55,074 bases of DNA. It comes from Bernardetiaceae bacterium. Its GTDB lineage: Bacteria > Bacteroidota > Bacteroidia > Cytophagales > Thermoflexibacteraceae. The DNA is taken from assembly GCA_025454895.1 (NCBI GenBank), contig JALONO010000037.1:1-55074 (forward strand), read 5' to 3'. The notes beneath the pieces were generated by a model, which made no database searches, was not told the origin of the DNA, and saw nothing but the letters and a program-made list of their open reading frames with translations. Below are positions 1 to 55,074 of this stretch, piece by piece. Both the position numbers and the translations under genes were made by a program. Within the stretch, counting starts at the first letter, position 1. Every line of letters begins with the position of its first letter.

Positions 1-1689
1 TTTCTTGTCCAACAAAAAAGCCAGCAGGGCATTTTTGTCGGCGGCGGGCAGGTGCTTAAAGGCGGGCATCATGTTGCGGCCCTGGTTGATCACCTGGGCC
101 ACGGCGGCCTCGCCCAGGCGCGCGGGCAACCCCAGCAGGCTTGGGTAGTTTTGGCCGTTGCCTTTGCGTTCCGGGCCGTGGCACATAGCGCAATTGGTGG
201 CATACACTTGTTGGCCTTGGGCCAGCAGGGGGCTAGTGCCCGGCTTGGGCGCGGCTTGGGCCGTGGAGCGCATGGTAAGCACCCAGGGCACATCGTTGGC
301 GTTTACGTACAATAGCCCGCTTTGGGGGTCAAACGAGGCCCCGCCCCACTCGGCCCCGCCGTCGTAACCGGGGAAGATGATACTGCCCCGCAGGCTGGGC
401 GGGTGGAACTGGTGGTCGTGGGCGATGCGGCCGAGCACCCCTTTGATCGAGTCGTAGCTAGCCGGGGTAATGCGCGATATGTCCGCCTCCCGAAACTGCT
501 GGCGGGCAAACGGCGGGGGCGCGGTGGGCACTGGCTGGGTGGGCCAAGCCTGCTCGCCGGGCAAGTCTGAATCGGGAACGGGCCGTTCCTCAATCGGGAA
601 CAGCGGCTCGCCCGTGTCGCGGTTAAAAACGAACACAAACCCCGACTTGGTGGGCTGGGCCACGGCATCGATGGTTTGGCCGTTTTTGCGCACGGTTACC
701 AAAGTGGGGTTAGTGGGCAAGTCGCGGTCCCACAAATCGTGATGGACAAACTGGAAGTGCCACCGCCGCTGGCCCGTGGCGGCATCCAGGGCCAGCAAAC
801 AGTTGGCGTACAGGTTGGCCCCCTTGCGCAAGCCGCCGTAAAAGTCGTAGGTGGCGGAGCCGGTGGGCACAAACACTAGGCCGCGGGCTTGGTCCACCGT
901 GAGGCCCGCCCAGCAGTTGGCCCCGCCAATGGTTTTCCAGGCGTTGGGGTCTTCCCAGGTTTCGTAGCCCGGCTCGCCAGGGTGGGGGATGGTGTGGAAA
1001 ATCCAGGCCCGCTTGCCCGTGCGCACGTTGTACGCGCGGATGTGCCCCGGCACGGCATCGGCCCCCTCCGACAGCCTCATGCCCATGATAATCAGGTCTT
1101 TATAGATCACGCCGGGCGAGTTGGCCACCAAAAAAGCGTTTTCGGCCCCGGGGTGGTCCAGGTCGTGGTGCAGGTCGATTTTGCCGCCCTGGCCAAACTC
1201 GGGGCGGGGGCGGCCGGTGGCCACGTCCAGGCAAAACAGCAGCGGCCCCACCGTGGCCAGCAGGCTTTTGGTTTGGCCGTCGGTCCAGTAGGCCAGGCCG
1301 CGCGTGTTGCCCGCCCAGCCGGGGATGCTGTCCGGGATGTGCTCCTTGGCCAGGAATTTCCACCGCTCTTGGCCGGTGGCGGCATCCAAGGCAAACACGT
1401 TTTTGCGGGGGCTTACGCCGTACAGCACCCCGTCCACCACAATGGGTTGGCATTGCACCTGGGTTTTGTTGGCCGTGTCCAGTTCGCCGGTGCGGTAAGT
1501 CCAGGCCACTTGGAGTTGTTGTACGTTGTCGCGGGTGATCTGCCGCAGCGACGAGTAGCGGCGGGCACCCCAATCGCCGCCGTAAGTTCCCCAACCGGCG
1601 TGCTCATCGGCGGGCTGGTCGGTGGGTGGAGTTTGGCAGCTAGCCAGCAGGGCCAAAAGCCCCACTAACCAAAAGCGTTGATTTTTCAT
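1..1689 (-). CDS. PQQ-dependent dehydrogenase with C-terminal cytochrome c (partial)
   Basis: A membrane-anchored or periplasmic quinoprotein that should oxidise an alcohol or aldose and pass electrons to its own haem. The ATG at 1689 opens a lipoprotein signal ending in LLASC (Cys18). About 460 residues of PQQ beta-propeller follow, with repeated blocks such as ALDAATGQERW and ALDAATGQRRW. A haem motif CAMCH lies at residues 500-504, followed by a class I cytochrome c region with a MMPAF segment that could supply the Met ligand. The frame stays open to base 1, so the C-terminus lies outside the window; 563 residues are visible. It resembles membrane-bound glucose/quinate-type quinoproteins, but the substrate cannot be read from the sequence. 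It stands alone, separated from the next gene by a terminator hairpin. Confidence 0.9.
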   Translation of the reverse strand, partial: MKNQRFWLVGLLALLASCQTPPTDQPADEHAGWGTYGGDWGARRYSSLRQITRDNVQQLQVAWTYRTGELDTANKTQVQCQPIVVDGVLYGVSPRKNVFALDAATGQERWKFLAKEHIPDSIPGWAGNTRGLAYWTDGQTKSLLATVGPLLFCLDVATGRPRPEFGQGGKIDLHHDLDHPGAENAFLVANSPGVIYKDLIIMGMRLSEGADAVPGHIRAYNVRTGKRAWIFHTIPHPGEPGYETWEDPNAWKTIGGANCWAGLTVDQARGLVFVPTGSATYDFYGGLRKGANLYANCLLALDAATGQRRWHFQFVHHDLWDRDLPTNPTLVTVRKNGQTIDAVAQPTKSGFVFVFNRDTGEPLFPIEERPVPDSDLPGEQAWPTQPVPTAPPPFARQQFREADISRITPASYDSIKGVLGRIAHDHQFHPPSLRGSIIFPGYDGGAEWGGASFDPQSGLLYVNANDVPWVLTMRSTAQAAPKPGTSPLLAQGQQVYATNCAMCHGPERKGNGQNYPSLLGLPARLGEAAVAQVINQGRNMMPAFKHLPAADKNALLAFLLDKK

Positions 1690-1790
1690 TTTCGGTAGGT
1701 ACGCAAGGTGGACGGCGTTAGGGAAGAAGGCTGACCCCGCAACCTCGTTCGCTAAACCCATGCATATTAAAAGTTTTAGTCAGCAAAACA

Positions 1791-1824
1791 AAAACCTACT
1801 TGGACTTAAAAGCCAAGTAGGTTT
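1791..1824 (-). terminator. Rho-independent terminator after the SRPBCC gene
   Basis: A perfect 12-bp stem (1792-1803 with 1813-1824) has a 9-nt loop. T-rich sequence follows on the minus strand, and A/T-rich sequence on the other side could let it work both ways. It lies 25 bp past the stop of the minus-strand SRPBCC gene. Confidence 0.75.
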
Positions 1825-1848
1825 CTGAATTTTTAAGACGGGATCGAC

Positions 1849-2388
1849 TTACTTTTCTACGGCCTGTTTGAGTAAGTCTAGCCCCTGCTGGTTGGTTTTC
1901 TCCATTTCAGCCTTTGCCCCAAAAAGCCACATAAATAAAGCATCCACCAGGCCGGACTGCAATTGGAAGTCCTGGGTAATTTGTATCCCATCGGCGGTCT
2001 CTTTGAACGAATATTCAAAGACTGGCTTGGCCACAAAGGGCTTTTGAATGTCGCATTGCATCCTAATCAAACGGAAGGTGTCGATCATGGCGATCTCTTG
2101 ATAGCCCAGGTCCTTACCGCCGTTGCCGTTCCAATGAAACTGGGCCCCGATTTCGCCGTCCTGGCCTTTTACGTCATACTTTTGGCTGGGATCCTGGGCC
2201 AAAAAAGGCGACCATTTGGGGAAATTGTTCAAATAGCGAACCATATTGAAAGCATTTTCCTTGCTGGCTTTTACGGTTACTGATTTTACGATTTTGATAG
2301 AGGTTAGCCCACTGGCTTTGTAGAAAGCGAAACCGATGACTATGGCGAGGGCAATTCCGATAAAGGCAAAGATCATTTTTTTGTTCAT
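1849..2388 (-). CDS. SRPBCC / polyketide cyclase-like protein, membrane-anchored
   Basis: A 179-residue protein with one N-terminal hydrophobic helix (about residues 5-24), then a START/SRPBCC-type ligand-binding domain. Family-like features are the opening VTVKASKENAFNMV, then LNNFPKWSPF, and a late amphipathic helix. Proteins of this family bind small hydrophobic ligands or act as cyclases; no specific function can be assigned. The ATG at 2388 is the only sensible start. It lies 32 bp downstream of the YciI-like gene on the same strand and probably shares its transcript, ending at the hairpin at 1791-1824. Confidence 0.7.
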   Translation of the reverse strand: MNKKMIFAFIGIALAIVIGFAFYKASGLTSIKIVKSVTVKASKENAFNMVRYLNNFPKWSPFLAQDPSQKYDVKGQDGEIGAQFHWNGNGGKDLGYQEIAMIDTFRLIRMQCDIQKPFVAKPVFEYSFKETADGIQITQDFQLQSGLVDALFMWLFGAKAEMEKTNQQGLDLLKQAVEK

Positions 2389-2420
2389 TTTTAGTTAAAG
2401 ATTAGAGATAAGAAGAGAAT

Positions 2421-2768
2421 TTACATGGGTACGATTTCTCGCACTTCTACCGTGCCGCCCATGGCTAAAATCGGGCAGTCCATCGCCAGGCGGGTTGCTT
2501 CGGCGAGGTTACTGGCCACCAAGACCATATTGCCGCCAATCACTTGCTTTTCACTAGTTTGCAGGCCATCAACAACTGTTTTATTGGCTAGTATTTGGTT
2601 GCCTGCCAAACCAAGTTGATAGGTACTGACTAGTTTTTCTTGCATGGCCAAGTTGCCAATGAACGCGCCCCATTGTTGGTGCTGTTCGGTCATCTCCGCC
2701 TCCGTTGGCTGATAGCTAGCGTTCAACTCGTACTTAAACAGGAGCATAAATTCTTTTTTCGGTGTCAT
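2421..2768 (-). CDS. YciI-like / DGPF-domain protein
   Basis: A 115-residue protein opening with EFMLLFKYE, the typical first strand of the YCII/DGPF family. It continues with a helix ending in QQWGAFIGNL and closes with GGTVEVREIVPM, the usual last strand of the ferredoxin-like fold. Family members are small dimeric proteins often encoded beside sigma factors or SRPBCC proteins; their biochemistry is mostly unknown. Here the downstream neighbour is an SRPBCC protein 32 bp away, a pairing often seen with this family. The gene is less GC-rich than the housekeeping genes around it. Confidence 0.75.
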   Translation of the reverse strand: MTPKKEFMLLFKYELNASYQPTEAEMTEQHQQWGAFIGNLAMQEKLVSTYQLGLAGNQILANKTVVDGLQTSEKQVIGGNMVLVASNLAEATRLAMDCPILAMGGTVEVREIVPM

Positions 2769-3020
2769 GTTATTTTTGTTTTAACCGTGAATGATGAAGC
2801 AAAATTGCGGACACCCCCCAAACCGTTTCTTGCCCTATGACAAGAAAAGATGGTTATTTAGATATGATAGACATGGCTTAAATGCAATATTTTATAATAA
2901 AAATATAATTTTTTTGACCAAAAAATGTTTCGCTCCTCTTGGATTAAGAGCGTACATGAACCAGCGAAATAGCATGATCACCCAAACACGGCAGGCCCGG
3001 TGCGGCCCAAGTCAAGTTGG

Positions 3021-3746
3021 CTAATGCGTTGTTTTGGCCGGCCGGGGCAGGTTCAGTTTTTTGAAAACCGAAAAGTGGAGGAATAAAATGGTAGGTGGCG
3101 CAAACGCGGGGATAAAGCAAAAGGGGAACCGGGCCAGGGTGTCCACCCCCATTGTGCCGTTGTCGATCGACAACTTGGTGAGTAGGATAGCGGTAACCGC
3201 CGTGAAAATGATATCGAGGGAGCCAAAAATGTTCCAGCTGAGGGTGAGCGCACGCGCGTACGACTTTTGCTGACGGATCGCCTGGGTTACCCAAACGCTG
3301 GTGATGGCCGTAATCATGTCGCCTAGGCCCGCAATAATGGCGAAAAACTTAGGCAGTGCCTCATGGAAAGCCAGAATGAGAAAGAAAACGCCAATTAACC
3401 TGAACAGATGCACGCCCACCAGGCTTTCTAGCCGTACATTCAACAAAAACCGACGGTAGGCTTTTAGATGGATAACGACCGTGAATAAAAAGGTTGCCAA
3501 CGGAAATGTACAATACAACAATACCAGGGGTGGTAAAAACACTTGGTCAAATAGCCCGGCGTAACTGGCCGTAGCCACGTAAGCGAAATAGAGGGCAAAA
3601 AAAGCCAATACAATCGCGAAAGCCCGGTTGCTAGGGCCAAAGGTCCCCTTGGCTAAGAAGGCAAGCATTACGGCGGGAATAAAAATGACACTCAGAAACG
3701 CCCAGGCAATCCACGTGGGCAAGGGGTAGTTAATCAAAGTGTTCAT
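3021..3746 (-). CDS. Multi-pass membrane protein of unknown function
   Basis: A 241-residue protein with about seven hydrophobic helices separated by short loops and ending in a basic tail (FKKLNLPRPAKTTH). I do not recognise a family. Its ATG overlaps the stop of the upstream Crp-family regulator by 4 bp (ATGA arrangement), so the two are almost certainly co-translated. The regulator probably controls this gene, or both respond to the same signal. Helices near residues 10-30, 40-62, 70-95, 110-130, 140-160, 175-200 and 210-230 are estimates by eye. Confidence 0.7.
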   Translation of the reverse strand: MNTLINYPLPTWIAWAFLSVIFIPAVMLAFLAKGTFGPSNRAFAIVLAFFALYFAYVATASYAGLFDQVFLPPLVLLYCTFPLATFLFTVVIHLKAYRRFLLNVRLESLVGVHLFRLIGVFFLILAFHEALPKFFAIIAGLGDMITAITSVWVTQAIRQQKSYARALTLSWNIFGSLDIIFTAVTAILLTKLSIDNGTMGVDTLARFPFCFIPAFAPPTILFLHFSVFKKLNLPRPAKTTH

Positions 3747-4324
3747 TTAGTATCGGTTATTTCCTTGCGAATTCGGCTCAGAGAGGTGTCAGTAACCCCT
3801 AAATACGTCGCGATTTGCTTCAAAGGCACATTTTGGACAATGCCGGGCTTCTGCTTAATTAGATTCAAGTAACGCGCTTTGGCCGGGTCGGCAATGATCG
3901 ACACTGAGTGATTTTTGAGTTCAAAGTAGTTGTTAATGAGCTTGGTACGGCCCACTTCCCGGAATGGCTCAATGCTAAAAAGTTTCATAAAACTATCAAA
4001 AGAGATTTTCCAAGCCACGCACGGCGTAATGGCCTGGATGTTTTCCCGGCACTTGGTTTTTAGAAAATACGAGTGCCAATCAATGACAATATCGGTAGAG
4101 CTAAAAAATTTAGTAGTAATGTCATTTCCTTCTAAATCAATGACAAAAGAGCGGGCGTAACCACTCTCCATAAAGTAATAATAATTAGCTACGGAATTTT
4201 CTTTGATGAGATAATCGTGTTTGGCAAATTCAATTTTATGATAAGAATTGATCACTTTGTCAAAATCGCCTGACTGAAAATTTTTCTCTTGAAATATACT
4301 ATTCAAAAAGTGGGGGCTATTCAT
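3743..4324 (-). CDS. Crp/Fnr-family transcriptional regulator
   Basis: A 193-residue protein with an N-terminal cyclic-nucleotide-binding-like beta-roll (about residues 25-120, including YYYFMESGYARSF) and a C-terminal winged helix with the recognition region QIATYLGVTDTSLSRIRKEI. This is the small Bacteroidota Crp type, which usually lacks the cAMP-contacting Arg-Ser pair; I do not see that pair, so the ligand is unknown. It overlaps the following membrane-protein gene by 4 bp. The gene is markedly AT-rich compared with the HMG-CoA synthase upstream, which suggests separate ancestry. Confidence 0.85.
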   Translation of the reverse strand: MNSPHFLNSIFQEKNFQSGDFDKVINSYHKIEFAKHDYLIKENSVANYYYFMESGYARSFVIDLEGNDITTKFFSSTDIVIDWHSYFLKTKCRENIQAITPCVAWKISFDSFMKLFSIEPFREVGRTKLINNYFELKNHSVSIIADPAKARYLNLIKQKPGIVQNVPLKQIATYLGVTDTSLSRIRKEITDTK

Positions 4325-4408
4325 GGAAAAGTTAAATTAAAAATAGCTTTATTTTGAGATAATAGTTGCAGTGCGACCTAAAAAAAGGTAGTTTATGAAG
4401 ATGAATAT

Positions 4409-4506
4409 TACCAAAATCAAATAAGCAATGTGGTTTCCTGATGCTGAAAGTAATAACTAAACAAGTAGAACAATCATTTAATCAGGCAATCATTGAGTCA
4501 TTTTAG
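4409..4506 (+). repeat. Dispersed intergenic repeat, copy 1 (diverged)
   Basis: Member of the ~100-bp family described in the findings. It starts TACCAAAATCAAAT, has a diverged middle, and ends with the AATCATT-rich half and AGTCATTTTAG. It lies upstream of the Crp gene and 92 bp past the stop of HMG-CoA synthase. Nothing else is evident in the 274-bp gap. Confidence 0.75.
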
Positions 4507-4598
4507 TGCAAAACCCCTGCCTCGCAGATGGAAGCAGGGGCAAATTAACCCAAATGAGTTGAGTTCAATCTATTGGCGGGCAAAACCGGGCCTGATGC

Positions 4599-5957
4599 TT
4601 ACCCGAAGGCATAATAGCGCGCGCCCACCAGGGTTTCCGGGGCATCGGCCAGGCGGGCCAGGCGGAAGTCGTTACCGTGCTCGGTCAGGTTTTCCACCAG
4701 TTGATCGTCGTGCAGGGCCTCGTACTCGGCCAGGGTGATGGCCCGGCGGGCTTCTAAACTGCGGAACAGGTTGAGCTTTTCCACCACGGGCCGGTAGCCC
4801 GGCTGCACTTGCCCGGCAAATACCTTCGACTTGGAGCCGCTGCCGTAGGCGCACAGGCCAATTTGCTGGCCGGTGAGGTCGATGCCTTGCTGGTGCTGGC
4901 TTTCCAGGCTGCTGAGCAGGGCCATAAACACCGAAGCGGTGTACATGTTGCCAATGTGCGACGAGGCCAACTGCCCCGGCGCGATTTTTTGCTTCACAAA
5001 GGCGTCGTACAGCGGGCTTTTGGCCACGGCCTTCACGGTTTCGGGGGCCAGGGGCGCATCGGCGGCGGGCACGGGCAGGCCCAGTTGCTGGTAAAACGCC
5101 TCGCGCTGCGGGCCTTGGTGGCGTTCCAGGGCAAACAGCTCGGCAAACATGCGCTTGCCGTGGTAGGCGTACGGTAGGTGGAACACGATCTGGTCCAGCG
5201 CGTCGGACAGGATGGTTTGCCCATTGTAAAGGTCAGCGGCCTGGGCTTGGGCCCAAAAATCACCGTAGGCATCGGCCAGGCGGCTTTGGTAGCAAGCGTT
5301 GGAAAACTGCCCGTCGAACACCGGGGTAACCCGGTAGCCGGGCTTGAAAAAGTCGTGCTCGCTCTTGGTGGACACGCCCCAAGCGTCGTGGATGGCCAGC
5401 AGCCGGGGGTTGCGCGTAACCAGCAAGGCCACCGCGCCCGCGCCCTGGGTGTACTCGCCGCCGGAGCCTTTTTCGTACTTGGCGTAGTCGGTACACACCA
5501 CAATGCCCGTGCGGTTGGCGCCCGCGCGCACCCAGTCGAGGGTGTTTTGCAGGGCATCTACCCCGCCAACGCAGGCGAAGGTGAGGTCCACGGCATCGCA
5601 GCGGGTAAAATATTGGCGGTCAGTGCCTTGCTGTTGGTTGAGGCGGTCGTTGAGCATCTCCAGCACATAGGTGGCGAGGGGCTTGGCCCCGTCCACCCCC
5701 GACTCGGTGCCCACGTACAGCCGCCCGATTTGCTCGGGGGCTACTTGGTGGGCCGTGATCAGGTTCCACACGGCGTTGGCGGCCATGCTGGCGGCATCTT
5801 CAGCCACATCGGGCAGGGCCATTTTCAACACGCCCAGGCCCTTGCTCAGTTTATCGTATTCAAGGTTACGGGCAGGGGCCAGGGTTTGCAAGTCTAAAAA
5901 AATGGGGGGCACGTAAAACGCGGCCGCGTCGATACCCACGGTAAAATTGGTAGCCAT
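4599..5957 (-). CDS. Hydroxymethylglutaryl-CoA synthase
   Basis: Condenses acetyl-CoA with acetoacetyl-CoA to HMG-CoA, the entry to the mevalonate route. The chosen start is the ATG at 5957 (MATNFTVGIDAA), giving 452 residues; a reading from 6032 adds 25 unrelated residues. The triad is visible: Glu85 in GTESGVDGAK, the acyl-carrier Cys129 in FACVGG, and His260 in FHLPYAYHGK. GSGSKSKVF near the end is also typical. It is longer than Gram-positive enzymes (about 390). No other mevalonate gene is adjacent, although a thiolase lies at 24790. A weak promoter-like TTTG/CAATTTTG pair lies upstream. A role in a beta-branching polyketide route is possible but unsupported by neighbours. Confidence 0.93.
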   Translation of the reverse strand: MATNFTVGIDAAAFYVPPIFLDLQTLAPARNLEYDKLSKGLGVLKMALPDVAEDAASMAANAVWNLITAHQVAPEQIGRLYVGTESGVDGAKPLATYVLEMLNDRLNQQQGTDRQYFTRCDAVDLTFACVGGVDALQNTLDWVRAGANRTGIVVCTDYAKYEKGSGGEYTQGAGAVALLVTRNPRLLAIHDAWGVSTKSEHDFFKPGYRVTPVFDGQFSNACYQSRLADAYGDFWAQAQAADLYNGQTILSDALDQIVFHLPYAYHGKRMFAELFALERHQGPQREAFYQQLGLPVPAADAPLAPETVKAVAKSPLYDAFVKQKIAPGQLASSHIGNMYTASVFMALLSSLESQHQQGIDLTGQQIGLCAYGSGSKSKVFAGQVQPGYRPVVEKLNLFRSLEARRAITLAEYEALHDDQLVENLTEHGNDFRLARLADAPETLVGARYYAFG

Positions 5958-6134
5958 GAGAAAAATTTTAAGGCAAAATTGCTGGTTTGCGGGCAAAGCA
6001 AACCGATGGATAAAAAAAATTCCGTTGGTCAAATTGCCGCTGGCAGTTAGTTTAGCGGTACCAGGCGGCGGCTAGTTAAGCCAATATGCCCTGATAACCA
6101 TTCGTAGGCAAAAAAGTTGGCCCCCGGCAAATAA

Positions 6135-6668
6135 CTACGGGCTTGCCCCCAGCCGCTTGGCCATTACCCACATGCCGGGGGCTTCGCGGTCGGAGGCGAA
6201 GGGCACCTCCCCCACGGTGCGGAACCCGGCCCGCTCGTAAAATGCGATGCCCCGGTGGTTGGTTTTGAGCACGTCCAGCCACACCCATTGGTGCTGGGTT
6301 TGGCGGGCAATATCGGCCACGGCCCGGAGCAGTTGCTCGCCGTAGCCCTGGCCCACGGCCTGGCGGCGCAGGTAGATTTTTTCCAGTTCCAGCCCCACCG
6401 CGTCTAGTTGGCCGGGCAAGGGCTGGGCCAGCTTGAGTTTTACGAAGCCCACCGTTTCGTGGGCAGTTTGGGCCAGGTGGTATTGTACCGTTTGGCCGGC
6501 CAGGTCGGTGGCCAGGGGGGAGGTGGCCCCAAACTGGCGGTCTAGGTATTGGTTGAGGCCCGGCTCCGTCCACAGGTAGGCGTAGTGGTCGCGGTAGGTG
6601 GCCTGCCCAATTTCACGCAGCAGGTCCAGGTGCGCGGGCGTGGCCCTCACAATCTGCAAGTTGCTCAT
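6135..6668 (-). CDS. GNAT-family N-acetyltransferase
   Basis: A 177-residue acetyl-CoA-dependent acyltransferase. The start at 6668 (MSNLQIVRATP) is chosen because it falls 2 bp after the stop of the upstream PKD gene, whereas the longer reading runs into that gene. Motif A is clear: LEKIYLRRQAVGQGYGEQLL holds the Q/R-x-x-G-x-G/A pyrophosphate loop. The helix NHRGIAFYERAGF is the usual motif B. This size and C-terminus resemble spermine/spermidine- or protein-N-terminal-type acetyltransferases, but the substrate is unknown. It is likely co-transcribed with the PKD lipoprotein gene. Confidence 0.85.
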   Translation of the reverse strand: MSNLQIVRATPAHLDLLREIGQATYRDHYAYLWTEPGLNQYLDRQFGATSPLATDLAGQTVQYHLAQTAHETVGFVKLKLAQPLPGQLDAVGLELEKIYLRRQAVGQGYGEQLLRAVADIARQTQHQWVWLDVLKTNHRGIAFYERAGFRTVGEVPFASDREAPGMWVMAKRLGASP

Positions 6669-6670
6669 CG

Positions 6671-7426
6671 TTATTCGGCCAGGCGGCCCAAAAAGCGGCC
6701 GTTGGTGATGGTTACCGTGGCCCGGTTGCGGGTGTCCACCAGGGTGCCGCTCCAAGTGCCGGAAAATTCGTCTTCGGTCAATTGCTCGATCACCAACTGG
6801 GCCGAGGAACCGGCCGTGTTGCGGCTGGCTTGGTAGAAAAAGTTACTGGCCGAGAAAACGGCCGTCAGCTCGGGGGTGCGCACGGTTTGGGGGCGCAGGC
6901 TGGTCAGCACAAAGCTCAGGGCCAAGTTGGCGGGCACGTTGTTTACCACCACCCGGCCTTGGATGTTCACCACCCGGTTGTTGCCCGCCACCTGCACGCG
7001 GAACACGGTTTCGGTCATGGCCAGGTCGCGGGGCGGCTCGGTTTGGTTGCCCGCCATAAAAACGTAGGAGCCACTCACTACGGCTTGGCGCACCGTTACC
7101 TCCCGGTCGGCGGTGGCCGTGCCGCCCTCGCCGCTCACGGTAAGGCGCACGGTGGGCTTGCCCGGCGTGCGGAAATTTTGGCGCACGGCCCGGCCCGTGG
7201 CGTTGCGGCCCCCGCCAAAGTCCCAGGCAAAGCTGGTGGCCCCGGGCGAGTTAGCGGCAAAAAACATATCGCAAGGGGCCACGCAGTTGTCGTTCACCAC
7301 GTCAAATTCGGCCACGGGCGGCGGGGTGGCCTCTTGCTTTTGACAGGCCAAGGCACCGCTTATTAATAGTGCCCAACAGCCGCGCCGCCAAGGCCCGGCC
7401 GGGGCGGAAAACATCCATTTAAACAT
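6671..7426 (-). CDS. PKD-domain lipoprotein
   Basis: A surface or periplasmic lipoprotein of 251 residues. The ATG at 7426 is preferred to a TTG at 7447; another ATG at 7414 is also possible. The signal ends in ISGALAC with Cys28 as the lipidation site. Residues of about 38-115 form a PKD-type beta-sandwich, with ATSFAWDFGGG standing for the usual WDFGDG and TPGKPTVRLTV as the closing strands. The rest is beta-rich with no recognised domain. Two cysteines (NCVAPC) near residues 47-52 may form a disulfide. It is probably an envelope adhesin-like or binding protein. Confidence 0.8.
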   Translation of the reverse strand: MFKWMFSAPAGPWRRGCWALLISGALACQKQEATPPPVAEFDVVNDNCVAPCDMFFAANSPGATSFAWDFGGGRNATGRAVRQNFRTPGKPTVRLTVSGEGGTATADREVTVRQAVVSGSYVFMAGNQTEPPRDLAMTETVFRVQVAGNNRVVNIQGRVVVNNVPANLALSFVLTSLRPQTVRTPELTAVFSASNFFYQASRNTAGSSAQLVIEQLTEDEFSGTWSGTLVDTRNRATVTITNGRFLGRLAE

Positions 7427-8089
7427 ACCAACCACTGGCTTAAACAAACGTAACGATTTTAAAACTACCTACTAAATTAGGTCAATTTACCCAATACCAA
7501 CCAGCGGGCGGCTTGGAAAAAGTCGCCGATCCGGGTTTGGTGGCCTGGCCCAAGCGGCCAGTTCAACGAAAATGCCGCCAAACCGCCTTTTTGTTGAAGT
7601 TTTCTTTTTTGCTAGTTTAAAGAATTTTTATTCGCGAGACCCGCCAAAAAGCCTAATTTTCGCTCAAAAACCCCTTCAACCGCACTTAATAGACAAAATC
7701 GGCTTGATAAAAAGGAAAAACCAGCCTGGCGGCAAGCCAAAGAAAACGGGCGGACGAAGAAAAAAATAAAGTAAAGTTAAACAAAACGGAAAGCGGGCGA
7801 GTTCATTGGGTGAAGTTTGTTTGTTAGTTTAGTTTATTAAAATGGGATGTAACCCTCGGCTTCCGGGGGTTTCATTTTTTTATCCCTTCACCCACCGGTT
7901 TTTGCCGCTAACAGGTTGGTTAAATGGTTTGGCCGTTTAGCCAGCCCAAGCCCCGCCCGCAGGCGCAAAATTTGTGGCCTATCCCGTGCCCCGGCCCGTG
8001 CCCGGCAAAAATTGCGCATTTTTGGGCTTTCGCCCTCCTGCGCGTACACCCATGCCAAAACCTGTTTGTTAACCCGAACTATTTGCCTC
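7427..8089. other. Intergenic region, no gene supported
   Basis: A 663-bp divergent gap between the PKD lipoprotein gene and the secreted helical protein gene. It is AT-rich in the middle. A 65-codon frame at 7572-7769 is mostly basic low-complexity sequence and is not believed. The block at 7655-7669 shares a 15-bp string (AATTTTCGCTCAAAA) with the MITE-like insert near 18926. A plus-strand terminator-like hairpin lies at 7851-7881. Confidence 0.6.
7851..7881 (+). terminator. Terminator-like hairpin upstream of the secreted helical protein
   Basis: A 9-bp stem (7851-7859 with 7863-7871, one G-U pair) closes on a CTTC-type tight loop and is followed by seven T residues at 7875-7881. No plus-strand gene lies upstream, so it may end a small RNA or act as an attenuator 200 bp before the next start codon. 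Confidence 0.6.
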
Positions 8090-9370
8090 ATGAAAACCGC
8101 CTCTTTGTGCCTACTGGGCCTCAGCCTTGCGTTCAGCAGCCTGGCCCAAACCCGCAACGATAGCCTCACCTTCCTGTTCCGCCAGTTGGGTGCCAACCTG
8201 GAGCATATCCGCCGGATGGAAGCCCAGCGCCGGGCCGATAGCCTCCGCATTGCCGAATTGCAAAAGAACCTGAGCGACCAAGCCAGCAACTTTAGCACCA
8301 CCGTGAGCGCGGTGGACATGCGCGTCAAAGAGTTTGACCAGCGCATGAAAATCACCGACCGCGACCGGTACGCCATCATCAGCAAAAACCTGGTGAACTC
8401 GGTGGAACTGTTCGACATGCTCAACCAACGGCTCAATATTTTGGAGGCCATCAACCAAATTGAAGACTACCAGGCCCTGATCATCAACCTGAACAACCCA
8501 GCCAACGAGGACCTGGGCTTCTCCTACAATAAAAAGGTGAACCTGCTCATGGACCAGTATATTGCCGCCAACACCGGCCGCGACCGCAGCAAAATTCTGA
8601 CTGCGGCCAAGGTGGTGCTGGAAAACCCGCTGGTGAGCACCGTGGCCGGGCCGGTGGGTGCCCCCATTTTGGGAGTGAGCAATGCCCTGCTCAGCTTTGC
8701 TACCACCCTGTTTGTCAACCGAAAAGACGTGCCGGAGGAGAACCTCGTCAAATTCCGCGACGAGGTGAACAAATACACCCAATACTACGTGCGGCTCAAC
8801 GAACTGAACCGTAACTTTTCCGTCAACCTCAACAACTACCAATTGCAAACCGCTAACCTGCAAACCAAGCTCAAGGAGTTTGTGGTGCAAAACGTGCAGG
8901 CCACCGGCGGCCGGCTAGACCCCAACGAGGAGAAACGCCAGGCCAACACCGCCGCCTACGTAACCAGCCTGCTCAACACCTACAACGCCAACAGCATCCG
9001 CAATTATTTGGGCACGTTGGAGCGTAATGCCCTGGAAAACAACCAGGTAAACTACAACAAACTGGTGCGCAGCGGCAACCTGGTCGACATGAACAAGCGC
9101 GTGGGCGAGGTCATTTTTCTCTACAAAGAATTTGAGTACTTGTACTCGCAGTACATTTCGGCCCTAGATAAAAACAACCGCGAAATGGTGCTGGTGCTCC
9201 AAGAAGTAATGGCCAACAAGCTCAGCGACGACGACAATAAGGTACGCCAGCAAATGGCCCGGCTGGAAAAAGAAAAGAACTCCGCCGTGGAGGCCATCAA
9301 CAAGGCCATCAACCTGCCCCGGATGAAAGCCGTGGTGGATCAGTTGGATACCTTCTACCCATCGTTGTAG
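8090..9370 (+). CDS. Secreted alpha-helical protein of unknown function
   Basis: A 426-residue protein beginning at the ATG at 8090 with a clean Sec signal ([20 protein letters not shown]). The longer reading from 7916 is upstream leader. The mature part is almost wholly helical. Residues 35-80 look like a coiled coil ([20 protein letters not shown]), and the last 90 residues contain another highly charged helix. A central Gly/Pro/Ala stretch ([20 protein letters not shown], about residues 182-201) is hydrophobic enough to be a hairpin membrane insertion. I do not recognise a family. The helical-bundle layout with a central hydrophobic segment would also fit pore-forming helical proteins, but that is only a guess. 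Confidence 0.75.
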
Positions 9371-9421
9371 GCAAGCGGGGGCTACTGGCAGTGCCTTGGT
9401 CGCCCCGCAATTGCCCCCTAG

Positions 9422-9451
9422 TTTGAAATGCAGGCTAAACGGCTATTTTTG
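9422..9451 (+). promoter_or_regulatory. Bacteroidota-type promoter of sucD
   Basis: TTTG at 9422-9425 and TATTTTTG at 9444-9451 (matching TAnnTTTG) are separated by 18 bp, 25 bp before the start codon. Confidence 0.6.
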
Positions 9452-9476
9452 CGCCGTTCAATCCCAACCCGAAAAC

Positions 9477-10370
9477 ATGAGCGTTTTAGTCAACAAAGAT
9501 TCCCGGGTGATCGTGCAGGGCTTCACCGGCAACGAAGGCACTTTCCACGGTGGCCAAATGATCGAGTACGGTACCAACGTGGTAGGCGGTGTAACGCCGG
9601 GCAAGGGCGGCCACCCGCACGAAAAACTGGGCAAGCCAGTGTTCAACACCGTGCGCGAGGCCGTGGAAGCCACCGGGGCCAACGTGTCCATCATTTTTGT
9701 GCCCCCGGCCTTTGCGGCCGACGCGATCATGGAAGCCGCCGACGCCGGGATTAAGGTCATCATCTGCATTACCGAGGGCATCCCGGTCAAAGACATGATG
9801 CACGTGAAGCACTACCTCAAAGACCACCACTGCCGCCTCATTGGCCCCAACTGCCCCGGAGTAATCACGGCAGGCGAGGCCAAAATCGGGATCATGCCCG
9901 GCTTTATTTTCAAGCCGGGGCGCATCGGGGTGGTGTCTAAATCGGGCACGCTCACGTATGAGGCCGTGGACCAGCTCACCAAGGCCGGGTTGGGGCAGTC
10001 CACCTGCATCGGTATCGGGGGCGACCCCATCATCGGCACCACCACCAAAGAAGCCGTGGAACTGCTTATGAACGACCCCGACACCGACGGGATCGTGATG
10101 ATTGGCGAGATTGGCGGGGGCATGGAAGCCGAGGCCGCCCGCTGGATCGAGGCCGAACGGGCCGCCGGGCGGGCCAACAAACCCGTGGTGGGCTTTATTG
10201 CGGGCCAAACCGCGCCTCCGGGCCGCCGGATGGGCCATGCCGGGGCCATCATCGGCGGGGCCGACGACACGGCGGAGGCCAAAATGAAGATCATGGCCGG
10301 TTGCGGCATCCACGTGGTGGACACGCCCGCCCACATTGGCGAGACGATGCTGGCCGCCCTGAAGAAATAA
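9477..10370 (+). CDS. sucD: Succinate--CoA ligase, alpha subunit
   Basis: Cytosolic TCA-cycle enzyme subunit that forms the phosphohistidine intermediate and binds CoA. It is 297 residues from the ATG at 9477. The CoA-binding Rossmann start is [11 protein letters not shown], and the active-site His254 is in [18 protein letters not shown] and SKSGTLTYE are family hallmarks. The beta subunit gene (sucC) is not next to it, so the two subunits are made from separate loci. It has its own promoter and a strong terminator. Confidence 0.96.
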
Positions 10371-10383
10371 CGCTACTTATACC

Positions 10384-10418
10384 GCCCGCCTGCCCGGAGT
10401 TGGGTGGGCGGGTTTTTT
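10384..10418 (+). terminator. Rho-independent terminator of sucD
   Basis: A GC-rich stem (CCCGCC with GGCGGG plus further pairs) around a short loop, followed by TTTTTT, 14 bp after the sucD stop. Confidence 0.85.
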
Positions 10419-10592
10419 GTGGGGGGAATACAACAGTCGCAATGTGGTAAATAGATTCTTTAGGATAAATTTGCCAACTTACGTTAATCCATTTAATACC
10501 GAGTTCGCGGGTACAGGGATTAAATGTGTGGCAATTGGACTGTCTACAAGTGCCCTCGGCTTAAGAACTCACACGGAATTAATTCTTACAAT

Positions 10593-11477
10593 ATGTTTTA
10601 CAGGCGCAAACTTATTCTGGCCTTATTGCAAATTTTTGAGGGAAAAATAGATAAAATCAGCCTACAAAAACTGTTTTTTATATTTTCGCAGCGGCAAAGC
10701 AAAGCGGAATACGATTTTATTCCCTACTTATACGGATGCTTTTCTTATTCCTTGAATGCCGACTTGGTGGTTATGGTCAAAAAAGATTTGATATTAGAAA
10801 CCCACAACCATTTCATCAGCAAAGAGAACGAAGATTACCTTGGCAAAATAAAAGCTCTTGACCAAGAAATACTTAAAGAAGTTAAAAGCCTTCATGGAAA
10901 GAAAGATGCGAATGAATTAATGAAGTATACTTATATCAATTTCCCTTACTGGGCAATTAAAAGCCGCAAGGCAAAGCAAATATTATCGCCAAAGGAATAT
11001 AATAAAGTACAACAAAGTAAACCAAGAAGCGTAGAAACAGCTTTATTCACCATAGGCTATGAAGGAATTTCATTGGAAGAGTATTTAAACCGTCTAATCA
11101 AAAATGACATAAAAGTTTTGGTGGATGTACGAAGTAATCCATTGAGTATGAAGTACGGATTTAGCAAAAGCCAGCTAGAACGCTATTGTTCAAGTCTGAA
11201 TATTGGTTATATTCATTTTCCTGAGGTTGGAATACAGTCCAAACAACGTCAGCAACTATATTCACAAGCTGATTATGACAGATTGTTTGATACCTATCGT
11301 CAAAATAACTTACCTAAAACAACTGCTTCGCAATTAAGTATCTTAAGCCTACTTAAGGAGCATCATCGGATTGCATTAACTTGTTTTGAGGCGAATATCT
11401 GCCAGTGTCATCGTAAACACTTAGCTGAAGCAATACAGAATTTACCTGATTTTAAGTACAAGGTTATTCATATTTGA
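10593..11477 (+). CDS. DUF488 protein with Panacea-like N-terminal domain
   Basis: A 294-residue two-part protein; the ATG at 10593 is chosen because the family-like sequence begins there. Residues 1-110 resemble winged-helix Panacea/SocA-type domains: LQKLFFIFSQ, then YDFIPYLYGCFSYSLNADL. Residues of about 152-294 are a DUF488 domain: FTIGYEGISLEEYLNRL, VLVDVRSNPLSMKYGFSKSQ, and the conserved Cys/His end CFEANICQCHRKHLAEA. DUF488 function is not established. The Panacea resemblance is my inference from pattern. The gene is visibly AT-rich against its neighbours and is followed after 1 bp by its partner, so the pair is translationally coupled and probably horizontally acquired. Confidence 0.8.
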   Translation: MFYRRKLILALLQIFEGKIDKISLQKLFFIFSQRQSKAEYDFIPYLYGCFSYSLNADLVVMVKKDLILETHNHFISKENEDYLGKIKALDQEILKEVKSLHGKKDANELMKYTYINFPYWAIKSRKAKQILSPKEYNKVQQSKPRSVETALFTIGYEGISLEEYLNRLIKNDIKVLVDVRSNPLSMKYGFSKSQLERYCSSLNIGYIHFPEVGIQSKQRQQLYSQADYDRLFDTYRQNNLPKTTASQLSILSLLKEHHRIALTCFEANICQCHRKHLAEAIQNLPDFKYKVIHI

Positions 11478-11478
11478 A

Positions 11479-12306
11479 ATGGCATTAACAAAAGTTCTTA
11501 TTACAGTAAAGACATATCCTACAATCTCAACCAAGTATGAGGAATTGGTATGTACAGCAGGGTTTCTTGAAAATGGTTCTTGGATTAGGATTTATCCTAT
11601 CTCTTTTCGCAAAAAGTCTTATGAAGAGCAGTATAAAAAGTACGATTGGATTGAACTTGACCTGGTGAAAAATGAGGGAGACTTTCGCCCTGAAAGTTAC
11701 AGACCTAGGTCTCACGAAGGCGAGATAAAAATAACTGGCCACCTTGATACAAAGAACAATTGGGTAGAAAGGAAAAAAGTAGTGTTGAGTGGGAAAATTT
11801 ATACAGATCTAGCAGCGTTGATCAACGAGGCTAAAGATAAAAAAATCTGCACGTCTTTAGCAATATTTAAACCTTACAAAATTTTGGATTTTACTGTTGA
11901 AGCTACGGATCGCGAATGGGACAAAGCTAGATTGGCAAAATTAGAAGCAGAGAGACAGCAAGGTAATTTGTTTAAACAACCCGAAAATCCATTTGAAGTT
12001 GTGAAAAAATTGCCTTATAAGTTTAGCTATGTGTTTGAAGATGTGCAAGGTAAGCGCAGCAAACTCATGATTGAAGACTGGGAAATTGGTGCCCTTTACT
12101 GGAATTGTCTAGCGGCTCACAAGGGGAATGAAAAAATGGCCGTTGTAGATGTGAAGAGAAAATATTTTGATGACTTTGCTAAAACGAAAGACTTACATTT
12201 CTATCTAGGAACACTCTACGAAAGTCATGCTAAGAATTACCCTAACCCTTTTGCGATCATTGGCACATTTCATCCAAAAATAGATATACAGCCATCACTC
12301 TTTTAA
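11479..12306 (+). CDS. Unknown partner of the DUF488 gene
   Basis: A 275-residue soluble protein whose ATG lies 1 bp after the stop of the DUF488 gene. The N-terminal 75 residues look conserved in style (KVLITVKTYPTISTKYEELV, then GSWIRIYPISFRKK, then KYDWIELDL). It then has a helix rich in charge (residues 150-170) and a C-terminal region with a DLHFYLGT strand and a Pro-rich end. No signal peptide or membrane segment is seen. I do not recognise the family. I have an impression that such proteins recur beside DUF488-type proteins, but this cannot be checked here. The coupling suggests a two-component complex. AT-rich like its partner. Confidence 0.7.
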   Translation: MALTKVLITVKTYPTISTKYEELVCTAGFLENGSWIRIYPISFRKKSYEEQYKKYDWIELDLVKNEGDFRPESYRPRSHEGEIKITGHLDTKNNWVERKKVVLSGKIYTDLAALINEAKDKKICTSLAIFKPYKILDFTVEATDREWDKARLAKLEAERQQGNLFKQPENPFEVVKKLPYKFSYVFEDVQGKRSKLMIEDWEIGALYWNCLAAHKGNEKMAVVDVKRKYFDDFAKTKDLHFYLGTLYESHAKNYPNPFAIIGTFHPKIDIQPSLF

Positions 12307-12335
12307 TTCTTAAACAGTTACAATTCACTCTCCCC

Positions 12336-12971
12336 TCACCCCCGCCCAAACCGCATAAAATTGAGTAGCAACCCGTAGCTGAACACCAGCAGGGCCGTAT
12401 GCAGGGCCACAAACACGAGGGCACCGGGCCGTTGGGCCAAATCTAGCAAGTCGGCCAGGAGGCGCCGGCCCAGGTAAATGCCCACCCCGGCCAGCAGCAA
12501 GCAGGCCAAGCTCAGGCCATAGCTGAGCCACCGAGGCAGGTAGCGTGCCCACTGCTGCTGCATCAGGTACAACGAAAACAGCCCGCACAGCAAGCCCGAA
12601 AAGGCAAACCCGAAGATCATGGCCACATCGTACCAGTAAGGCATCAGTTTGTCCTTGCGGATGTGGACCAGGTCGGTGATCAGGTACGGCGCATTGGGGA
12701 AAAACAGTAGCCAAAGCGCGAACAGCGGCCCCAACAAGGCCAGGTGCAGCCATTTGTAGCGGTAAACGGTGGCGGCCAGCAGGGCCACCCCCAGGGGCAC
12801 CCAAGCCAGAAACAAGTTCCACCGGAACGCCCGGTGGAAGGTAGAACCGGTGTGGTCCATCCGAAAGGCCAGCAACGCCAGCACAAACGCCGATAGCAAG
12901 GCCAGCAGCAACACCGTGCGCACAATAGGCCCCGCAGGCAATCGGGCCGGGTTGGTGAGGGAGTGGGTCAT
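12336..12971 (-). CDS. DUF1361 membrane protein
   Basis: A 211-residue protein with about six or seven membrane helices. The DUF1361 signature is clear: FRWNLFLAWVPLGVALL followed by LWLLFFPNAPYLITDLVHI. It ends in a small cytoplasmic tail (LNFMRFGRG). The start is taken as the ATG at 12971 (MTHSLTNP); an ATG at 13007 would add 12 residues. Function of the family is unknown. It converges on the DUF488 cassette and diverges from the TMEM220-like gene across about 130 bp. Confidence 0.85.
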   Translation of the reverse strand: MTHSLTNPARLPAGPIVRTVLLLALLSAFVLALLAFRMDHTGSTFHRAFRWNLFLAWVPLGVALLAATVYRYKWLHLALLGPLFALWLLFFPNAPYLITDLVHIRKDKLMPYWYDVAMIFGFAFSGLLCGLFSLYLMQQQWARYLPRWLSYGLSLACLLLAGVGIYLGRRLLADLLDLAQRPGALVFVALHTALLVFSYGLLLNFMRFGRG

Positions 12972-13046
12972 GGCATTAATAGAATTTGAATGGTCAGGCG
13001 GGGTCATCAACCTGCTGTTTTTCAAGAGATTAGTCCAGAAAAATAC

Positions 13047-13080
13047 TTTGGCCAACTAAACTGGGCCGTTGTTAATTTTG
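13047..13080 (+). promoter_or_regulatory. Promoter of the TMEM220-like gene
   Basis: TTTG at 13047-13050 and TAATTTTG at 13073-13080 are 22 bp apart, ending 20 bp before the ATG at 13101. Confidence 0.5.
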
Positions 13081-13100
13081 CCCCGACTAACTTGTACGTT

Positions 13101-13469
13101 ATGAGCCGCAAAATTGTTAGCCTGGGGCTGGCCTTATTGTTCACCTTGTTCGCGGGGTTCCAGTACAACGACCCCGACCCGTGGCTTTGGATCGTCATTT
13201 ATGGGTATGTGGCCGTGGTTGGGTTTTTGGCGGCGGCGGGCAAGTACTGGATGTTCAGCATCACTTTGGGCCTGGGGGCCTACCTGGCCGGCCTGGTGTA
13301 CCTGGCCCCCAGCGTGTACGAGTGGCTCACCCACCACCGCAACGTGAGCCTGCTCTACGGCATGGCCCCTGACCGGCCTTACATCGAGCAGTCGCGCGAG
13401 TGCGGGGGCCTGCTCATCGCTTTTTTGGGGATGCTCTACTTTTACCGGGGGGCCAAGCAGGCTGGTTAG
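13101..13469 (+). CDS. TMEM220-family small membrane protein
   Basis: A 122-residue protein with four hydrophobic helices. The signature FQYNDPDPWLWIVIYGY after the first helix identifies the transmembrane-220 family, which is found in bacteria and eukaryotes and has no known activity. The start at 13101 (MSRKIVSLG) follows a promoter-like sequence. A conserved-looking SRECGGLL precedes the last helix. Convergent with the PaiB-like gene, 13 bp between stops. Confidence 0.8.
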   Translation: MSRKIVSLGLALLFTLFAGFQYNDPDPWLWIVIYGYVAVVGFLAAAGKYWMFSITLGLGAYLAGLVYLAPSVYEWLTHHRNVSLLYGMAPDRPYIEQSRECGGLLIAFLGMLYFYRGAKQAG

Positions 13470-13482
13470 GCCCGGCCGCGCC

Positions 13483-14112
13483 TTATTGGTGGCCGTGCTG
13501 GCGCATCAGTTCGGCTACGGCGGCGGCTTGGGCATCGCCCTGGGCGGCCAATTGTTCCGTAACCAGGCGGTGGTTCTCCGCGTCGCGGTTTTGGGACAGT
13601 TTGTAAGTGGCCTGCACCTGCGTAATGGCCAACCGAAAACCCACCAGCCCCCGCACTTCGCGCTCGTAAAATTGCGGGGTTAGGCCCGCCACCGAAACGG
13701 GTTGGGGGTTACCCGCTTCGTATTTATCCACCATCCGGCCCAGCATTTGGCGCAGGGCGGCAGGCTCCTGTACCAAGTGGAGGGTGCCGTACACGTGTAC
13801 GGCCAGGTAGTTCCAAGTAGGCACGTTTTCGTGGTTGTACCAACTCGACGAAATGTAAGCATGGGGGCCGGGGAAAATCGCCAGCCCGGTTGAGCCATCG
13901 GCCCAGGCCCGCCACTGGGGGTTGGCCCGGGCTACGTGGCCCTCTAGTTCCCATTCTTCTGGCCCAATGGCCCGCAAAAAAAGCGGCAAATGCGTGGCCA
14001 CGGGCTGGCTTTGGGCAACATCGTGGCTCACCAAAATCCCGAACCCATTCTCCTCGATGAATTTACTCACCTGGGCCCAATCGTGGTTTTGAAAATACTT
14101 AGGGGTGTACAT
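13483..14112 (-). CDS. PaiB-like FMN-binding protein
   Basis: A 209-residue protein of the FMN-binding negative transcriptional regulator (PaiB) family, with the split-barrel flavin-binding fold. Diagnostic stretches are MYTPKYF at the start, ATHLPLFL, VARANPQWRAW, FPGPHAYISSSWY and VPTWNYLAVHVYG. In Bacillus PaiB represses protease and sporulation genes; in most genomes the real role is a flavin-dependent or haem-degrading-like activity that is not defined. The start at 14112 is preferred, as the ten residues upstream are unlike the family. Confidence 0.9.
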   Translation of the reverse strand: MYTPKYFQNHDWAQVSKFIEENGFGILVSHDVAQSQPVATHLPLFLRAIGPEEWELEGHVARANPQWRAWADGSTGLAIFPGPHAYISSSWYNHENVPTWNYLAVHVYGTLHLVQEPAALRQMLGRMVDKYEAGNPQPVSVAGLTPQFYEREVRGLVGFRLAITQVQATYKLSQNRDAENHRLVTEQLAAQGDAQAAAVAELMRQHGHQ

Positions 14113-14190
14113 GGCCAACAAACAGCTATAAAATTGCCTCAAAATAATGCCGAAACCAAACTCGGATTACTGGTTTTCTGTCTTCTAAAA

Positions 14191-14266
14191 CAGTACTAAA
14201 AATAAATAGAAATTGTGGGGTTTTGTAATATAAATACTTGATAATCAATCAAAAAAAACCTTTTAA
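14191..14266 (+). repeat. Possible diverged copy of the dispersed repeat
   Basis: The gap holds ACTAAAAATAAATAG, then a block containing CTTGATAATCAATC and AACCTTTTAATGA, in the order seen in the ~100-bp repeat family but with many mismatches. Treated as uncertain. Confidence 0.3.
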
Positions 14267-14343
14267 TGATAGCGGGTTTGAAAATGGAAGACGAGTTGGT
14301 TAAAGAAAACGGATAGAAAAATCCCCCCGCAAAACTCCGGCCG

Positions 14344-15582
14344 TTAACTAGCCGCCACCGGGTGCGCGGGCGGGCGCACATAACCGTGCAGGTAGGCGAA
14401 GCGGGGCCGCAATTGGCCGCTTTGGGCAATGGTGGCCCGGGCAATCAAGCCGGTGGCATCGTGGGCCAATTGGGGCAAAACTTTGGTTACGAGCACGTGG
14501 CCAAAATCTTCCGAGGCATCGCGGGGCAACTCGCCGGGCAGGTTGTCGATGGCCATCACGGTAACGTTGTGCTCGCGGCTAAAGGGCGGCTCCTCCCGCT
14601 CGGCGTGGGGGTTGTAGTCGTACACCGGCTCGGCGATTTTGGAGGCCCGTACCGTGCTGGGGATCGAGCCCTCGATGTCGCACGTAATATCGGCAATGAC
14701 CCGGATGCCAAACTGGGGGTGGCGCATTTGGGCTTTGGTGAACAGCACCGGGGCTTCCGGGTGCCAGTAAGCCGCGGCCAGCAGCAGGTGGGTAGCTTGG
14801 GCAAAGGGCCAAAACTCGCCCGTAAAATCGGCCGGGCGGCGGTAAAACTCCTCGGCCACAAAGGGCTTGCCGTGGCGGTGGCGGTGGTAGTGGTGCGAGT
14901 TGAGTTGGGTGTACACTGGCCGACCGGCCGGGGTTTGGCGCAGGTATTCGGCTGGCTCTACCCGGTGGATGCCCAGGGCCTCCAGCAGTTGCAACGCGCC
15001 CTTGGCCACCCGGCCCCCGCCGGTGAGGGCAATTTTAAAGGGCGGCAATTCCAGGTTTTTCACCAACTCAAAAAGGGCGTGGCGGTCTTTGAGGTGGTGG
15101 GCCCGGGGCAAGTCGAAGTGGCCGTACCGCTGGCCGTAAGCCCACAGCCCGTTATAGGCCCCCACCAGCCCGGCGTAATGGCCAAACGCGAGAATGCGCG
15201 CGCCCGCCTCGTCGGTAAGGGTTTCGTAGTCCACCAGGCGGATGCCCCGGTCCAGCACCGCCTGCAAAAGGGCCTGGTTATGAGGCTGTTTCTTGATGGT
15301 ATGCGAAAAAAACAGGTAGATTTTTTCCGGGATCAATTGGTCCACCGGCACTTCCTTGATGCCCAGCAGCACGTCGCAATGGCTGAGGTCCTCGGTTAGG
15401 GGCAAGCCTAGGGCCGCATACTCGGCATCGGCAAAGCAGCGGATGGGGCTGGGCTGTACGTACACCTCCACGGGCCCGCTTGCCCACGTGGCCTGAGTGA
15501 GCGCGTAGGCTTGCGCGGGGGTGAGGGGCGCCCGGCGGTCGGGCGGGTTTTTGCCTTCGCGGATCAGGCCAATCTTCATCAT
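14344..15582 (-). CDS. Alanine dehydrogenase / saccharopine dehydrogenase-like NAD(P) enzyme
   Basis: A 412-residue protein of the AlaDh/PNT and lysine-ketoglutarate-reductase superfamily. The N-terminal half (IGLIREGKNPPDRRAPLTP) is typical of the substrate domain. A nucleotide-binding turn (ALTGGGRVAKGALQLL) begins near residue 183. The stretch ITCDIEGSIPSTVRAS with PVYDYNPHA matches the saccharopine (lysine-forming) dehydrogenase branch better than alanine dehydrogenase. The reaction could be saccharopine formation from lysine and 2-oxoglutarate, or a related amino-acid oxidation. No lysine-pathway neighbour is present. ATG codons at 15582 and 15579 are equally possible starts. Confidence 0.8.
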   Translation of the reverse strand: MMKIGLIREGKNPPDRRAPLTPAQAYALTQATWASGPVEVYVQPSPIRCFADAEYAALGLPLTEDLSHCDVLLGIKEVPVDQLIPEKIYLFFSHTIKKQPHNQALLQAVLDRGIRLVDYETLTDEAGARILAFGHYAGLVGAYNGLWAYGQRYGHFDLPRAHHLKDRHALFELVKNLELPPFKIALTGGGRVAKGALQLLEALGIHRVEPAEYLRQTPAGRPVYTQLNSHHYHRHRHGKPFVAEEFYRRPADFTGEFWPFAQATHLLLAAAYWHPEAPVLFTKAQMRHPQFGIRVIADITCDIEGSIPSTVRASKIAEPVYDYNPHAEREEPPFSREHNVTVMAIDNLPGELPRDASEDFGHVLVTKVLPQLAHDATGLIARATIAQSGQLRPRFAYLHGYVRPPAHPVAAS

Positions 15583-15616
15583 GCTTTACAAAAAGGGGCG
15601 GCTAAAGGCCGGGTGG

Positions 15617-16153
15617 TTAAGAGGAAATAGGTTGGTTGAGGAAAAAATGCCAGAGCACAATGCCGATGCTCACGCTGATGTTAAACGAATGCTTGGTGCC
15701 AAACTGGGGGATTTCCACGGCGGCTTGGCAGTGGGCAATGGCCGCGTCCGACACGCCAAATGCCTCGTTGCCAAATACTAGCGCATATTTTGTGCCGGGC
15801 TGGGGCCGGTATTGATCCAGCGGTTGGCTGGCCGTGGTTTGCTCCAGGGCCACGGGGCAAAACCCTTGGGCCTTGAGCTGGGCCAGCAGGGCGGCCGGGT
15901 CGGCGGCGTGCTCCCAAGGCACGGTTTGCTCGGCTCCCAGGGCGGTTTTGTGGATTTCGCGGTGGGGCGGCGTGGCCGTGATGCCAGTGAGGTACAGTTT
16001 GCCCACCCCAAAGGCATCGGCCGTGCGGAACGCCGACCCCACGTTGTGCATACTGCGCACGTTATCGAGCACCAGCACCAGCCCAGGGTTGGCCTGGGCC
16101 TGATAATGGCTGGCCGGGAGGCGGCCCAGTTCGTCCATGGTGAGCTTGCGCAT
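15617..16153 (-). CDS. TrmH/SpoU-family RNA 2'-O-methyltransferase
   Basis: A 178-residue SAM-dependent enzyme with the knotted SPOUT fold, acting on tRNA or rRNA. The three family motifs are visible: NVRSMHNVGSAFRTADAFGV (motif 1), LVFGNEAFGVS (motif 2) and IPQFGTKHSFNISVSIGI (motif 3). It has no N-terminal RNA-binding extension, so it is a minimal type. The ATG at 16153 is chosen. It is divergently transcribed from the TIGR02757 gene with 86 bp between starts. Confidence 0.92.
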   Translation of the reverse strand: MRKLTMDELGRLPASHYQAQANPGLVLVLDNVRSMHNVGSAFRTADAFGVGKLYLTGITATPPHREIHKTALGAEQTVPWEHAADPAALLAQLKAQGFCPVALEQTTASQPLDQYRPQPGTKYALVFGNEAFGVSDAAIAHCQAAVEIPQFGTKHSFNISVSIGIVLWHFFLNQPISS

Positions 16154-16239
16154 GGGTAAAATTTGCCGCAAAGGTAGCCCCGCCGGGCCGCAAGCCGAAA
16201 CCGAACGCCAAAGCCGCCGATCCGGCGTAACTTGCCCGC

Positions 16240-17022
16240 ATGAAACCGCCCTCGCTCAAAGATTTTTTGGAAGAAAAAGTGGCCCAGTACAACCAGCCCG
16301 GTTTTATCAAAGACGACCCCATCCTCATCCCCCACCAGTTTACCGCCCCGCCCGATATCGAGATCATGGGTTTTTTTGCCGCCGTGCTGGCCTGGGGGCA
16401 ACGGGGTACCATCATCAGCAAGTGCCAGCAACTGATCCAACTGTTTGATAACCAGCCACATCAATTCATACTACACCATTCCGCGCCCGACCTGAAGCCC
16501 TTGGCTCAGTTTTGCCACCGGACCTTCAATGGCACCGATTTGCTGTATTTCGTCCATTTTTTCCGGCAGTATTATCAACAGCATGCCTCGTTAGAGACTG
16601 CTTTTGCCCGCCACTTGGCCCCGGGGCACGCCACCGTAGAGGCGGCCCTGGCCGGGTTCCACCGCGATTTTTTTGCCTTGCCGGAAGCCCCGGCGCGCAC
16701 CCGCAAGCATGTGGCCACGCCCGCGCGCAAGGCCGCCTGCAAGCGGCTGTGCATGTACCTGCGCTGGATGGTGCGGCGCGACCCCGCCGGGGTCGACTTT
16801 GGTTTGTGGGCCCGCATTAGCCCGGCCCAACTGGTGTGCCCGCTGGACCTGCACGTGGAGCGCACCGCCCGCCGCTTGGGCCTGCTGGCCCGCCCCCAAA
16901 CCGACTGGCTCGCGGCCTTGGAACTCACCGCCCACCTGCGCCAGTTTGACCCGCAGGATCCCACCAAGTACGATTTCGCCCTCTTTGGCCTGGGCCTGGA
17001 AAACAGTAACCGCCGCCGCTAG
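16240..17022 (+). CDS. TIGR02757 / DUF2400 family protein
   Basis: A 260-residue cytosolic protein with all the marks of the TIGR02757 family: DDPILIPHQF, DIEIMGFFAAVLAWG, ACKRLCMYLRWMVRRD, GVDFGLW, CPLDLHVERTARRLGLL and DPTKYDFALFGLG. The layout suggests a helical helix-hairpin-helix fold like DNA glycosylases (the PlDlHV turn), though no activity is established. It is slightly shorter than some relatives because the C-terminus ends soon after FGLG. Start at the ATG at 16240. Confidence 0.9.
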   Translation: MKPPSLKDFLEEKVAQYNQPGFIKDDPILIPHQFTAPPDIEIMGFFAAVLAWGQRGTIISKCQQLIQLFDNQPHQFILHHSAPDLKPLAQFCHRTFNGTDLLYFVHFFRQYYQQHASLETAFARHLAPGHATVEAALAGFHRDFFALPEAPARTRKHVATPARKAACKRLCMYLRWMVRRDPAGVDFGLWARISPAQLVCPLDLHVERTARRLGLLARPQTDWLAALELTAHLRQFDPQDPTKYDFALFGLGLENSNRRR

Positions 17023-17050
17023 CGGGCCCGGTTTTTCTTTTACGCATAAA

Positions 17051-17147
17051 TACCAAAATCAAATGGAGATTGCGGATTGCTTATCTTACAAATAATTGAT
17101 AATCAAGCGAAAAAGTTACTCAATCAGGCAATCGTTAAGTCACTCTA
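17051..17147 (+). repeat. Dispersed intergenic repeat, copy 2
   Basis: It starts TACCAAAATCAAAT, holds AATTGATAATCAA in the centre and ends GCAATCGTTAAGTCACTCTA. It fills the gap between two convergent genes, 28 bp after one stop and 19 bp before the other. Confidence 0.9.
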
Positions 17148-17166
17148 GAAAAATGCGCCCTTGCTG

Positions 17167-17643
17167 TTACGGCTGGGCCGTGCTCACTTTTACCCCTACG
17201 GCGGCCAGGTTTTCCAGCACGGGGTCGCGCATGTACTGGCGCAGGCGCAGCGTGTAGCGCCCCGGTGCCCCAAACTTGAAGGTAGGTTGCAGCACCATTT
17301 CCCGCTCGAACAGGTCGCCTAGGCCGTGGCCCAGGGGCTGGCCGGTTTTTTCGTCGAAGAAGAACACCACGGGCATGCCCTGGCCCACGGGTCGGCCCTG
17401 CGCGTCCAGCAGTTCGTACTTGGCGTAAAAGCGGGCGTATTTGTAGGCTGCCCCGTAGCGCAGGTGGCAACTGAGGGCATAACTGGGCTGGGCATCGTCG
17501 ATGGTGAAACTGAAGCTCACCACACTGTCTTGGTGCCATTTCATTTGCGGCAGGTCGCGGTTGGCCTCGAAGGTGCTGCTTGGCTGGCAGGCCCAGGCAC
17601 TGGCCACCAGGCCCGCGCACAACAAAAAGTGGGTTGGTTTCAC
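17167..17643 (-). CDS. gldH: Gliding motility lipoprotein GldH
   Basis: An inner-membrane or periplasmic lipoprotein needed for gliding in relatives. The GTG at 17643 is the likely start, since no ATG gives a sensible signal; it yields 158 residues with lipobox SAWAC (Cys19). Family-like segments are FSFTIDDAQPSYALS, LRYGAAYKYARF, LGDLFEREMVLQP and the end MRDPVLENLAAVGVKV. Divergent from the glycerophosphodiesterase gene. gldB (42398) is the other motility gene in the window. Confidence 0.85.
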   Translation of the reverse strand: MKPTHFLLCAGLVASAWACQPSSTFEANRDLPQMKWHQDSVVSFSFTIDDAQPSYALSCHLRYGAAYKYARFYAKYELLDAQGRPVGQGMPVVFFFDEKTGQPLGHGLGDLFEREMVLQPTFKFGAPGRYTLRLRQYMRDPVLENLAAVGVKVSTAQP

Positions 17644-17782
17644 GGCAAGGGCGCGTTTTTGGCAGCGCGGGTCAAAATTGCCGCATTTACCGCACAAAAC
17701 ATTGCCGCCTTGGCCCGGTAATTTAACGCTGGCGTAACCGCCGCCGCCCTAGGCATGGGTAATTTTGCCCAAAAAATCGCTC

Positions 17783-18688
17783 ATGCACTTGCTCAGGTTT
17801 GCGCTTTTGCCGCTTTTGGTTTTGCTTGCCGGGCTAAACCTTGTTGCCCAACCCATGCCCGCTGCCAAACTCGACATCCAAGGCCACCGGGGCTGCCGGG
17901 GCCTGCTGCCCGAGAACACGCTGCCCGCGTTCATTAAGGCCCTGGACTTGGGCGTAACCACCCTGGAACTGGACCTGGCCGTGAGCCGCGACGGCCAGTT
18001 GGTGGTCTCGCACGAGCCGTACCTGTCGCCCAAAATTTGCAAAGGGCCTAACGGCGAATCGGTTACCCCGGCCAACCAAAAGCAGTACAATTTGTACCAG
18101 ATGGACTACGCCGAAATAGCCAAGTGCGACTGCGGCAGCCGGGGCAACGTGGACTTTCCCGAGCAGCAGAAAATGGCCGCGTATAAGCCCCTGCTCACCA
18201 CCGTAATTGATGAAGTGGAAAAGTATGTGGCCGAAAAGAAATTGCCCTTGCCCAATTATAACATCGAGATCAAAAGCGAACCGCGAACCGACAGCACCTA
18301 CCACCCGGCTCCGCCCGAGTTTAGCGAAATGGTGTATCAGTTGCTCAAAACCAAGGGGCTGTTGCTGCGGGCCAACGTACAGTCGTTCGATGTGCGGGTG
18401 CTCCAGTGGCTGCACCAGCACCACCCCGACGTGCGGTTGGCCTATTTAGTGTTTGGCCAGGCCAACTACGAGAAAAACCTGGCCAGCCTGGGCTTTATCC
18501 CCGAAACCTACAGCCCGCACTTTGCCCTGGTGAACCCGGCGTTGATCAGTTATGCGGCGCAAAAGGGTTTCAAGGTGATCCCCTGGACGGTGAACGAACT
18601 GGACAAAATGCGCGAGTTGCAACAAATGGGCGTACACGGCCTCATTACCGACTACCCTGACCGGGCCAAGCAATTGCCGCAGCATTAG
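17783..18688 (+). CDS. Glycerophosphodiester phosphodiesterase
   Basis: A 301-residue secreted enzyme that hydrolyses glycerophosphodiesters to glycerol-3-phosphate and an alcohol. The ATG at 17783 opens a Sec signal ending near LNLVAQ; a TTG six codons upstream is less likely. Catalytic features are GHRGCRGLLPENTLPAF (first His, Arg and Asn), LELDLAVSRDGQLVVSHEP (metal-binding Glu/Asp and second His) and the C-terminal WTVNE with GLITDYPD. It has the TIM-barrel order of the family. It converges on the histidine kinase gene across a repeat-filled gap. Confidence 0.93.
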   Translation: MHLLRFALLPLLVLLAGLNLVAQPMPAAKLDIQGHRGCRGLLPENTLPAFIKALDLGVTTLELDLAVSRDGQLVVSHEPYLSPKICKGPNGESVTPANQKQYNLYQMDYAEIAKCDCGSRGNVDFPEQQKMAAYKPLLTTVIDEVEKYVAEKKLPLPNYNIEIKSEPRTDSTYHPAPPEFSEMVYQLLKTKGLLLRANVQSFDVRVLQWLHQHHPDVRLAYLVFGQANYEKNLASLGFIPETYSPHFALVNPALISYAAQKGFKVIPWTVNELDKMRELQQMGVHGLITDYPDRAKQLPQH

Positions 18689-18810
18689 ACCGCTTTTCTA
18701 TCGGATCCATTGAGCAGGTATAAGTTTGGAGATACGTCAAGATTTGCCTTATTTAGCCCCACCTTGGCTGATAACAAAATCGAGGAGCGATTGCGTATTT
18801 GATGATGTTA

Positions 18811-19113
18811 TGCAAAAATCAAATGGAGATTGCGTATTCCTAGTCTTATAAGTGATTGGTAGTCATCTATAACGATCATTTAATAGGTCTCTTGCACATT
18901 AGGTTTTTGAACGAGTTTGTGGTCAAATTTTCGCTCAAAACCCGACCTTTTTAGCCCCACCCTATCCAGCAGCACCGGCTCGCCCCAAAAGCTCATTCGC
19001 TTTTGGTCGTCCGTCGGGGAGGGGACGCAATCTCGAACCGAGTAAGGATGATTTGAAAGGGTTTTAATCTAATCCGCAAGAGGTCTAATCATGCAATCAT
19101 TAAGTCATTTTAG
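18811..19113 (+). repeat. Dispersed intergenic repeat, copy 3, split by an insertion
   Basis: The left part (18811-18884) and the right part (19086-19113, CATGCAATCATTAAGTCATT) together make one family member. A 201-bp insert lies between them, flanked by TAAT on both sides. The gap's left part (18689-18810) carries no gene; it holds a TTTAGCCCCACC string that also occurs inside the insert. Confidence 0.85.
18885..19085. mobile_element. MITE-like 201-bp insertion
   Basis: Inserted within the dispersed repeat. The ends AGGTCTCTTGCACATTAGGTT and, on the other strand, AGACCTCTTGCGGATTAGATT match at 17 of 21 positions as inverted repeats. TAAT occurs at 18881-18884 and again at 19086-19089 as a target duplication, and removing one copy plus the insert restores the repeat consensus. 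It encodes no protein, so any transposase must be supplied from elsewhere. Confidence 0.8.
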
Positions 19114-19115
19114 TT

Positions 19116-21302
19116 TTAACCCTTAACCGCCAGGGGTAAGGTAAATTCAAACACCGAGCCTTGGGGCGCGTTGGGCCGGGCGGCAATGGTGCCCCCGTGT
19201 TTTTCCACAAACTCACGGCACAGGGCCAGGCCCAGGCCCGTGCCTACTTCGCCCGCCGTGCCAGTGGTCCGCTGGGTTTTAATGGGCGCAAACAGTTCTT
19301 TCCGTACGGCTTCGCTAATGCCCAGGCCAGTATCGGCCACGCTAACTTTCACCTTGGTGCCGTTAGGCTGGGCCGCTAGGCTCACGTGCCCCTGCGCCGG
19401 GGTGAACTTGATGGCGTTGCCCACCAAATTGCGGAAGATAAAATCTACCATGTCGCGGTCGGCTTGCACCATCACGGCCGGGGCGATGTGCATTTCCAAC
19501 ACAATGTTTTTGTTGGAGGCTTCCCGGTTGAGCAGGCTCACCGCTTCGCTGGCGGCCAGGTGCAAGTCCAGCGGTTCGGGTTTAAAGGCCACCAGTTCCA
19601 TTTGCTGCCGCGCCCAGGCCAGCAGGTTCTCCAGCAGGCGGGTTACGCTTTCCAGGTGCTGGCCGATTTCGCCGGTTAGGTGGGTAAAATCAGTGGGGCT
19701 AAGCTGCGCACTGGGGTCTTGGGCTACCTTTAACAGCCCGCTCAGCGAGGCCAATGGGCTGCGCACATCGTGGGCAATGATGGAGAACAGCTTGTCTTTG
19801 GTTTGGTTGAGGGCGGTCAGCTCGGCTTGCGACCGCGACAACTGGGCGTTCTGTTCCTCTACCACGGCATTGGTTTTGGCCAGTTGGTCAAATGCCCGCT
19901 TGCGGGAAAGGTAGAGGCTGCCCATTACCAAGGCTGCCAGTAGGGCAAAAGCTAAAATGCTCAATAGCAGATAGTTGATCTTTTTTTGCGTCGCTTGTTC
20001 GCGCTGCCTGGCGCGTTCGGCGGCCGCCGCCCGCTCGCGCGCGAGCAGTTGGCTCTCCGAGGCCATTCTTTCTTGAATGTCCAAAAGATTAACCGAATTT
20101 AGTTCACGGTCGATGCTATCTTGGAACCGCCGATATTGCTGATAATGAGCCAAAAACTCTGGGGCGTTTTGTTGGCGTCGGTACATTTCGGCCAGGCCTT
20201 GGTAACTTTCGGCCAGGCGCACCAACGAGCCGGTTTGCTGGGCCAGTTGTAACGACTGCTCGTAATAAGCTCGGGCTTGGGCAAAGTCGCCGATGGTGGC
20301 GGAGGCATTGCCCAGGGCGGTATAAGTGCTGGCCAACCCAAAAGTATCGCGCAAACTTTGGCGGATTTGCAGGGCCTTTTCCAAATAAGCCCGCGCCGAG
20401 TCGGGTTGGTGGTCCAGGCTGCGCAAAATGCCCAGTTGCAGGTACGAGTTGGCTAGTTCTTTTTGGTTGCCCAACGAGTATTTGAGCTTTAGCCCCTGGC
20501 TCAGCGCTTTGTTGGCCTCCTTCAATTGACCTTGTTTGAGATGAGCAATGCCCAAATTGGTGAGCGAAATGGCCAACCCACGCTGGTTTTTGGCGTTTTC
20601 GGAGGCTAGGCGGGCCAGCGTAAAAAACTCCCAGGCTTTGGCCCAGTTGTTTTGCATCCCGTACAGCTCGCCCAAGGCGGTGTACGATTTACCGATCTCA
20701 TTATCGTCCTTGGTTTTGAGCCTTGCCGCCAGGGTGAGTTGGGCGTACTCGATGGCTCTCAAATAACGGTTTTGCCGCCCGTAGGCGTAGCTAAGCACGC
20801 TAGTTATCGAGGCGTAATCGTAAATTTGCTTGGCGGAGTCAATAAAGCTCAAGGCTTGCTCGGCGTTTTCGATGGCCTCGTCTGGGCGGTTTTGCAACAA
20901 GTAGGCTGCCGCTAGTTTGCCTTGGCTACGGCCCTTGCTAGCCGGGTCCCTTAGCAGATTAGCCGTAATTAATGCCCCGTTGAACTGGCTTCGGGCTTCC
21001 CAGTATCGTCCTTTGCCTAGGTAGCACTCGCCCAGGATCAGTTGCGCCGATAGTCGGTTAGGGGCATCGTCGTGTTGGTTAGCCAGGGTCAAGGCTTTGC
21101 TAGCATCTTCAAAAGCCTGGGCTGGGTTCTGTTTGAGGCCAAGTTCGGCCAGTTGGTTGTAGATAGTGGGCCGCTGCTTGGGTGAGGCACTGGTGAGCAA
21201 CCCTCGTAAACTATCGGCTTGGTTGGACTGGTTTTGGCCCAGGGCCGACCCCGCAAACAAGCAACCGGTCAATATGAATATACAGGGCCAAATAAAGCGC
21301 AT
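19116..21302 (-). CDS. TPR-containing sensor histidine kinase
   Basis: A 728-residue membrane sensor. A signal peptide (residues 1-22) leads to a periplasmic part of about ten TPR-like helix pairs (residues 40-400, for example SYTALGELYGMQNNWAKAW). A coiled coil (405-440) and a transmembrane helix (443-465) follow. The cytoplasmic kinase has a HisKA box with His511 in SIIAHDVRSPL, an N box with Asn629 in NLVGNAIKF, a G1 box DTGLG (657-661) and a G2 box GTGLGL (687-692). No response regulator is adjacent, so this is an orphan kinase. This design is common in Bacteroidota; the signal sensed is unknown. Confidence 0.92.
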   Translation of the reverse strand: MRFIWPCIFILTGCLFAGSALGQNQSNQADSLRGLLTSASPKQRPTIYNQLAELGLKQNPAQAFEDASKALTLANQHDDAPNRLSAQLILGECYLGKGRYWEARSQFNGALITANLLRDPASKGRSQGKLAAAYLLQNRPDEAIENAEQALSFIDSAKQIYDYASITSVLSYAYGRQNRYLRAIEYAQLTLAARLKTKDDNEIGKSYTALGELYGMQNNWAKAWEFFTLARLASENAKNQRGLAISLTNLGIAHLKQGQLKEANKALSQGLKLKYSLGNQKELANSYLQLGILRSLDHQPDSARAYLEKALQIRQSLRDTFGLASTYTALGNASATIGDFAQARAYYEQSLQLAQQTGSLVRLAESYQGLAEMYRRQQNAPEFLAHYQQYRRFQDSIDRELNSVNLLDIQERMASESQLLARERAAAAERARQREQATQKKINYLLLSILAFALLAALVMGSLYLSRKRAFDQLAKTNAVVEEQNAQLSRSQAELTALNQTKDKLFSIIAHDVRSPLASLSGLLKVAQDPSAQLSPTDFTHLTGEIGQHLESVTRLLENLLAWARQQMELVAFKPEPLDLHLAASEAVSLLNREASNKNIVLEMHIAPAVMVQADRDMVDFIFRNLVGNAIKFTPAQGHVSLAAQPNGTKVKVSVADTGLGISEAVRKELFAPIKTQRTTGTAGEVGTGLGLALCREFVEKHGGTIAARPNAPQGSVFEFTLPLAVKG

Positions 21303-21598
21303 TACAAATGGAACGCTAGTTTTGAGCTACAACCAGGTTTGTTGGGAACGATTAGATATAGTTTAGTGCGCCTTGCCCGCCTTTGACTAACTCGTTTGCA
21401 TACGGTTAATGGAGCTAGACAGAAGCGGGGATTAACCAGCCGATCAGTTTCTGCGGATCGGCCGTTTGCTGGAAGTATTTCCAACGGTGTAACGCTACTG
21501 ACGGCAATAATGCTGCCAGGCCCCGAAATTTGCTCCAAAATTATCGCTTAATCGCATCACGATGTGTAGTTTAGCAACGAAACTTGAACTTTGAGCTA

Positions 21599-24484
21599 TG
21601 TTGAAAAAAGTAGCGGGCCTGGTTTTAATCGCGGCCCTAGTTTTACCCGCTTGTATATAACCGACAACGCGCAATCGTCCGGAGCCGACTCCCCGGCCGA
21701 CTATCAAACCAAAACCGCCACCGACGAGGCCGGTTACACCTACGAGTACGTAACCAACGATCCTCTGCAAGCCCGGGTGTATCGCCTGCCCAACGGCCTC
21801 ACGGTGTATTTGAGCCAGTACCGGGCCTCGCCGCGCATCCAAAGTTACATCACGGTAAAGGCGGGCGGCAAGTTTGACCCCGCCAGCCGCTGCTCGATAG
21901 CATCGAGCGCATGTTTGAGCATTACCGCACCCTCACCGACCCGCAGCAGCGCAAAACGTACTACGAAAAAATCGACCAAGTGTCGGGCCAGGCGGCCAAG
22001 CTGGCCGTGGCCAACGAGTACGACAAACTGTGTGCCGTGCTGGGTACCGAAGGGGTGAACGCTTACACCACCGAAGACCGCACCGTGTACACCAACGACA
22101 TCCCGGCCAACGAGTTGGAGCGGTTCCTGCAAATAGAGGCCGACCGGTTCGGGCACATCGTCAACCGCCTGTTCCACACCGAGTTAGAAACGGTTTACGA
22201 AGAAAAAAACCGCTCGCTGGACAACGACTACTGGAAAGCCGCCGAGGCCATGAACCGGGCGTTGTTCAAAACCCACCCCTACGGCACCCAAACCGTGATC
22301 GGGACCATCGAGCACCTCAAAAATCCCTCTATTACCGAGATCAACCGGTATTTTGCCAAATACTATGTGCCTAACAATGTGGCCGTTTGCCTTAGCGGCG
22401 ACTTGGAGTTTGCCCCCACCATGAAACTCATTGACCAATATTTTGGCAAATGGGAACGGCGGGACTTGCCCGCTTACCAGCCCGTGGCTGAGGCTCCGCT
22501 CGCGGTGCCCCAGCAAGTGGAGGTGATCGGCCCGGATGCCGAGCAGGTGCAGGTCGGGTTCCGGTTGCCGGGCCGGGCCAGCCCCGATTACCTCACCGCC
22601 CAGGTGGTGGACATGATGCTGGCCAACAGCGTGGCCGGGCTGATCGACCTCAACCTGAAGCAAGCCCAAAAGGTGTTGGACGCGGGCTGCTACCTCAACG
22701 CTATGAACGATTTTACCGTGCACCAGTTCAATGGCACCCCGCGCGAAGGCCAAACCTTGGACCAAGTGCGCGACCTGCTGCTGGCCCAAATCGATAGTTT
22801 GAAAAAAGGCAAGTTCGAGGACTGGCTCATCCCGGCTGTGATCACCGATTTGAAGAAACAAAAATTGTATTCTTACGAAGAAAATTATTCCCGGGCCGAC
22901 GAATTTGTTACCGCCTTCTCCAACGAAATGAAGTGGCAAGACTACGTATCGGCCCTGGCCCGAATGAAGAGCATTGGCCGCCCGCAGGTGATTGACTTCG
23001 TGAACAAGCACTACCAAAACAACTACGCAGTAGTGTTCAAGCGCACGGGCAAAGACCCCAACGCCCAGAAAGTAGAGAAACCGAAGATCACCAAAGTGGA
23101 GATCAACCGGGAGGCCAAGTCAGAACGGGCCAAGGCCCTGGAAGCGCTCACGCCCCCGCGCCTGAAGCCCCAGTTTTTGGATTATAGCAAGGACTTGACC
23201 CTGGGCAAAATGGACGGCGGCGTGGAAATCCTCTACAAACAAAACCAGGAGAACGACCTGTTCCAACTCAATTACTTGTTGGACATGGGCAGCAACCACA
23301 ACCCCAAATTCAAGCTGGCCGTGCAGTATCTGGAGTACCTGGGTTCCGACAAACTCTCCGCCGTCGATCTCAAAAAAGAATTGTATAAACTGGGCTGCAA
23401 CTTCAGCGTGTTCGCCGCCGAGGAGCGGGTGTACGTATCCCTGTACGGGCTGGATGAGAACCTGGAACCGGCCTTGCAAATTTTTGAAGACTTGCTGGCC
23501 AACCCCCAGCCCGACTCGGTAGCCCTTGCCAACATGGTGGCCGGGATTTTAAAAAAGCGCGACGACGATAAAAAGGAGAAGTTCGCCATTTTGTACCAAG
23601 GGCTGATGAGTTACGCCCGCTACGGGGCCAAATCGCCGTTTACCAACGTGCTTAAAAACAGCGAGTTGCAAACCCTGAAACCCGCCGAGCTTACCCAGTT
23701 GGTGCAACAACTGACCCAGTACCAGCACCAAGTGCTTTACTACGGCAAGCGGCCCCTGGCCTCGCTCACCCAAACCCTGAATAAGTTGCACCGCCTGCCC
23801 GCCCAGCTCAAGCCGGTGCCCGCCCCGGTCAATTTTACCGAACTGGATAACAAGGAGGGCCGGGTGTTCTGGACCGATTATGACATGGTGCAGGCCGAAA
23901 TTGTGTTTGGGCGCAGCGGCCAGCTGTTTAACCGGGAACTGCAACCGGCCATTCGGCTGTACAACGAGTACATGAGCGGCAACATGAGCAGCATTGCTTT
24001 CCAGGAAATCCGCGAGGCCCAGGGCCTGGCCTACTCCGTGTGGACCAGCTACGGCTCGCCCAGCAACCTGCGCCAACGCGACTACCTGATGGCCTACGTG
24101 GGCACCCAGGCCGACAAACAGGCCGAGGCCATGCAGGCCCTGCTCAAAATCATGGACGACATGCCACTGTCGGAAAACGCCTTTAAAACCGCCAAGGATG
24201 CCATTTTGAGCAAGATCGAGAGCGAGCGGGTGATCCGGGGCGGCGTACTGTTCAACTATCTGAACGCCAAACAGTTGGGCCTTGATCAAGACCTGCGGCA
24301 GGAAGTTTACCAAGCCATCCAGGGCCTCACCCTGGCCGACTTGCAGAAGTTTCAACAAGCCCAGGTGAAGGGGGCCAAGTACACCGTGGCCGTGCTGGCC
24401 GACCAAGACAAGATCAACCTGCCCGACCTGGCCAAATACGGCAAGGTGCAGCGGCTAACCCTCGAGGAGATTTTTGGCTATTGA
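21599..24484 (+). pseudogene. M16-family metallopeptidase, disrupted
   Basis: A large two-domain M16 (insulinase/pitrilysin-like) secreted peptidase in three frames. The ATG at 21599 encodes a lipoprotein-like signal (MLKKVAGLVLIAALVLPAC) that hits TAA at 21659. The mature N-terminus continues in another frame (from about 21665, through RVYRLPNGLTVYLSQYRASP and VKAGGKFDPAS). At about 21885-21890 it jumps frame to LLDSIERMFEHYR and runs intact to 24484. The piece missing at this junction is where HxxEH and GLAHYLEHMLF-type sequence belongs in the family. The third ligand region (TVYEEKN) and the inactive C-terminal half remain. As written it cannot be catalytically active. Confidence 0.85.
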
Positions 24485-24645
24485 CCCCCGCGCGCGGGCG
24501 GGGAGTCGCGTCCGCCCGCGCGCCCAGGCAGGCCGGATCGCCGGGCCTTTCTCCCGAAAAAACCTCTGCAAGCATACTATTTTAATAAAACGCCGTAAAT
24601 TGCTTGGGAAATTTAGCTGGGCGGGCAAACGGCACTCCTTTGGTT

Positions 24646-24744
24646 TACACCAAAATCGAGTGGAGATTGTCTGTCTTTGGCCTTTTAAATGATTGATAAT
24701 CAAAGAGAACAAACATTTAATCATGCAACCGTTTGCTCGTTTTA
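24646..24744 (+). repeat. Dispersed intergenic repeat, copy 4
   Basis: It starts TTTACACCAAAATCGAG, contains AATGATTGATAATCAAAGAG, and ends CATGCAACCGTTTGCTCG. The remainder of the 305-bp gap (24485-24645) is GC-rich just after the peptidase stop and holds nothing recognised. Confidence 0.85.
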
Positions 24745-24789
24745 CAATTCAATAAAAATCAATTAACCTCCTTTTAAACAACCATTTTC

Positions 24790-25965
24790 ATGAACGCATA
24801 CGTTGTAGCTGGTTTCCGCACGGCGGTGGGCAAGGCCCCCCGGGGCGGGTTTCGTTTTACCCGGCCCGACGACCTGGCCGCCGAGGTGATCAAACACCTG
24901 CTGGCCTCGGTGCCCGCCCTGGATCCGGCCCGGGTGGAGGACCTCATTGTGGGCAATGCCGTGCCCGAAGCCGAGCAAGGCATGCAAATGGCCCGCATGA
25001 TCGCGCTGCTGGCCCTGCCCATGGGCGTGCCGGGGGTTACCATCAACCGCTACTGCGGCTCGGGCGTGGAAGCGATCGCGATGGCTTCGGCTAAAATCCA
25101 CGCGGGCCTGGCCGATTGCATCATCGCGGGCGGCACCGAGTCGATGTCGCTGGTACCTACGATGGGCTACAAAACCGCCCTCAACTGGAAAATCGCCGAG
25201 AAACACCCCGACTACTACCTAGGCATGGGCCTCACCGCCGAGCAGGTGGCCCTGGAATACAAAATTAGCCGGGCCGATGCCGACGAGTTTTCGTACCAGT
25301 CGCACCAAAAGGCCCTGGCGGCCATTAAATCGGGCAAGTTTAAGGACGAGATTGTGCCCATTACCGTCGAAGAGACCTTTGTGGACCCCACCGGCAAAAA
25401 GAGAACCAAGACCTACGTGGTGGACACCGACGAAGGCCCCCGGGCCGACACCAGCCTGGACGGACTGGCCAAGTTGAAGCCCGCCTTTGCGGCCAACGGT
25501 CAGGTAACGGCCGGTAACTCGTCGCAAACTTCCGACGGGGCCTCGTTTGTGCTGGTCATGTCGGAGCGGTTGGTGAACGAGCTTAACCTCAAGCCCATTG
25601 CCCGGATGATGGCCTACGCCGCCGCCGGGGTGAACCCGCGCATCATGGGCATTGGCCCGGTGGATGCCGTGCCTAGGGCTTTGCGCCAGGCTGGGTTGAG
25701 CCAAGGCCAGCTAGACCTGGTGGAACTGAACGAGGCGTTTGCCGTGCAAGCCCTGGCCGTGGCCCGCACCCTGGACCTGGATATGACCAAGCTCAACGTG
25801 AACGGCGGGGCCGTGGCCCTGGGCCACCCGCTGGGCTGTACGGGCACCAAACTGTCGGTGCAACTGTTTAACGAACTGCGCCGCCGGGGCCAAAAGTACG
25901 GCATGGTAACCGCCTGCGTGGGCGGTGGCCAAGGCGTGGCCGGGGTGTACGAACTGCTGAACTAA
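24790..25965 (+). CDS. Thiolase (acetyl-CoA C-acyltransferase)
   Basis: A 391-residue thiolase for the last step of fatty acid beta-oxidation or for acetoacetyl-CoA formation. All catalytic residues are visible: nucleophile Cys89 in NRYCGSG, His346 in GHPLGCTG and Cys376 in ACVGGGQG. The NEAFAVQALA motif is at about residues 314-323. The sequence style (GFRTAVGKAPRGGFRFTRPD) is that of the FadA-like acyltransferases rather than biosynthetic PhaA, but chain-length preference cannot be read. A terminator hairpin follows. Confidence 0.94.
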   Translation: MNAYVVAGFRTAVGKAPRGGFRFTRPDDLAAEVIKHLLASVPALDPARVEDLIVGNAVPEAEQGMQMARMIALLALPMGVPGVTINRYCGSGVEAIAMASAKIHAGLADCIIAGGTESMSLVPTMGYKTALNWKIAEKHPDYYLGMGLTAEQVALEYKISRADADEFSYQSHQKALAAIKSGKFKDEIVPITVEETFVDPTGKKRTKTYVVDTDEGPRADTSLDGLAKLKPAFAANGQVTAGNSSQTSDGASFVLVMSERLVNELNLKPIARMMAYAAAGVNPRIMGIGPVDAVPRALRQAGLSQGQLDLVELNEAFAVQALAVARTLDLDMTKLNVNGGAVALGHPLGCTGTKLSVQLFNELRRRGQKYGMVTACVGGGQGVAGVYELLN

Positions 25966-25992
25966 TCCTTAGCATTTCTCGATTTTATTTCA

Positions 25993-26038
25993 CCATTGGT
26001 TTGATTTTCAATCAATTAAACCAATGGCTTTTTCTTTT
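25993..26038 (+). terminator. Rho-independent terminator of the thiolase gene
   Basis: Arms 25993-26002 (CCATTGGTTT) and 26018-26027 (AAACCAATGG) with extra inner pairs, followed by the T-rich run 26029-26038. The 3' arm contains the upstream candidate start codon (26024) of the SDR gene, which argues for the later start at 26045. Confidence 0.75.
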
Positions 26039-26044
26039 AAGCCG

Positions 26045-26821
26045 ATGTACAAAATCGATTTAACGGGCCGCCGGGTGCTGCTCACCGGGGGCAGCCGGGG
26101 CATTGGCCGGGCCATTGCCCTGGTGCTCGCGCAGGCGGGCGCGCAGGTGGCCCTGCACTACCAACACCACCACGCGGCCGCCCAGCAAACTGCCGAGGCG
26201 ATGCAGGCGGCGGGCGGCCCGGCCCCCAGCCTGCTGCCCGCCGACCTGGCCGATCCGCAAGCCGCCACCGACTTGTTTGGCCGGGCGGTGGCGGCCTTGG
26301 GCAATGTGGACACCCTGATCAACAACGCGGGGGTGGCCATTAGCAGCCCCCTGGCCCAGCCCCAGCCCGACTGGCTGGCCAACTGGCAAACCACTCAGGC
26401 CGTGAACTTGCAGGCCGTGGCCCTCCTTTGCCGCCAGGCGGTGCGGCACTGGTTGGCCACGGGCCAGGGCGGGCGCATCGTCAACCTCAGCTCGCGGGCG
26501 GCCTTCCGGGGCGACACGGCCGACTACCTGGCCTACGCCGCCTCCAAGGGCGGTTTGGTGGCCCTCACCCGCTCGCTGGCCCGCGCGTACGGCCAGCAGC
26601 AGATCAAAGCCTTTAACGTGGCCCCCGGCTTTGTGGCCACCGACATGGCCCAGGCTTTTTTTGACCAGTATGGCGAAGAAACCGCCCGCCGCGAAATCGC
26701 CCTGCCGCAGCTTACCCAGCCGGCCGATATTGCCCCCACCGTGCTGCTGCTGGCCAGCGGCCTCGCCGATCACGCCACCGGCTGCACCATCGACCTCAAT
26801 GCGGCCAGCTACGTGCATTAA
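26045..26821 (+). CDS. SDR-family 3-oxoacyl-ACP reductase-like protein
   Basis: A 258-residue NAD(P)-dependent short-chain dehydrogenase. The start at 26045 (MYKIDLTGRR) is preferred because the earlier ATG at 26024 lies in the thiolase terminator. The cofactor loop TGGSRGIG is at residues 14-21, NNAG at 93-96, and the active-site Ser149/150, Tyr164 and Lys168 (YLAYAASKGG) are all present. PGFVATDMAQ follows as in FabG. It may act in fatty acid or polyhydroxyalkanoate metabolism, or be a general keto-reductase; the thiolase neighbour fits acyl metabolism. Confidence 0.88.
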   Translation: MYKIDLTGRRVLLTGGSRGIGRAIALVLAQAGAQVALHYQHHHAAAQQTAEAMQAAGGPAPSLLPADLADPQAATDLFGRAVAALGNVDTLINNAGVAISSPLAQPQPDWLANWQTTQAVNLQAVALLCRQAVRHWLATGQGGRIVNLSSRAAFRGDTADYLAYAASKGGLVALTRSLARAYGQQQIKAFNVAPGFVATDMAQAFFDQYGEETARREIALPQLTQPADIAPTVLLLASGLADHATGCTIDLNAASYVH

Positions 26822-26833
26822 CCGGGCCGGGAC

Positions 26834-26883
26834 TGACTTATTTATTGATTGATTATCAATTACTTATGTTGATTTTGGTGTAG
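26834..26883 (-). repeat. Dispersed intergenic repeat, copy 5 (short, reverse)
   Basis: A ~50-bp fragment containing the TTGATTTTGGTGTA end and GATTGATTATCAATTACTTA, starting 12 bp after the SDR stop and abutting the 84-bp tandem repeat. Confidence 0.75.
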
Positions 26884-26885
26884 TC

Positions 26886-27184
26886 AAAAGCCCCCAACCA
26901 CCTTTGCGTCTCCGCGCCTTTGCGAGAAACCCTTTTGAACAGACCCCCGAGTATATTTTGACGGAGGCAAAAAGCCCCCAACCACCTTTGCGTCTCCGCG
27001 CCTTTGCGAGAAACCCTTTTGAACAGACCCCCGAGTATATTTTGACGCAGGCAAAAAGCCCCAACCACCTTTGCGTCTCCGCGCCTTAGCGAGAACCCCT
27101 TTTTACCGACCCCCAAGTGTATTATGACGCAGTCAAAAGCCCCCAACCACCTTTGCGTCTCCGCGCCTCAGTGAGAAACCCTTG
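26886..27184 (+). repeat. 84-bp tandem repeat upstream of recA
   Basis: Three nearly identical 84/84/81-bp units and a partial fourth. Each unit opens AAAAGCCCCCAACCACC, then TTTGCGTCTCCGCGCC and GCGAGAAACCC, and closes near GTATATTTTGACG. Read on the minus strand it gives a repeated pseudo-peptide with SRKGAETQRW. The units are far too long and contiguous to be CRISPR. Confidence 0.9.
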
Positions 27185-27210
27185 ACCTCTCAAAAAATTA
27201 TTTATTGATA

Positions 27211-27243
27211 TTTGAAATATTAATTGAAAATACATTTACTTTG
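27211..27243 (+). promoter_or_regulatory. Likely recA promoter
   Basis: TTTG at 27211-27214 and TTACTTTG at 27236-27243 (one mismatch to TAnnTTTG) are 21 bp apart. The predicted leader is about 80 nt. I see no obvious LexA-type palindrome. Confidence 0.5.
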
Positions 27244-27328
27244 CCCTGCCTGCCCGAACCAAGTTTTTGCCTAAATTCCGGCCGGAAATCCATCTTATTC
27301 GTAACCACCCTCTTTTATTTAAATTTAT

Positions 27329-28390
27329 ATGGCAGCGGAAGACAAAGAAAAACTGGAAAAACTCAAAATGCTGGAGTTGACCTTGGCCAAACTAGACAAA
27401 ACCTATGGCAAAGGCACCGTAATGCGGCTCAACGACGATAAAATCGGCGACATCCCGTATATCTCCACTGGCTCGCTTACGTTGGACATCGCCCTGGGCA
27501 TCGGCGGGGTGCCCCGGGGCCGGGTGGTGGAAATCTACGGCCCGGAGTCTTCTGGTAAAACCACCTTGGCGTTGCACTGCGTGGCCGAAGCCCAAAAACT
27601 GGGCGGCCTAGCCGCGTTTGTGGACGCTGAGCACGCCTTTGATAAAATTTACGCCGAAAAACTGGGCGTGGACTTGGACAACCTGCTGGTGTCTCAGCCC
27701 GACAGTGGCGAGCAGGCCCTCGAGATCACTGAGCAGCTCATCCGCTCCGGGGCGATTGACATTATCGTGATCGACTCGGTGGCCGCTTTGGTGCCCAAGG
27801 CCGAGCTCGAGGGCGAAATGGGCGACAGCAAAGTGGGCTTGCAGGCCCGGCTCATGAGCCAGGCCCTCCGCAAACTGACCGGGGCCATTAGCAAAACGAG
27901 CTGTTGCTGCATCTTCATCAACCAATTACGCGAAAAAATCGGGGTGATGTTCGGCAACCCGGAAACCACCACTGGCGGCAACGCCCTCAAGTATTACGCT
28001 TCGGTGCGGCTCGACATCCGCCGCATTGGGGCCATTAAAGAAGGGGCCGACAGCGTGGTGGGCAACCGCACGCGGGTAAAAGTGCAGAAAAACAAGGTGG
28101 CCCCGCCGTTTAAGCAAGCCGAATTCGACATCATGTATGGCGAGGGCGTGTCCAAAACGGGCGAGATCATCGACCTGGCCGCCGAGCTGGAAATCGTAAA
28201 AAAATCGGGATCGTGGTTTAGCTACAACAATAACAAGCTGGGCCAAGGCCGCGACGCGGTGAAGCAACTCCTGGCCGATAACCCAGAGCTAGCCGACGAA
28301 CTGGAGGCGAAGATCCGGGCCAGGGCCAAAGCCGCCAGCGAGGGCAACCCCAAAGCCACGCCCGCAATGGCCGGAGCGGATGGCGAGTAA
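27329..28390 (+). CDS. recA: Recombinase RecA
   Basis: A 353-residue DNA strand-exchange ATPase. The Walker A loop GPESSGKT is at residues 71-78, with [15 protein letters not shown] as Walker B and loop L1 and [14 protein letters not shown] as loop L2. The C-terminus is acidic-to-basic with an Ala/Lys-rich tail. A run of three Cys ([11 protein letters not shown]) in the core strand is unusual but buried and unlikely to matter. Monocistronic, with its own promoter and strong terminator. Confidence 0.98.
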
Positions 28391-28526
28391 ACGTGAAGCC
28401 CTGGGTTGGTCAATAAAAGTAGGGTAATAGAATTTTTGTAAAATTATTTTCTATTTACCTAAAATCAACTGTTTGTAAAGTTTTAGTTTAGTAAGACCCC
28501 GATTTTTCTCTTACCAATCGGGCTAA

Positions 28527-28562
28527 CCCTTCAAGAGGCTTGATCTCTTGAAGGGTTTTTTC
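28527..28562 (+). terminator. Rho-independent terminator of recA
   Basis: An 11-bp perfect stem (28527-28537 with 28545-28555), a 7-nt loop, then TTTTTTT. It lies about 140 bp past the stop. Confidence 0.9.
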
Positions 28563-28582
28563 TTTAACTGTCCGGGGCGGTT

Positions 28583-28826
28583 AGCCGCTGGCCGGGCGGG
28601 GCGCAACGGCTACTTAAATTGGAAAACCCAACCCAATAAGCTAATCATCAGACCATTGCAATTTTTTTCCATTGACCCGCATCGGTTGGCGGCCCGGCCG
28701 CGTTATTTAATTAATCCGGGAAAGCCCCGGCGTTTTTTCACCAACCAACCATTTGTAACATGAAGCTATGGCGCGATTTGAAACTACTGGCCCTGGGCGC
28801 GGGCCTGCTGGCCCTGGACGGCTGCC
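28583..28826 (+). repeat. Duplicated leader/signal-peptide cassette, copy 1
   Basis: This 244-bp block is nearly identical to 29267-29511, with only a few differences including one T in a T run. It covers the upstream region, a terminator-like hairpin, the start codon and the whole lipoprotein signal up to the lipobox Cys, where identity stops abruptly. Confidence 0.92.
28716..28738 (+). promoter_or_regulatory. Attenuator-like hairpin in leader, copy 1
   Basis: CCGGG (28716-28720) pairs with CCCGG (28726-28730), followed by CGTTTTTT, 21 bp before the start codon. The shape is that of a short intrinsic terminator placed inside a 5' leader. Confidence 0.45.
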
Positions 28827-29248
28827 GACCTAAAGACGACTGGGGCCAAACCGATACCCTCGTCGGGTTTTACGCGGCCGTGGTGGCCGTGGAGCCGGCG
28901 TGCGGCGAGTTCGGCTCGGTGGTGTTCGCGGTAAGCAAGGCATATGGCAACAGGCCCCCCTGGGATGGGATACTGCCCGACGACCATGTTCGCACCGTGG
29001 CGGGCCAGTACGGGGGGCGGGCCTACGGGCACTTGGTACGCATCGAGTTCCGGGAGCCGAACAGGCCCAACAGCGACCGCGACTCGTACCTCCGGGTCGG
29101 GGTGGGGGCCTGTGTCCAACTCAGTCCCCGGCGGGGGTAAAGGCCCCGCCTGCCCTGCGCCAACGACGACATCCCGGTCTATGCCTCGGGTTATGGGGCC
29201 ATCTCGCCCGACCCGGCCCAGTGCGCGGGCGTAACCGACCGCCGGTGA
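28760..29248 (+). pseudogene. Twin lipoprotein A, with in-frame stop
   Basis: Lipoprotein signal MKLWRDLKLLALGAGLLALD ending in GC (Cys22). The reading stops at TAA 29138-29140 after 126 residues. The same frame continues past the stop for 36 codons to a TGA at 29246, encoding CANDDIPVYASGYG, which aligns with CVRDQVPVYWFFDSG in the twin gene. Other shared blocks are QYGGRAYGHLVRIE against EYGGRYYPSLLRLR, and GVGACVQL against AVGACGRL. The intact protein would be about 162 residues. No known family is recognised. Either a truncated functional protein or a nonsense-mutated one. Confidence 0.75.
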
Positions 29249-29266
29249 GTTTTTACTTAAGTTCTA

Positions 29267-29511
29267 AGCCGCTGGCCGGGCGGGGCGCAACGGCTACTTA
29301 AATTGGAAAACCCAACCCAATAAGCTAATCATCAGACCATTGCAATTTTTTTTCCATTGACCCGCATCGGTTGGCGGCCCGGCCGCGTTATTTAATTAAG
29401 CCGGGAAAGCCCCGGCGTTTTTTCACCAACCAACCATTTGTAACATGAAGCTATGGCGCGATTTGAAATTACTGGCCCTGGGCACGGGCCTGCTGGCCCT
29501 GGACGGCTGCC
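29267..29511 (+). repeat. Duplicated leader/signal-peptide cassette, copy 2
   Basis: The second copy of the block at 28583-28826, offset by 684-685 bp. It fills the gap between the two twin genes and the first 67 bases of the second. Confidence 0.92.
29401..29423 (+). promoter_or_regulatory. Attenuator-like hairpin in leader, copy 2
   Basis: The same CCGGG/CCCGG stem and CGTTTTTT tail as in copy 1, again 21 bp before the start codon. Confidence 0.45.
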
Positions 29512-29891
29512 AAGACCGGATGAGCGACGCGACCGATGACAGGAAGGCATCGATCATAGGAAAGATCATCGCCTGGGAACAGTGCCAGGAGTATGGCTAC
29601 CTGGTGGTGGCAGTTACCGAATTGCCCTATTACGGCCCCCCCAAGGAAAGTTGGCGGGTGGTGGGCGGCGAATACGGCGGACGGTATTACCCTTCGCTCC
29701 TCCGCTTGCGGAGCCGTGATCCTCTTAGACCCGACAATGAAAGGACGGCCGTTGGGGCCTGCGGAAGATTGGTTTTTGAGCGGGAACCGCTATCCCAGCC
29801 CTGCGTCCGTGACCAAGTCCCGGTCTATTGGTTTTTCGACTCTGGCGCACAGCCCGGACCCGGTTGTTCAAACATTTTGGACCGGAAATAA
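29445..29891 (+). CDS. Twin lipoprotein B
   Basis: A 148-residue lipoprotein of unknown family with the same signal as its twin (lipobox Cys22 in LDGC). The mature part is only distantly similar to that of twin A, but cysteines at the AVGACG, QPCVRD and GPGCSN positions match cysteines in twin A and probably form disulfides. It lies 34 bp upstream of the T9SS protease gene and may be co-transcribed with it. A small secreted partner or inhibitor of the protease is conceivable but unsupported. Confidence 0.75.
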   Translation: MKLWRDLKLLALGTGLLALDGCQDRMSDATDDRKASIIGKIIAWEQCQEYGYLVVAVTELPYYGPPKESWRVVGGEYGGRYYPSLLRLRSRDPLRPDNERTAVGACGRLVFEREPLSQPCVRDQVPVYWFFDSGAQPGPGCSNILDRK

Positions 29892-29925
29892 TTGATCACA
29901 TACTTTCAACAAAACCACAATTAAA

Positions 29926-31763
29926 ATGATAAAGTATCCTTCCTCTGTTCTATTTGCCGGACTGGTCTTTTCTTCTGCTGTCGGACTTCATACTTTCTCG
30001 GCCACAGCCCAAGAGGGTGATCAGGTGCAAACCTGTAACGCCAGCATCCTCTGTCAGCCCAACTATTTGCCCCAAGGGCAAACCGTGGTGCGACTCAGCT
30101 TTTTTGGTCTGGGCGGTACGGGCGTGTTGCTCCGTAATCCCAATCCCAGCGGCAATCCTTTCGTGCTCACGGCCTTTCACGTGCTGGATAATAACGGAAA
30201 TGGTTTGCTCGACCCGGACGAGATAGCCACGATATCCGACTCGAACCCGAACACATCAAATTCACTTGTTGTATTTGAGGACCGCAGTCTTTGCGGGGCC
30301 GCTAGTGTGGCAGGGCCGGGTGCTCGCCCAGCCGCTTACCTATTTGGGGCGACGGTGCGGGCCGCCGTCGAACGTATGATTTTGCTTTGCTCGAGCTGCG
30401 CGCCCCGGCCCCGTTCACGGCCAGTTACGCCACCCTGCGGTTTACCCGCAACCAGCAAGGTAGTTCGTTTACCATCCACCATCCTCGAGGCACTACCCAA
30501 CGCATCGCTTTTGGCAACAACACCAACAACCCGGCCACGGGCGGCGATTTTTTGGTAACTTTCAACGATGGCCGGGTGGCACCAATTTCTTCGGGCTGCC
30601 CGTTATTCAACCAAAACCGGGAGGTTTATAGCCTTCTTAAAAGAGGCCCCACCGCTTGTAACGAGCCTTGCCAACCAGGTGCGTTGTTTTGTGGCAATTC
30701 TGAGTTCGTGCCGGTCATCGATGCCTGGTACGGCTCCGCCTTGGCTGGCGATCCCGGGGCCATCAGCAGCCTAGGGGCCTGGCTTAATGGCAGCGGGGGC
30801 CAAGGAGTACCTGGGCTACCCCCGGCCACCTATCCTGGTGGCATCCCCTCCCGGCTCACCGGGCCGGACGTGGTTTGCGGCCCCAGTTGGTACAGCTTGC
30901 CGGAGTACCCGAACGGGCTGCCCGCCGGGCTGCCGCTCACCTGGGAGCTATCCGGCAACCTGCGCGAGGTGGGCCGCACCGCCAACGGCATTTTGGTGGA
31001 GCCCAACTTTAACAGCAGCCAGGCCGGGGGGCCGGGCTTTGTAACGGCGGCGGTGCTCAACCCGGCCGTTTCCCCGCTGGCCTTCCAAACCAGCCGCTCG
31101 CGCCGCGATCTGCAAGTGGGCACGCCCGCCAATACGGGCATCACCCTCACCAACCAAACCAACGGCACCTCGTTCACGGTGGGGCAGGGCGGCAACCTGG
31201 TGCTGTGCGCCAACCGGCAAAACATTTTGCTGGCCAGCTACAACCAGCCGGGCGGCGTAACGGGCGGCTCGTGGCAGTTCCCCGCCGACTGGCAGGTGTC
31301 CCCGGTGTCGGGCAGCAACTCGGCCAGTGTTTGGCCCTTGGGGGGCAGCACGGGCAATATCGTGTATTTCCCCGGCAATGTTTGCGGGCAGGCCACCATC
31401 CCCGCAGTGGTTCCGGCCACGGTGCTGTTCTCGGGCGGGCCGTGCGGGTTCGGCGGTTGGGGCGTCGGCCGCCTGTCGGTTTGGCCCAACCCGGCCACCG
31501 AGACCGTAACGGTGGAGCTGCCCGCCGCCGGGCGCGGCCCGGCCACGGCTACCGCTGGCCAAGGGGGACCCACCGGCCTGCAACTGTACTCGGCCATGGG
31601 CCAGTTGGTGCGCTCGCAGCCTTGGCCCGCCGGGCTGGCCAGCACCAGCGTGGACCTGCGCGGGCTGCTCCCGGGCGTGTACGTGCTGCACGTAACCTTC
31701 CCCGACCGGGTGGAGGTGCGGCGGATCGTGGTGGACCAGCCCACCAATAGCTTGAGCAATTGA
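29926..31763 (+). pseudogene. Trypsin-like protease with T9SS sorting domain, frameshifted
   Basis: The gene reads in two frames. Frame one starts at the ATG at 29926, has a Sec signal (ending ATAQ) and a chymotrypsin-fold start, LGGTGVLLRN and VLTAFHVLD (catalytic His). Frame two begins just before YDFALLELRAP (catalytic Asp) at about 30375 and runs to 31763 with HHPRGTTQRI and SSGCPLFNQN (catalytic Ser, with Cys where a second Gly or Ser is usual). It ends in a T9SS sorting domain (SVWPNPATETVTVELP and PGVYVLHVTF). The shift is placed at about 30366-30376 and needs only a 1-2 base indel. If intact, this is a roughly 610-residue secreted lysyl-endopeptidase-like protease. Confidence 0.85.
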
Positions 31764-31813
31764 GGTAAATGGAGGATTTTGCTTGATTTTGAGTTGCTTA
31801 TCGGCCTAAGGCC

Positions 31814-31849
31814 AACCCGCCAAGCGTTTACAAATGCTTGGCGGGTTTT
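31814..31849 (+). terminator. Rho-independent terminator after the protease
   Basis: A 12-bp perfect stem (31814-31825 with 31836-31847), a 10-nt loop, then TTTT. Confidence 0.85.
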
Positions 31850-31969
31850 CGTTTGAGGTGCCCCGCCGCCCGCAAACGCCCATGCCCGGCTGGAAATGCC
31901 CCTTAAATGCAGTTGGTTTGTGGTGAAAAACCATTAAGTAGCCCTTCGCGGCCGCTGCCCCGCCCCATC

Positions 31970-32980
31970 ATGAACTTTGCCGAACGCCTGGAAGCCCTGG
32001 CCCGCCTGGGCGAGCACTTAGCCCAACTGCCCCAGGCCGAACTGGAACCACTGGCTAGCCAAGCTTATTTGCACAACCATTGGTTTACCCGCCCCAATGT
32101 GGAACTGGCCCTGGCCGGGGTGGCCCATCTGTTGGCCCGTGCCCCCTTGCAGGCCTGGGCCAGCGAATACGCGCCCCTCGCCAGCGGCCGCCCGGCCCGG
32201 CGGGTGGGCCTGGTGCTAGCGGGCAACCTGCCCCTCGTGGGCGCGCACGACCTCATTTGCGGCTGGCTCAGCGGCCACCACTTGTTGGTAAAGCCCAGCA
32301 GCCAAGACCCCGTGCTGCCCCGCCAGTTGTACCAATGGCTGCTGGCCATCGAGCCGCGCTTTGCCGGGCAGCTCACCTGGGTGGAGCGGCTGGAAAAGCC
32401 CGAGGCGGTAATCGCCACCGGCGGCGACAACACGGCCCGCTATTTCGACTATTATTTTGGCAAATACCCGCACATTATCCGGCGTAACCGTACCTCGGTG
32501 GCGGTGCTCAACGGCCACGAAACCCCCGCCCAACTAGCCGCCCTGGGCCAAGATGTGCTCCAGTATTTTGGGCTGGGTTGCCGCAGTGTGGCCAAGTTGT
32601 ACGTGCCCGAGGGGTACGATTTTGCCCCGTTTTACGAGGCCCTGGCCCCGTTAGAGGAGTCGGTGGCCCAGCATTCTAAATACGTGAACAATTACGACTA
32701 CAATAAATCTATTTACCTGGTTAACCGGGCCGAGCACCTCGACAACGGTTTTTTATTGCTCAAGCCCGATGCGCAATTGGTGTCGCCCGTGGCCGTGCTG
32801 TACTACCAAACCTACCGCCAACCCGCTGAGTGGCAGGCCGCTTTGGCCGAGTTGGCCTCTAAAATCCAGTGCAAAGTGGGGGCCGCTCCGGGCTTGGTGC
32901 CGTTTGGGCAGGCCCAGTGCCCCGGCATCGGTGATTACGCCGATGGGGCCGATACCATGCAATTTTTATTGGCATTATAA
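31970..32980 (+). CDS. Acyl-CoA reductase, LuxC-like
   Basis: A 336-residue protein of the LuxC/acyl-CoA reductase group in the aldehyde dehydrogenase superfamily, reducing acyl-CoA or acyl-protein to aldehyde with NADPH. The ATG at 31970 (MNFAERLEAL) is preferred over a reading from 31907. Features: GLVLAGNLPLVGAHDLICGW, LLVKPSSQDP, VIATGGDNTARYF (cofactor region) and the active-site Cys in YFGLGCRSVAKLYVP. This short Bacteroidota version is common near ferredoxin genes; none is seen here. Confidence 0.85.
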   Translation: MNFAERLEALARLGEHLAQLPQAELEPLASQAYLHNHWFTRPNVELALAGVAHLLARAPLQAWASEYAPLASGRPARRVGLVLAGNLPLVGAHDLICGWLSGHHLLVKPSSQDPVLPRQLYQWLLAIEPRFAGQLTWVERLEKPEAVIATGGDNTARYFDYYFGKYPHIIRRNRTSVAVLNGHETPAQLAALGQDVLQYFGLGCRSVAKLYVPEGYDFAPFYEALAPLEESVAQHSKYVNNYDYNKSIYLVNRAEHLDNGFLLLKPDAQLVSPVAVLYYQTYRQPAEWQAALAELASKIQCKVGAAPGLVPFGQAQCPGIGDYADGADTMQFLLAL

Positions 32981-33035
32981 GTTTACCCTTGTTTTGTCCT
33001 ATTTTCGTGTTTGAAAGAGATCAAGCCGTTTCCGC

Positions 33036-34622
33036 ATGGTTAAACCTTGGCGCACCTTACTGTTGCTATTTTACATAGGCTGCTTGGTGGCCGTGGTGGC
33101 GGTAATGTCGCCGGGCGAGCTTGCCCTGGGCACCGAAACGGCCCTCAAAATCCCCACCGTTACTGATCTGTTTCCCAGCCCGGAGGCCGACACCACCGGC
33201 CCGGTGGACATGAGCCGCTTCGAGGCCATTGCCAAGCGGCTGGAACAAGAAGGCCAAGGCGGGGCCACCACCGACCCGGCCGACTCCCTGCCCACTCCCT
33301 CTGACTCCCAGCCCAAGCCCAACCTGCTGGGCACCGAACCACCCCCCGACAACGATAGCCTGATCCGCCGCCGGTTCGGGGTGGATACCAGCCTGGCCGA
33401 GAAGTCGGAACAAATCGGCGAGCCGCAGCTCACCATCCAATACCCCGACAGCCTTAGCCCGGCTAACCTGGACCGGTTTTTTGGTTCGTTGCAAAACATT
33501 GCCCAGCAACGCAGCCTGGTGCGGATCGTCCATTACGGCGACTCGCAAATCGAGGGCGACCGGATCAGCGAGTTTTTGCGTTCCCGGTTGCAACGGCGTT
33601 TCGGGGGCTGCGGCGTGGGCATGGTGCCACTGCTGGAGCGGCAAACCTCCCGCACCACCCTTCGCACCGAAAACGGGCCTAATTGGGCCAAGTTGGCCGC
33701 TTACGGCAACGATAACAAACCCAACCGGGCCGGCCGTTACGGCCCTTTGGTAACCGCTTACCGGTTTAGTCCGCCCACATTGCCCAGCCAAACGCCCCAG
33801 AACTACCGCTCGTGGGTGCGCTACCGCAGCACCAATTACAGCACCGAGCCAGAAAACTGGACCCAAATCCAGAATGTGAAAATCCTCTATTCGTCGCCTT
33901 ATGGGCCGGTAAAAGCCAGTGTGCAAGTGGATAACGACAGCCTCCCGCTGGCCCGTACGCTCGAGCGCGCGCCCGGGCTAAACCTGGCCCAGCAACCCGT
34001 AACGGCCAATTTCCAAAAACTGCTGCTCAAGCTCGAGGGGCCGGAGGGGGCCGAGTTCTACAGCGTGGCCCTCGACTGCAACGAGGGCGTGGCCGTTGAC
34101 AACGTGCCCATGCGCGGCAGTGCGGGCATCGAGTTTACCAAAACCAACATCGATTACCTGCGCCAACAATTGCGCGCGTTGAATGTAAAATTGGTGATTT
34201 TGCAATTTGGGGTCAACGTGGTGCCCGGCATGGTAAAAGACTACACTTTTTACGAAAACCTCCTCTACAAACAACTACTTCATTTTAAGGCGGCCGCCCC
34301 CGAGTTGGATATTTTGGTGGTGGGCGTGTCGGACATGGCCCGGCGTTCGGGCACTGGTTACGCCTCGTACCCCAATGTGCCGCGCATCCGCGATGCCCAG
34401 CGGCGGGCCGCTTTCCGGGCCGGGTGCGCGTTTTGGGACCTCTACTCGGCCATGGGCGGCCCTAACTCCATGGTGGCCTGGGTAAAGCAAAGCCCGCCCT
34501 TGGCCGGCCGCGATTACACTCATTTCAATCCCCGAGGTGCCCGCGTGGTGGGCGAAATGCTCTACGAAGCCTTGATGAAAGACTATGAAAATTACCGCCA
34601 GCGCAATCGGGTAACCCAATAA
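33036..34622 (+). CDS. SGNH/GDSL hydrolase, first of a pair
   Basis: A 528-residue membrane-anchored esterase. An N-terminal helix (residues 7-24) is followed by a Pro/Asp-rich linker to about 130 and an SGNH domain: block I IVHYGDSQIEGD (nucleophile Ser170), block III-like LQFGVNVVPG and block V DYTHFNPRG (Asp493, His496). A beta-rich insert lies between them. Related Bacteroidota proteins come as two SGNH genes next to an MBOAT acyltransferase for O-acetylation of peptidoglycan or polysaccharide. The MBOAT is absent here. It lies 22 bp before the second SGNH gene. Confidence 0.88.
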   Translation: MVKPWRTLLLLFYIGCLVAVVAVMSPGELALGTETALKIPTVTDLFPSPEADTTGPVDMSRFEAIAKRLEQEGQGGATTDPADSLPTPSDSQPKPNLLGTEPPPDNDSLIRRRFGVDTSLAEKSEQIGEPQLTIQYPDSLSPANLDRFFGSLQNIAQQRSLVRIVHYGDSQIEGDRISEFLRSRLQRRFGGCGVGMVPLLERQTSRTTLRTENGPNWAKLAAYGNDNKPNRAGRYGPLVTAYRFSPPTLPSQTPQNYRSWVRYRSTNYSTEPENWTQIQNVKILYSSPYGPVKASVQVDNDSLPLARTLERAPGLNLAQQPVTANFQKLLLKLEGPEGAEFYSVALDCNEGVAVDNVPMRGSAGIEFTKTNIDYLRQQLRALNVKLVILQFGVNVVPGMVKDYTFYENLLYKQLLHFKAAAPELDILVVGVSDMARRSGTGYASYPNVPRIRDAQRRAAFRAGCAFWDLYSAMGGPNSMVAWVKQSPPLAGRDYTHFNPRGARVVGEMLYEALMKDYENYRQRNRVTQ

Positions 34623-34644
34623 CCCTTAACCTCGCTACCCATAC

Positions 34645-35874
34645 ATGAAACCACTCGCCCAGATAACCCGCTGGATTTTGCTCGCTGCTTTATGGCTCGG
34701 CGGGGCTGCCCTGGCCAAAGCCCAGCCTTATGGTTTCATCAACTACCCTCAAAATCAAATTTACCAGCCCGAAGGCCGCAGCATGGGCCAATTTTTCGGG
34801 GCTTTGCGCGAACTGGAAACCGGCCGCAAGCGCAAGGTCAACATTGTCCACATTGGCGACTCGCACATCCAGGCCGACCATTTTTCGGGCCGGTTGCGCC
34901 AACTGCTGCAAGACTACCCCAAGTTTGGCAACGGGGGCCGGGGGTTCCTGTTCCCTTACACGGCCGCCAACACCAACAACCCCGACAATTACTCCGTTAC
35001 CTACACGGGCATTTGGGAAGGGGCCAAAAGCATTAAAAAAAGCGTGTACAGCCGCTGGGGCCTGGCGGCGGTCAACGCCATCACCCGCGACCCCCGGTCC
35101 ACCATCACCATCAACCCCAACCGCCACGATAGCGTGGTGTACGGCATCACCAAGGTCAAAATATTTTACCCGGTATTCGACAAAAGCTCGTTCAACGTGA
35201 GCTTGGTGGTAAACCCGCGCGACCTGGTTTCCAGCTACTTAAGCCGCGAGGGTTTTATCGAGTACGAGTTTAGCCGCCCGCAAGACCGGATCACCCTCCA
35301 ATTTAGCCGATCCGACTACCGGCAAAACCAGTTCATCCTCCAAGGCATTAGCTTGGAAAACGAGGACGCGGGCATTGTGTACAGCGCGGTGGGGATCAAC
35401 GGGGCCGAGGTGAACACTTATTTCCGCTGCGAGGACTTTGAACGCCACCTGCGGGCCCTCAAACCGGACCTGGTGGTGGTGTCGCTAGGCACCAACGATG
35501 CCCACGGCCATTTTGACAGCGAGCTGTTCAAAAGCAACTGCCGGTTTATGGTGAGCCAAGTGCGGCGGGCGGCCCCCAAAGCCTCGGTGCTGTTCACCAC
35601 CCCCGGCGACGACTACCTCTATGGACGGCACAATGCGAACATCCCCCAGGCCCGCGCCCGCCTGTACGAGGTGGCCGATGAACTAGGCACGGGCATTTGG
35701 GACTTTTTTGAGGTAATGGGCGGGCCTAAGTCGATCAACAGTTGGGTGGGCAGTAGCCTGGCCCACACCGACCGCGTCCACCTGTCCATCCGGGGCTACC
35801 GCCTCCAGGGCGAGCTATTTTTCGATGCCCTCATGCTGGGCTACAAACGCTATGTGGACAGCAAGCGGCAGTAG
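34645..35874 (+). CDS. SGNH/GDSL hydrolase, second of a pair
   Basis: A 409-residue periplasmic SGNH hydrolase with a Sec signal (ending ALAKAQ) and Ser73 in VHIGDSHIQADHF, then VVVSLGTNDAHGHF (block III) and DRVHLSIRGYRLQG (Asp376, His379). It has a beta insert like the upstream gene, and the two probably arose by tandem duplication and act on the same substrate. The target is likely an O-acyl group on cell-wall or capsular glycans, by family analogy. Confidence 0.88.
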   Translation: MKPLAQITRWILLAALWLGGAALAKAQPYGFINYPQNQIYQPEGRSMGQFFGALRELETGRKRKVNIVHIGDSHIQADHFSGRLRQLLQDYPKFGNGGRGFLFPYTAANTNNPDNYSVTYTGIWEGAKSIKKSVYSRWGLAAVNAITRDPRSTITINPNRHDSVVYGITKVKIFYPVFDKSSFNVSLVVNPRDLVSSYLSREGFIEYEFSRPQDRITLQFSRSDYRQNQFILQGISLENEDAGIVYSAVGINGAEVNTYFRCEDFERHLRALKPDLVVVSLGTNDAHGHFDSELFKSNCRFMVSQVRRAAPKASVLFTTPGDDYLYGRHNANIPQARARLYEVADELGTGIWDFFEVMGGPKSINSWVGSSLAHTDRVHLSIRGYRLQGELFFDALMLGYKRYVDSKRQ

Positions 35875-35997
35875 GGGTTTTTTGTTGCCCAGCCAATTTT
35901 TTGTGCGGCCAATTTTTTTGACCTTAATTCATAATATGCGATTTTCTTATCTAATAAAGAATTGTGGACTTCTTGTCCGGAGAGCAACCAGAGTCGT

Positions 35998-36085
35998 TAT
36001 ACCAAAATCAAATAGAGGTTGCTTATTTCTTATCTCATAAGTGATTGACAATCAAATGGAGCAATCATTTAGTCATTTTAGTATT
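35998..36085 (+). repeat. Dispersed intergenic repeat, copy 6
   Basis: It begins TATACCAAAATCAAATAG and ends AGTCATTTTAGTATT; the ends are a short inverted repeat. A second fragment (GCAATCATTTTAGCATTA) lies at about 36152-36169. The gap 35875-36177 holds no gene. Confidence 0.9.
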
Positions 36086-36177
36086 AAATCAACTATCTGA
36101 TTTTCAATCTACAACGACGCCAATGAGTCGGTGATTTAGAGGCAGTAACTGTGCAATCATTTTAGCATTATCAACCC

Positions 36178-37296
36178 ATGCCGCATTGGCTTCGTAAACT
36201 AAGCAAATTCATGCTCTACTTTTTGATTGGGCTGGGGGGGCTGGCCCTGCTGGTTTGGGGGTATTTGCAGACCCCACCTTTTGGCCAAACCCCCAGCGGC
36301 GAGCGGCTGGCCCGGATCAAGCGGTCGCCTCAGTACCACGACGGCAAATTCCAAAACGAGAGCGTTACCCCCCAGCTCACCGAGGGCGTTACCTACTGGC
36401 AACTGATCAACCAGTACCGTCAAAAAATCGAGAACCAGGCCCCTACCCAGCCTTTGCCTAGCCAAAAAACCGACCTCAAAGCCCTGGCCCCCACCGAGAA
36501 CGTGGTAGTATGGTTCGGCCATTCGTCGTATTTTATCCAGGTGGACGGCTTTAAAATTTTGGTGGACCCGGTGTTCAGCGGCCGGGCCTCGCCCGTGCCC
36601 GTGGGCGGCAAAAGCTACCTCGGCACCGATGTGTACCAGGTGGCCGACCTGCCCGCCGTCGACCTACTGTATATCAGCCACGACCATTACGACCACCTCG
36701 ACTACGCCACCGTAAAACAACTGCCCGGCCAGGTAACCCACGTGGTAACGGGCCTGGGCGTGGGCGCGCACCTGGAACGCTGGGGGTTTGCCCCCGGCCA
36801 AATTACCGAGCTGGACTGGCACCAAGCTGCCGAGCCGCTGCCCGGCTTGACCACTACGGCGGCCCCCGCCCGCCATTTTTCGGGCCGGGGGCTGGTGGGC
36901 AACCAAACCCTCTGGACCTCGCTGGTGGTGAAAACCGCCACCCAAACCCTGTACCTGGGCGGCGACTCGGGGTACGACCAACATTTTGCGGCCATTGGGG
37001 CCACCTACGGCCCCTTTGACCTGGCCGTGATCGAGGCGGGCCAGTATAACGCCAGTTGGCGGTACCTGCACCTGATGCCGGGCGAGATTGTGCCCGCTGC
37101 CCGCCAACTGCAAGCCAAGGTGCTGCTGCCCGTGCATTGGGGCAAATTTACCCTGGCCTTGCACCCTTGGCCCGAGCCGATTGAGCAGGTGCTGGCCACC
37201 GCCGACAGCCTGCCCGTGCTCACCCCGCTCATTGGCCAAAAAGCCACGTGGCAGCCACCCGCCCCGCTGGGCCAAACCTGGTGGAAGCCCCAGTAG
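36178..37296 (+). CDS. MBL-fold metallo-hydrolase (NAPE-PLD/UlaG-like)
   Basis: A 372-residue protein with an N-terminal membrane helix (residues 12-30) and a zinc beta-lactamase-fold domain. The metal site HDHYDH is at residues 168-173, preceded by WFGHSSYFIQVDG and ILVDPVF. ARHFSGRG and YLGGDSGYDQHF add further ligands, and VLLPVHWGKF adds the last His. The ARHFSGR signature matches the group that includes N-acyl-phosphatidylethanolamine phospholipase D. The substrate may be a lipid or phosphodiester. Confidence 0.9.
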   Translation: MPHWLRKLSKFMLYFLIGLGGLALLVWGYLQTPPFGQTPSGERLARIKRSPQYHDGKFQNESVTPQLTEGVTYWQLINQYRQKIENQAPTQPLPSQKTDLKALAPTENVVVWFGHSSYFIQVDGFKILVDPVFSGRASPVPVGGKSYLGTDVYQVADLPAVDLLYISHDHYDHLDYATVKQLPGQVTHVVTGLGVGAHLERWGFAPGQITELDWHQAAEPLPGLTTTAAPARHFSGRGLVGNQTLWTSLVVKTATQTLYLGGDSGYDQHFAAIGATYGPFDLAVIEAGQYNASWRYLHLMPGEIVPAARQLQAKVLLPVHWGKFTLALHPWPEPIEQVLATADSLPVLTPLIGQKATWQPPAPLGQTWWKPQ

Positions 37297-37333
37297 CCTG
37301 GGCAATCGCCATCCGAGGTCTTCGCAAGCAACG

Positions 37334-37972
37334 CTAGCCCGGCCCGGCCAGCACCAGGCAATGCCCCGGCAGGCGGTGGCAACGGCAGCGGGCGGTTAAC
37401 ACTTGGCCTTGGTCCAGCACTTGGCCCTGTAACTGGTCGCCGTGGCGGTGCAGCCGCAGTTGCTCCCTAAAATCGAGGCCGGGCTGGCCGTACATTTTAT
37501 AGAGGGCTTCTTTGGCGCACCAAAAAAAAGTAAGCCATTCAAAATCAGGAGCTTGGGCGAGTTCTTCGGGCACCATGATGCGCGGGGCCACCCGGCCCAC
37601 CTTGGGGGTTACTTCCTCGATGTCGATGCCCACGGGCGCGTGCAGGCTAAGGGCTGCGGCCGCCCACCCGCGCGTATGCGAGAGCGACACGTGGCAGTCC
37701 TGTTGGGGCCAATGCGGCCGGCCGTTGGGGTCCTTGGTCAGTTGGGCCGGGTCCAGCGGGCCAAACCGCCCGGCTAAGTGGGCCACCAGCGCGCCCAGCA
37801 GGTGCCGCACCGCCCACCACTGCACCCGCCGGTGCGGGAACGAGATCGTGGCCAAATCGGCCGTATCAATTTGAAAATGAATAGATTGTATTAGTTCTTC
37901 CTCACTTTCTTCAATGCGCCATAATCCCCACAAGAGGGTAGCGGTGGGCTGGTGGGTGGCGTGGAGGGGCAT
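37334..37972 (-). CDS. 4'-phosphopantetheinyl transferase
   Basis: Transfers the phosphopantetheine arm from CoA to acyl carrier proteins. It has 212 residues from the ATG at 37972. The Mg/CoA motif VGIDIEEV and the WCAKEALYKMYG helix mark the Sfp/AcpT superfamily, with SLSHTRGWAAAAL upstream. Convergent with the MBL gene, and 104 bp from the divergent hisG. It probably serves fatty acid synthesis or a polyketide-type system elsewhere in the genome. Confidence 0.9.
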   Translation of the reverse strand: MPLHATHQPTATLLWGLWRIEESEEELIQSIHFQIDTADLATISFPHRRVQWWAVRHLLGALVAHLAGRFGPLDPAQLTKDPNGRPHWPQQDCHVSLSHTRGWAAAALSLHAPVGIDIEEVTPKVGRVAPRIMVPEELAQAPDFEWLTFFWCAKEALYKMYGQPGLDFREQLRLHRHGDQLQGQVLDQGQVLTARCRCHRLPGHCLVLAGPG

Positions 37973-38076
37973 GGCAGGGAGGCAAAAAGCCGCCAGGCGC
38001 GGCATTGCGGGCGAGGGCGTTTAATTTCGCGGCTCAAAACTAAACCGGGCCGGGCAGATGCCCGCCGGCCACGCCC

Positions 38077-38937
38077 ATGAACGCCAAACTTAAAATCGCG
38101 ATCCAAAAATCGGGGAGGCTCAGCGACGACTCCCTACAAATCATCAAAGAATGCGGCATCAGCTTCCACAATGGCATTGGCAAGCTCAAGGCCGAAGCCA
38201 CTAATTTCCCGGCGGAGTTCCTGTTTTTGCGCGACGACGACATCCCCGGTTACGTGGCCGACGGCGTGGCCCACATCGGCATCGTGGGCGAAAACGTGCT
38301 GGTGGAAAAAGGCAAGCAAGTGGAAACCGTGCATAAACTCGGCTTTTCCAAATGCCGGTTGTCCATTGCCGTGCCCAAAGGCGCGCGCTACCTAGGCCCG
38401 GCCAGTTTGCAAGGCAAGCGGATCGCCACTAGCTACCCCCGGCTGCTGGGCCAGTTTCTGGCCAGCCACCAAGTACAAGCCGACATCCACGAGATCAGCG
38501 GCTCGGTCGAGATTGCCCCCGGTATTGGCCTGGCCGAGGCCATTTGTGACTTGGTAAGCTCTGGTAGTACCCTGTTTACCAATGGGTTAGAAGAAGTGGA
38601 AACCGTGTTCCGCTCCGAGGCGGTATTGATTGCCCAGCCTCAGCTTCCCGCCGATTTAAAGGAGTTGTTGGGTCAATTGCTGTTCCGCATCAAAGCCGTG
38701 CAAGCGGCCAAAAACAACAAGTACATTTTGCTCAACGCCCCGCAAGCCAAGGTAGAGCGCATCGCCAGCCTCATCCCCGGCATGAAAAGCCCCTCCATCA
38801 TGCAATTGGCCCGGCCGGGTTGGGTGTCGCTCCACTCGGTGATCAACGAAAACGACTTTTGGGCCGTGATCGAGGCCCTCCGCGCCGAAGGGGCCGAGGG
38901 CATTTTGGTAGTCCCGATCGAGAAAATGATCGTATAA
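38077..38937 (+). CDS. hisG: ATP phosphoribosyltransferase (long form)
   Basis: Catalyses the first step of histidine synthesis, ATP + PRPP to phosphoribosyl-ATP. It has 286 residues, including the C-terminal ACT-like regulatory domain for histidine feedback (KNNKYILLNAP and GAEGILVVPIEKMI). The catalytic part shows QKSGRLSDDSL and the phosphate loop EIAPGIGLAEAICDLVSSG. It is alone here; no other his gene follows, unlike the contiguous his operon of many relatives. Confidence 0.95.
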   Translation: MNAKLKIAIQKSGRLSDDSLQIIKECGISFHNGIGKLKAEATNFPAEFLFLRDDDIPGYVADGVAHIGIVGENVLVEKGKQVETVHKLGFSKCRLSIAVPKGARYLGPASLQGKRIATSYPRLLGQFLASHQVQADIHEISGSVEIAPGIGLAEAICDLVSSGSTLFTNGLEEVETVFRSEAVLIAQPQLPADLKELLGQLLFRIKAVQAAKNNKYILLNAPQAKVERIASLIPGMKSPSIMQLARPGWVSLHSVINENDFWAVIEALRAEGAEGILVVPIEKMIV

Positions 38938-39042
38938 GTTCCGGTTGGGCCTTCCTAGCCCGGCGGGGAACCGAAAATCAGTTACCTTTGACCGTTAATG
39001 GGATCCACTCAACTGTTCTGACTTAAGTTAAACCACCAGATA

Positions 39043-40026
39043 ATGAAATTCTCTGACCTGTCCCGCCTGGAAGTAATCAAGCATTTGGACGGCTTTGTTA
39101 CCAATGCCGTGCGTGATTACTTAAAACCAGCCGAGGAGGTGTGGCAGCCCGCCGATTTTTTGCCCAACGCGAGCCTGGAAAGTTTTTGGGAGGAAGTAAA
39201 AGCCCTGCAAGAGCGGGCCAAAACCCTCAGCTACGACCTGCTGGCCGTGCTCATCGGCGATATGATCACCGAGGAGGCCCTGCCCACCTACGAGTCGTGG
39301 ATTTACTGCATGGACGGCATGAACGACCTGGGCGAGGAGAGCGGCTGGAAAACCTGGACCCGCGCCTGGACCGCCGAAGAAAACCGCCACGGCGATCTGC
39401 TGAATAAATACCTGTACCTATCCGGCCGGGTGAACATGCGCGAGGTGGAAGCCTCCACCCAGTACCTGCTCAACGACGGCTTTGAGATCGGCACGGGCCA
39501 CGACCCTTACCGCAACTTTATCTACACCAGTTTTCAGGAAGTGGCCACCAACATTTCGCACCGGCGGGTGGCCACCTTGGCCAAAAAGGCGGGCGATAGC
39601 ACCCTGTCCAAACTGTGCGGAGTGGTGGCCGCCGACGAGGCCCGGCACGCCAAGGCGTACCAATCGTTCATTGGCGAGGTGTTCAAAATTGACCCCAACG
39701 AGGCCATTCTCGCTTTTGAAGACATGATGCGCAAAAAGATTGTGATGCCCGCGCACTTTTTGCGGGAGGTAGGCACCAAAATCGGCGAAACCTTCGGCCA
39801 TTTTACCGACGCCGCCCAGCGGCTAGGGGTTTACACCGCCCAAGACTACGTGGAAATTGTGCAAGACCTGCTCAAGGAGTGGAAAGTAGCCGACTTGACC
39901 GAACTGAACGCCGCCGGGGAGAAAGCCCGCGACTACCTCATGCGCCTGCCCGAGCGGCTGCTGCGCGTGGCCGAGCGCATGAAAACCCCCGAGTTGGAAT
40001 ACAAATTCCGCTGGATAGTGGCTTAG
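39043..40026 (+). CDS. Acyl-ACP desaturase
   Basis: A soluble di-iron desaturase of 327 residues that puts a double bond in acyl-ACP. Both iron motifs are intact: EENRH at 112-116 and DEARH at 198-202, with Glu79 (ITEEALPTYES) and Glu166 as further ligands by family position. TSFQEVATNISHRRVA is the usual helix. A TAnnTTTG-like TACCTTTG lies at 38983-38990, 53 bp upstream, as a likely promoter -7 box. Confidence 0.93.
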   Translation: MKFSDLSRLEVIKHLDGFVTNAVRDYLKPAEEVWQPADFLPNASLESFWEEVKALQERAKTLSYDLLAVLIGDMITEEALPTYESWIYCMDGMNDLGEESGWKTWTRAWTAEENRHGDLLNKYLYLSGRVNMREVEASTQYLLNDGFEIGTGHDPYRNFIYTSFQEVATNISHRRVATLAKKAGDSTLSKLCGVVAADEARHAKAYQSFIGEVFKIDPNEAILAFEDMMRKKIVMPAHFLREVGTKIGETFGHFTDAAQRLGVYTAQDYVEIVQDLLKEWKVADLTELNAAGEKARDYLMRLPERLLRVAERMKTPELEYKFRWIVA

Positions 40027-40103
40027 CTATCAGGATTTTAGCCAGAATAGCCCCGGCATTTGGGCCGTTAGGGGTTGAACCAAAAGATTACCCTGCCAGT
40101 TAA

Positions 40104-40203
40104 TAGTAAAATGACTTAATGATTGCATGATCAACAAATAGTTCTCCTTGTTTGTCAGCCATTTACAGCTCAGGCCATGCAATTATCATTTGATTTTGGT
40201 ATA
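40104..40203 (-). repeat. Dispersed intergenic repeat, copy 7 (reverse)
   Basis: It runs from TAGTAAAATGACTTAATG to GATTTTGGTATAA with a diverged centre. It lies 77 bp after the desaturase stop. The rest of the gap (40204-40349) has no recognised feature. Confidence 0.85.
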
Positions 40204-40349
40204 AAGTAGGATGATCAAAAGTTTGCCGTTGTTTACTTCAGCCTAGGCAAATGGTTAGTAAATTTGTTTTTTGGTAGACCTGCCTTGGCAAAATTGCGGG
40301 TTAACCAATCTGTTTTGCGCCACAATCGCCTTTAAATAAATTAATTACG

Positions 40350-40868
40350 ATGAAAAAACTAGTGATGATTGGGTGGGCCTTGGCCGCAATGGGCCTGCTC
40401 GCCTGCGACAAGCAAACCGGCAGCAGCGAAACCGCCACCGCCACCGACAAACCCGCCAACGTGGTGGCCACGTCGAACCAAACCGGATCTGCCAACGAGA
40501 CCCCGGCCGAAGCCACGGACGAAACCCTGGCCGAGTTCCAATTTGACCAAATTGACCACGACTTTGGCACCATCCCCGAAGGCCAGGTCGTGAAGCACGT
40601 GTACAAGTTCAAAAACGTGGGCAAAGTGCCCCTGGTGGTGAGCAATGTCCAACCTCAGTGCGGTTGCACGGCCACTAGCTGGACCAAAACCCCGGTGCCG
40701 CCCGGCAGCACCGGCGAAATTGAGGTGCAGTTTGACAGCAACGGCCGGGCCGGGCAAAACAACAAGTCCACCACGGTTACCGCCAACGTGAAAGACGGCT
40801 CCAAACTGCTCTACTTCACCGTAAACGTAAGCCCCAAACCGGCGGGCGGGCCTCCGTTGCGCCAATAA
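40350..40868 (+). CDS. DUF1573 lipoprotein
   Basis: A 172-residue lipoprotein with lipobox GLLAC (Cys19). A low-complexity Thr/Ala/Asn linker (residues 24-60) is followed by a DUF1573 beta-sandwich: IDHDFGTIPEGQVVKHVYKF, VVSNVQPQCGCTATSW (the CGCT motif) and VPPGSTGEIEVQFDSNGR. This abundant Bacteroidota family has no defined activity. It lies 10 bp before the exonuclease gene and is likely co-transcribed with it. Confidence 0.88.
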   Translation: MKKLVMIGWALAAMGLLACDKQTGSSETATATDKPANVVATSNQTGSANETPAEATDETLAEFQFDQIDHDFGTIPEGQVVKHVYKFKNVGKVPLVVSNVQPQCGCTATSWTKTPVPPGSTGEIEVQFDSNGRAGQNNKSTTVTANVKDGSKLLYFTVNVSPKPAGGPPLRQ

Positions 40869-40878
40869 ACCGATTGCG

Positions 40879-41913
40879 TTGGCCGCCCCCTTGCTCGAGT
40901 TTGCCAAGGCGGGCATCTACTGCCCAGCCGGCGACTTTTACATCGACCCGTGGTACCCCGTGCCCCGGGCCATTATTACCCATGCCCACTCGGACCATGC
41001 CCGGCCCGGCCACTCGTATTACCTAGCCCACGAACACTCGGCGGCCGCCCTCCGGCTGCGGCTGGGTGCCCACATCGACCTGCGCACGGTGGCTTACGGC
41101 CAGGTGTTTTACAAAAACGGGGTCAAGTTGTCGTTGCACCCGGCCGGGCACATTTGGGGCGCGGCCCAGGTGCGCGTGGAACACCGCGGCCAGGTGTGGG
41201 TAGTGTCCGGCGACTACAAGCTGGAAGCCGATGGTATGGGGCCTGCCTTTGAGCCGGTGCGCTGCCACACCTTTGTTACCGAAAGCACGTTTGGCCTACC
41301 CGTGTTCAAATGGAAGCCGCAAGCGGTTGTTTATCAAGAAATTAATGAGTGGGTAGTGCGCAACCAAGCTCAGGGGCTTAGCAGCGTGCTGTTGGGTTAC
41401 TCGTTGGGCAAGGCCCAACGGCTGCACCGGGCCTTGGACCCTAGCCTGGGGCCGGTGTACGGCCACGGGGCCATCGTGAACACCCACGAAGCCCTGCTGG
41501 CCGCTGGCTTAGACCTGCCGCCCCTGCGCCCGGTTACGCCCGCTTTAACCAAAAAGGAATTGACGGGCAGTTTGGTGCTGGCCCCGCCCTCGGTGCAGAA
41601 TAGTACTTGGCTCAATCGGTTTGGGCCTTACGCCATCGGGGTGGCCTCGGGCTGGATGAACTTGCGGGGCAACAAGCGTCGCCAGGCCGCCGACCGGGGT
41701 TTTGTGCTCTCCGACCACGCCGACTGGCCCGACTTGCTGGCCGCCATTGCCGCCACCGGGGCCGAGCGGGTGCTGGTTACCCACGGCTACACCGATATTT
41801 TTAGCCGGTTTTTGCGCGAACAGGGCCTGGACGCGCAAGCCGTGGAAACCCTGTTCGAGGGCGAAGTGGCCGACAAGGAGGAGACGAAAGCGGAAGCCCC
41901 CACGCCGGGGTAA
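40879..41913 (+). CDS. DNA ligase-associated MBL exonuclease
   Basis: A 344-residue protein of the ligase-associated putative exonuclease family (metallo-beta-lactamase/beta-CASP type). The metal motif HAHSDH is at residues 35-40, then HPAGHIWGAAQV, SGDYKLEADGMGPAFEP, TESTFGLP and FVLSDHADW. The likely start is TTG at 40879; no ATG is available upstream in frame after the preceding stop. Relatives sit beside ATP-dependent DNA ligase and helicase genes, but none is in this window. Confidence 0.85.
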   Translation: MAAPLLEFAKAGIYCPAGDFYIDPWYPVPRAIITHAHSDHARPGHSYYLAHEHSAAALRLRLGAHIDLRTVAYGQVFYKNGVKLSLHPAGHIWGAAQVRVEHRGQVWVVSGDYKLEADGMGPAFEPVRCHTFVTESTFGLPVFKWKPQAVVYQEINEWVVRNQAQGLSSVLLGYSLGKAQRLHRALDPSLGPVYGHGAIVNTHEALLAAGLDLPPLRPVTPALTKKELTGSLVLAPPSVQNSTWLNRFGPYAIGVASGWMNLRGNKRRQAADRGFVLSDHADWPDLLAAIAATGAERVLVTHGYTDIFSRFLREQGLDAQAVETLFEGEVADKEETKAEAPTPG

Positions 41914-41978
41914 GCCTGGATGTTGCCCGACTATCCCGCAGCCTGAGCCTGGATGTTGCCCGACTATCCCGCAGCCTG
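41914..41978 (+). repeat. 33-bp tandem duplication
   Basis: Two copies of a 33-bp unit (41914-41946 and 41947-41978) beginning GCCTGGATGTTGCCCGAC, starting directly after the exonuclease stop. Confidence 0.9.
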
Positions 41979-42009
41979 GTTCCTCTAAAAAAGCTTTGGT
42001 TTTTTCTTA

Positions 42010-42299
42010 TTAATCCCAAAATTAAATTGTGATTGGGGATTATTGTTGTGATAAATAATTGATAATCAGACAATAAATTATACCAAAATCAAATAGAGAT
42101 TGCGTATTTTCTATCTTGTAAGTAATTGATAATCAAAGATAAAAATCGTTTGATCATGCAATCATTTAGTTATTTTAGTATTATGTAGTCATGCAGTCGT
42201 TAATCCCAAAATCAAATTGAGATCGTGCATTTTTTATTGTTAAAAATGATTGATAGGCTGAACAATCATGCAATCATTAAGTCATTTAGTCATTTTACC
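42010..42299 (+). repeat. Cluster of three dispersed repeats (copies 8, 9, 10)
   Basis: A partial copy at 42010-42078 (AATCCCAAAATTAAATTG to TTGATAATCAG) abuts a full copy at 42079-42182 (TATACCAAAATCAAATAG to TATTTTAGTATTATG) and another at 42199-42299 (TTAATCCCAAAATCAAATTG to AGTCATTTAGTCATTTTACC). Two left-end subtypes are visible, TACCAAAATC and TCCCAAAATC. No gene lies in the 484-bp gap. Confidence 0.88.
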
Positions 42300-42397
42300 T
42301 CAGCGGCCAGCACCACGCCTTATTTTTGCCCGGGGCGGGCCTTTTTCCGTGCGCTCGTTTAACTTAGCCGTTTTTGGCGGTCTATTTTGCTTAAACT

Positions 42398-43407
42398 ATG
42401 GAGATGAAACCGATTTTTGGGGGCAAGGCCCTCGTTTTCAGCTTATTGGTGCTGCTCATAGGCGGGCTGGCGGCTTGCAGCAGCGGCCCCGACGATGCCG
42501 TGCCCACCCCGGACGTATCCGACATTAAAGTTGACCTGCAATTTGTGCCCTTGCACCGGGCCATTGCCGCCGCCGACGACCCGGTGGCCGCCCGCAAGCT
42601 GCTGGCCGAGCACCCCTTGTTTGCCGATGTGGTGCTGAGCCGCCAAGATTACGGCGACTCAGTGGCGGTGGAGCAACTAATGAGCATGGCCCGCAACCCT
42701 AGTGCCGACACGCTTTTGCAGGAAATCGCGACGTATTACGGCGACTTTGGCCCCATCAAGGCCCAGTTCGAGCTCGCCTTCCGCATGATCAAGTACTACT
42801 ACCCCGATTTTACCCCGCCGCCCGTTTACACTTTTATAATGATTTGATCGTAACCGATTCGGCCATTTTCGTGGGTGTCGATTATTTTATGGGGCACTAC
42901 TCGCGCTACCGCTCGCGCGACCCCGACTACATTTTCCGTACTTACAACCGCGACCTGGTGGTGCCCGCCGCCCTGGTCATGCTGTCGGAGAGGTTTAACC
43001 AGGTGGACCGGCGCAGCAAAACCCTGATCAACCAAATGGTGGCCTATGGCAAGGCGTTCGAGTTTGCCCGCCGCACGTTGCCCGGCACGCCCGACTCGCT
43101 CATCATGCGCTACTCGGGCCAGCAGATGGTGGACTGCGACGGCAACGAGGCCACCATTTACGCCCATTTTGTGGACAAGAACCTGTTTTTCGAAACCAGC
43201 TACGAGGCCACCAAAAAATACCTGGAGCAACGGCCGGCTGTCAACGAAATCAGCACCCAATGCCCCGGCCGCATCGGCACTTGGCTAGGCTGGCGCATTG
43301 TGCGCAGCTACATGAAAAAACGCCCCGAAGTAACCCTGCCGCAACTGATGGCCAACCCGCAGGCCCAACTTATTTTTGAACAGAGCCAATACCGCCCCGC
43401 CCAGTAA
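42398..43407 (+). pseudogene. gldB: Gliding motility lipoprotein GldB, frameshifted
   Basis: The frame from the ATG at 42398 has a lipoprotein signal (lipobox LAAC, Cys27) and the GldB N-terminal half (LLQEIATYYGDFGPIK, then MIKYYYPDFTPPPVYTF) but stops at TGA 42845-42847. The homologous continuation, YNDLIVTDSAIFVGVDYFMG, is in another frame from about 42835 to 43407. Relatives have a few more residues between these halves, so the lesion looks like a short deletion with a frame change at about 42833-42840. GldB is essential for gliding in Flavobacterium, so a true lesion would matter. Confidence 0.85.
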
Positions 43408-43526
43408 CCGTCCACGGGTTTGCGCGGGTGAACGTAGCTTTGCAGCCTCGCGGTTACACGCAACCGCAAAAAAGCAATTTAATAAATTGATAACCAGTTA
43501 ATTGTTTGATCTCCAAAAGTATTGTT

Positions 43527-44501
43527 ATGAACATCGGCGACCGCGTGCGGCTAGTCCACCACACTCAAGAAGGGATTGTTACCGCTTTTTTGCCCAACCA
43601 AGTGGTGGAGGTGGAAATCGAGGACGGCTTTAAAATCCCCGTGCTCAAAAACGAATTGGTAACCATCGCCAAAGATGAAAAAGTGGTTTTCAATGAGAAA
43701 AAGTCCACCGAAAAACTCCAAGACTTGGCCAGCAAGATCGTGGCCGAAAGCGGGTTTTTCCTGGCTTTTCTGCCCATTAACGACCAGTTGCTTTCTACCT
43801 ACTTGGTTAACAATACTGACATCGACATCCTGTTTACCCTGGGCGAAACCAAGGACGGCAACTATGCCGGGCTAGCGGCCGGGCATTTGACCCCGCGCAC
43901 TTGGCAAAAGGTGGGCGAGGCTAACCTAGGCCGGTTCGATAAGTGGTCGCCGCTACTGGTGCAGGCCCTGTTTTTCAAGGCCGGGTTTGGTACCCCCAAA
44001 GAGCCGCTACTGCGCAAGTTTACCTTTGTAGCCAACACGTTTTTTAAAAGCAAGCGGCTGGCCCCCGGGCTGGGCAAAGAGGCGTTCACCTTCCAAGTTG
44101 ACCAAAAAGTGGAGGCCGTGAACCTGACCCGGCTCGATGCCGACAAGCTCAGGGAAAGCATGACCGAGCCTAACCCGACGGCCGAACTACCCAAGAAAAT
44201 CGCCCTGCCCGTGCAGCGCAAAAACCTGGAGGTGGACCTACACATTGAGCAATTGACCCCCCAAGCCGCCAAAATGAACGCTGGGCAAATGCTGGAGCTC
44301 CAACTGGACGTTTTTGAGAAACAACTCGACCAGGCCATTTTGCAAAATGCCAACGAGATCACTTTCATCCACGGAGTGGGCAATGGTACGCTCCGCACCG
44401 AAATTCAGAAACGGCTGGGCCGCCACCCGCACGTACAGTTTTTCCAAGATGCTCGCAAAGAGCGTTTTGGCTACGGGGCTACCCTGGCCAAGCTCAAATG
44501 A
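43527..44501 (+). CDS. DUF2027 and Smr-domain protein
   Basis: A 324-residue protein typical of Bacteroidota. Residues 1-60 form a small beta barrel (MNIGDRVRLVHHTQEGIVT), a DUF2027 core follows (FLAFLPINDQLLSTYLVNNT), and the C-terminal 80 residues are an Smr domain: VDLHIEQL and HGVGNGTLRTEIQKRL. Smr domains nick or bind branched DNA or act on stalled ribosomes; which applies here is unknown. The ATG at 43527 is preferred over an upstream start. A TAGCTTTG box at 43435-43442 may be part of its promoter. Confidence 0.88.
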   Translation: MNIGDRVRLVHHTQEGIVTAFLPNQVVEVEIEDGFKIPVLKNELVTIAKDEKVVFNEKKSTEKLQDLASKIVAESGFFLAFLPINDQLLSTYLVNNTDIDILFTLGETKDGNYAGLAAGHLTPRTWQKVGEANLGRFDKWSPLLVQALFFKAGFGTPKEPLLRKFTFVANTFFKSKRLAPGLGKEAFTFQVDQKVEAVNLTRLDADKLRESMTEPNPTAELPKKIALPVQRKNLEVDLHIEQLTPQAAKMNAGQMLELQLDVFEKQLDQAILQNANEITFIHGVGNGTLRTEIQKRLGRHPHVQFFQDARKERFGYGATLAKLK

Positions 44502-44641
44502 GCGGGGTTACTAACTGGGCTGGGTTAGTTCGGCCAAAATGTAGCTGGCGGCTACTAGGGCGTGCTCCTTCTTTAATATTGGATTATTCACAGATGTTAA
44601 AATCATTAAATAACTGCAAATCAATCTAATATCAATATTAA

Positions 44642-44673
44642 TTTGCAACTTTAAAAAAGTGCCCCTAACTTTG
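44642..44673 (+). promoter_or_regulatory. Promoter of the LOG-family gene
   Basis: TTTG at 44642-44645 and TAACTTTG at 44666-44673, with 20 bp between them, are a full match to the Bacteroidota -33/-7 pattern. The leader is about 85 nt. Confidence 0.75.
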
Positions 44674-44764
44674 CCCCGTCAAAATTGATAAAATCACACA
44701 GCCGACCGATTTATCCAGGCTTCATTTGTTAAGGTCAGGTTGTGTTTGTAGCCCCTAATGCGCT

Positions 44765-45493
44765 ATGGATTCATACGACCGGAGTTTGATCGACGAAGAT
44801 AAAATTCGCCGGGCCTTTACCCAAAAAAGTTGGCACGAGATCAAGAGCGTGAACTCGTGGATGATTTTTAAAGTAATGGCCGAGTTTGTGGAAGGGTTGG
44901 AGAAAATGGCCAAAATCGGCCCCTGTGTCTCGATTTTTGGTTCGGCCCGTACCAAGCCCGAAAACCCTTATTACAAGCAAGCCGAAGAGATTGCGGCCAA
45001 GTTGGTGCAGCACGGTTACGGCGTGATCACCGGGGGCGGCCCCGGCATTATGGAGGCCGGCAACAAGGGAGCCCACCAAGAGGGCGGCACTTCGGTGGGC
45101 CTCAACATCGAACTGCCCTTCGAACAATCGCATAACATTTACATCGACCCTGACAAGGTTATTGATTTCGATTATTTCTTTGTCCGCAAGGTGATGTTCG
45201 TCAAGTTTTCCCAAGGGTTTATTGTAATGCCCGGCGGCCTGGGCACCCTCGACGAACTATTTGAAGCCTACACCTTGATCCAAACCCACAAAATTGGCCG
45301 TTTCCCTATCGTATTGGTCGGCAAAGCCTATTGGCAGGGCCTGCTCGACTGGCTCAACCAGGTAGTGCTGGGCATGGAGCGCAACATCAGCCCCGACGAC
45401 CTGAACCTGATTAACCTGGTGGACACGGCCGAGGATGCCGTGAAAGTAATCGACGATTTTTACTCTCGTTATTTGTTATCGCCCAATTTCTAA
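44765..45493 (+). CDS. LOG-family (TIGR00730) nucleotide phosphoribohydrolase
   Basis: A 242-residue Rossmann-like protein with the two LOG motifs: GGGPGIMEAGNKGA at residues 90-103 and PGGLGTLDE at 156-164. Such enzymes release the base from nucleoside 5'-monophosphates (cytokinin-activating or AMP/IMP nucleosidase-like). FGSARTKPENPYY near residues 58-70 is typical of the longer bacterial branch. It has its own promoter and a short terminator. Confidence 0.92.
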   Translation: MDSYDRSLIDEDKIRRAFTQKSWHEIKSVNSWMIFKVMAEFVEGLEKMAKIGPCVSIFGSARTKPENPYYKQAEEIAAKLVQHGYGVITGGGPGIMEAGNKGAHQEGGTSVGLNIELPFEQSHNIYIDPDKVIDFDYFFVRKVMFVKFSQGFIVMPGGLGTLDELFEAYTLIQTHKIGRFPIVLVGKAYWQGLLDWLNQVVLGMERNISPDDLNLINLVDTAEDAVKVIDDFYSRYLLSPNF

Positions 45494-45498
45494 TCGTT

Positions 45499-45515
45499 AC
45501 GGCTTAGCCGTTTTT
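45499..45515 (+). terminator. Short terminator after the LOG gene
   Basis: A 5-bp stem ACGGC/GCCGT with a TTA loop and five T residues, 6 bp after the stop. Confidence 0.6.
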
Positions 45516-45679
45516 CTGGATCAGATAACCCCGCTCCTCAACCTTGGTTGTTGAGCGTCATCCTAACTGTTTCGCGGAGCTTACTAGCATAATGGTCATT
45601 ATGCGGTTCCGTTTCGTCTCTTATCCCCAAGGGGAAAGCCTTACATTTTTCACTACCACTAAAACTAAATGTGCTTACT

Positions 45680-46675
45680 ATGAAAAAAGTGCAAATTTCT
45701 TTATTGGTCATTTTGGTACTGGCGTTGGTGGTTGGCACCGTTTACAACCGTTTGGAACTAGGCCAGCAGTTGCAGCAAAACCTGCTGGCTTCGGCGGCCC
45801 CCATCGATGCCGTCCATAGCCTTAAAGTACCGGAGCGTTTCCTGTTTTGTGGCCAACCCGTGCCCCTGTACGAGCGCGACGTACGCGAGAAGTTCGAGCG
45901 CGAACTGCACCACGTGGCCTACAGCCACACCAACCTGGTGCTGAGCCAAAAGCGGGCGCAGCGGTGGTTTCCCCTGATCGAGAAAATTTTGGAACAGGAG
46001 GGCCTACCCGACGACTTTAAATACGTGGCCGTGGTGGAAAGCACGCTTTCTAACGCGGTATCGTACGCGGGGGCGGCCGGTTTTTGGCAGCTCATGCCCG
46101 AAACGGCCCAGGCGATGGGCCTAGAGGTAAACGACGAGGTGGACGAGCGATTCGACCCCGAAAAAGCCACCCGGGCCATGTGCCGCTACGTAAAGCAGAT
46201 CAAAGGTTACGTGGGCGACTGGGTGAGCGTTACGGCCGCCTACAACGTGGGGCATGGCAGTTTGCTCCGCTCGCGGGGGGCGCAGCGCCGCCGCTCGTTT
46301 TTCGACCTGCACCTCAACGCCCAAACCACCGCCCACGTGTACCGGGCCATGGCCGTTAAAGAATTGATGGAAAACCGCCACCAGTACAAAAAACTGGCCC
46401 GCTACGACCACCGCCCCTACGTGCCCGTGGCAACCATTGCCATCGAAGTGAAAGAGGACATCCCTGACTTGGTGGCTTTTGCCCAGGCCCACGGGGTGGC
46501 CTACAAAACCCTACGCAACTACAACGAGTGGCTGCAAGCTGACTACCTCAAGGTGAGTGGCAAAAACAAGACCTACACCCTGGTGCTGCCCGCGCAGGAT
46601 CCGCTGGCGCAACCCGCCCCCGAGGCCCAGCCCGATAGCTTGCCCGTGCTCAAGGCCGGGGTTACCCTACTTTAA
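45680..46675 (+). CDS. MltD-like lytic transglycosylase
   Basis: A 331-residue membrane-anchored murein-cleaving enzyme. The ATG at 45680 starts a signal-anchor helix (residues 5-22). The SLT domain has catalytic Glu120 in VAVVESTLSN, then AGAAGFWQLMPETAQ and TAAYNVGHGSL. The C-terminal 80 residues hold a LysM-like segment (VPVATIAIEVKEDIPDLVAF and LRNYNEWLQ) for peptidoglycan binding. Convergent with the small gene at 46713. Confidence 0.9.
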   Translation: MKKVQISLLVILVLALVVGTVYNRLELGQQLQQNLLASAAPIDAVHSLKVPERFLFCGQPVPLYERDVREKFERELHHVAYSHTNLVLSQKRAQRWFPLIEKILEQEGLPDDFKYVAVVESTLSNAVSYAGAAGFWQLMPETAQAMGLEVNDEVDERFDPEKATRAMCRYVKQIKGYVGDWVSVTAAYNVGHGSLLRSRGAQRRRSFFDLHLNAQTTAHVYRAMAVKELMENRHQYKKLARYDHRPYVPVATIAIEVKEDIPDLVAFAQAHGVAYKTLRNYNEWLQADYLKVSGKNKTYTLVLPAQDPLAQPAPEAQPDSLPVLKAGVTLL

Positions 46676-46681
46676 TCAGCT

Positions 46682-46714
46682 GCCCCGGCCCCAAAAAGGC
46701 CAGGGGGCGGTTTT
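46682..46714 (+). terminator. Terminator of the lytic transglycosylase
   Basis: A GC-rich hairpin (GCCCCGGCC with GGCCAGGGGGC around CCAAAAA) followed by TTTT, overlapping the last codon of the convergent gene. Confidence 0.65.
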
Positions 46715-47021
46715 AATTACGGTAAGCGGCGCGGAGCTTTTGCATTACCTCGCTCACCTGCGTATCGGCGTAGATGCCGTACGCACTCACCAGCGTGCCG
46801 CGCACGCCCGTGCTGGTCTCGATGGCGTACAGCACGGTGCTGTCGTCGGGGGCGGTCATGCCCTCGAAGCGGTGCAATTCCTTCACCGCGAAGTCATTAG
46901 GCCCGTAGCTAGTGGCCAAGGCCGGACACAGCAGGGCTTCGTTGCCCAGGTTGAAATCGTGCTCGTAGCCGCGGGCTTGCAAGTCGGCCAGGGCTTCGAT
47001 GAGGTTGTCGTAAGCAGGCAT
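46713..47021 (-). CDS. Small conserved Bacteroidota protein (often labelled PRPP synthetase)
   Basis: A 102-residue protein from the ATG at 47021 (MPAYDNLIEALADLQARGY). Conserved-looking stretches are YEHDFNLGNEALLC, FAVKELHRFEGMTAPDDST and GTLVSAYGIYAD. Such proteins are widely annotated as phosphoribosylpyrophosphate synthetase, but this is far too short and lacks the PRPP-binding motif, so the label is misleading. The function is unknown. Longer reading to 47147 is not supported. Confidence 0.75.
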   Translation of the reverse strand: MPAYDNLIEALADLQARGYEHDFNLGNEALLCPALATSYGPNDFAVKELHRFEGMTAPDDSTVLYAIETSTGVRGTLVSAYGIYADTQVSEVMQKLRAAYRN

Positions 47022-47231
47022 AAAAAACGGGTTTAAAATAATCTGAAAGTGATCCGCCCGGTCAAAATAGCCTGGGTGGCCGGTAAAGGTAGGCCAATCT
47101 TTTTGAACAGAGGCAATGGGGGAGTTGGCCTCGCCTAGGCCCTCCAACCGGGTTAACTGTTGCCCGTTTAAGGCCCGGCCTTTATATTTGGCGTGGCCGT
47201 ACCAGCCCGATTAGGACCAAATCCCCACCCC

Positions 47232-49457
47232 ATGCGTAAAAACTGGACGTTTTATCTCGTTACAGTGGTACTGTTTCCGTTGCTGCTGTGGGTGGTATTT
47301 GACCGCGGGGCCTTGCTCGAGAACCAGTTGGTCATCCAGCCCGTGGCGCAGGGGCCTGGCGTGGCCCCCACCACCTGGTGGGCGGGCCTCCTGGCCGACT
47401 TAGCGCACAACCTACAGCATCCGCTGGCCTTACTGATTTTGCAAGTACTGGCCATTTTGTTCTTTGCCCGGGTACTGGGCATTGTGGCCACTTACTTGGG
47501 CCAGCCCACCGTCATCGGCGAAATTGTGGCGGGTATTGTGCTAGGCCCTTCGTTGGTGGGGCAGTTTTTCCCTGAGGTAACGGCTTGGTTATTCCCGGCC
47601 GCCTCGCTGGGGCAACTGCAAGCCCTGAGCCAGGTGGGGTTGCTGTTGTTTATGTTCACCGTGGGCATGGAGCTTGACGTGAGCGTGTTTCGGCGGCAGG
47701 CCCAAGCCGCTGTGATCGTGAGCCACGCCAGCATTGTGTTCCCGTATTTTTTGGGTACCGGGCTGGCCTATTTCCTCTACGAAGCCTATGCCCCACCCCA
47801 AGTATCGTTCCTAGCCTTTGGCCTTTTCATGGGCATTGCCATGAGCATTACCGCGTTTCCGGTGCTGGCGCGCATTATGCAAGAGCGCGGCATGACCAAA
47901 ACCTCCCTGGGGGCCTTGGTGGTGGCCTGTGCCGCCGCCGACGACGTAACCGCCTGGTGCATTTTGGCGGCGGTCATCGCCATCGTCAAAGCGGGGTCGG
48001 CCCTTAACGCGCTCGGGGTTATCCTCATTTCGGCCGGGTACGTGGCCGTGATGATCTACCTGGTGCGGCCCTTCCTAGACAAGCTGGCCCAAATTTATGC
48101 GTCCAAAGAGAACCTCAACCGCAACGTGATCGCCCTGTTGTTTGGGTTGCTGCTGGCCTCGGCCTTCGTGGCCGAGGTGATTGGTATCCATGCCCTGTTC
48201 GGTGCGTTTCTGGCCGGGGCAATTATTCCTCATAATCTGCGTTTTAAAGAAATACTGGCCGAAAAAATCGAGGATTTGAGCATGGTGTTGCTCCTGCCTT
48301 TGTTTTTCGTGTTCACGGGCCTGCGTACCCAAATTGGCCTGCTCAACAGTTGGAACTTGTGGCTCACTTGTGGGTTAGTGGTGCTGGTGGCCATTACGGG
48401 CAAATTTGTGGGGGCGGCCGTGGCGGCCCGGATGGTGGGCAAAACCTGGACCGAGAGTTTTACCATCGGGGCACTCATGAATACCCGGGGGCTTATGGAA
48501 CTGGTGGTGCTCAACATCGGGTACGACCTGGGCATCCTCACCGGCGAGGTGTTTGCCATCATGGTCCTCATGGCGCTGATCACCACCATGATGACCGGCC
48601 CCGCCCTCAATTTGATCGACTGGGTGGCCGCGCGCTGGGCCGGGCCTTTGCCCAACCTGGCCGTGAAAACCGACCGGTTTAGGGTGCTGGTCTCGTTTGG
48701 GGTGCCGCAAATGGGTAGTAAGTTATTGGCCTTAGCCGCGCAAATGGGCCGCCACCGGCCCCACTTCTCGGTAACGGCCTTGCACATTACCCCTAACTCG
48801 CAAATTAGCCCCATCGATGCCGATTTGTTTGAGCAGGAAGGTTTTGCCCCGGTGCGCCAAACCGCCCAGCAGTTGGGCGTGCCGCTGGCCACCAAGTACC
48901 GCGCCACTGACGACGTGGCCTGGGAAGTGGTGGACACCCTGGCCCACGACGGCTACAACCTGTTGCTGGTAGGGGCGGCCAAATCGCTCTTCTCCGACGA
49001 CAAAACCGGCGGGGTGGTGCAGCAGTTTCTACGCGAGGCCCAAACCGATGTGGGGATTTTCATCGGCCGGGGCCACTTTGGGCAAGCCCGACGCATTTTG
49101 CTGCTCTGCTGCCCGCCCGACGGCGAAACGTTGTTTGAGTACGCAAAGTATTTTATTGAAGGGGGCCACGCCCAACTCACCATTTTTGATTTGGCAGAAA
49201 CCTCCGTCCCGGAACCAAATAATGTTAATCAAATAAACTTTTTTTTACCAAATTTGGTTGAAAGAATTACGAATGTTGAGTTACGCACCTCCGAATGGAA
49301 GGGCTACGACCTGGTGTTGGCCAGTTTGGCCGGCTGGGAAGCCCTCAACGAAGCCGACGAGCCTGAACAAGGTAAGGCCGTCAACGAGCGGGGCGAAGCC
49401 GAGTGGCCTCCGGTGTTGATCATCAGGCGGCTGGTGCGCCCCCTGGCCGATCAATAG
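47232..49457 (+). CDS. CPA2-family cation:proton antiporter with C-terminal USP-like domain
   Basis: A 741-residue inner-membrane antiporter (Kef/NapA-like). About 13 membrane helices span residues 1-475, including GQPTVIGEIVAGIVLGPSLV and the ACAAADDVTAWCIL helix, which carries the paired acidic residues of the ion site. GALMNTRGLMELVVLNIGY is a late conserved helix. The last 260 residues are cytoplasmic and resemble tandem universal-stress-protein folds (NLLLVGAAKSLF and the GIFIGRG turn), not a TrkA-N domain. It probably exchanges Na+ or K+ for H+. The start is the ATG at 47232. Confidence 0.9.
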   Translation: MRKNWTFYLVTVVLFPLLLWVVFDRGALLENQLVIQPVAQGPGVAPTTWWAGLLADLAHNLQHPLALLILQVLAILFFARVLGIVATYLGQPTVIGEIVAGIVLGPSLVGQFFPEVTAWLFPAASLGQLQALSQVGLLLFMFTVGMELDVSVFRRQAQAAVIVSHASIVFPYFLGTGLAYFLYEAYAPPQVSFLAFGLFMGIAMSITAFPVLARIMQERGMTKTSLGALVVACAAADDVTAWCILAAVIAIVKAGSALNALGVILISAGYVAVMIYLVRPFLDKLAQIYASKENLNRNVIALLFGLLLASAFVAEVIGIHALFGAFLAGAIIPHNLRFKEILAEKIEDLSMVLLLPLFFVFTGLRTQIGLLNSWNLWLTCGLVVLVAITGKFVGAAVAARMVGKTWTESFTIGALMNTRGLMELVVLNIGYDLGILTGEVFAIMVLMALITTMMTGPALNLIDWVAARWAGPLPNLAVKTDRFRVLVSFGVPQMGSKLLALAAQMGRHRPHFSVTALHITPNSQISPIDADLFEQEGFAPVRQTAQQLGVPLATKYRATDDVAWEVVDTLAHDGYNLLLVGAAKSLFSDDKTGGVVQQFLREAQTDVGIFIGRGHFGQARRILLLCCPPDGETLFEYAKYFIEGGHAQLTIFDLAETSVPEPNNVNQINFFLPNLVERITNVELRTSEWKGYDLVLASLAGWEALNEADEPEQGKAVNERGEAEWPPVLIIRRLVRPLADQ

Positions 49458-49541
49458 GTCAAAACCCTGAGCCGGTTGGCCCGCTTCTGGTGCACTATAC
49501 TATCCCCTTTAACTGTTTGAGAAAAATAAAAAAGATATTTC

Positions 49542-49572
49542 TTGACTCTGACATAAAGGTTCGCTAACTTTG
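49542..49572 (+). promoter_or_regulatory. Promoter of the primary sigma factor gene
   Basis: TTG at 49542-49544 and TAACTTTG at 49565-49572 are 20 bp apart. A leader of about 145 nt follows, AT-rich and without an obvious known riboswitch. Confidence 0.75.
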
Positions 49573-49722
49573 CGGCCGCAAAATGAACAACCGAGTAAGA
49601 TTTTAAAATAAAATCAACACAATCAAAGCATTAGGGGCGGACACCCACAAAAAACGTTCCTAAATTTTTCGTGCCAAAAATCGTAAAAAGCATTTTGTAA
49701 CTTAAAAATATTTCGTTTAGCA

Positions 49723-50592
49723 ATGCGCCAACTTAAAATCACGAACACGATTACCGATCGTCGGGAAAGTGCCACCTTGGAAAAGTATTTCACCGAGATC
49801 AGCCGGATCGAGATGCTCAGCGTGGACGAGGAAGTAGAGCTAGCCCGTCGTATTCGTTCAGGAGACAAGCAAGCTTTGGACAAGCTTACCAAGGCCAACT
49901 TGCGTTTCGTGGTATCGGTGGCCAAGCAGTACCAGAACGGGCACATGCCCCTCAACGACCTGATCAACGAGGGCAACCTGGGCCTGATCAAAGCTGCCCA
50001 AAAATTTGACGAGACCCGTGGCTTTAAGTTCATTTCTTACGCCGTGTGGTGGATCCGCCAGTCGATCATGCAAGCCATTGCCGAGAACGGCCGGATCGTG
50101 CGCTTGCCCGCTAACAAAACCAACGCCCTCAACAAGTTAAAGACTGCCACCGGCGAGTGGGAGCAACAATACGAGCGCGAGCCAACCCCCGAGGAGCTAG
50201 CCGAGATTTTGGACATGGACCTCAAAGAAGTGAAGGGCATCATGACCACCTCGGTGCGCCAGGTATCGGTAGATGCGCCGTTTGACAACGAAGATGGCGG
50301 CTCGCTGCTGGACGTGATGCAAGACGAAGCCACCGCCAGCACCGACAAGCAAGTGGAGTATAACGAGTCGCTGAGCATTGAAACCGAGCGCGCTTTGTCC
50401 ATCCTCAGCGACCGGGAGAAGAAGATCATCAAAATGTTCTTCGGCATTGCGATCGAGTCGCCCATGACGCTGGACCAGATCGGCGAGATGATGGGCACCA
50501 CCCGTGAGCGCGTGCGCCAGATCAAAGAGAAGGCCCTGAAAAAGCTCCGCTCTTCGTCCAAAGCTGGCCAACTGGCCGAGTATTTGGGCTAA
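49723..50592 (+). CDS. rpoD: Primary RNA polymerase sigma factor (RpoD/SigA)
   Basis: A 289-residue housekeeping sigma factor of the short Bacteroidota type, lacking the long region 1.1. Regions in order: 1.2 (residues 17-50), 2.1-2.4 with NLRFVVSVAKQYQNGHMPLN, DLINEGNLGLIKAAQKFD and FISYAVWWIRQSIMQAI, region 3, and region 4 with a helix-turn-helix TLDQIGEMMGTTRERVRQIK. This family reads the TTTG/TAnnTTTG promoters found across the window. Confidence 0.96.
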   Translation: MRQLKITNTITDRRESATLEKYFTEISRIEMLSVDEEVELARRIRSGDKQALDKLTKANLRFVVSVAKQYQNGHMPLNDLINEGNLGLIKAAQKFDETRGFKFISYAVWWIRQSIMQAIAENGRIVRLPANKTNALNKLKTATGEWEQQYEREPTPEELAEILDMDLKEVKGIMTTSVRQVSVDAPFDNEDGGSLLDVMQDEATASTDKQVEYNESLSIETERALSILSDREKKIIKMFFGIAIESPMTLDQIGEMMGTTRERVRQIKEKALKKLRSSSKAGQLAEYLG

Positions 50593-50616
50593 GCCGAGCC
50601 TGACAGATTGACATAA

Positions 50617-50653
50617 AACCCCGGTTGTTTAGAGCGGCCGGGGTTGTTTTTTT
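50617..50653 (+). terminator. Rho-independent terminator of the sigma gene
   Basis: Stem AACCCCGG (50617-50624) with CCGGGGTT (50638-50645), then a seven-T run. It may also serve the convergent rhomboid gene. Confidence 0.85.
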
Positions 50654-50677
50654 ATTGTCGGCGGGGCAAAAAAGCTG

Positions 50678-51232
50678 CTAACCCACCCGCCGCCGGGCCA
50701 TAAACCCAAAAGCGGCCCCGGTAACCCCGCCCACAATATGGGCAAACTCGGAAATTTGGTTGTTGGTGAAGGCGTTGGCGATTTCTTTGCCCAAAAACAG
50801 GATCACTACCAAAATAAAAGTGAGCGGGATTTGCCCCCGCTGGGAATTAACCACCGAACTAAGTAGGATCATCATAAATACGATGCCGCTGGCCCCCAGC
50901 AGGCCGGTGCTAAAAAACATCACATTGAGCACCCCGGTAATGAAGGCCGTTATCGCCATCATGAACAGCAAACTGCCGGACCCGTACTTTTCTTCCAAAA
51001 TGGGGCCGAGCAACATAATGAGGGTGAGGTTGCCCAACAGGTGCTCCCAGTTGGCGTGCCCCAACACGTGCGAGAACAGGCGGAAAAAGTCAACGAGGTT
51101 AGTAGGAGAAAACGTGCCCGATACGGAGAAGAGGCCCATTACGGGCATATTGAGCACGGTTTGCAAAATAAGCAGGCCCGTGCTAATGAACGAAAACGTG
51201 AGCACTACGGGCGCGTTATACTGAAGCCTCAT
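50678..51232 (-). CDS. Rhomboid-family intramembrane serine protease
   Basis: A 184-residue, six-helix membrane protease. The catalytic dyad is Ser115 (GASGIVF) and His165 (EFAHIVGGVTGAAFGF). The HANWEHLLGN segment (His64, Asn68) is the oxyanion-side motif. It is a minimal core rhomboid without extra domains. Substrates are unknown. The repeat-rich gap behind it (51265-51456) contains its probable promoter region. Confidence 0.9.
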   Translation of the reverse strand: MRLQYNAPVVLTFSFISTGLLILQTVLNMPVMGLFSVSGTFSPTNLVDFFRLFSHVLGHANWEHLLGNLTLIMLLGPILEEKYGSGSLLFMMAITAFITGVLNVMFFSTGLLGASGIVFMMILLSSVVNSQRGQIPLTFILVVILFLGKEIANAFTNNQISEFAHIVGGVTGAAFGFMARRRVG

Positions 51233-51264
51233 GGGCAGAATGGTTTTGCTAAAGTGAAGGAGTT

Positions 51265-51456
51265 ATATACTAAAATGACTCATGCAAAAATGACTAAATG
51301 ATAGCATGATTAAATGATTGTTTCATTTGATTGTCAATCATTTGTAAGTTAAGTAATCTTCATTTTACTATTTTGGGACGAATGATTGCACGATTAAGTG
51401 ATTGTATGTCTGGTTATCAATCATAGAAACACGAAATCCCTAATTGATTTTGGTAT
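51265..51456 (-). repeat. Dispersed intergenic repeats, copies 11 and 12 in tandem (reverse)
   Basis: One copy at 51265-51378 (TATACTAAAATGACT to CTATTTTGGGA) and a second, right-end-truncated one at 51380-51456 (AATGATTGCACGATTAAG to TTGATTTTGGTAT), head to tail. Nothing is recognised between 51457 and 51541. Confidence 0.85.
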
Positions 51457-51541
51457 TGCGGGGGGGTAAAAGAAGTACCCAATCGTTTTTAGCTAGCGGT
51501 CCATGCTTTGCCGAAGATAAACGAGGGGACGGCCAGCAAGG

Positions 51542-52447
51542 TTACTTCACAATGGCCTGGTAGCGGGCATTGTTGAGTGGATCCAGCCGTACTAGTAGTT
51601 GCTGGGCCTGCTTGCGGACCACCGGGTCGCCTTGGGAAAAAATATTGATCAGTTCGTTGACCTTGGAGTCGAAGAAGGCGTTGATCATGACCGAACCCGG
51701 CCGTACTTGGTTGGCCTGCTGCATTTTTTTGAGGGCTTCCAAAATTTGCTTGCGGGCCACGTCGGGGCGGCTGGCCATCAAGTCCAGGCCCTGGCGGTGG
51801 TAAAGGTACAGGGCCTCGCGGTAAGGGGTGAGCTGCGGGTTGTTCAGGTTTTCGGAAATCCAGGCCCGGTTGCGGGTATCGTTGCTGCCCCAGCCACTGG
51901 CCCCGCTGGCCGACTGGGAGTTGTTGACAATGTTGAGCACCCGGTCTAGCAGCGGGTTGCCGCCCAGGTTGGCCAGGCTATCTTGATCTAACAACAAAAT
52001 GGCGTAAGCGTAATAGGCCAAAGTGGCCGTTAAATTGGTAGAAAAGGTGTTTTCGCTGAACACCAGCGGCTGCGAGGGGGTGTACTCGAAGGCGAAGTTG
52101 CGGTCGAAGAAGGTGAGCAGGGTAGTCTCGTAGGTGGTGCCGAACACCGGGCGGCTCGATACCACCTGCATATTGGCCACGTAGCGGCCCGAGGCCACGT
52201 CGGAGCCGTCTTGCAGCAGGGTGATCTGGAACGTGCAACGCACGCGCTCGTGCTGGCGGTAGTTGTTGTTGGTCCAGCGGGTGGTGTTCATAAACTGCTG
52301 GATCGCGTCGCGCATTTGGGTGATCACCTGCCGCTCTTGGGTTTGCAGGTTCACGTCGTTCACGATCACGTTGCAGAGCAGTTCCTGGGCCTGGGCCAGG
52401 GGGCCTAAGCCGAGCAGAAGGAGGGCCAGCAGCCAGGTTTTGGTCAT
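51542..52447 (-). CDS. DUF4835 family secreted protein
   Basis: A 301-residue periplasmic protein with a Sec signal (ending PLAQAQ). Family-like blocks are CNVIVNDVNLQTQERQVITQ, LRDAIQQFMNTTRWT-like sequence, YANMQVVSSRPVFGTTYETT and FFDSKVNELINIFSQGDP. Its ATG overlaps the CoaBC stop by 4 bp, an arrangement common in Bacteroidota. The function is unknown; the link to coenzyme A synthesis is probably only positional. Confidence 0.9.
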   Translation of the reverse strand: MTKTWLLALLLLGLGPLAQAQELLCNVIVNDVNLQTQERQVITQMRDAIQQFMNTTRWTNNNYRQHERVRCTFQITLLQDGSDVASGRYVANMQVVSSRPVFGTTYETTLLTFFDRNFAFEYTPSQPLVFSENTFSTNLTATLAYYAYAILLLDQDSLANLGGNPLLDRVLNIVNNSQSASGASGWGSNDTRNRAWISENLNNPQLTPYREALYLYHRQGLDLMASRPDVARKQILEALKKMQQANQVRPGSVMINAFFDSKVNELINIFSQGDPVVRKQAQQLLVRLDPLNNARYQAIVK

Positions 52448-53667
52448 GGTTGGGTGAGTTCTACCATCAAATCTACGATTTTTTCGGCCACTTGTTGCTT
52501 AGTGAGCAGCGGCCAAGGCTGCACCGAGCCGTCGCGGCGGATAATCGTTACCTTATTGGTATCGTGGCCGAAGCCCGCGCCCGGTTCTTGTAGCGAGTTG
52601 AGCACGATTAAATCGAAGTTTTTCCGCTGGAGTTTGCTTTGGGCGTTGGCCAGTTCGTGCTCGGTTTCGAGGGCAAAGCCCACGTGCAGTTGGCCGGGGC
52701 GCAACCGCTGGCCGGTGGCGGCGGCAATGTCGGCGGTTTTCACCAACTCCAGCGTGAGGCCCTCGTCGCCTTTCTTTTTGATTTTTTGGGCGGCGACCTG
52801 GCGCGGCGTGTAGTCGGCCACGGCGGCGGCCTGCACCACCAGGTCGGCGGTGGGCAAGTGGGCCATCACGGCCTCAAACATTTGGGCCGCGCTTTCCACG
52901 GGCACGCGCGTGATGCGCGAGTGGGCGGGCGCGAGCCGCACCGGGCCTGATACCAGCGTTACCTCGGCCCCACGGGCCGCCAGGGCCTCGGCCAGGGCGT
53001 ACCCCATTTTGCCCGACGAGTGGTTGCTGATAAACCGCACCGGGTCGATGGCCTCCACCGTTGGCCCGGCGGTGAGCAAGGCCCGTTTGCCCAACAACGG
53101 CAAAGGGGCGGCCAGGGTAGTGAAAAAAGCGGTCAGTTCCGCCAGTATTTCCTCCGGCTCAGCCAGGCGGCCTTTGCCTTCCAGGCCACTGGCCAGCGCA
53201 CCGGTGCCCGGCTCGATGAGGCGTACCCCGTGGGCGGCCAGCGTGCCCAGGTTAGCCTGGGTGGCCGGGTGGGCCAGCATGTCCAGGTCCATGGCCGGGG
53301 CTGCCCACACCGGGCACCGCGCGGATAAGTAAGTGGCCAGCAGCAGGTTATCGCATTGGCCGTGGGCCATTTTGGCCAGGGTGTTGGCACTGGCCGGGGC
53401 AATTACCAGGGCATCGGCCCAGAGACCCAGGTCCACGTGGTTGGTCCAGGTGCCAGTGGCCGGGTCGCTCACCAGTTGGCTCAATACCGGCCGCTGGGCC
53501 AGCGTGGCCAAGGTGAGCGGGGCAATAAACTCGGTGGCGGCGGGGGTCATGAGCACTTGTACCTGGGCACCCGCCTTCACCAGCAGCCGCACCAACAAAG
53601 CGGCTTTGTAGGCGGCAATGCTGCCCGTAACGCCCAAAATGATTTTTTTATCTTGCAAAGCGTTCAA
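52444..53667 (-). CDS. coaBC: CoaBC: phosphopantothenoylcysteine decarboxylase/ligase
   Basis: Bifunctional enzyme of coenzyme A synthesis. The decarboxylase half (residues 1-180) shows ILGVTGSIAAYKAA, a His in TNHVDLG, PASANTLAKMAHG and the APAMDLDM Cys-loop region; the ligase half shows LTAGPTVEAIDPVRFISNHS and SGKMGYALAEA. The 407-residue reading begins at a TTG at 53667, close to where relatives start. An ATG at 53745 also exists but lies inside a dispersed repeat and adds 26 unrelated residues, so the start is uncertain. It overlaps the DUF4835 gene by 4 bp. Confidence 0.92.
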   Translation of the reverse strand: MNALQDKKIILGVTGSIAAYKAALLVRLLVKAGAQVQVLMTPAATEFIAPLTLATLAQRPVLSQLVSDPATGTWTNHVDLGLWADALVIAPASANTLAKMAHGQCDNLLLATYLSARCPVWAAPAMDLDMLAHPATQANLGTLAAHGVRLIEPGTGALASGLEGKGRLAEPEEILAELTAFFTTLAAPLPLLGKRALLTAGPTVEAIDPVRFISNHSSGKMGYALAEALAARGAEVTLVSGPVRLAPAHSRITRVPVESAAQMFEAVMAHLPTADLVVQAAAVADYTPRQVAAQKIKKKGDEGLTLELVKTADIAAATGQRLRPGQLHVGFALETEHELANAQSKLQRKNFDLIVLNSLQEPGAGFGHDTNKVTIIRRDGSVQPWPLLTKQQVAEKIVDLMVELTQP

Positions 53668-53720
53668 AACAGCAGGAATTGATTGAGCAATATTAGGCAA
53701 AAAAGGCTTCTGGGGTGTAA

Positions 53721-53823
53721 TATAAAGATGACTTAATGATTGCATGATTAAATGATTGTGCCAATTGGTTATCGATCATTTAAAGAGCAAGGAATACGCA
53801 ATCGCTATTTGATTTTGGTATAA
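53721..53823 (-). repeat. Dispersed intergenic repeat, copy 13 (reverse)
   Basis: A well-preserved copy from TATAAAGATGACTTAATG to GATTTTGGTATAA, just upstream of coaBC. The rest of the gap up to 54105 holds only a terminator-like hairpin. Confidence 0.9.
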
Positions 53824-53939
53824 TAAAAAGATTTTTACGCTGATTATCAAGGGTTTAGGAGAAATGAGCAGGGCAAGGGTTTTGCCAAACCCCGGTTGCA
53901 TCCGCCTTGCCCTGGGCAAAGCCATCGTCCTGGTGCAAA

Positions 53940-53980
53940 AGAGCTAGCGGGTGGCAGTTGGTGCCAACACCGCTAGCTCT
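53940..53980 (-). terminator. Terminator hairpin after the macroglobulin gene
   Basis: An 11-bp perfect outer stem (53940-53950 with 53970-53980) plus an inner TGGCA/TGCCA stem, followed on the minus strand by TTTTGC. It lies about 125 bp past the stop of the minus-strand macroglobulin gene. Confidence 0.65.
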
Positions 53981-54105
53981 CGGTGCCGCCGTTCCTGGTG
54001 AGGAAGGAGGCGCATTTGTCCATCTTGGGCAATCCTCATTCGGGTTTGGTTGACTTTGGTGAAGGTGAAAAGAGAACGCAAATGAGTAGTTTTATCCTCG
54101 ATCCG

Positions 54106-55074
54106 TTACCTACCTTCCCCTGCCCCGATCACCACTTGGCGGCTGCCCTCGCGGCCATAGAACACCGGGAAGTACATCAGCTCGGCGCGGGCCGGGTTCA
54201 GGGTGTAGCGGCCCGTGAACCGGGGCTGCAGGCCGATCTTGAACTCGTGCTGGCCCACCCCGAGCCGTTCCACATAAATGGCCACCTTGTGCCTGAAATA
54301 CTCGCGGTGGGTTTCGCGGCTGGCCCACGACCAGCGGCGGGTGCTGCCCGGCTGGTAGCTGCACCCGGCCGGGATGGGCACTTCTACCAACACATAGTCG
54401 CTTGATTTGGTGCAGTTTACCTGCACCACCAGCTCCACGGGCTGGCCCGCCCGCAGGGTGTCGAGCCGCTGCCCCTCGCGGGTGGCAAACCAGGTGCTGA
54501 CCCGGAAATCCTTGGCCTCGGCGGGTGGGTCGGGCACGTGGGTGCGCGTGTAGGCGGTGCAGTACACGGGCGGGCCCCCCTGCTTGCGCACCCGCAACTG
54601 CGCGGGGCGGCCGGTAAAGGTGTAGGGGAATTTGTCAATCTTGGTTTCGCCCTGGCCCAGATCCACGTAAAAATTGCCCGCTTCGTTGGCGGCCAGGCTG
54701 GCCAGCAGGTCGGGCAGCACGGTTTGGGCAATGCTGGCGATCTGGTAGGTGTTCCAGTCGCGCCGCCGCTCCAAGAAAAACTGGAGCACCTGGGGCAGGT
54801 GGGCCTGGTAGCCGCCGTGCTGCCGCAGCAGCCCCAGTAAGTGGCCCCGAACATGGTTTGCTTGCGGCTGGCCCACAGCCCGTCCAGCTCGTAGGGCAGC
54901 CCCAGGTTTTGCTTCAATTTCAGGAGTTTGAGTTGCAGTTCGGCCGATTGCAACCGGGGGCCGTGGGTGCGGATCAGGCTGTCGACCGTGGCCCGGTAGG
55001 CTTGGCCAAAGCCCTTGACCGCCGACAGCGTGAGCGCGGTGGCGATCCAGTCGCGGTGCTTCCACTCGGCGCTT
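54106..55074 (-). pseudogene. Alpha-2-macroglobulin-like protein, C-terminal part, frameshifted
   Basis: The 3' end of a large envelope anti-protease-like protein; the 5' part is outside the window. From the edge the frame reads a macroglobulin helical domain (EWKHRDWIATALTLSAVKG, then LKLKQNLGLPYELDGLWASR) and ends at TMFGATYWG. The rest (LRQHGGYQAHLPQVLQFFLE, then TFTGRPAQLRVRK, IPAGCSY and the final receptor-binding-like sheet) lies in another frame from about 54840 to 54106. Relatives have roughly 15-25 more residues between these parts, so a short deletion with a frame change is likely at 54835-54845. Confidence 0.8.

What the first reader, a model, noticed from the sequence alone, without database searches (positions are those of the whole stretch)
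28583..29511. Twin lipoprotein genes share an almost identical leader and signal peptide but have divergent mature parts
Bases 28583-28826 and 29267-29511 are near-identical (a handful of differences). The identity ends exactly at the lipobox Cys; beyond it the proteins are only distantly similar, with matching Cys and short blocks such as YGGR and VGAC. Either a 5' cassette is being homogenised by gene conversion, or mature domains are swapped behind a fixed expression/secretion module. This resembles diversifying surface-lipoprotein families in other bacteria, which is an analogy only.
Basis: partly seen in the sequence, partly recalled or inferred. Interest (0 to 1): 0.65.

Follow-up and report, generated by a model that had tools for sequence, protein, structure and literature searches.

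The report
Shared-leader lipoproteins beside a secreted protease
Two neighbouring genes for small surface lipoproteins carry an almost identical 'on-switch plus export tag' in front of very different working parts, next to a secreted protease gene; a related bacterium shows the same arrangement with apparently unrelated working parts, so this looks like a mix-and-match surface-protein locus rather than ordinary gene duplicates.

Summary
In detail: 28583-28826 and 29267-29511 are 98.4% identical over 245 columns, and identity stops one base past the lipobox Cys codon. The draft genome holds a third copy, split over the ends of contigs C236 and C285. The three mature parts are homologous but only 26-36% identical, with saturated silent sites (dS 1.6 to over 3) against 0-1 silent differences in the signal peptide. 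Plain recent duplication cannot give this; recombinational homogenisation of the 5' module, or replacement of mature parts behind it, can. The leader was not found in relatives. Thermoflexibacter ruber (same family) has its own repeated leader, at its equivalent locus and in an array; there one leader and signal peptide precede mature parts with no detected similarity, and an 8-bp repeat sets the frame. In the window, C285 and T. ruber a small lipoprotein gene directly precedes a T9SS-type serine-protease gene or its remnant, the gene order of Tannerella potempin/KLIKK operons, so I propose protease inhibitors (inferred). All three protease genes are interrupted or deleted, and lipoprotein copy 1 has a stop. 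Verdict: new variant of a known kind; first reading partly supported.

The parts
28583..28759 (+). Copy 1 untranslated leader (177 bp); the first 94 bp are shared with copy 2 only, the rest also with copy 3
28760..28825 (+). Copy 1 signal peptide through lipobox Cys (MKLWRDLKLLALGAGLLALDGC)
   Evidence: the lipobox has Asp at -2, which is not the usual residue (recalled)
28826..29245 (+). Copy 1 mature part, interrupted by in-frame TAA (29138-29140); alignable codons run on in frame to TGA 29243-29245; GC3 0.84
29267..29444 (+). Copy 2 untranslated leader (178 bp)
29445..29510 (+). Copy 2 signal peptide through lipobox Cys
29511..29891 (+). Copy 2 mature part after the Cys, open reading frame uninterrupted (126 aa, then stop), four further Cys; low-confidence model has five strands
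29926..31763 (+). Secreted trypsin-like protease gene with C-terminal T9SS sorting domain, 34 bp after copy 2; read in two frames that change near 30370
31773..31849 (+). 77-bp 3' segment with a palindrome, matched in full (95%) only at the end of the C285 cluster; 33-43 bp of its palindrome part recur on four other contigs

Best explanation
The window holds two tandem members of a three-member family of small, probably surface-exposed lipoproteins, seen so far only in this genome, placed directly upstream of a T9SS-type secreted serine-protease gene. SHOWN: the 5' module (untranslated leader plus signal peptide to the lipobox Cys) is nearly identical, while the mature parts are old homologues with saturated silent sites. 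INFERRED: ectopic RecA-type homologous recombination between the copies (gene conversion, or crossovers that bring a new mature part behind the old leader) keeps the module uniform. It stops where homology ends, at the Cys codon, so one expression and export cassette serves a diversifying set of mature domains. SHOWN in T. ruber (same family): an analogous repeated leader, at the equivalent locus and in an array on another contig, precedes different products, and one pair shares leader and signal peptide but no detected similarity further on; swapping behind a fixed module therefore very likely happens in this group. INFERRED function: the small lipoproteins are surface-anchored inhibitors of the neighbouring secreted protease, as potempins are for KLIKK proteases in Tannerella; changing partner proteases would drive the divergence of the mature parts. 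My odds: mosaic or recombinational origin about 0.8; protease-inhibitor function about 0.35 (lowered from 0.4 on checking, because the T. ruber protease gene too has an in-frame stop before its tail).
For: Identity and boundary. Third copy and its place. Silent sites: signal peptide 0-1 differences in about 18.5 sites, mature pS 0.66-0.74; binomial P about 1e-7 or less. Shared 5' and 3' ends of the C213 and C285 loci with a replaced middle. Differing base composition of the mature parts (GC3 0.84, 0.66, 0.60) and of the two parts of the protease gene (0.57, 0.80). T. ruber: leader repeated, followed by small lipoproteins, larger lipoproteins and an ORF that looks secreted (my reading); larger-lipoprotein pair upstream 102 of 103 aligned bases, and 77 of 77 bases from after the 8-bp repeat to two codons past the Cys, identical, then identity at shuffle level; Pfam DUF4848 (E 8e-4, below its cut-off) versus DUF3103 (E 1e-7, above its cut-off). 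Gene order lipoprotein then protease: window gap 34 bp, C285 33 bp before a deleted remnant, T. ruber 51 bp. Protease homology window/T. ruber E 6e-33, Trypsin_2 in T. ruber, T9SS tail in the window. Potempin genes directly precede KLIKK protease genes and are stated to inhibit them (PMC7296668, passages; gene order also PMC4404884, passages). Model: five strands; potempin C (8ehe_B) Z 4.3, 87 aligned, 4.0 A, tied with many OB-type rows.
Against: Only 3 copies found in the draft genome, all of one mature family. No recombination in progress was seen. T. ruber's small lipoproteins are not shown to be homologous to the window's (hhalign P 0.16 and 0.06), and the two leaders share no detected sequence (the T. 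ruber leader matched G000 only at 32 and 24 bp on other contigs). No sequence match to any solved potempin. The structure model is weak (pLDDT 61) and the best Foldseek E was 0.24. The protease gene is interrupted at all three loci seen: frame change in the window, mostly deleted in C285, in-frame TAG before the tail in T. ruber, so an inhibitor may have no working partner there. In the T. ruber pair BLASTP aligns 21 of 42 residues, reaching about 30 residues past the Cys, so a short stretch beyond the Cys may also be shared. Selection on the leader as a regulatory element could add to its identity.
Confidence: 0.53

Rival explanations
1. Ordinary old paralogues whose leader and signal peptide stayed the same only because of purifying selection on a promoter, RNA element or signal peptide.
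For: All three copies keep the ~83 bp before ATG and the signal peptide with few changes; hairpin-plus-T sites lie in the leader (7 found in the region, 2.8 expected).
Against: Silent sites of the signal peptide are frozen too. The first 94 bp are about 99% identical between copies 1 and 2 yet absent from copy 3, so they are not needed in every copy. No Rfam family in the leader, RNA fold no better than shuffles (z -0.68), and T. ruber uses a leader without detected similarity.
Confidence: 0.12
2. Recent tandem duplication followed by very fast positive selection or targeted hypermutation of the mature part.
For: Tandem arrangement and near-identical 5' part.
Against: Silent sites in the mature part are saturated and there are several indels; the third copy shows the same pattern at another locus; positive selection on amino acids would not saturate silent sites. 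A template repeat or mutator gene was not specifically searched for.
Confidence: 0.05
3. Vpma-like site-specific phase switching: a recombinase acts in the conserved leader to put different lipoprotein genes behind one promoter.
For: Conserved leader plus signal peptide and variable mature part, as in vpma (PMC12103780, passages). The exact 99-bp overlap between the C236 and C285 ends suggests that this 99-mer had a second neighbour in the reads (inference).
Against: No recombinase among the 7 window genes scanned between 21.9 and 35.9 kb, other than RecA; both copies in the window have their own complete leader in the same orientation; the third copy lies on other contigs.
Confidence: 0.08
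4. Assembly or binning artefact.
For: Fragmented draft (389 contigs), leader at contig ends.
Against: The copies differ at four places and have different flanks and mature parts within one 55-kb contig; the longest exact run between them is 86 bp, below the 99-bp overlap seen at contig ends; the strain genome of T. ruber shows the same pattern.
Confidence: 0.04

Closest known systems
Borrelia Erp/OspEF/Elp lipoproteins (upstream homology box)
   Same: One promoter/leader-peptide/sorting segment in front of mature parts of many origins, with recombination (PMC10016077, passages). The T. ruber larger lipoproteins match this closely; the window weakly (one mature family).
   Different: Different phylum; here on a contig with recA and other housekeeping genes (cp32 prophage plasmids in Borrelia); here linked to a T9SS protease gene. 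Sequence similarity to Erp was not tested.
Potempin/KLIKK protease operons of Tannerella forsythia
   Same: Small lipoprotein gene directly upstream of a T9SS-type protease gene; lipoproteins highly diverged; identical motifs and near-identical tails shared among the proteases there (PMC4404884, PMC7296668, passages).
   Different: No KLIKK ending; in T. forsythia the lipoprotein genes are reported to share no significant similarity at amino-acid or nucleotide level, whereas here leader and signal peptide are near-identical; two lipoprotein genes before one protease gene here.
Mycoplasma agalactiae Vpma
   Same: Conserved 5' UTR and 25-aa leader, variable mature lipoprotein (PMC12103780, passages).
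   Different: Xer1 recombinase and a single promoter there; no recombinase among the 7 neighbours scanned here.
Neisseria Opa (recalled, no call)
   Same: Short repeat in the signal-peptide codons sets the frame, like the 8-bp repeat in T. ruber.
   Different: Outer-membrane proteins, pentanucleotide repeat; no such repeat seen in the window genes.

Membership tests
Potempin/KLIKK operon | Small lipoprotein gene directly precedes the protease gene | tested here: met
   Gap 34 bp in the window, 33 bp in C285 (protease remnant), 51 bp in T. ruber
Potempin/KLIKK operon | Protease carries a T9SS C-terminal domain | tested here: met
   Window: TIGR04183 E 9e-8, Por_Secre_tail E 6e-7, but in another frame than the protease start
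Potempin/KLIKK operon | Protease ends in KLIKK | tested here: not met
   Ends ...QPTNSLSN
Potempin/KLIKK operon | Protease gene intact | tested here: not met
   Frame change in the window, deletion in C285, in-frame TAG in T. ruber; draft errors not excluded
Potempin/KLIKK operon | Inhibitor fold (potempin C, 8ehe) | tested here: inconclusive
   Model pLDDT 61; 8ehe_B Z 4.3, 87 aligned, 4.0 A among tied OB-type rows; no sequence match
Potempin/KLIKK operon | Lipoprotein inhibits the adjacent protease | not testable with these tools
   Needs an assay
Erp-type shared-leader family | Common 5' segment before mature parts of independent origin | tested here: inconclusive
   Window: one mature family. 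T. ruber: no detected similarity between two mature parts behind one leader
Erp-type shared-leader family | Carried on cp32-like prophage plasmid | tested here: not met
   Contig with recA, thiolase, M16 peptidase genes
Vpma | Adjacent site-specific recombinase | tested here: not met
   No recombinase domain among the 7 window genes scanned at 21.9-35.9 kb other than RecA; smaller ORFs and the rest of the genome were not searched

The most novel reading that the evidence does not exclude
In Thermoflexibacteraceae, and perhaps wider Bacteroidota, T9SS protease/inhibitor loci work as a cassette system. One expression-plus-surface-export module is copied between lipoprotein genes, recombination swaps inhibitor-like or unrelated mature domains behind it, and in T. 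ruber octanucleotide slippage turns individual members on or off. It would be an Erp-like and Opa-like diversification engine in bacteria not known for a vertebrate immune system to evade.
Probability: 0.3. Interest if true: 0.75.

Novelty: new variant of a known kind. Interest (0 to 1): 0.52.

Why it matters
Shared-leader, variable-body lipoprotein families are known from host-associated spirochaetes and mycoplasmas, where immune escape is the usual explanation. Finding the same architecture in this lineage (Bacteroidota by its T9SS tail and its family with T. ruber), tied to T9SS proteases, would point to another driver (protease/inhibitor co-evolution, phage or competitor pressure). It would also extend the potempin-type 'protease plus lipoprotein guard' arrangement beyond Tannerella. 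T. ruber has a named, deposited strain (DSM 9560), so this can be tested directly.

Tried and rejected
Chance: rejected (E 4e-118). RNA element: no Rfam match in the leader at E up to 1 (the one listed match, E 0.24, lies at 28414-28562); fold z -0.68. Family databases: no Pfam or NCBIfam match for copy 2 or copy 3, nor Pfam for copy 1. Relatives of the mature family: 1 of 13 family genomes and 1 of 395 phylum genomes, each being the own genome; 4 of 390 order genomes at E up to 0.01, three of them weak (E 0.002-0.006 per genome, about the number chance gives) and set aside. Searches scored at most 10 candidates per genome. Copy 2 mature part: none in plasmids or phages. None in genome contigs (241 stretches, patterns from the signal peptide only). 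The protease scan of genome contigs used exact patterns of the T. ruber protein and returned only that locus itself.

Leader DNA in 390 order genomes: 12 other genomes had matches of only 22-49 bp in the GC-rich signal-peptide part, set aside as chance. That call scored only two candidates per genome and so missed two of the four own matches; it is a weak negative. (59 genomes including the own, up to 13 candidates scored per genome, 52 of 59 at least 90% complete) is the stronger negative.

First structure model (pLDDT 47) was not used. Foldseek rows for the second model are not significant.

Literature: 0 papers; 8 listed, none on this by title; listings. Passages also seen but not used above: PMC2824730, PMC7002432, PMC7014623. 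I make no claim that the T. ruber array is unpublished beyond these searches.

Full report
Observation. The two stretches named are 98.4% identical over 245 columns. They span 177-178 bp of untranslated leader and 66 bp of code up to the lipobox Cys. Four columns differ: a T7/T8 run, one leader base, and two signal-peptide bases of which one is silent. Identity starts at 28583/29267, after a terminator-like hairpin behind recA in copy 1 and after the end of gene 1 in copy 2. For this pair it ends one base into the codon after the Cys.

Extra copies. The own genome (4.58 Mb in 389 contigs, 95.6% complete; the window is the whole of contig C213) gives four leader matches: the two in the window, one at the end of C285 and one at the end of C236. 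The last 99 bp of C236 equal the first 99 bp of C285 read backwards, so these are most likely one third copy broken at an assembly node. The overlap begins exactly where C236 becomes similar to copies 1 and 2. An assembler usually breaks at such a node when the same 99-mer has a second neighbour in the reads (recalled), which hints at a further copy or arrangement in the sampled population (inference). The third gene (C285:5161-5607, minus) encodes a 148-aa lipoprotein. A profile of the three finds no fourth member in the draft genome.

Silent sites decide between origins. In the signal peptide plus Cys (22 codons) the pairs 1-2, 1-3 and 2-3 show 1, 0 and 1 silent differences in about 18.5 sites. 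In the mature parts, pS is 0.66, 0.74 and 0.74, giving dS 1.6, 3.2 and 3.5 (saturated), with 45/126, 44/126 and 32/121 residues identical. At the mature rate, one or fewer silent changes in 18 sites has a probability of about 1e-7 or less. So neither recent duplication followed by amino-acid selection, nor protein-level constraint on the signal peptide, explains the contrast. Copies 1 and 3 share CRPKDDWG from the Cys on, but with silent differences in 3 of the 7 codons after it: the nucleotide homogenisation ends at the Cys codon here as well. KDD near the Cys resembles the surface export signal K-(D/E)2 (PMC5080379, abstract and passages), although one place further from the Cys than the reported optimum in Capnocytophaga; copy 2 lacks it.

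Mosaic signs around it. The mature parts differ in base composition: GC3 0.84 for copy 1, 0.66 for copy 2 and 0.60 for copy 3, against a mean of 0.72 and s.d. 0.11 for 53 ORFs of 200 aa or more from four contigs or parts of contigs (ORFs chosen mechanically). The protease gene that follows copy 2 (29926-31763) is read in two frames that change near 30370. Its first part has GC3 0.57, its second 0.80. The C213 and C285 loci share the 5' module, two short pieces of the protease gene (36 and 61 bp, 94% and 77%) and a 77-bp 3' segment at 95%. In the whole genome this 3' segment matches in full only at these two loci; 33-43 bp of its palindrome part recur on four other contigs. In C285 most of the protease is gone, and a small HTH-like gene, a larger lipoprotein gene and a gene for a probable outer-membrane protein (my reading; no match reaches a curated cut-off) occupy the middle. 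Both loci therefore look like mosaics between shared ends. Whether the frame change is biological or a draft error cannot be told here.

The relative that shows the principle. The second-frame part of the protease matched 24 of 291 order genomes at E up to 1e-6, the own included (at most 5 candidates scored per genome). Apart from the own, only the match in G006, of the same family, spans the query (1-453 of 461, E 6e-33, 30% identity); the rest cover the sorting tail or part of the catalytic region. That contig is Thermoflexibacter ruber DSM 9560. There a 133-aa lipoprotein gene directly precedes the trypsin-like protease gene (Trypsin_2 E 1e-9), whose frame holds a TAG before the tail. A larger lipoprotein gene follows, weakly related to the C285 one (BLASTP E 4e-6; another T. 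ruber member E 4e-8). The 225 bp upstream of the small gene stand in T. ruber at 9 places with 69 bp or more at 92-100% identity, the query's own place included: two in C18, six in C94, one in C29; two shorter matches were also listed. They precede two small lipoprotein genes, four larger lipoprotein genes, an ORF that looks secreted (my reading), a stretch with masked bases, and a contig end. Two of the larger lipoproteins (C94:8643 and 10781) share 102 of 103 aligned upstream bases and the 77 bases from the 8-bp repeat to two codons past the Cys. From nine residues past the Cys their identity (66 of 261, 25%) is that of shuffled sequence (mean 23%, maximum 31% in 20 shuffles); BLASTP joins 21 of 42 residues, about 30 of them past the Cys, and nothing convincing beyond. 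Their Pfam matches differ: DUF4848 (E 8e-4, below its cut-off) and DUF3103 (E 1e-7). That is best read as swapping of mature domains behind one fixed module. The two T. ruber small lipoproteins share 252 of 265 aligned upstream bases but only 26 of 120 residues.

A switch in T. ruber. The signal-peptide code of the four larger lipoproteins holds (ATTTCCAA)n with n = 1, 8, 4 and 5. With 1 and 8 units the ATG is in frame with the lipobox; with 4 and 5 it is not. This is the usual layout of slippage phase variation (recalled). The n = 1 gene is broken by a frame change further on. The window genes show no such repeat; their T7/T8 run lies in untranslated DNA.

Function. Lipoprotein then T9SS-type protease, 34 bp apart in the window, 33 bp in C285 and 51 bp in T. 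ruber, is the order of the Tannerella KLIKK operons. There each protease gene is preceded by a small lipoprotein gene (PMC4404884, passages), named potempin and stated to inhibit that protease (PMC7296668, passages). A weak model of copy 2 (pLDDT 61) has five strands. Potempin C (8ehe_B) appears at Z 4.3, 87 residues, 4.0 A, tied with many OB-type folds, and Foldseek alone was not significant. No sequence link was found. All three protease genes seen are interrupted or deleted, which weakens the case for a working pair today. I therefore call them potempin-like by gene order only, at about 0.35 (0.4 before I checked the T. ruber stop).

What is not shown. The window leader was seen in no other genome (1 of 59, the own; one search is a weaker negative). 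T. ruber's leader has no detected similarity to it, and its small lipoproteins are not proven homologues. No recombinase gene was found among the seven window genes scanned around the locus other than recA itself, whose position just upstream may be coincidence. Gene conversion and mature-part replacement remain unresolved for the window genes.

Verdict. A real, non-trivial mosaic lipoprotein locus: a new variant of the known shared-leader/variable-body kind (closest in pattern to Borrelia Erp, PMC10016077, passages), joined to a protease-lipoprotein gene pair of the potempin type.

Noticed in passing
L066 (G006:C94) 8643, 10781, 4136 and L052 (G006:C18) 2799: Four larger T. ruber lipoprotein genes carry (ATTTCCAA)n in the signal-peptide code; n = 1 and 8 in frame, 4 and 5 out of frame: likely slippage phase variation.
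   Followed up: partly
window 26886-27218: Four tandem copies of an 84-nt unit in the intergenic region upstream of recA; two are 99% identical.
   Followed up: no
window 4401-4507, 17038-17148, 18807-18884, 24645-24743, 35996-36094, 40099-40204, 42001-42255, 51286-51456, 53718-53824; C236 6176-6270: Interspersed repeat of about 100 bp in both orientations at nine or so places in the window; REP-like, not identified.
   Followed up: no
window 29926-31763: Protease gene changes frame near 30370, where GC3 also steps from 0.57 to 0.80: a possible recombination junction or a draft error.
   Followed up: partly
L052 721-2394: The T. ruber protease homologue is interrupted by an in-frame TAG between protease part and sorting tail, so all three relatives of this gene seen here are broken.
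   Followed up: partly
C236:19794-19892 and C285:5594-5692: Contig ends overlap by exactly 99 bp, starting where homology to copies 1 and 2 starts: suggests a second neighbour of this 99-mer in the reads.
   Followed up: partly
L052 1969-2449 and 5309-5789: In T. ruber the 3' part of the protease gene, with the T9SS-like tail code, is repeated at 95.6% after a beta-barrel-like gene; KLIKK proteases also share near-identical tails (PMC4404884, abstract).
   Followed up: no
L008:4604-4891 (-) and L066:12752-13081: Small related HTH-type proteins (34% over 50 aa) sit beside the lipoprotein genes in both genomes; a 3' fragment of the T. ruber one is repeated before two other leader copies.
   Followed up: no
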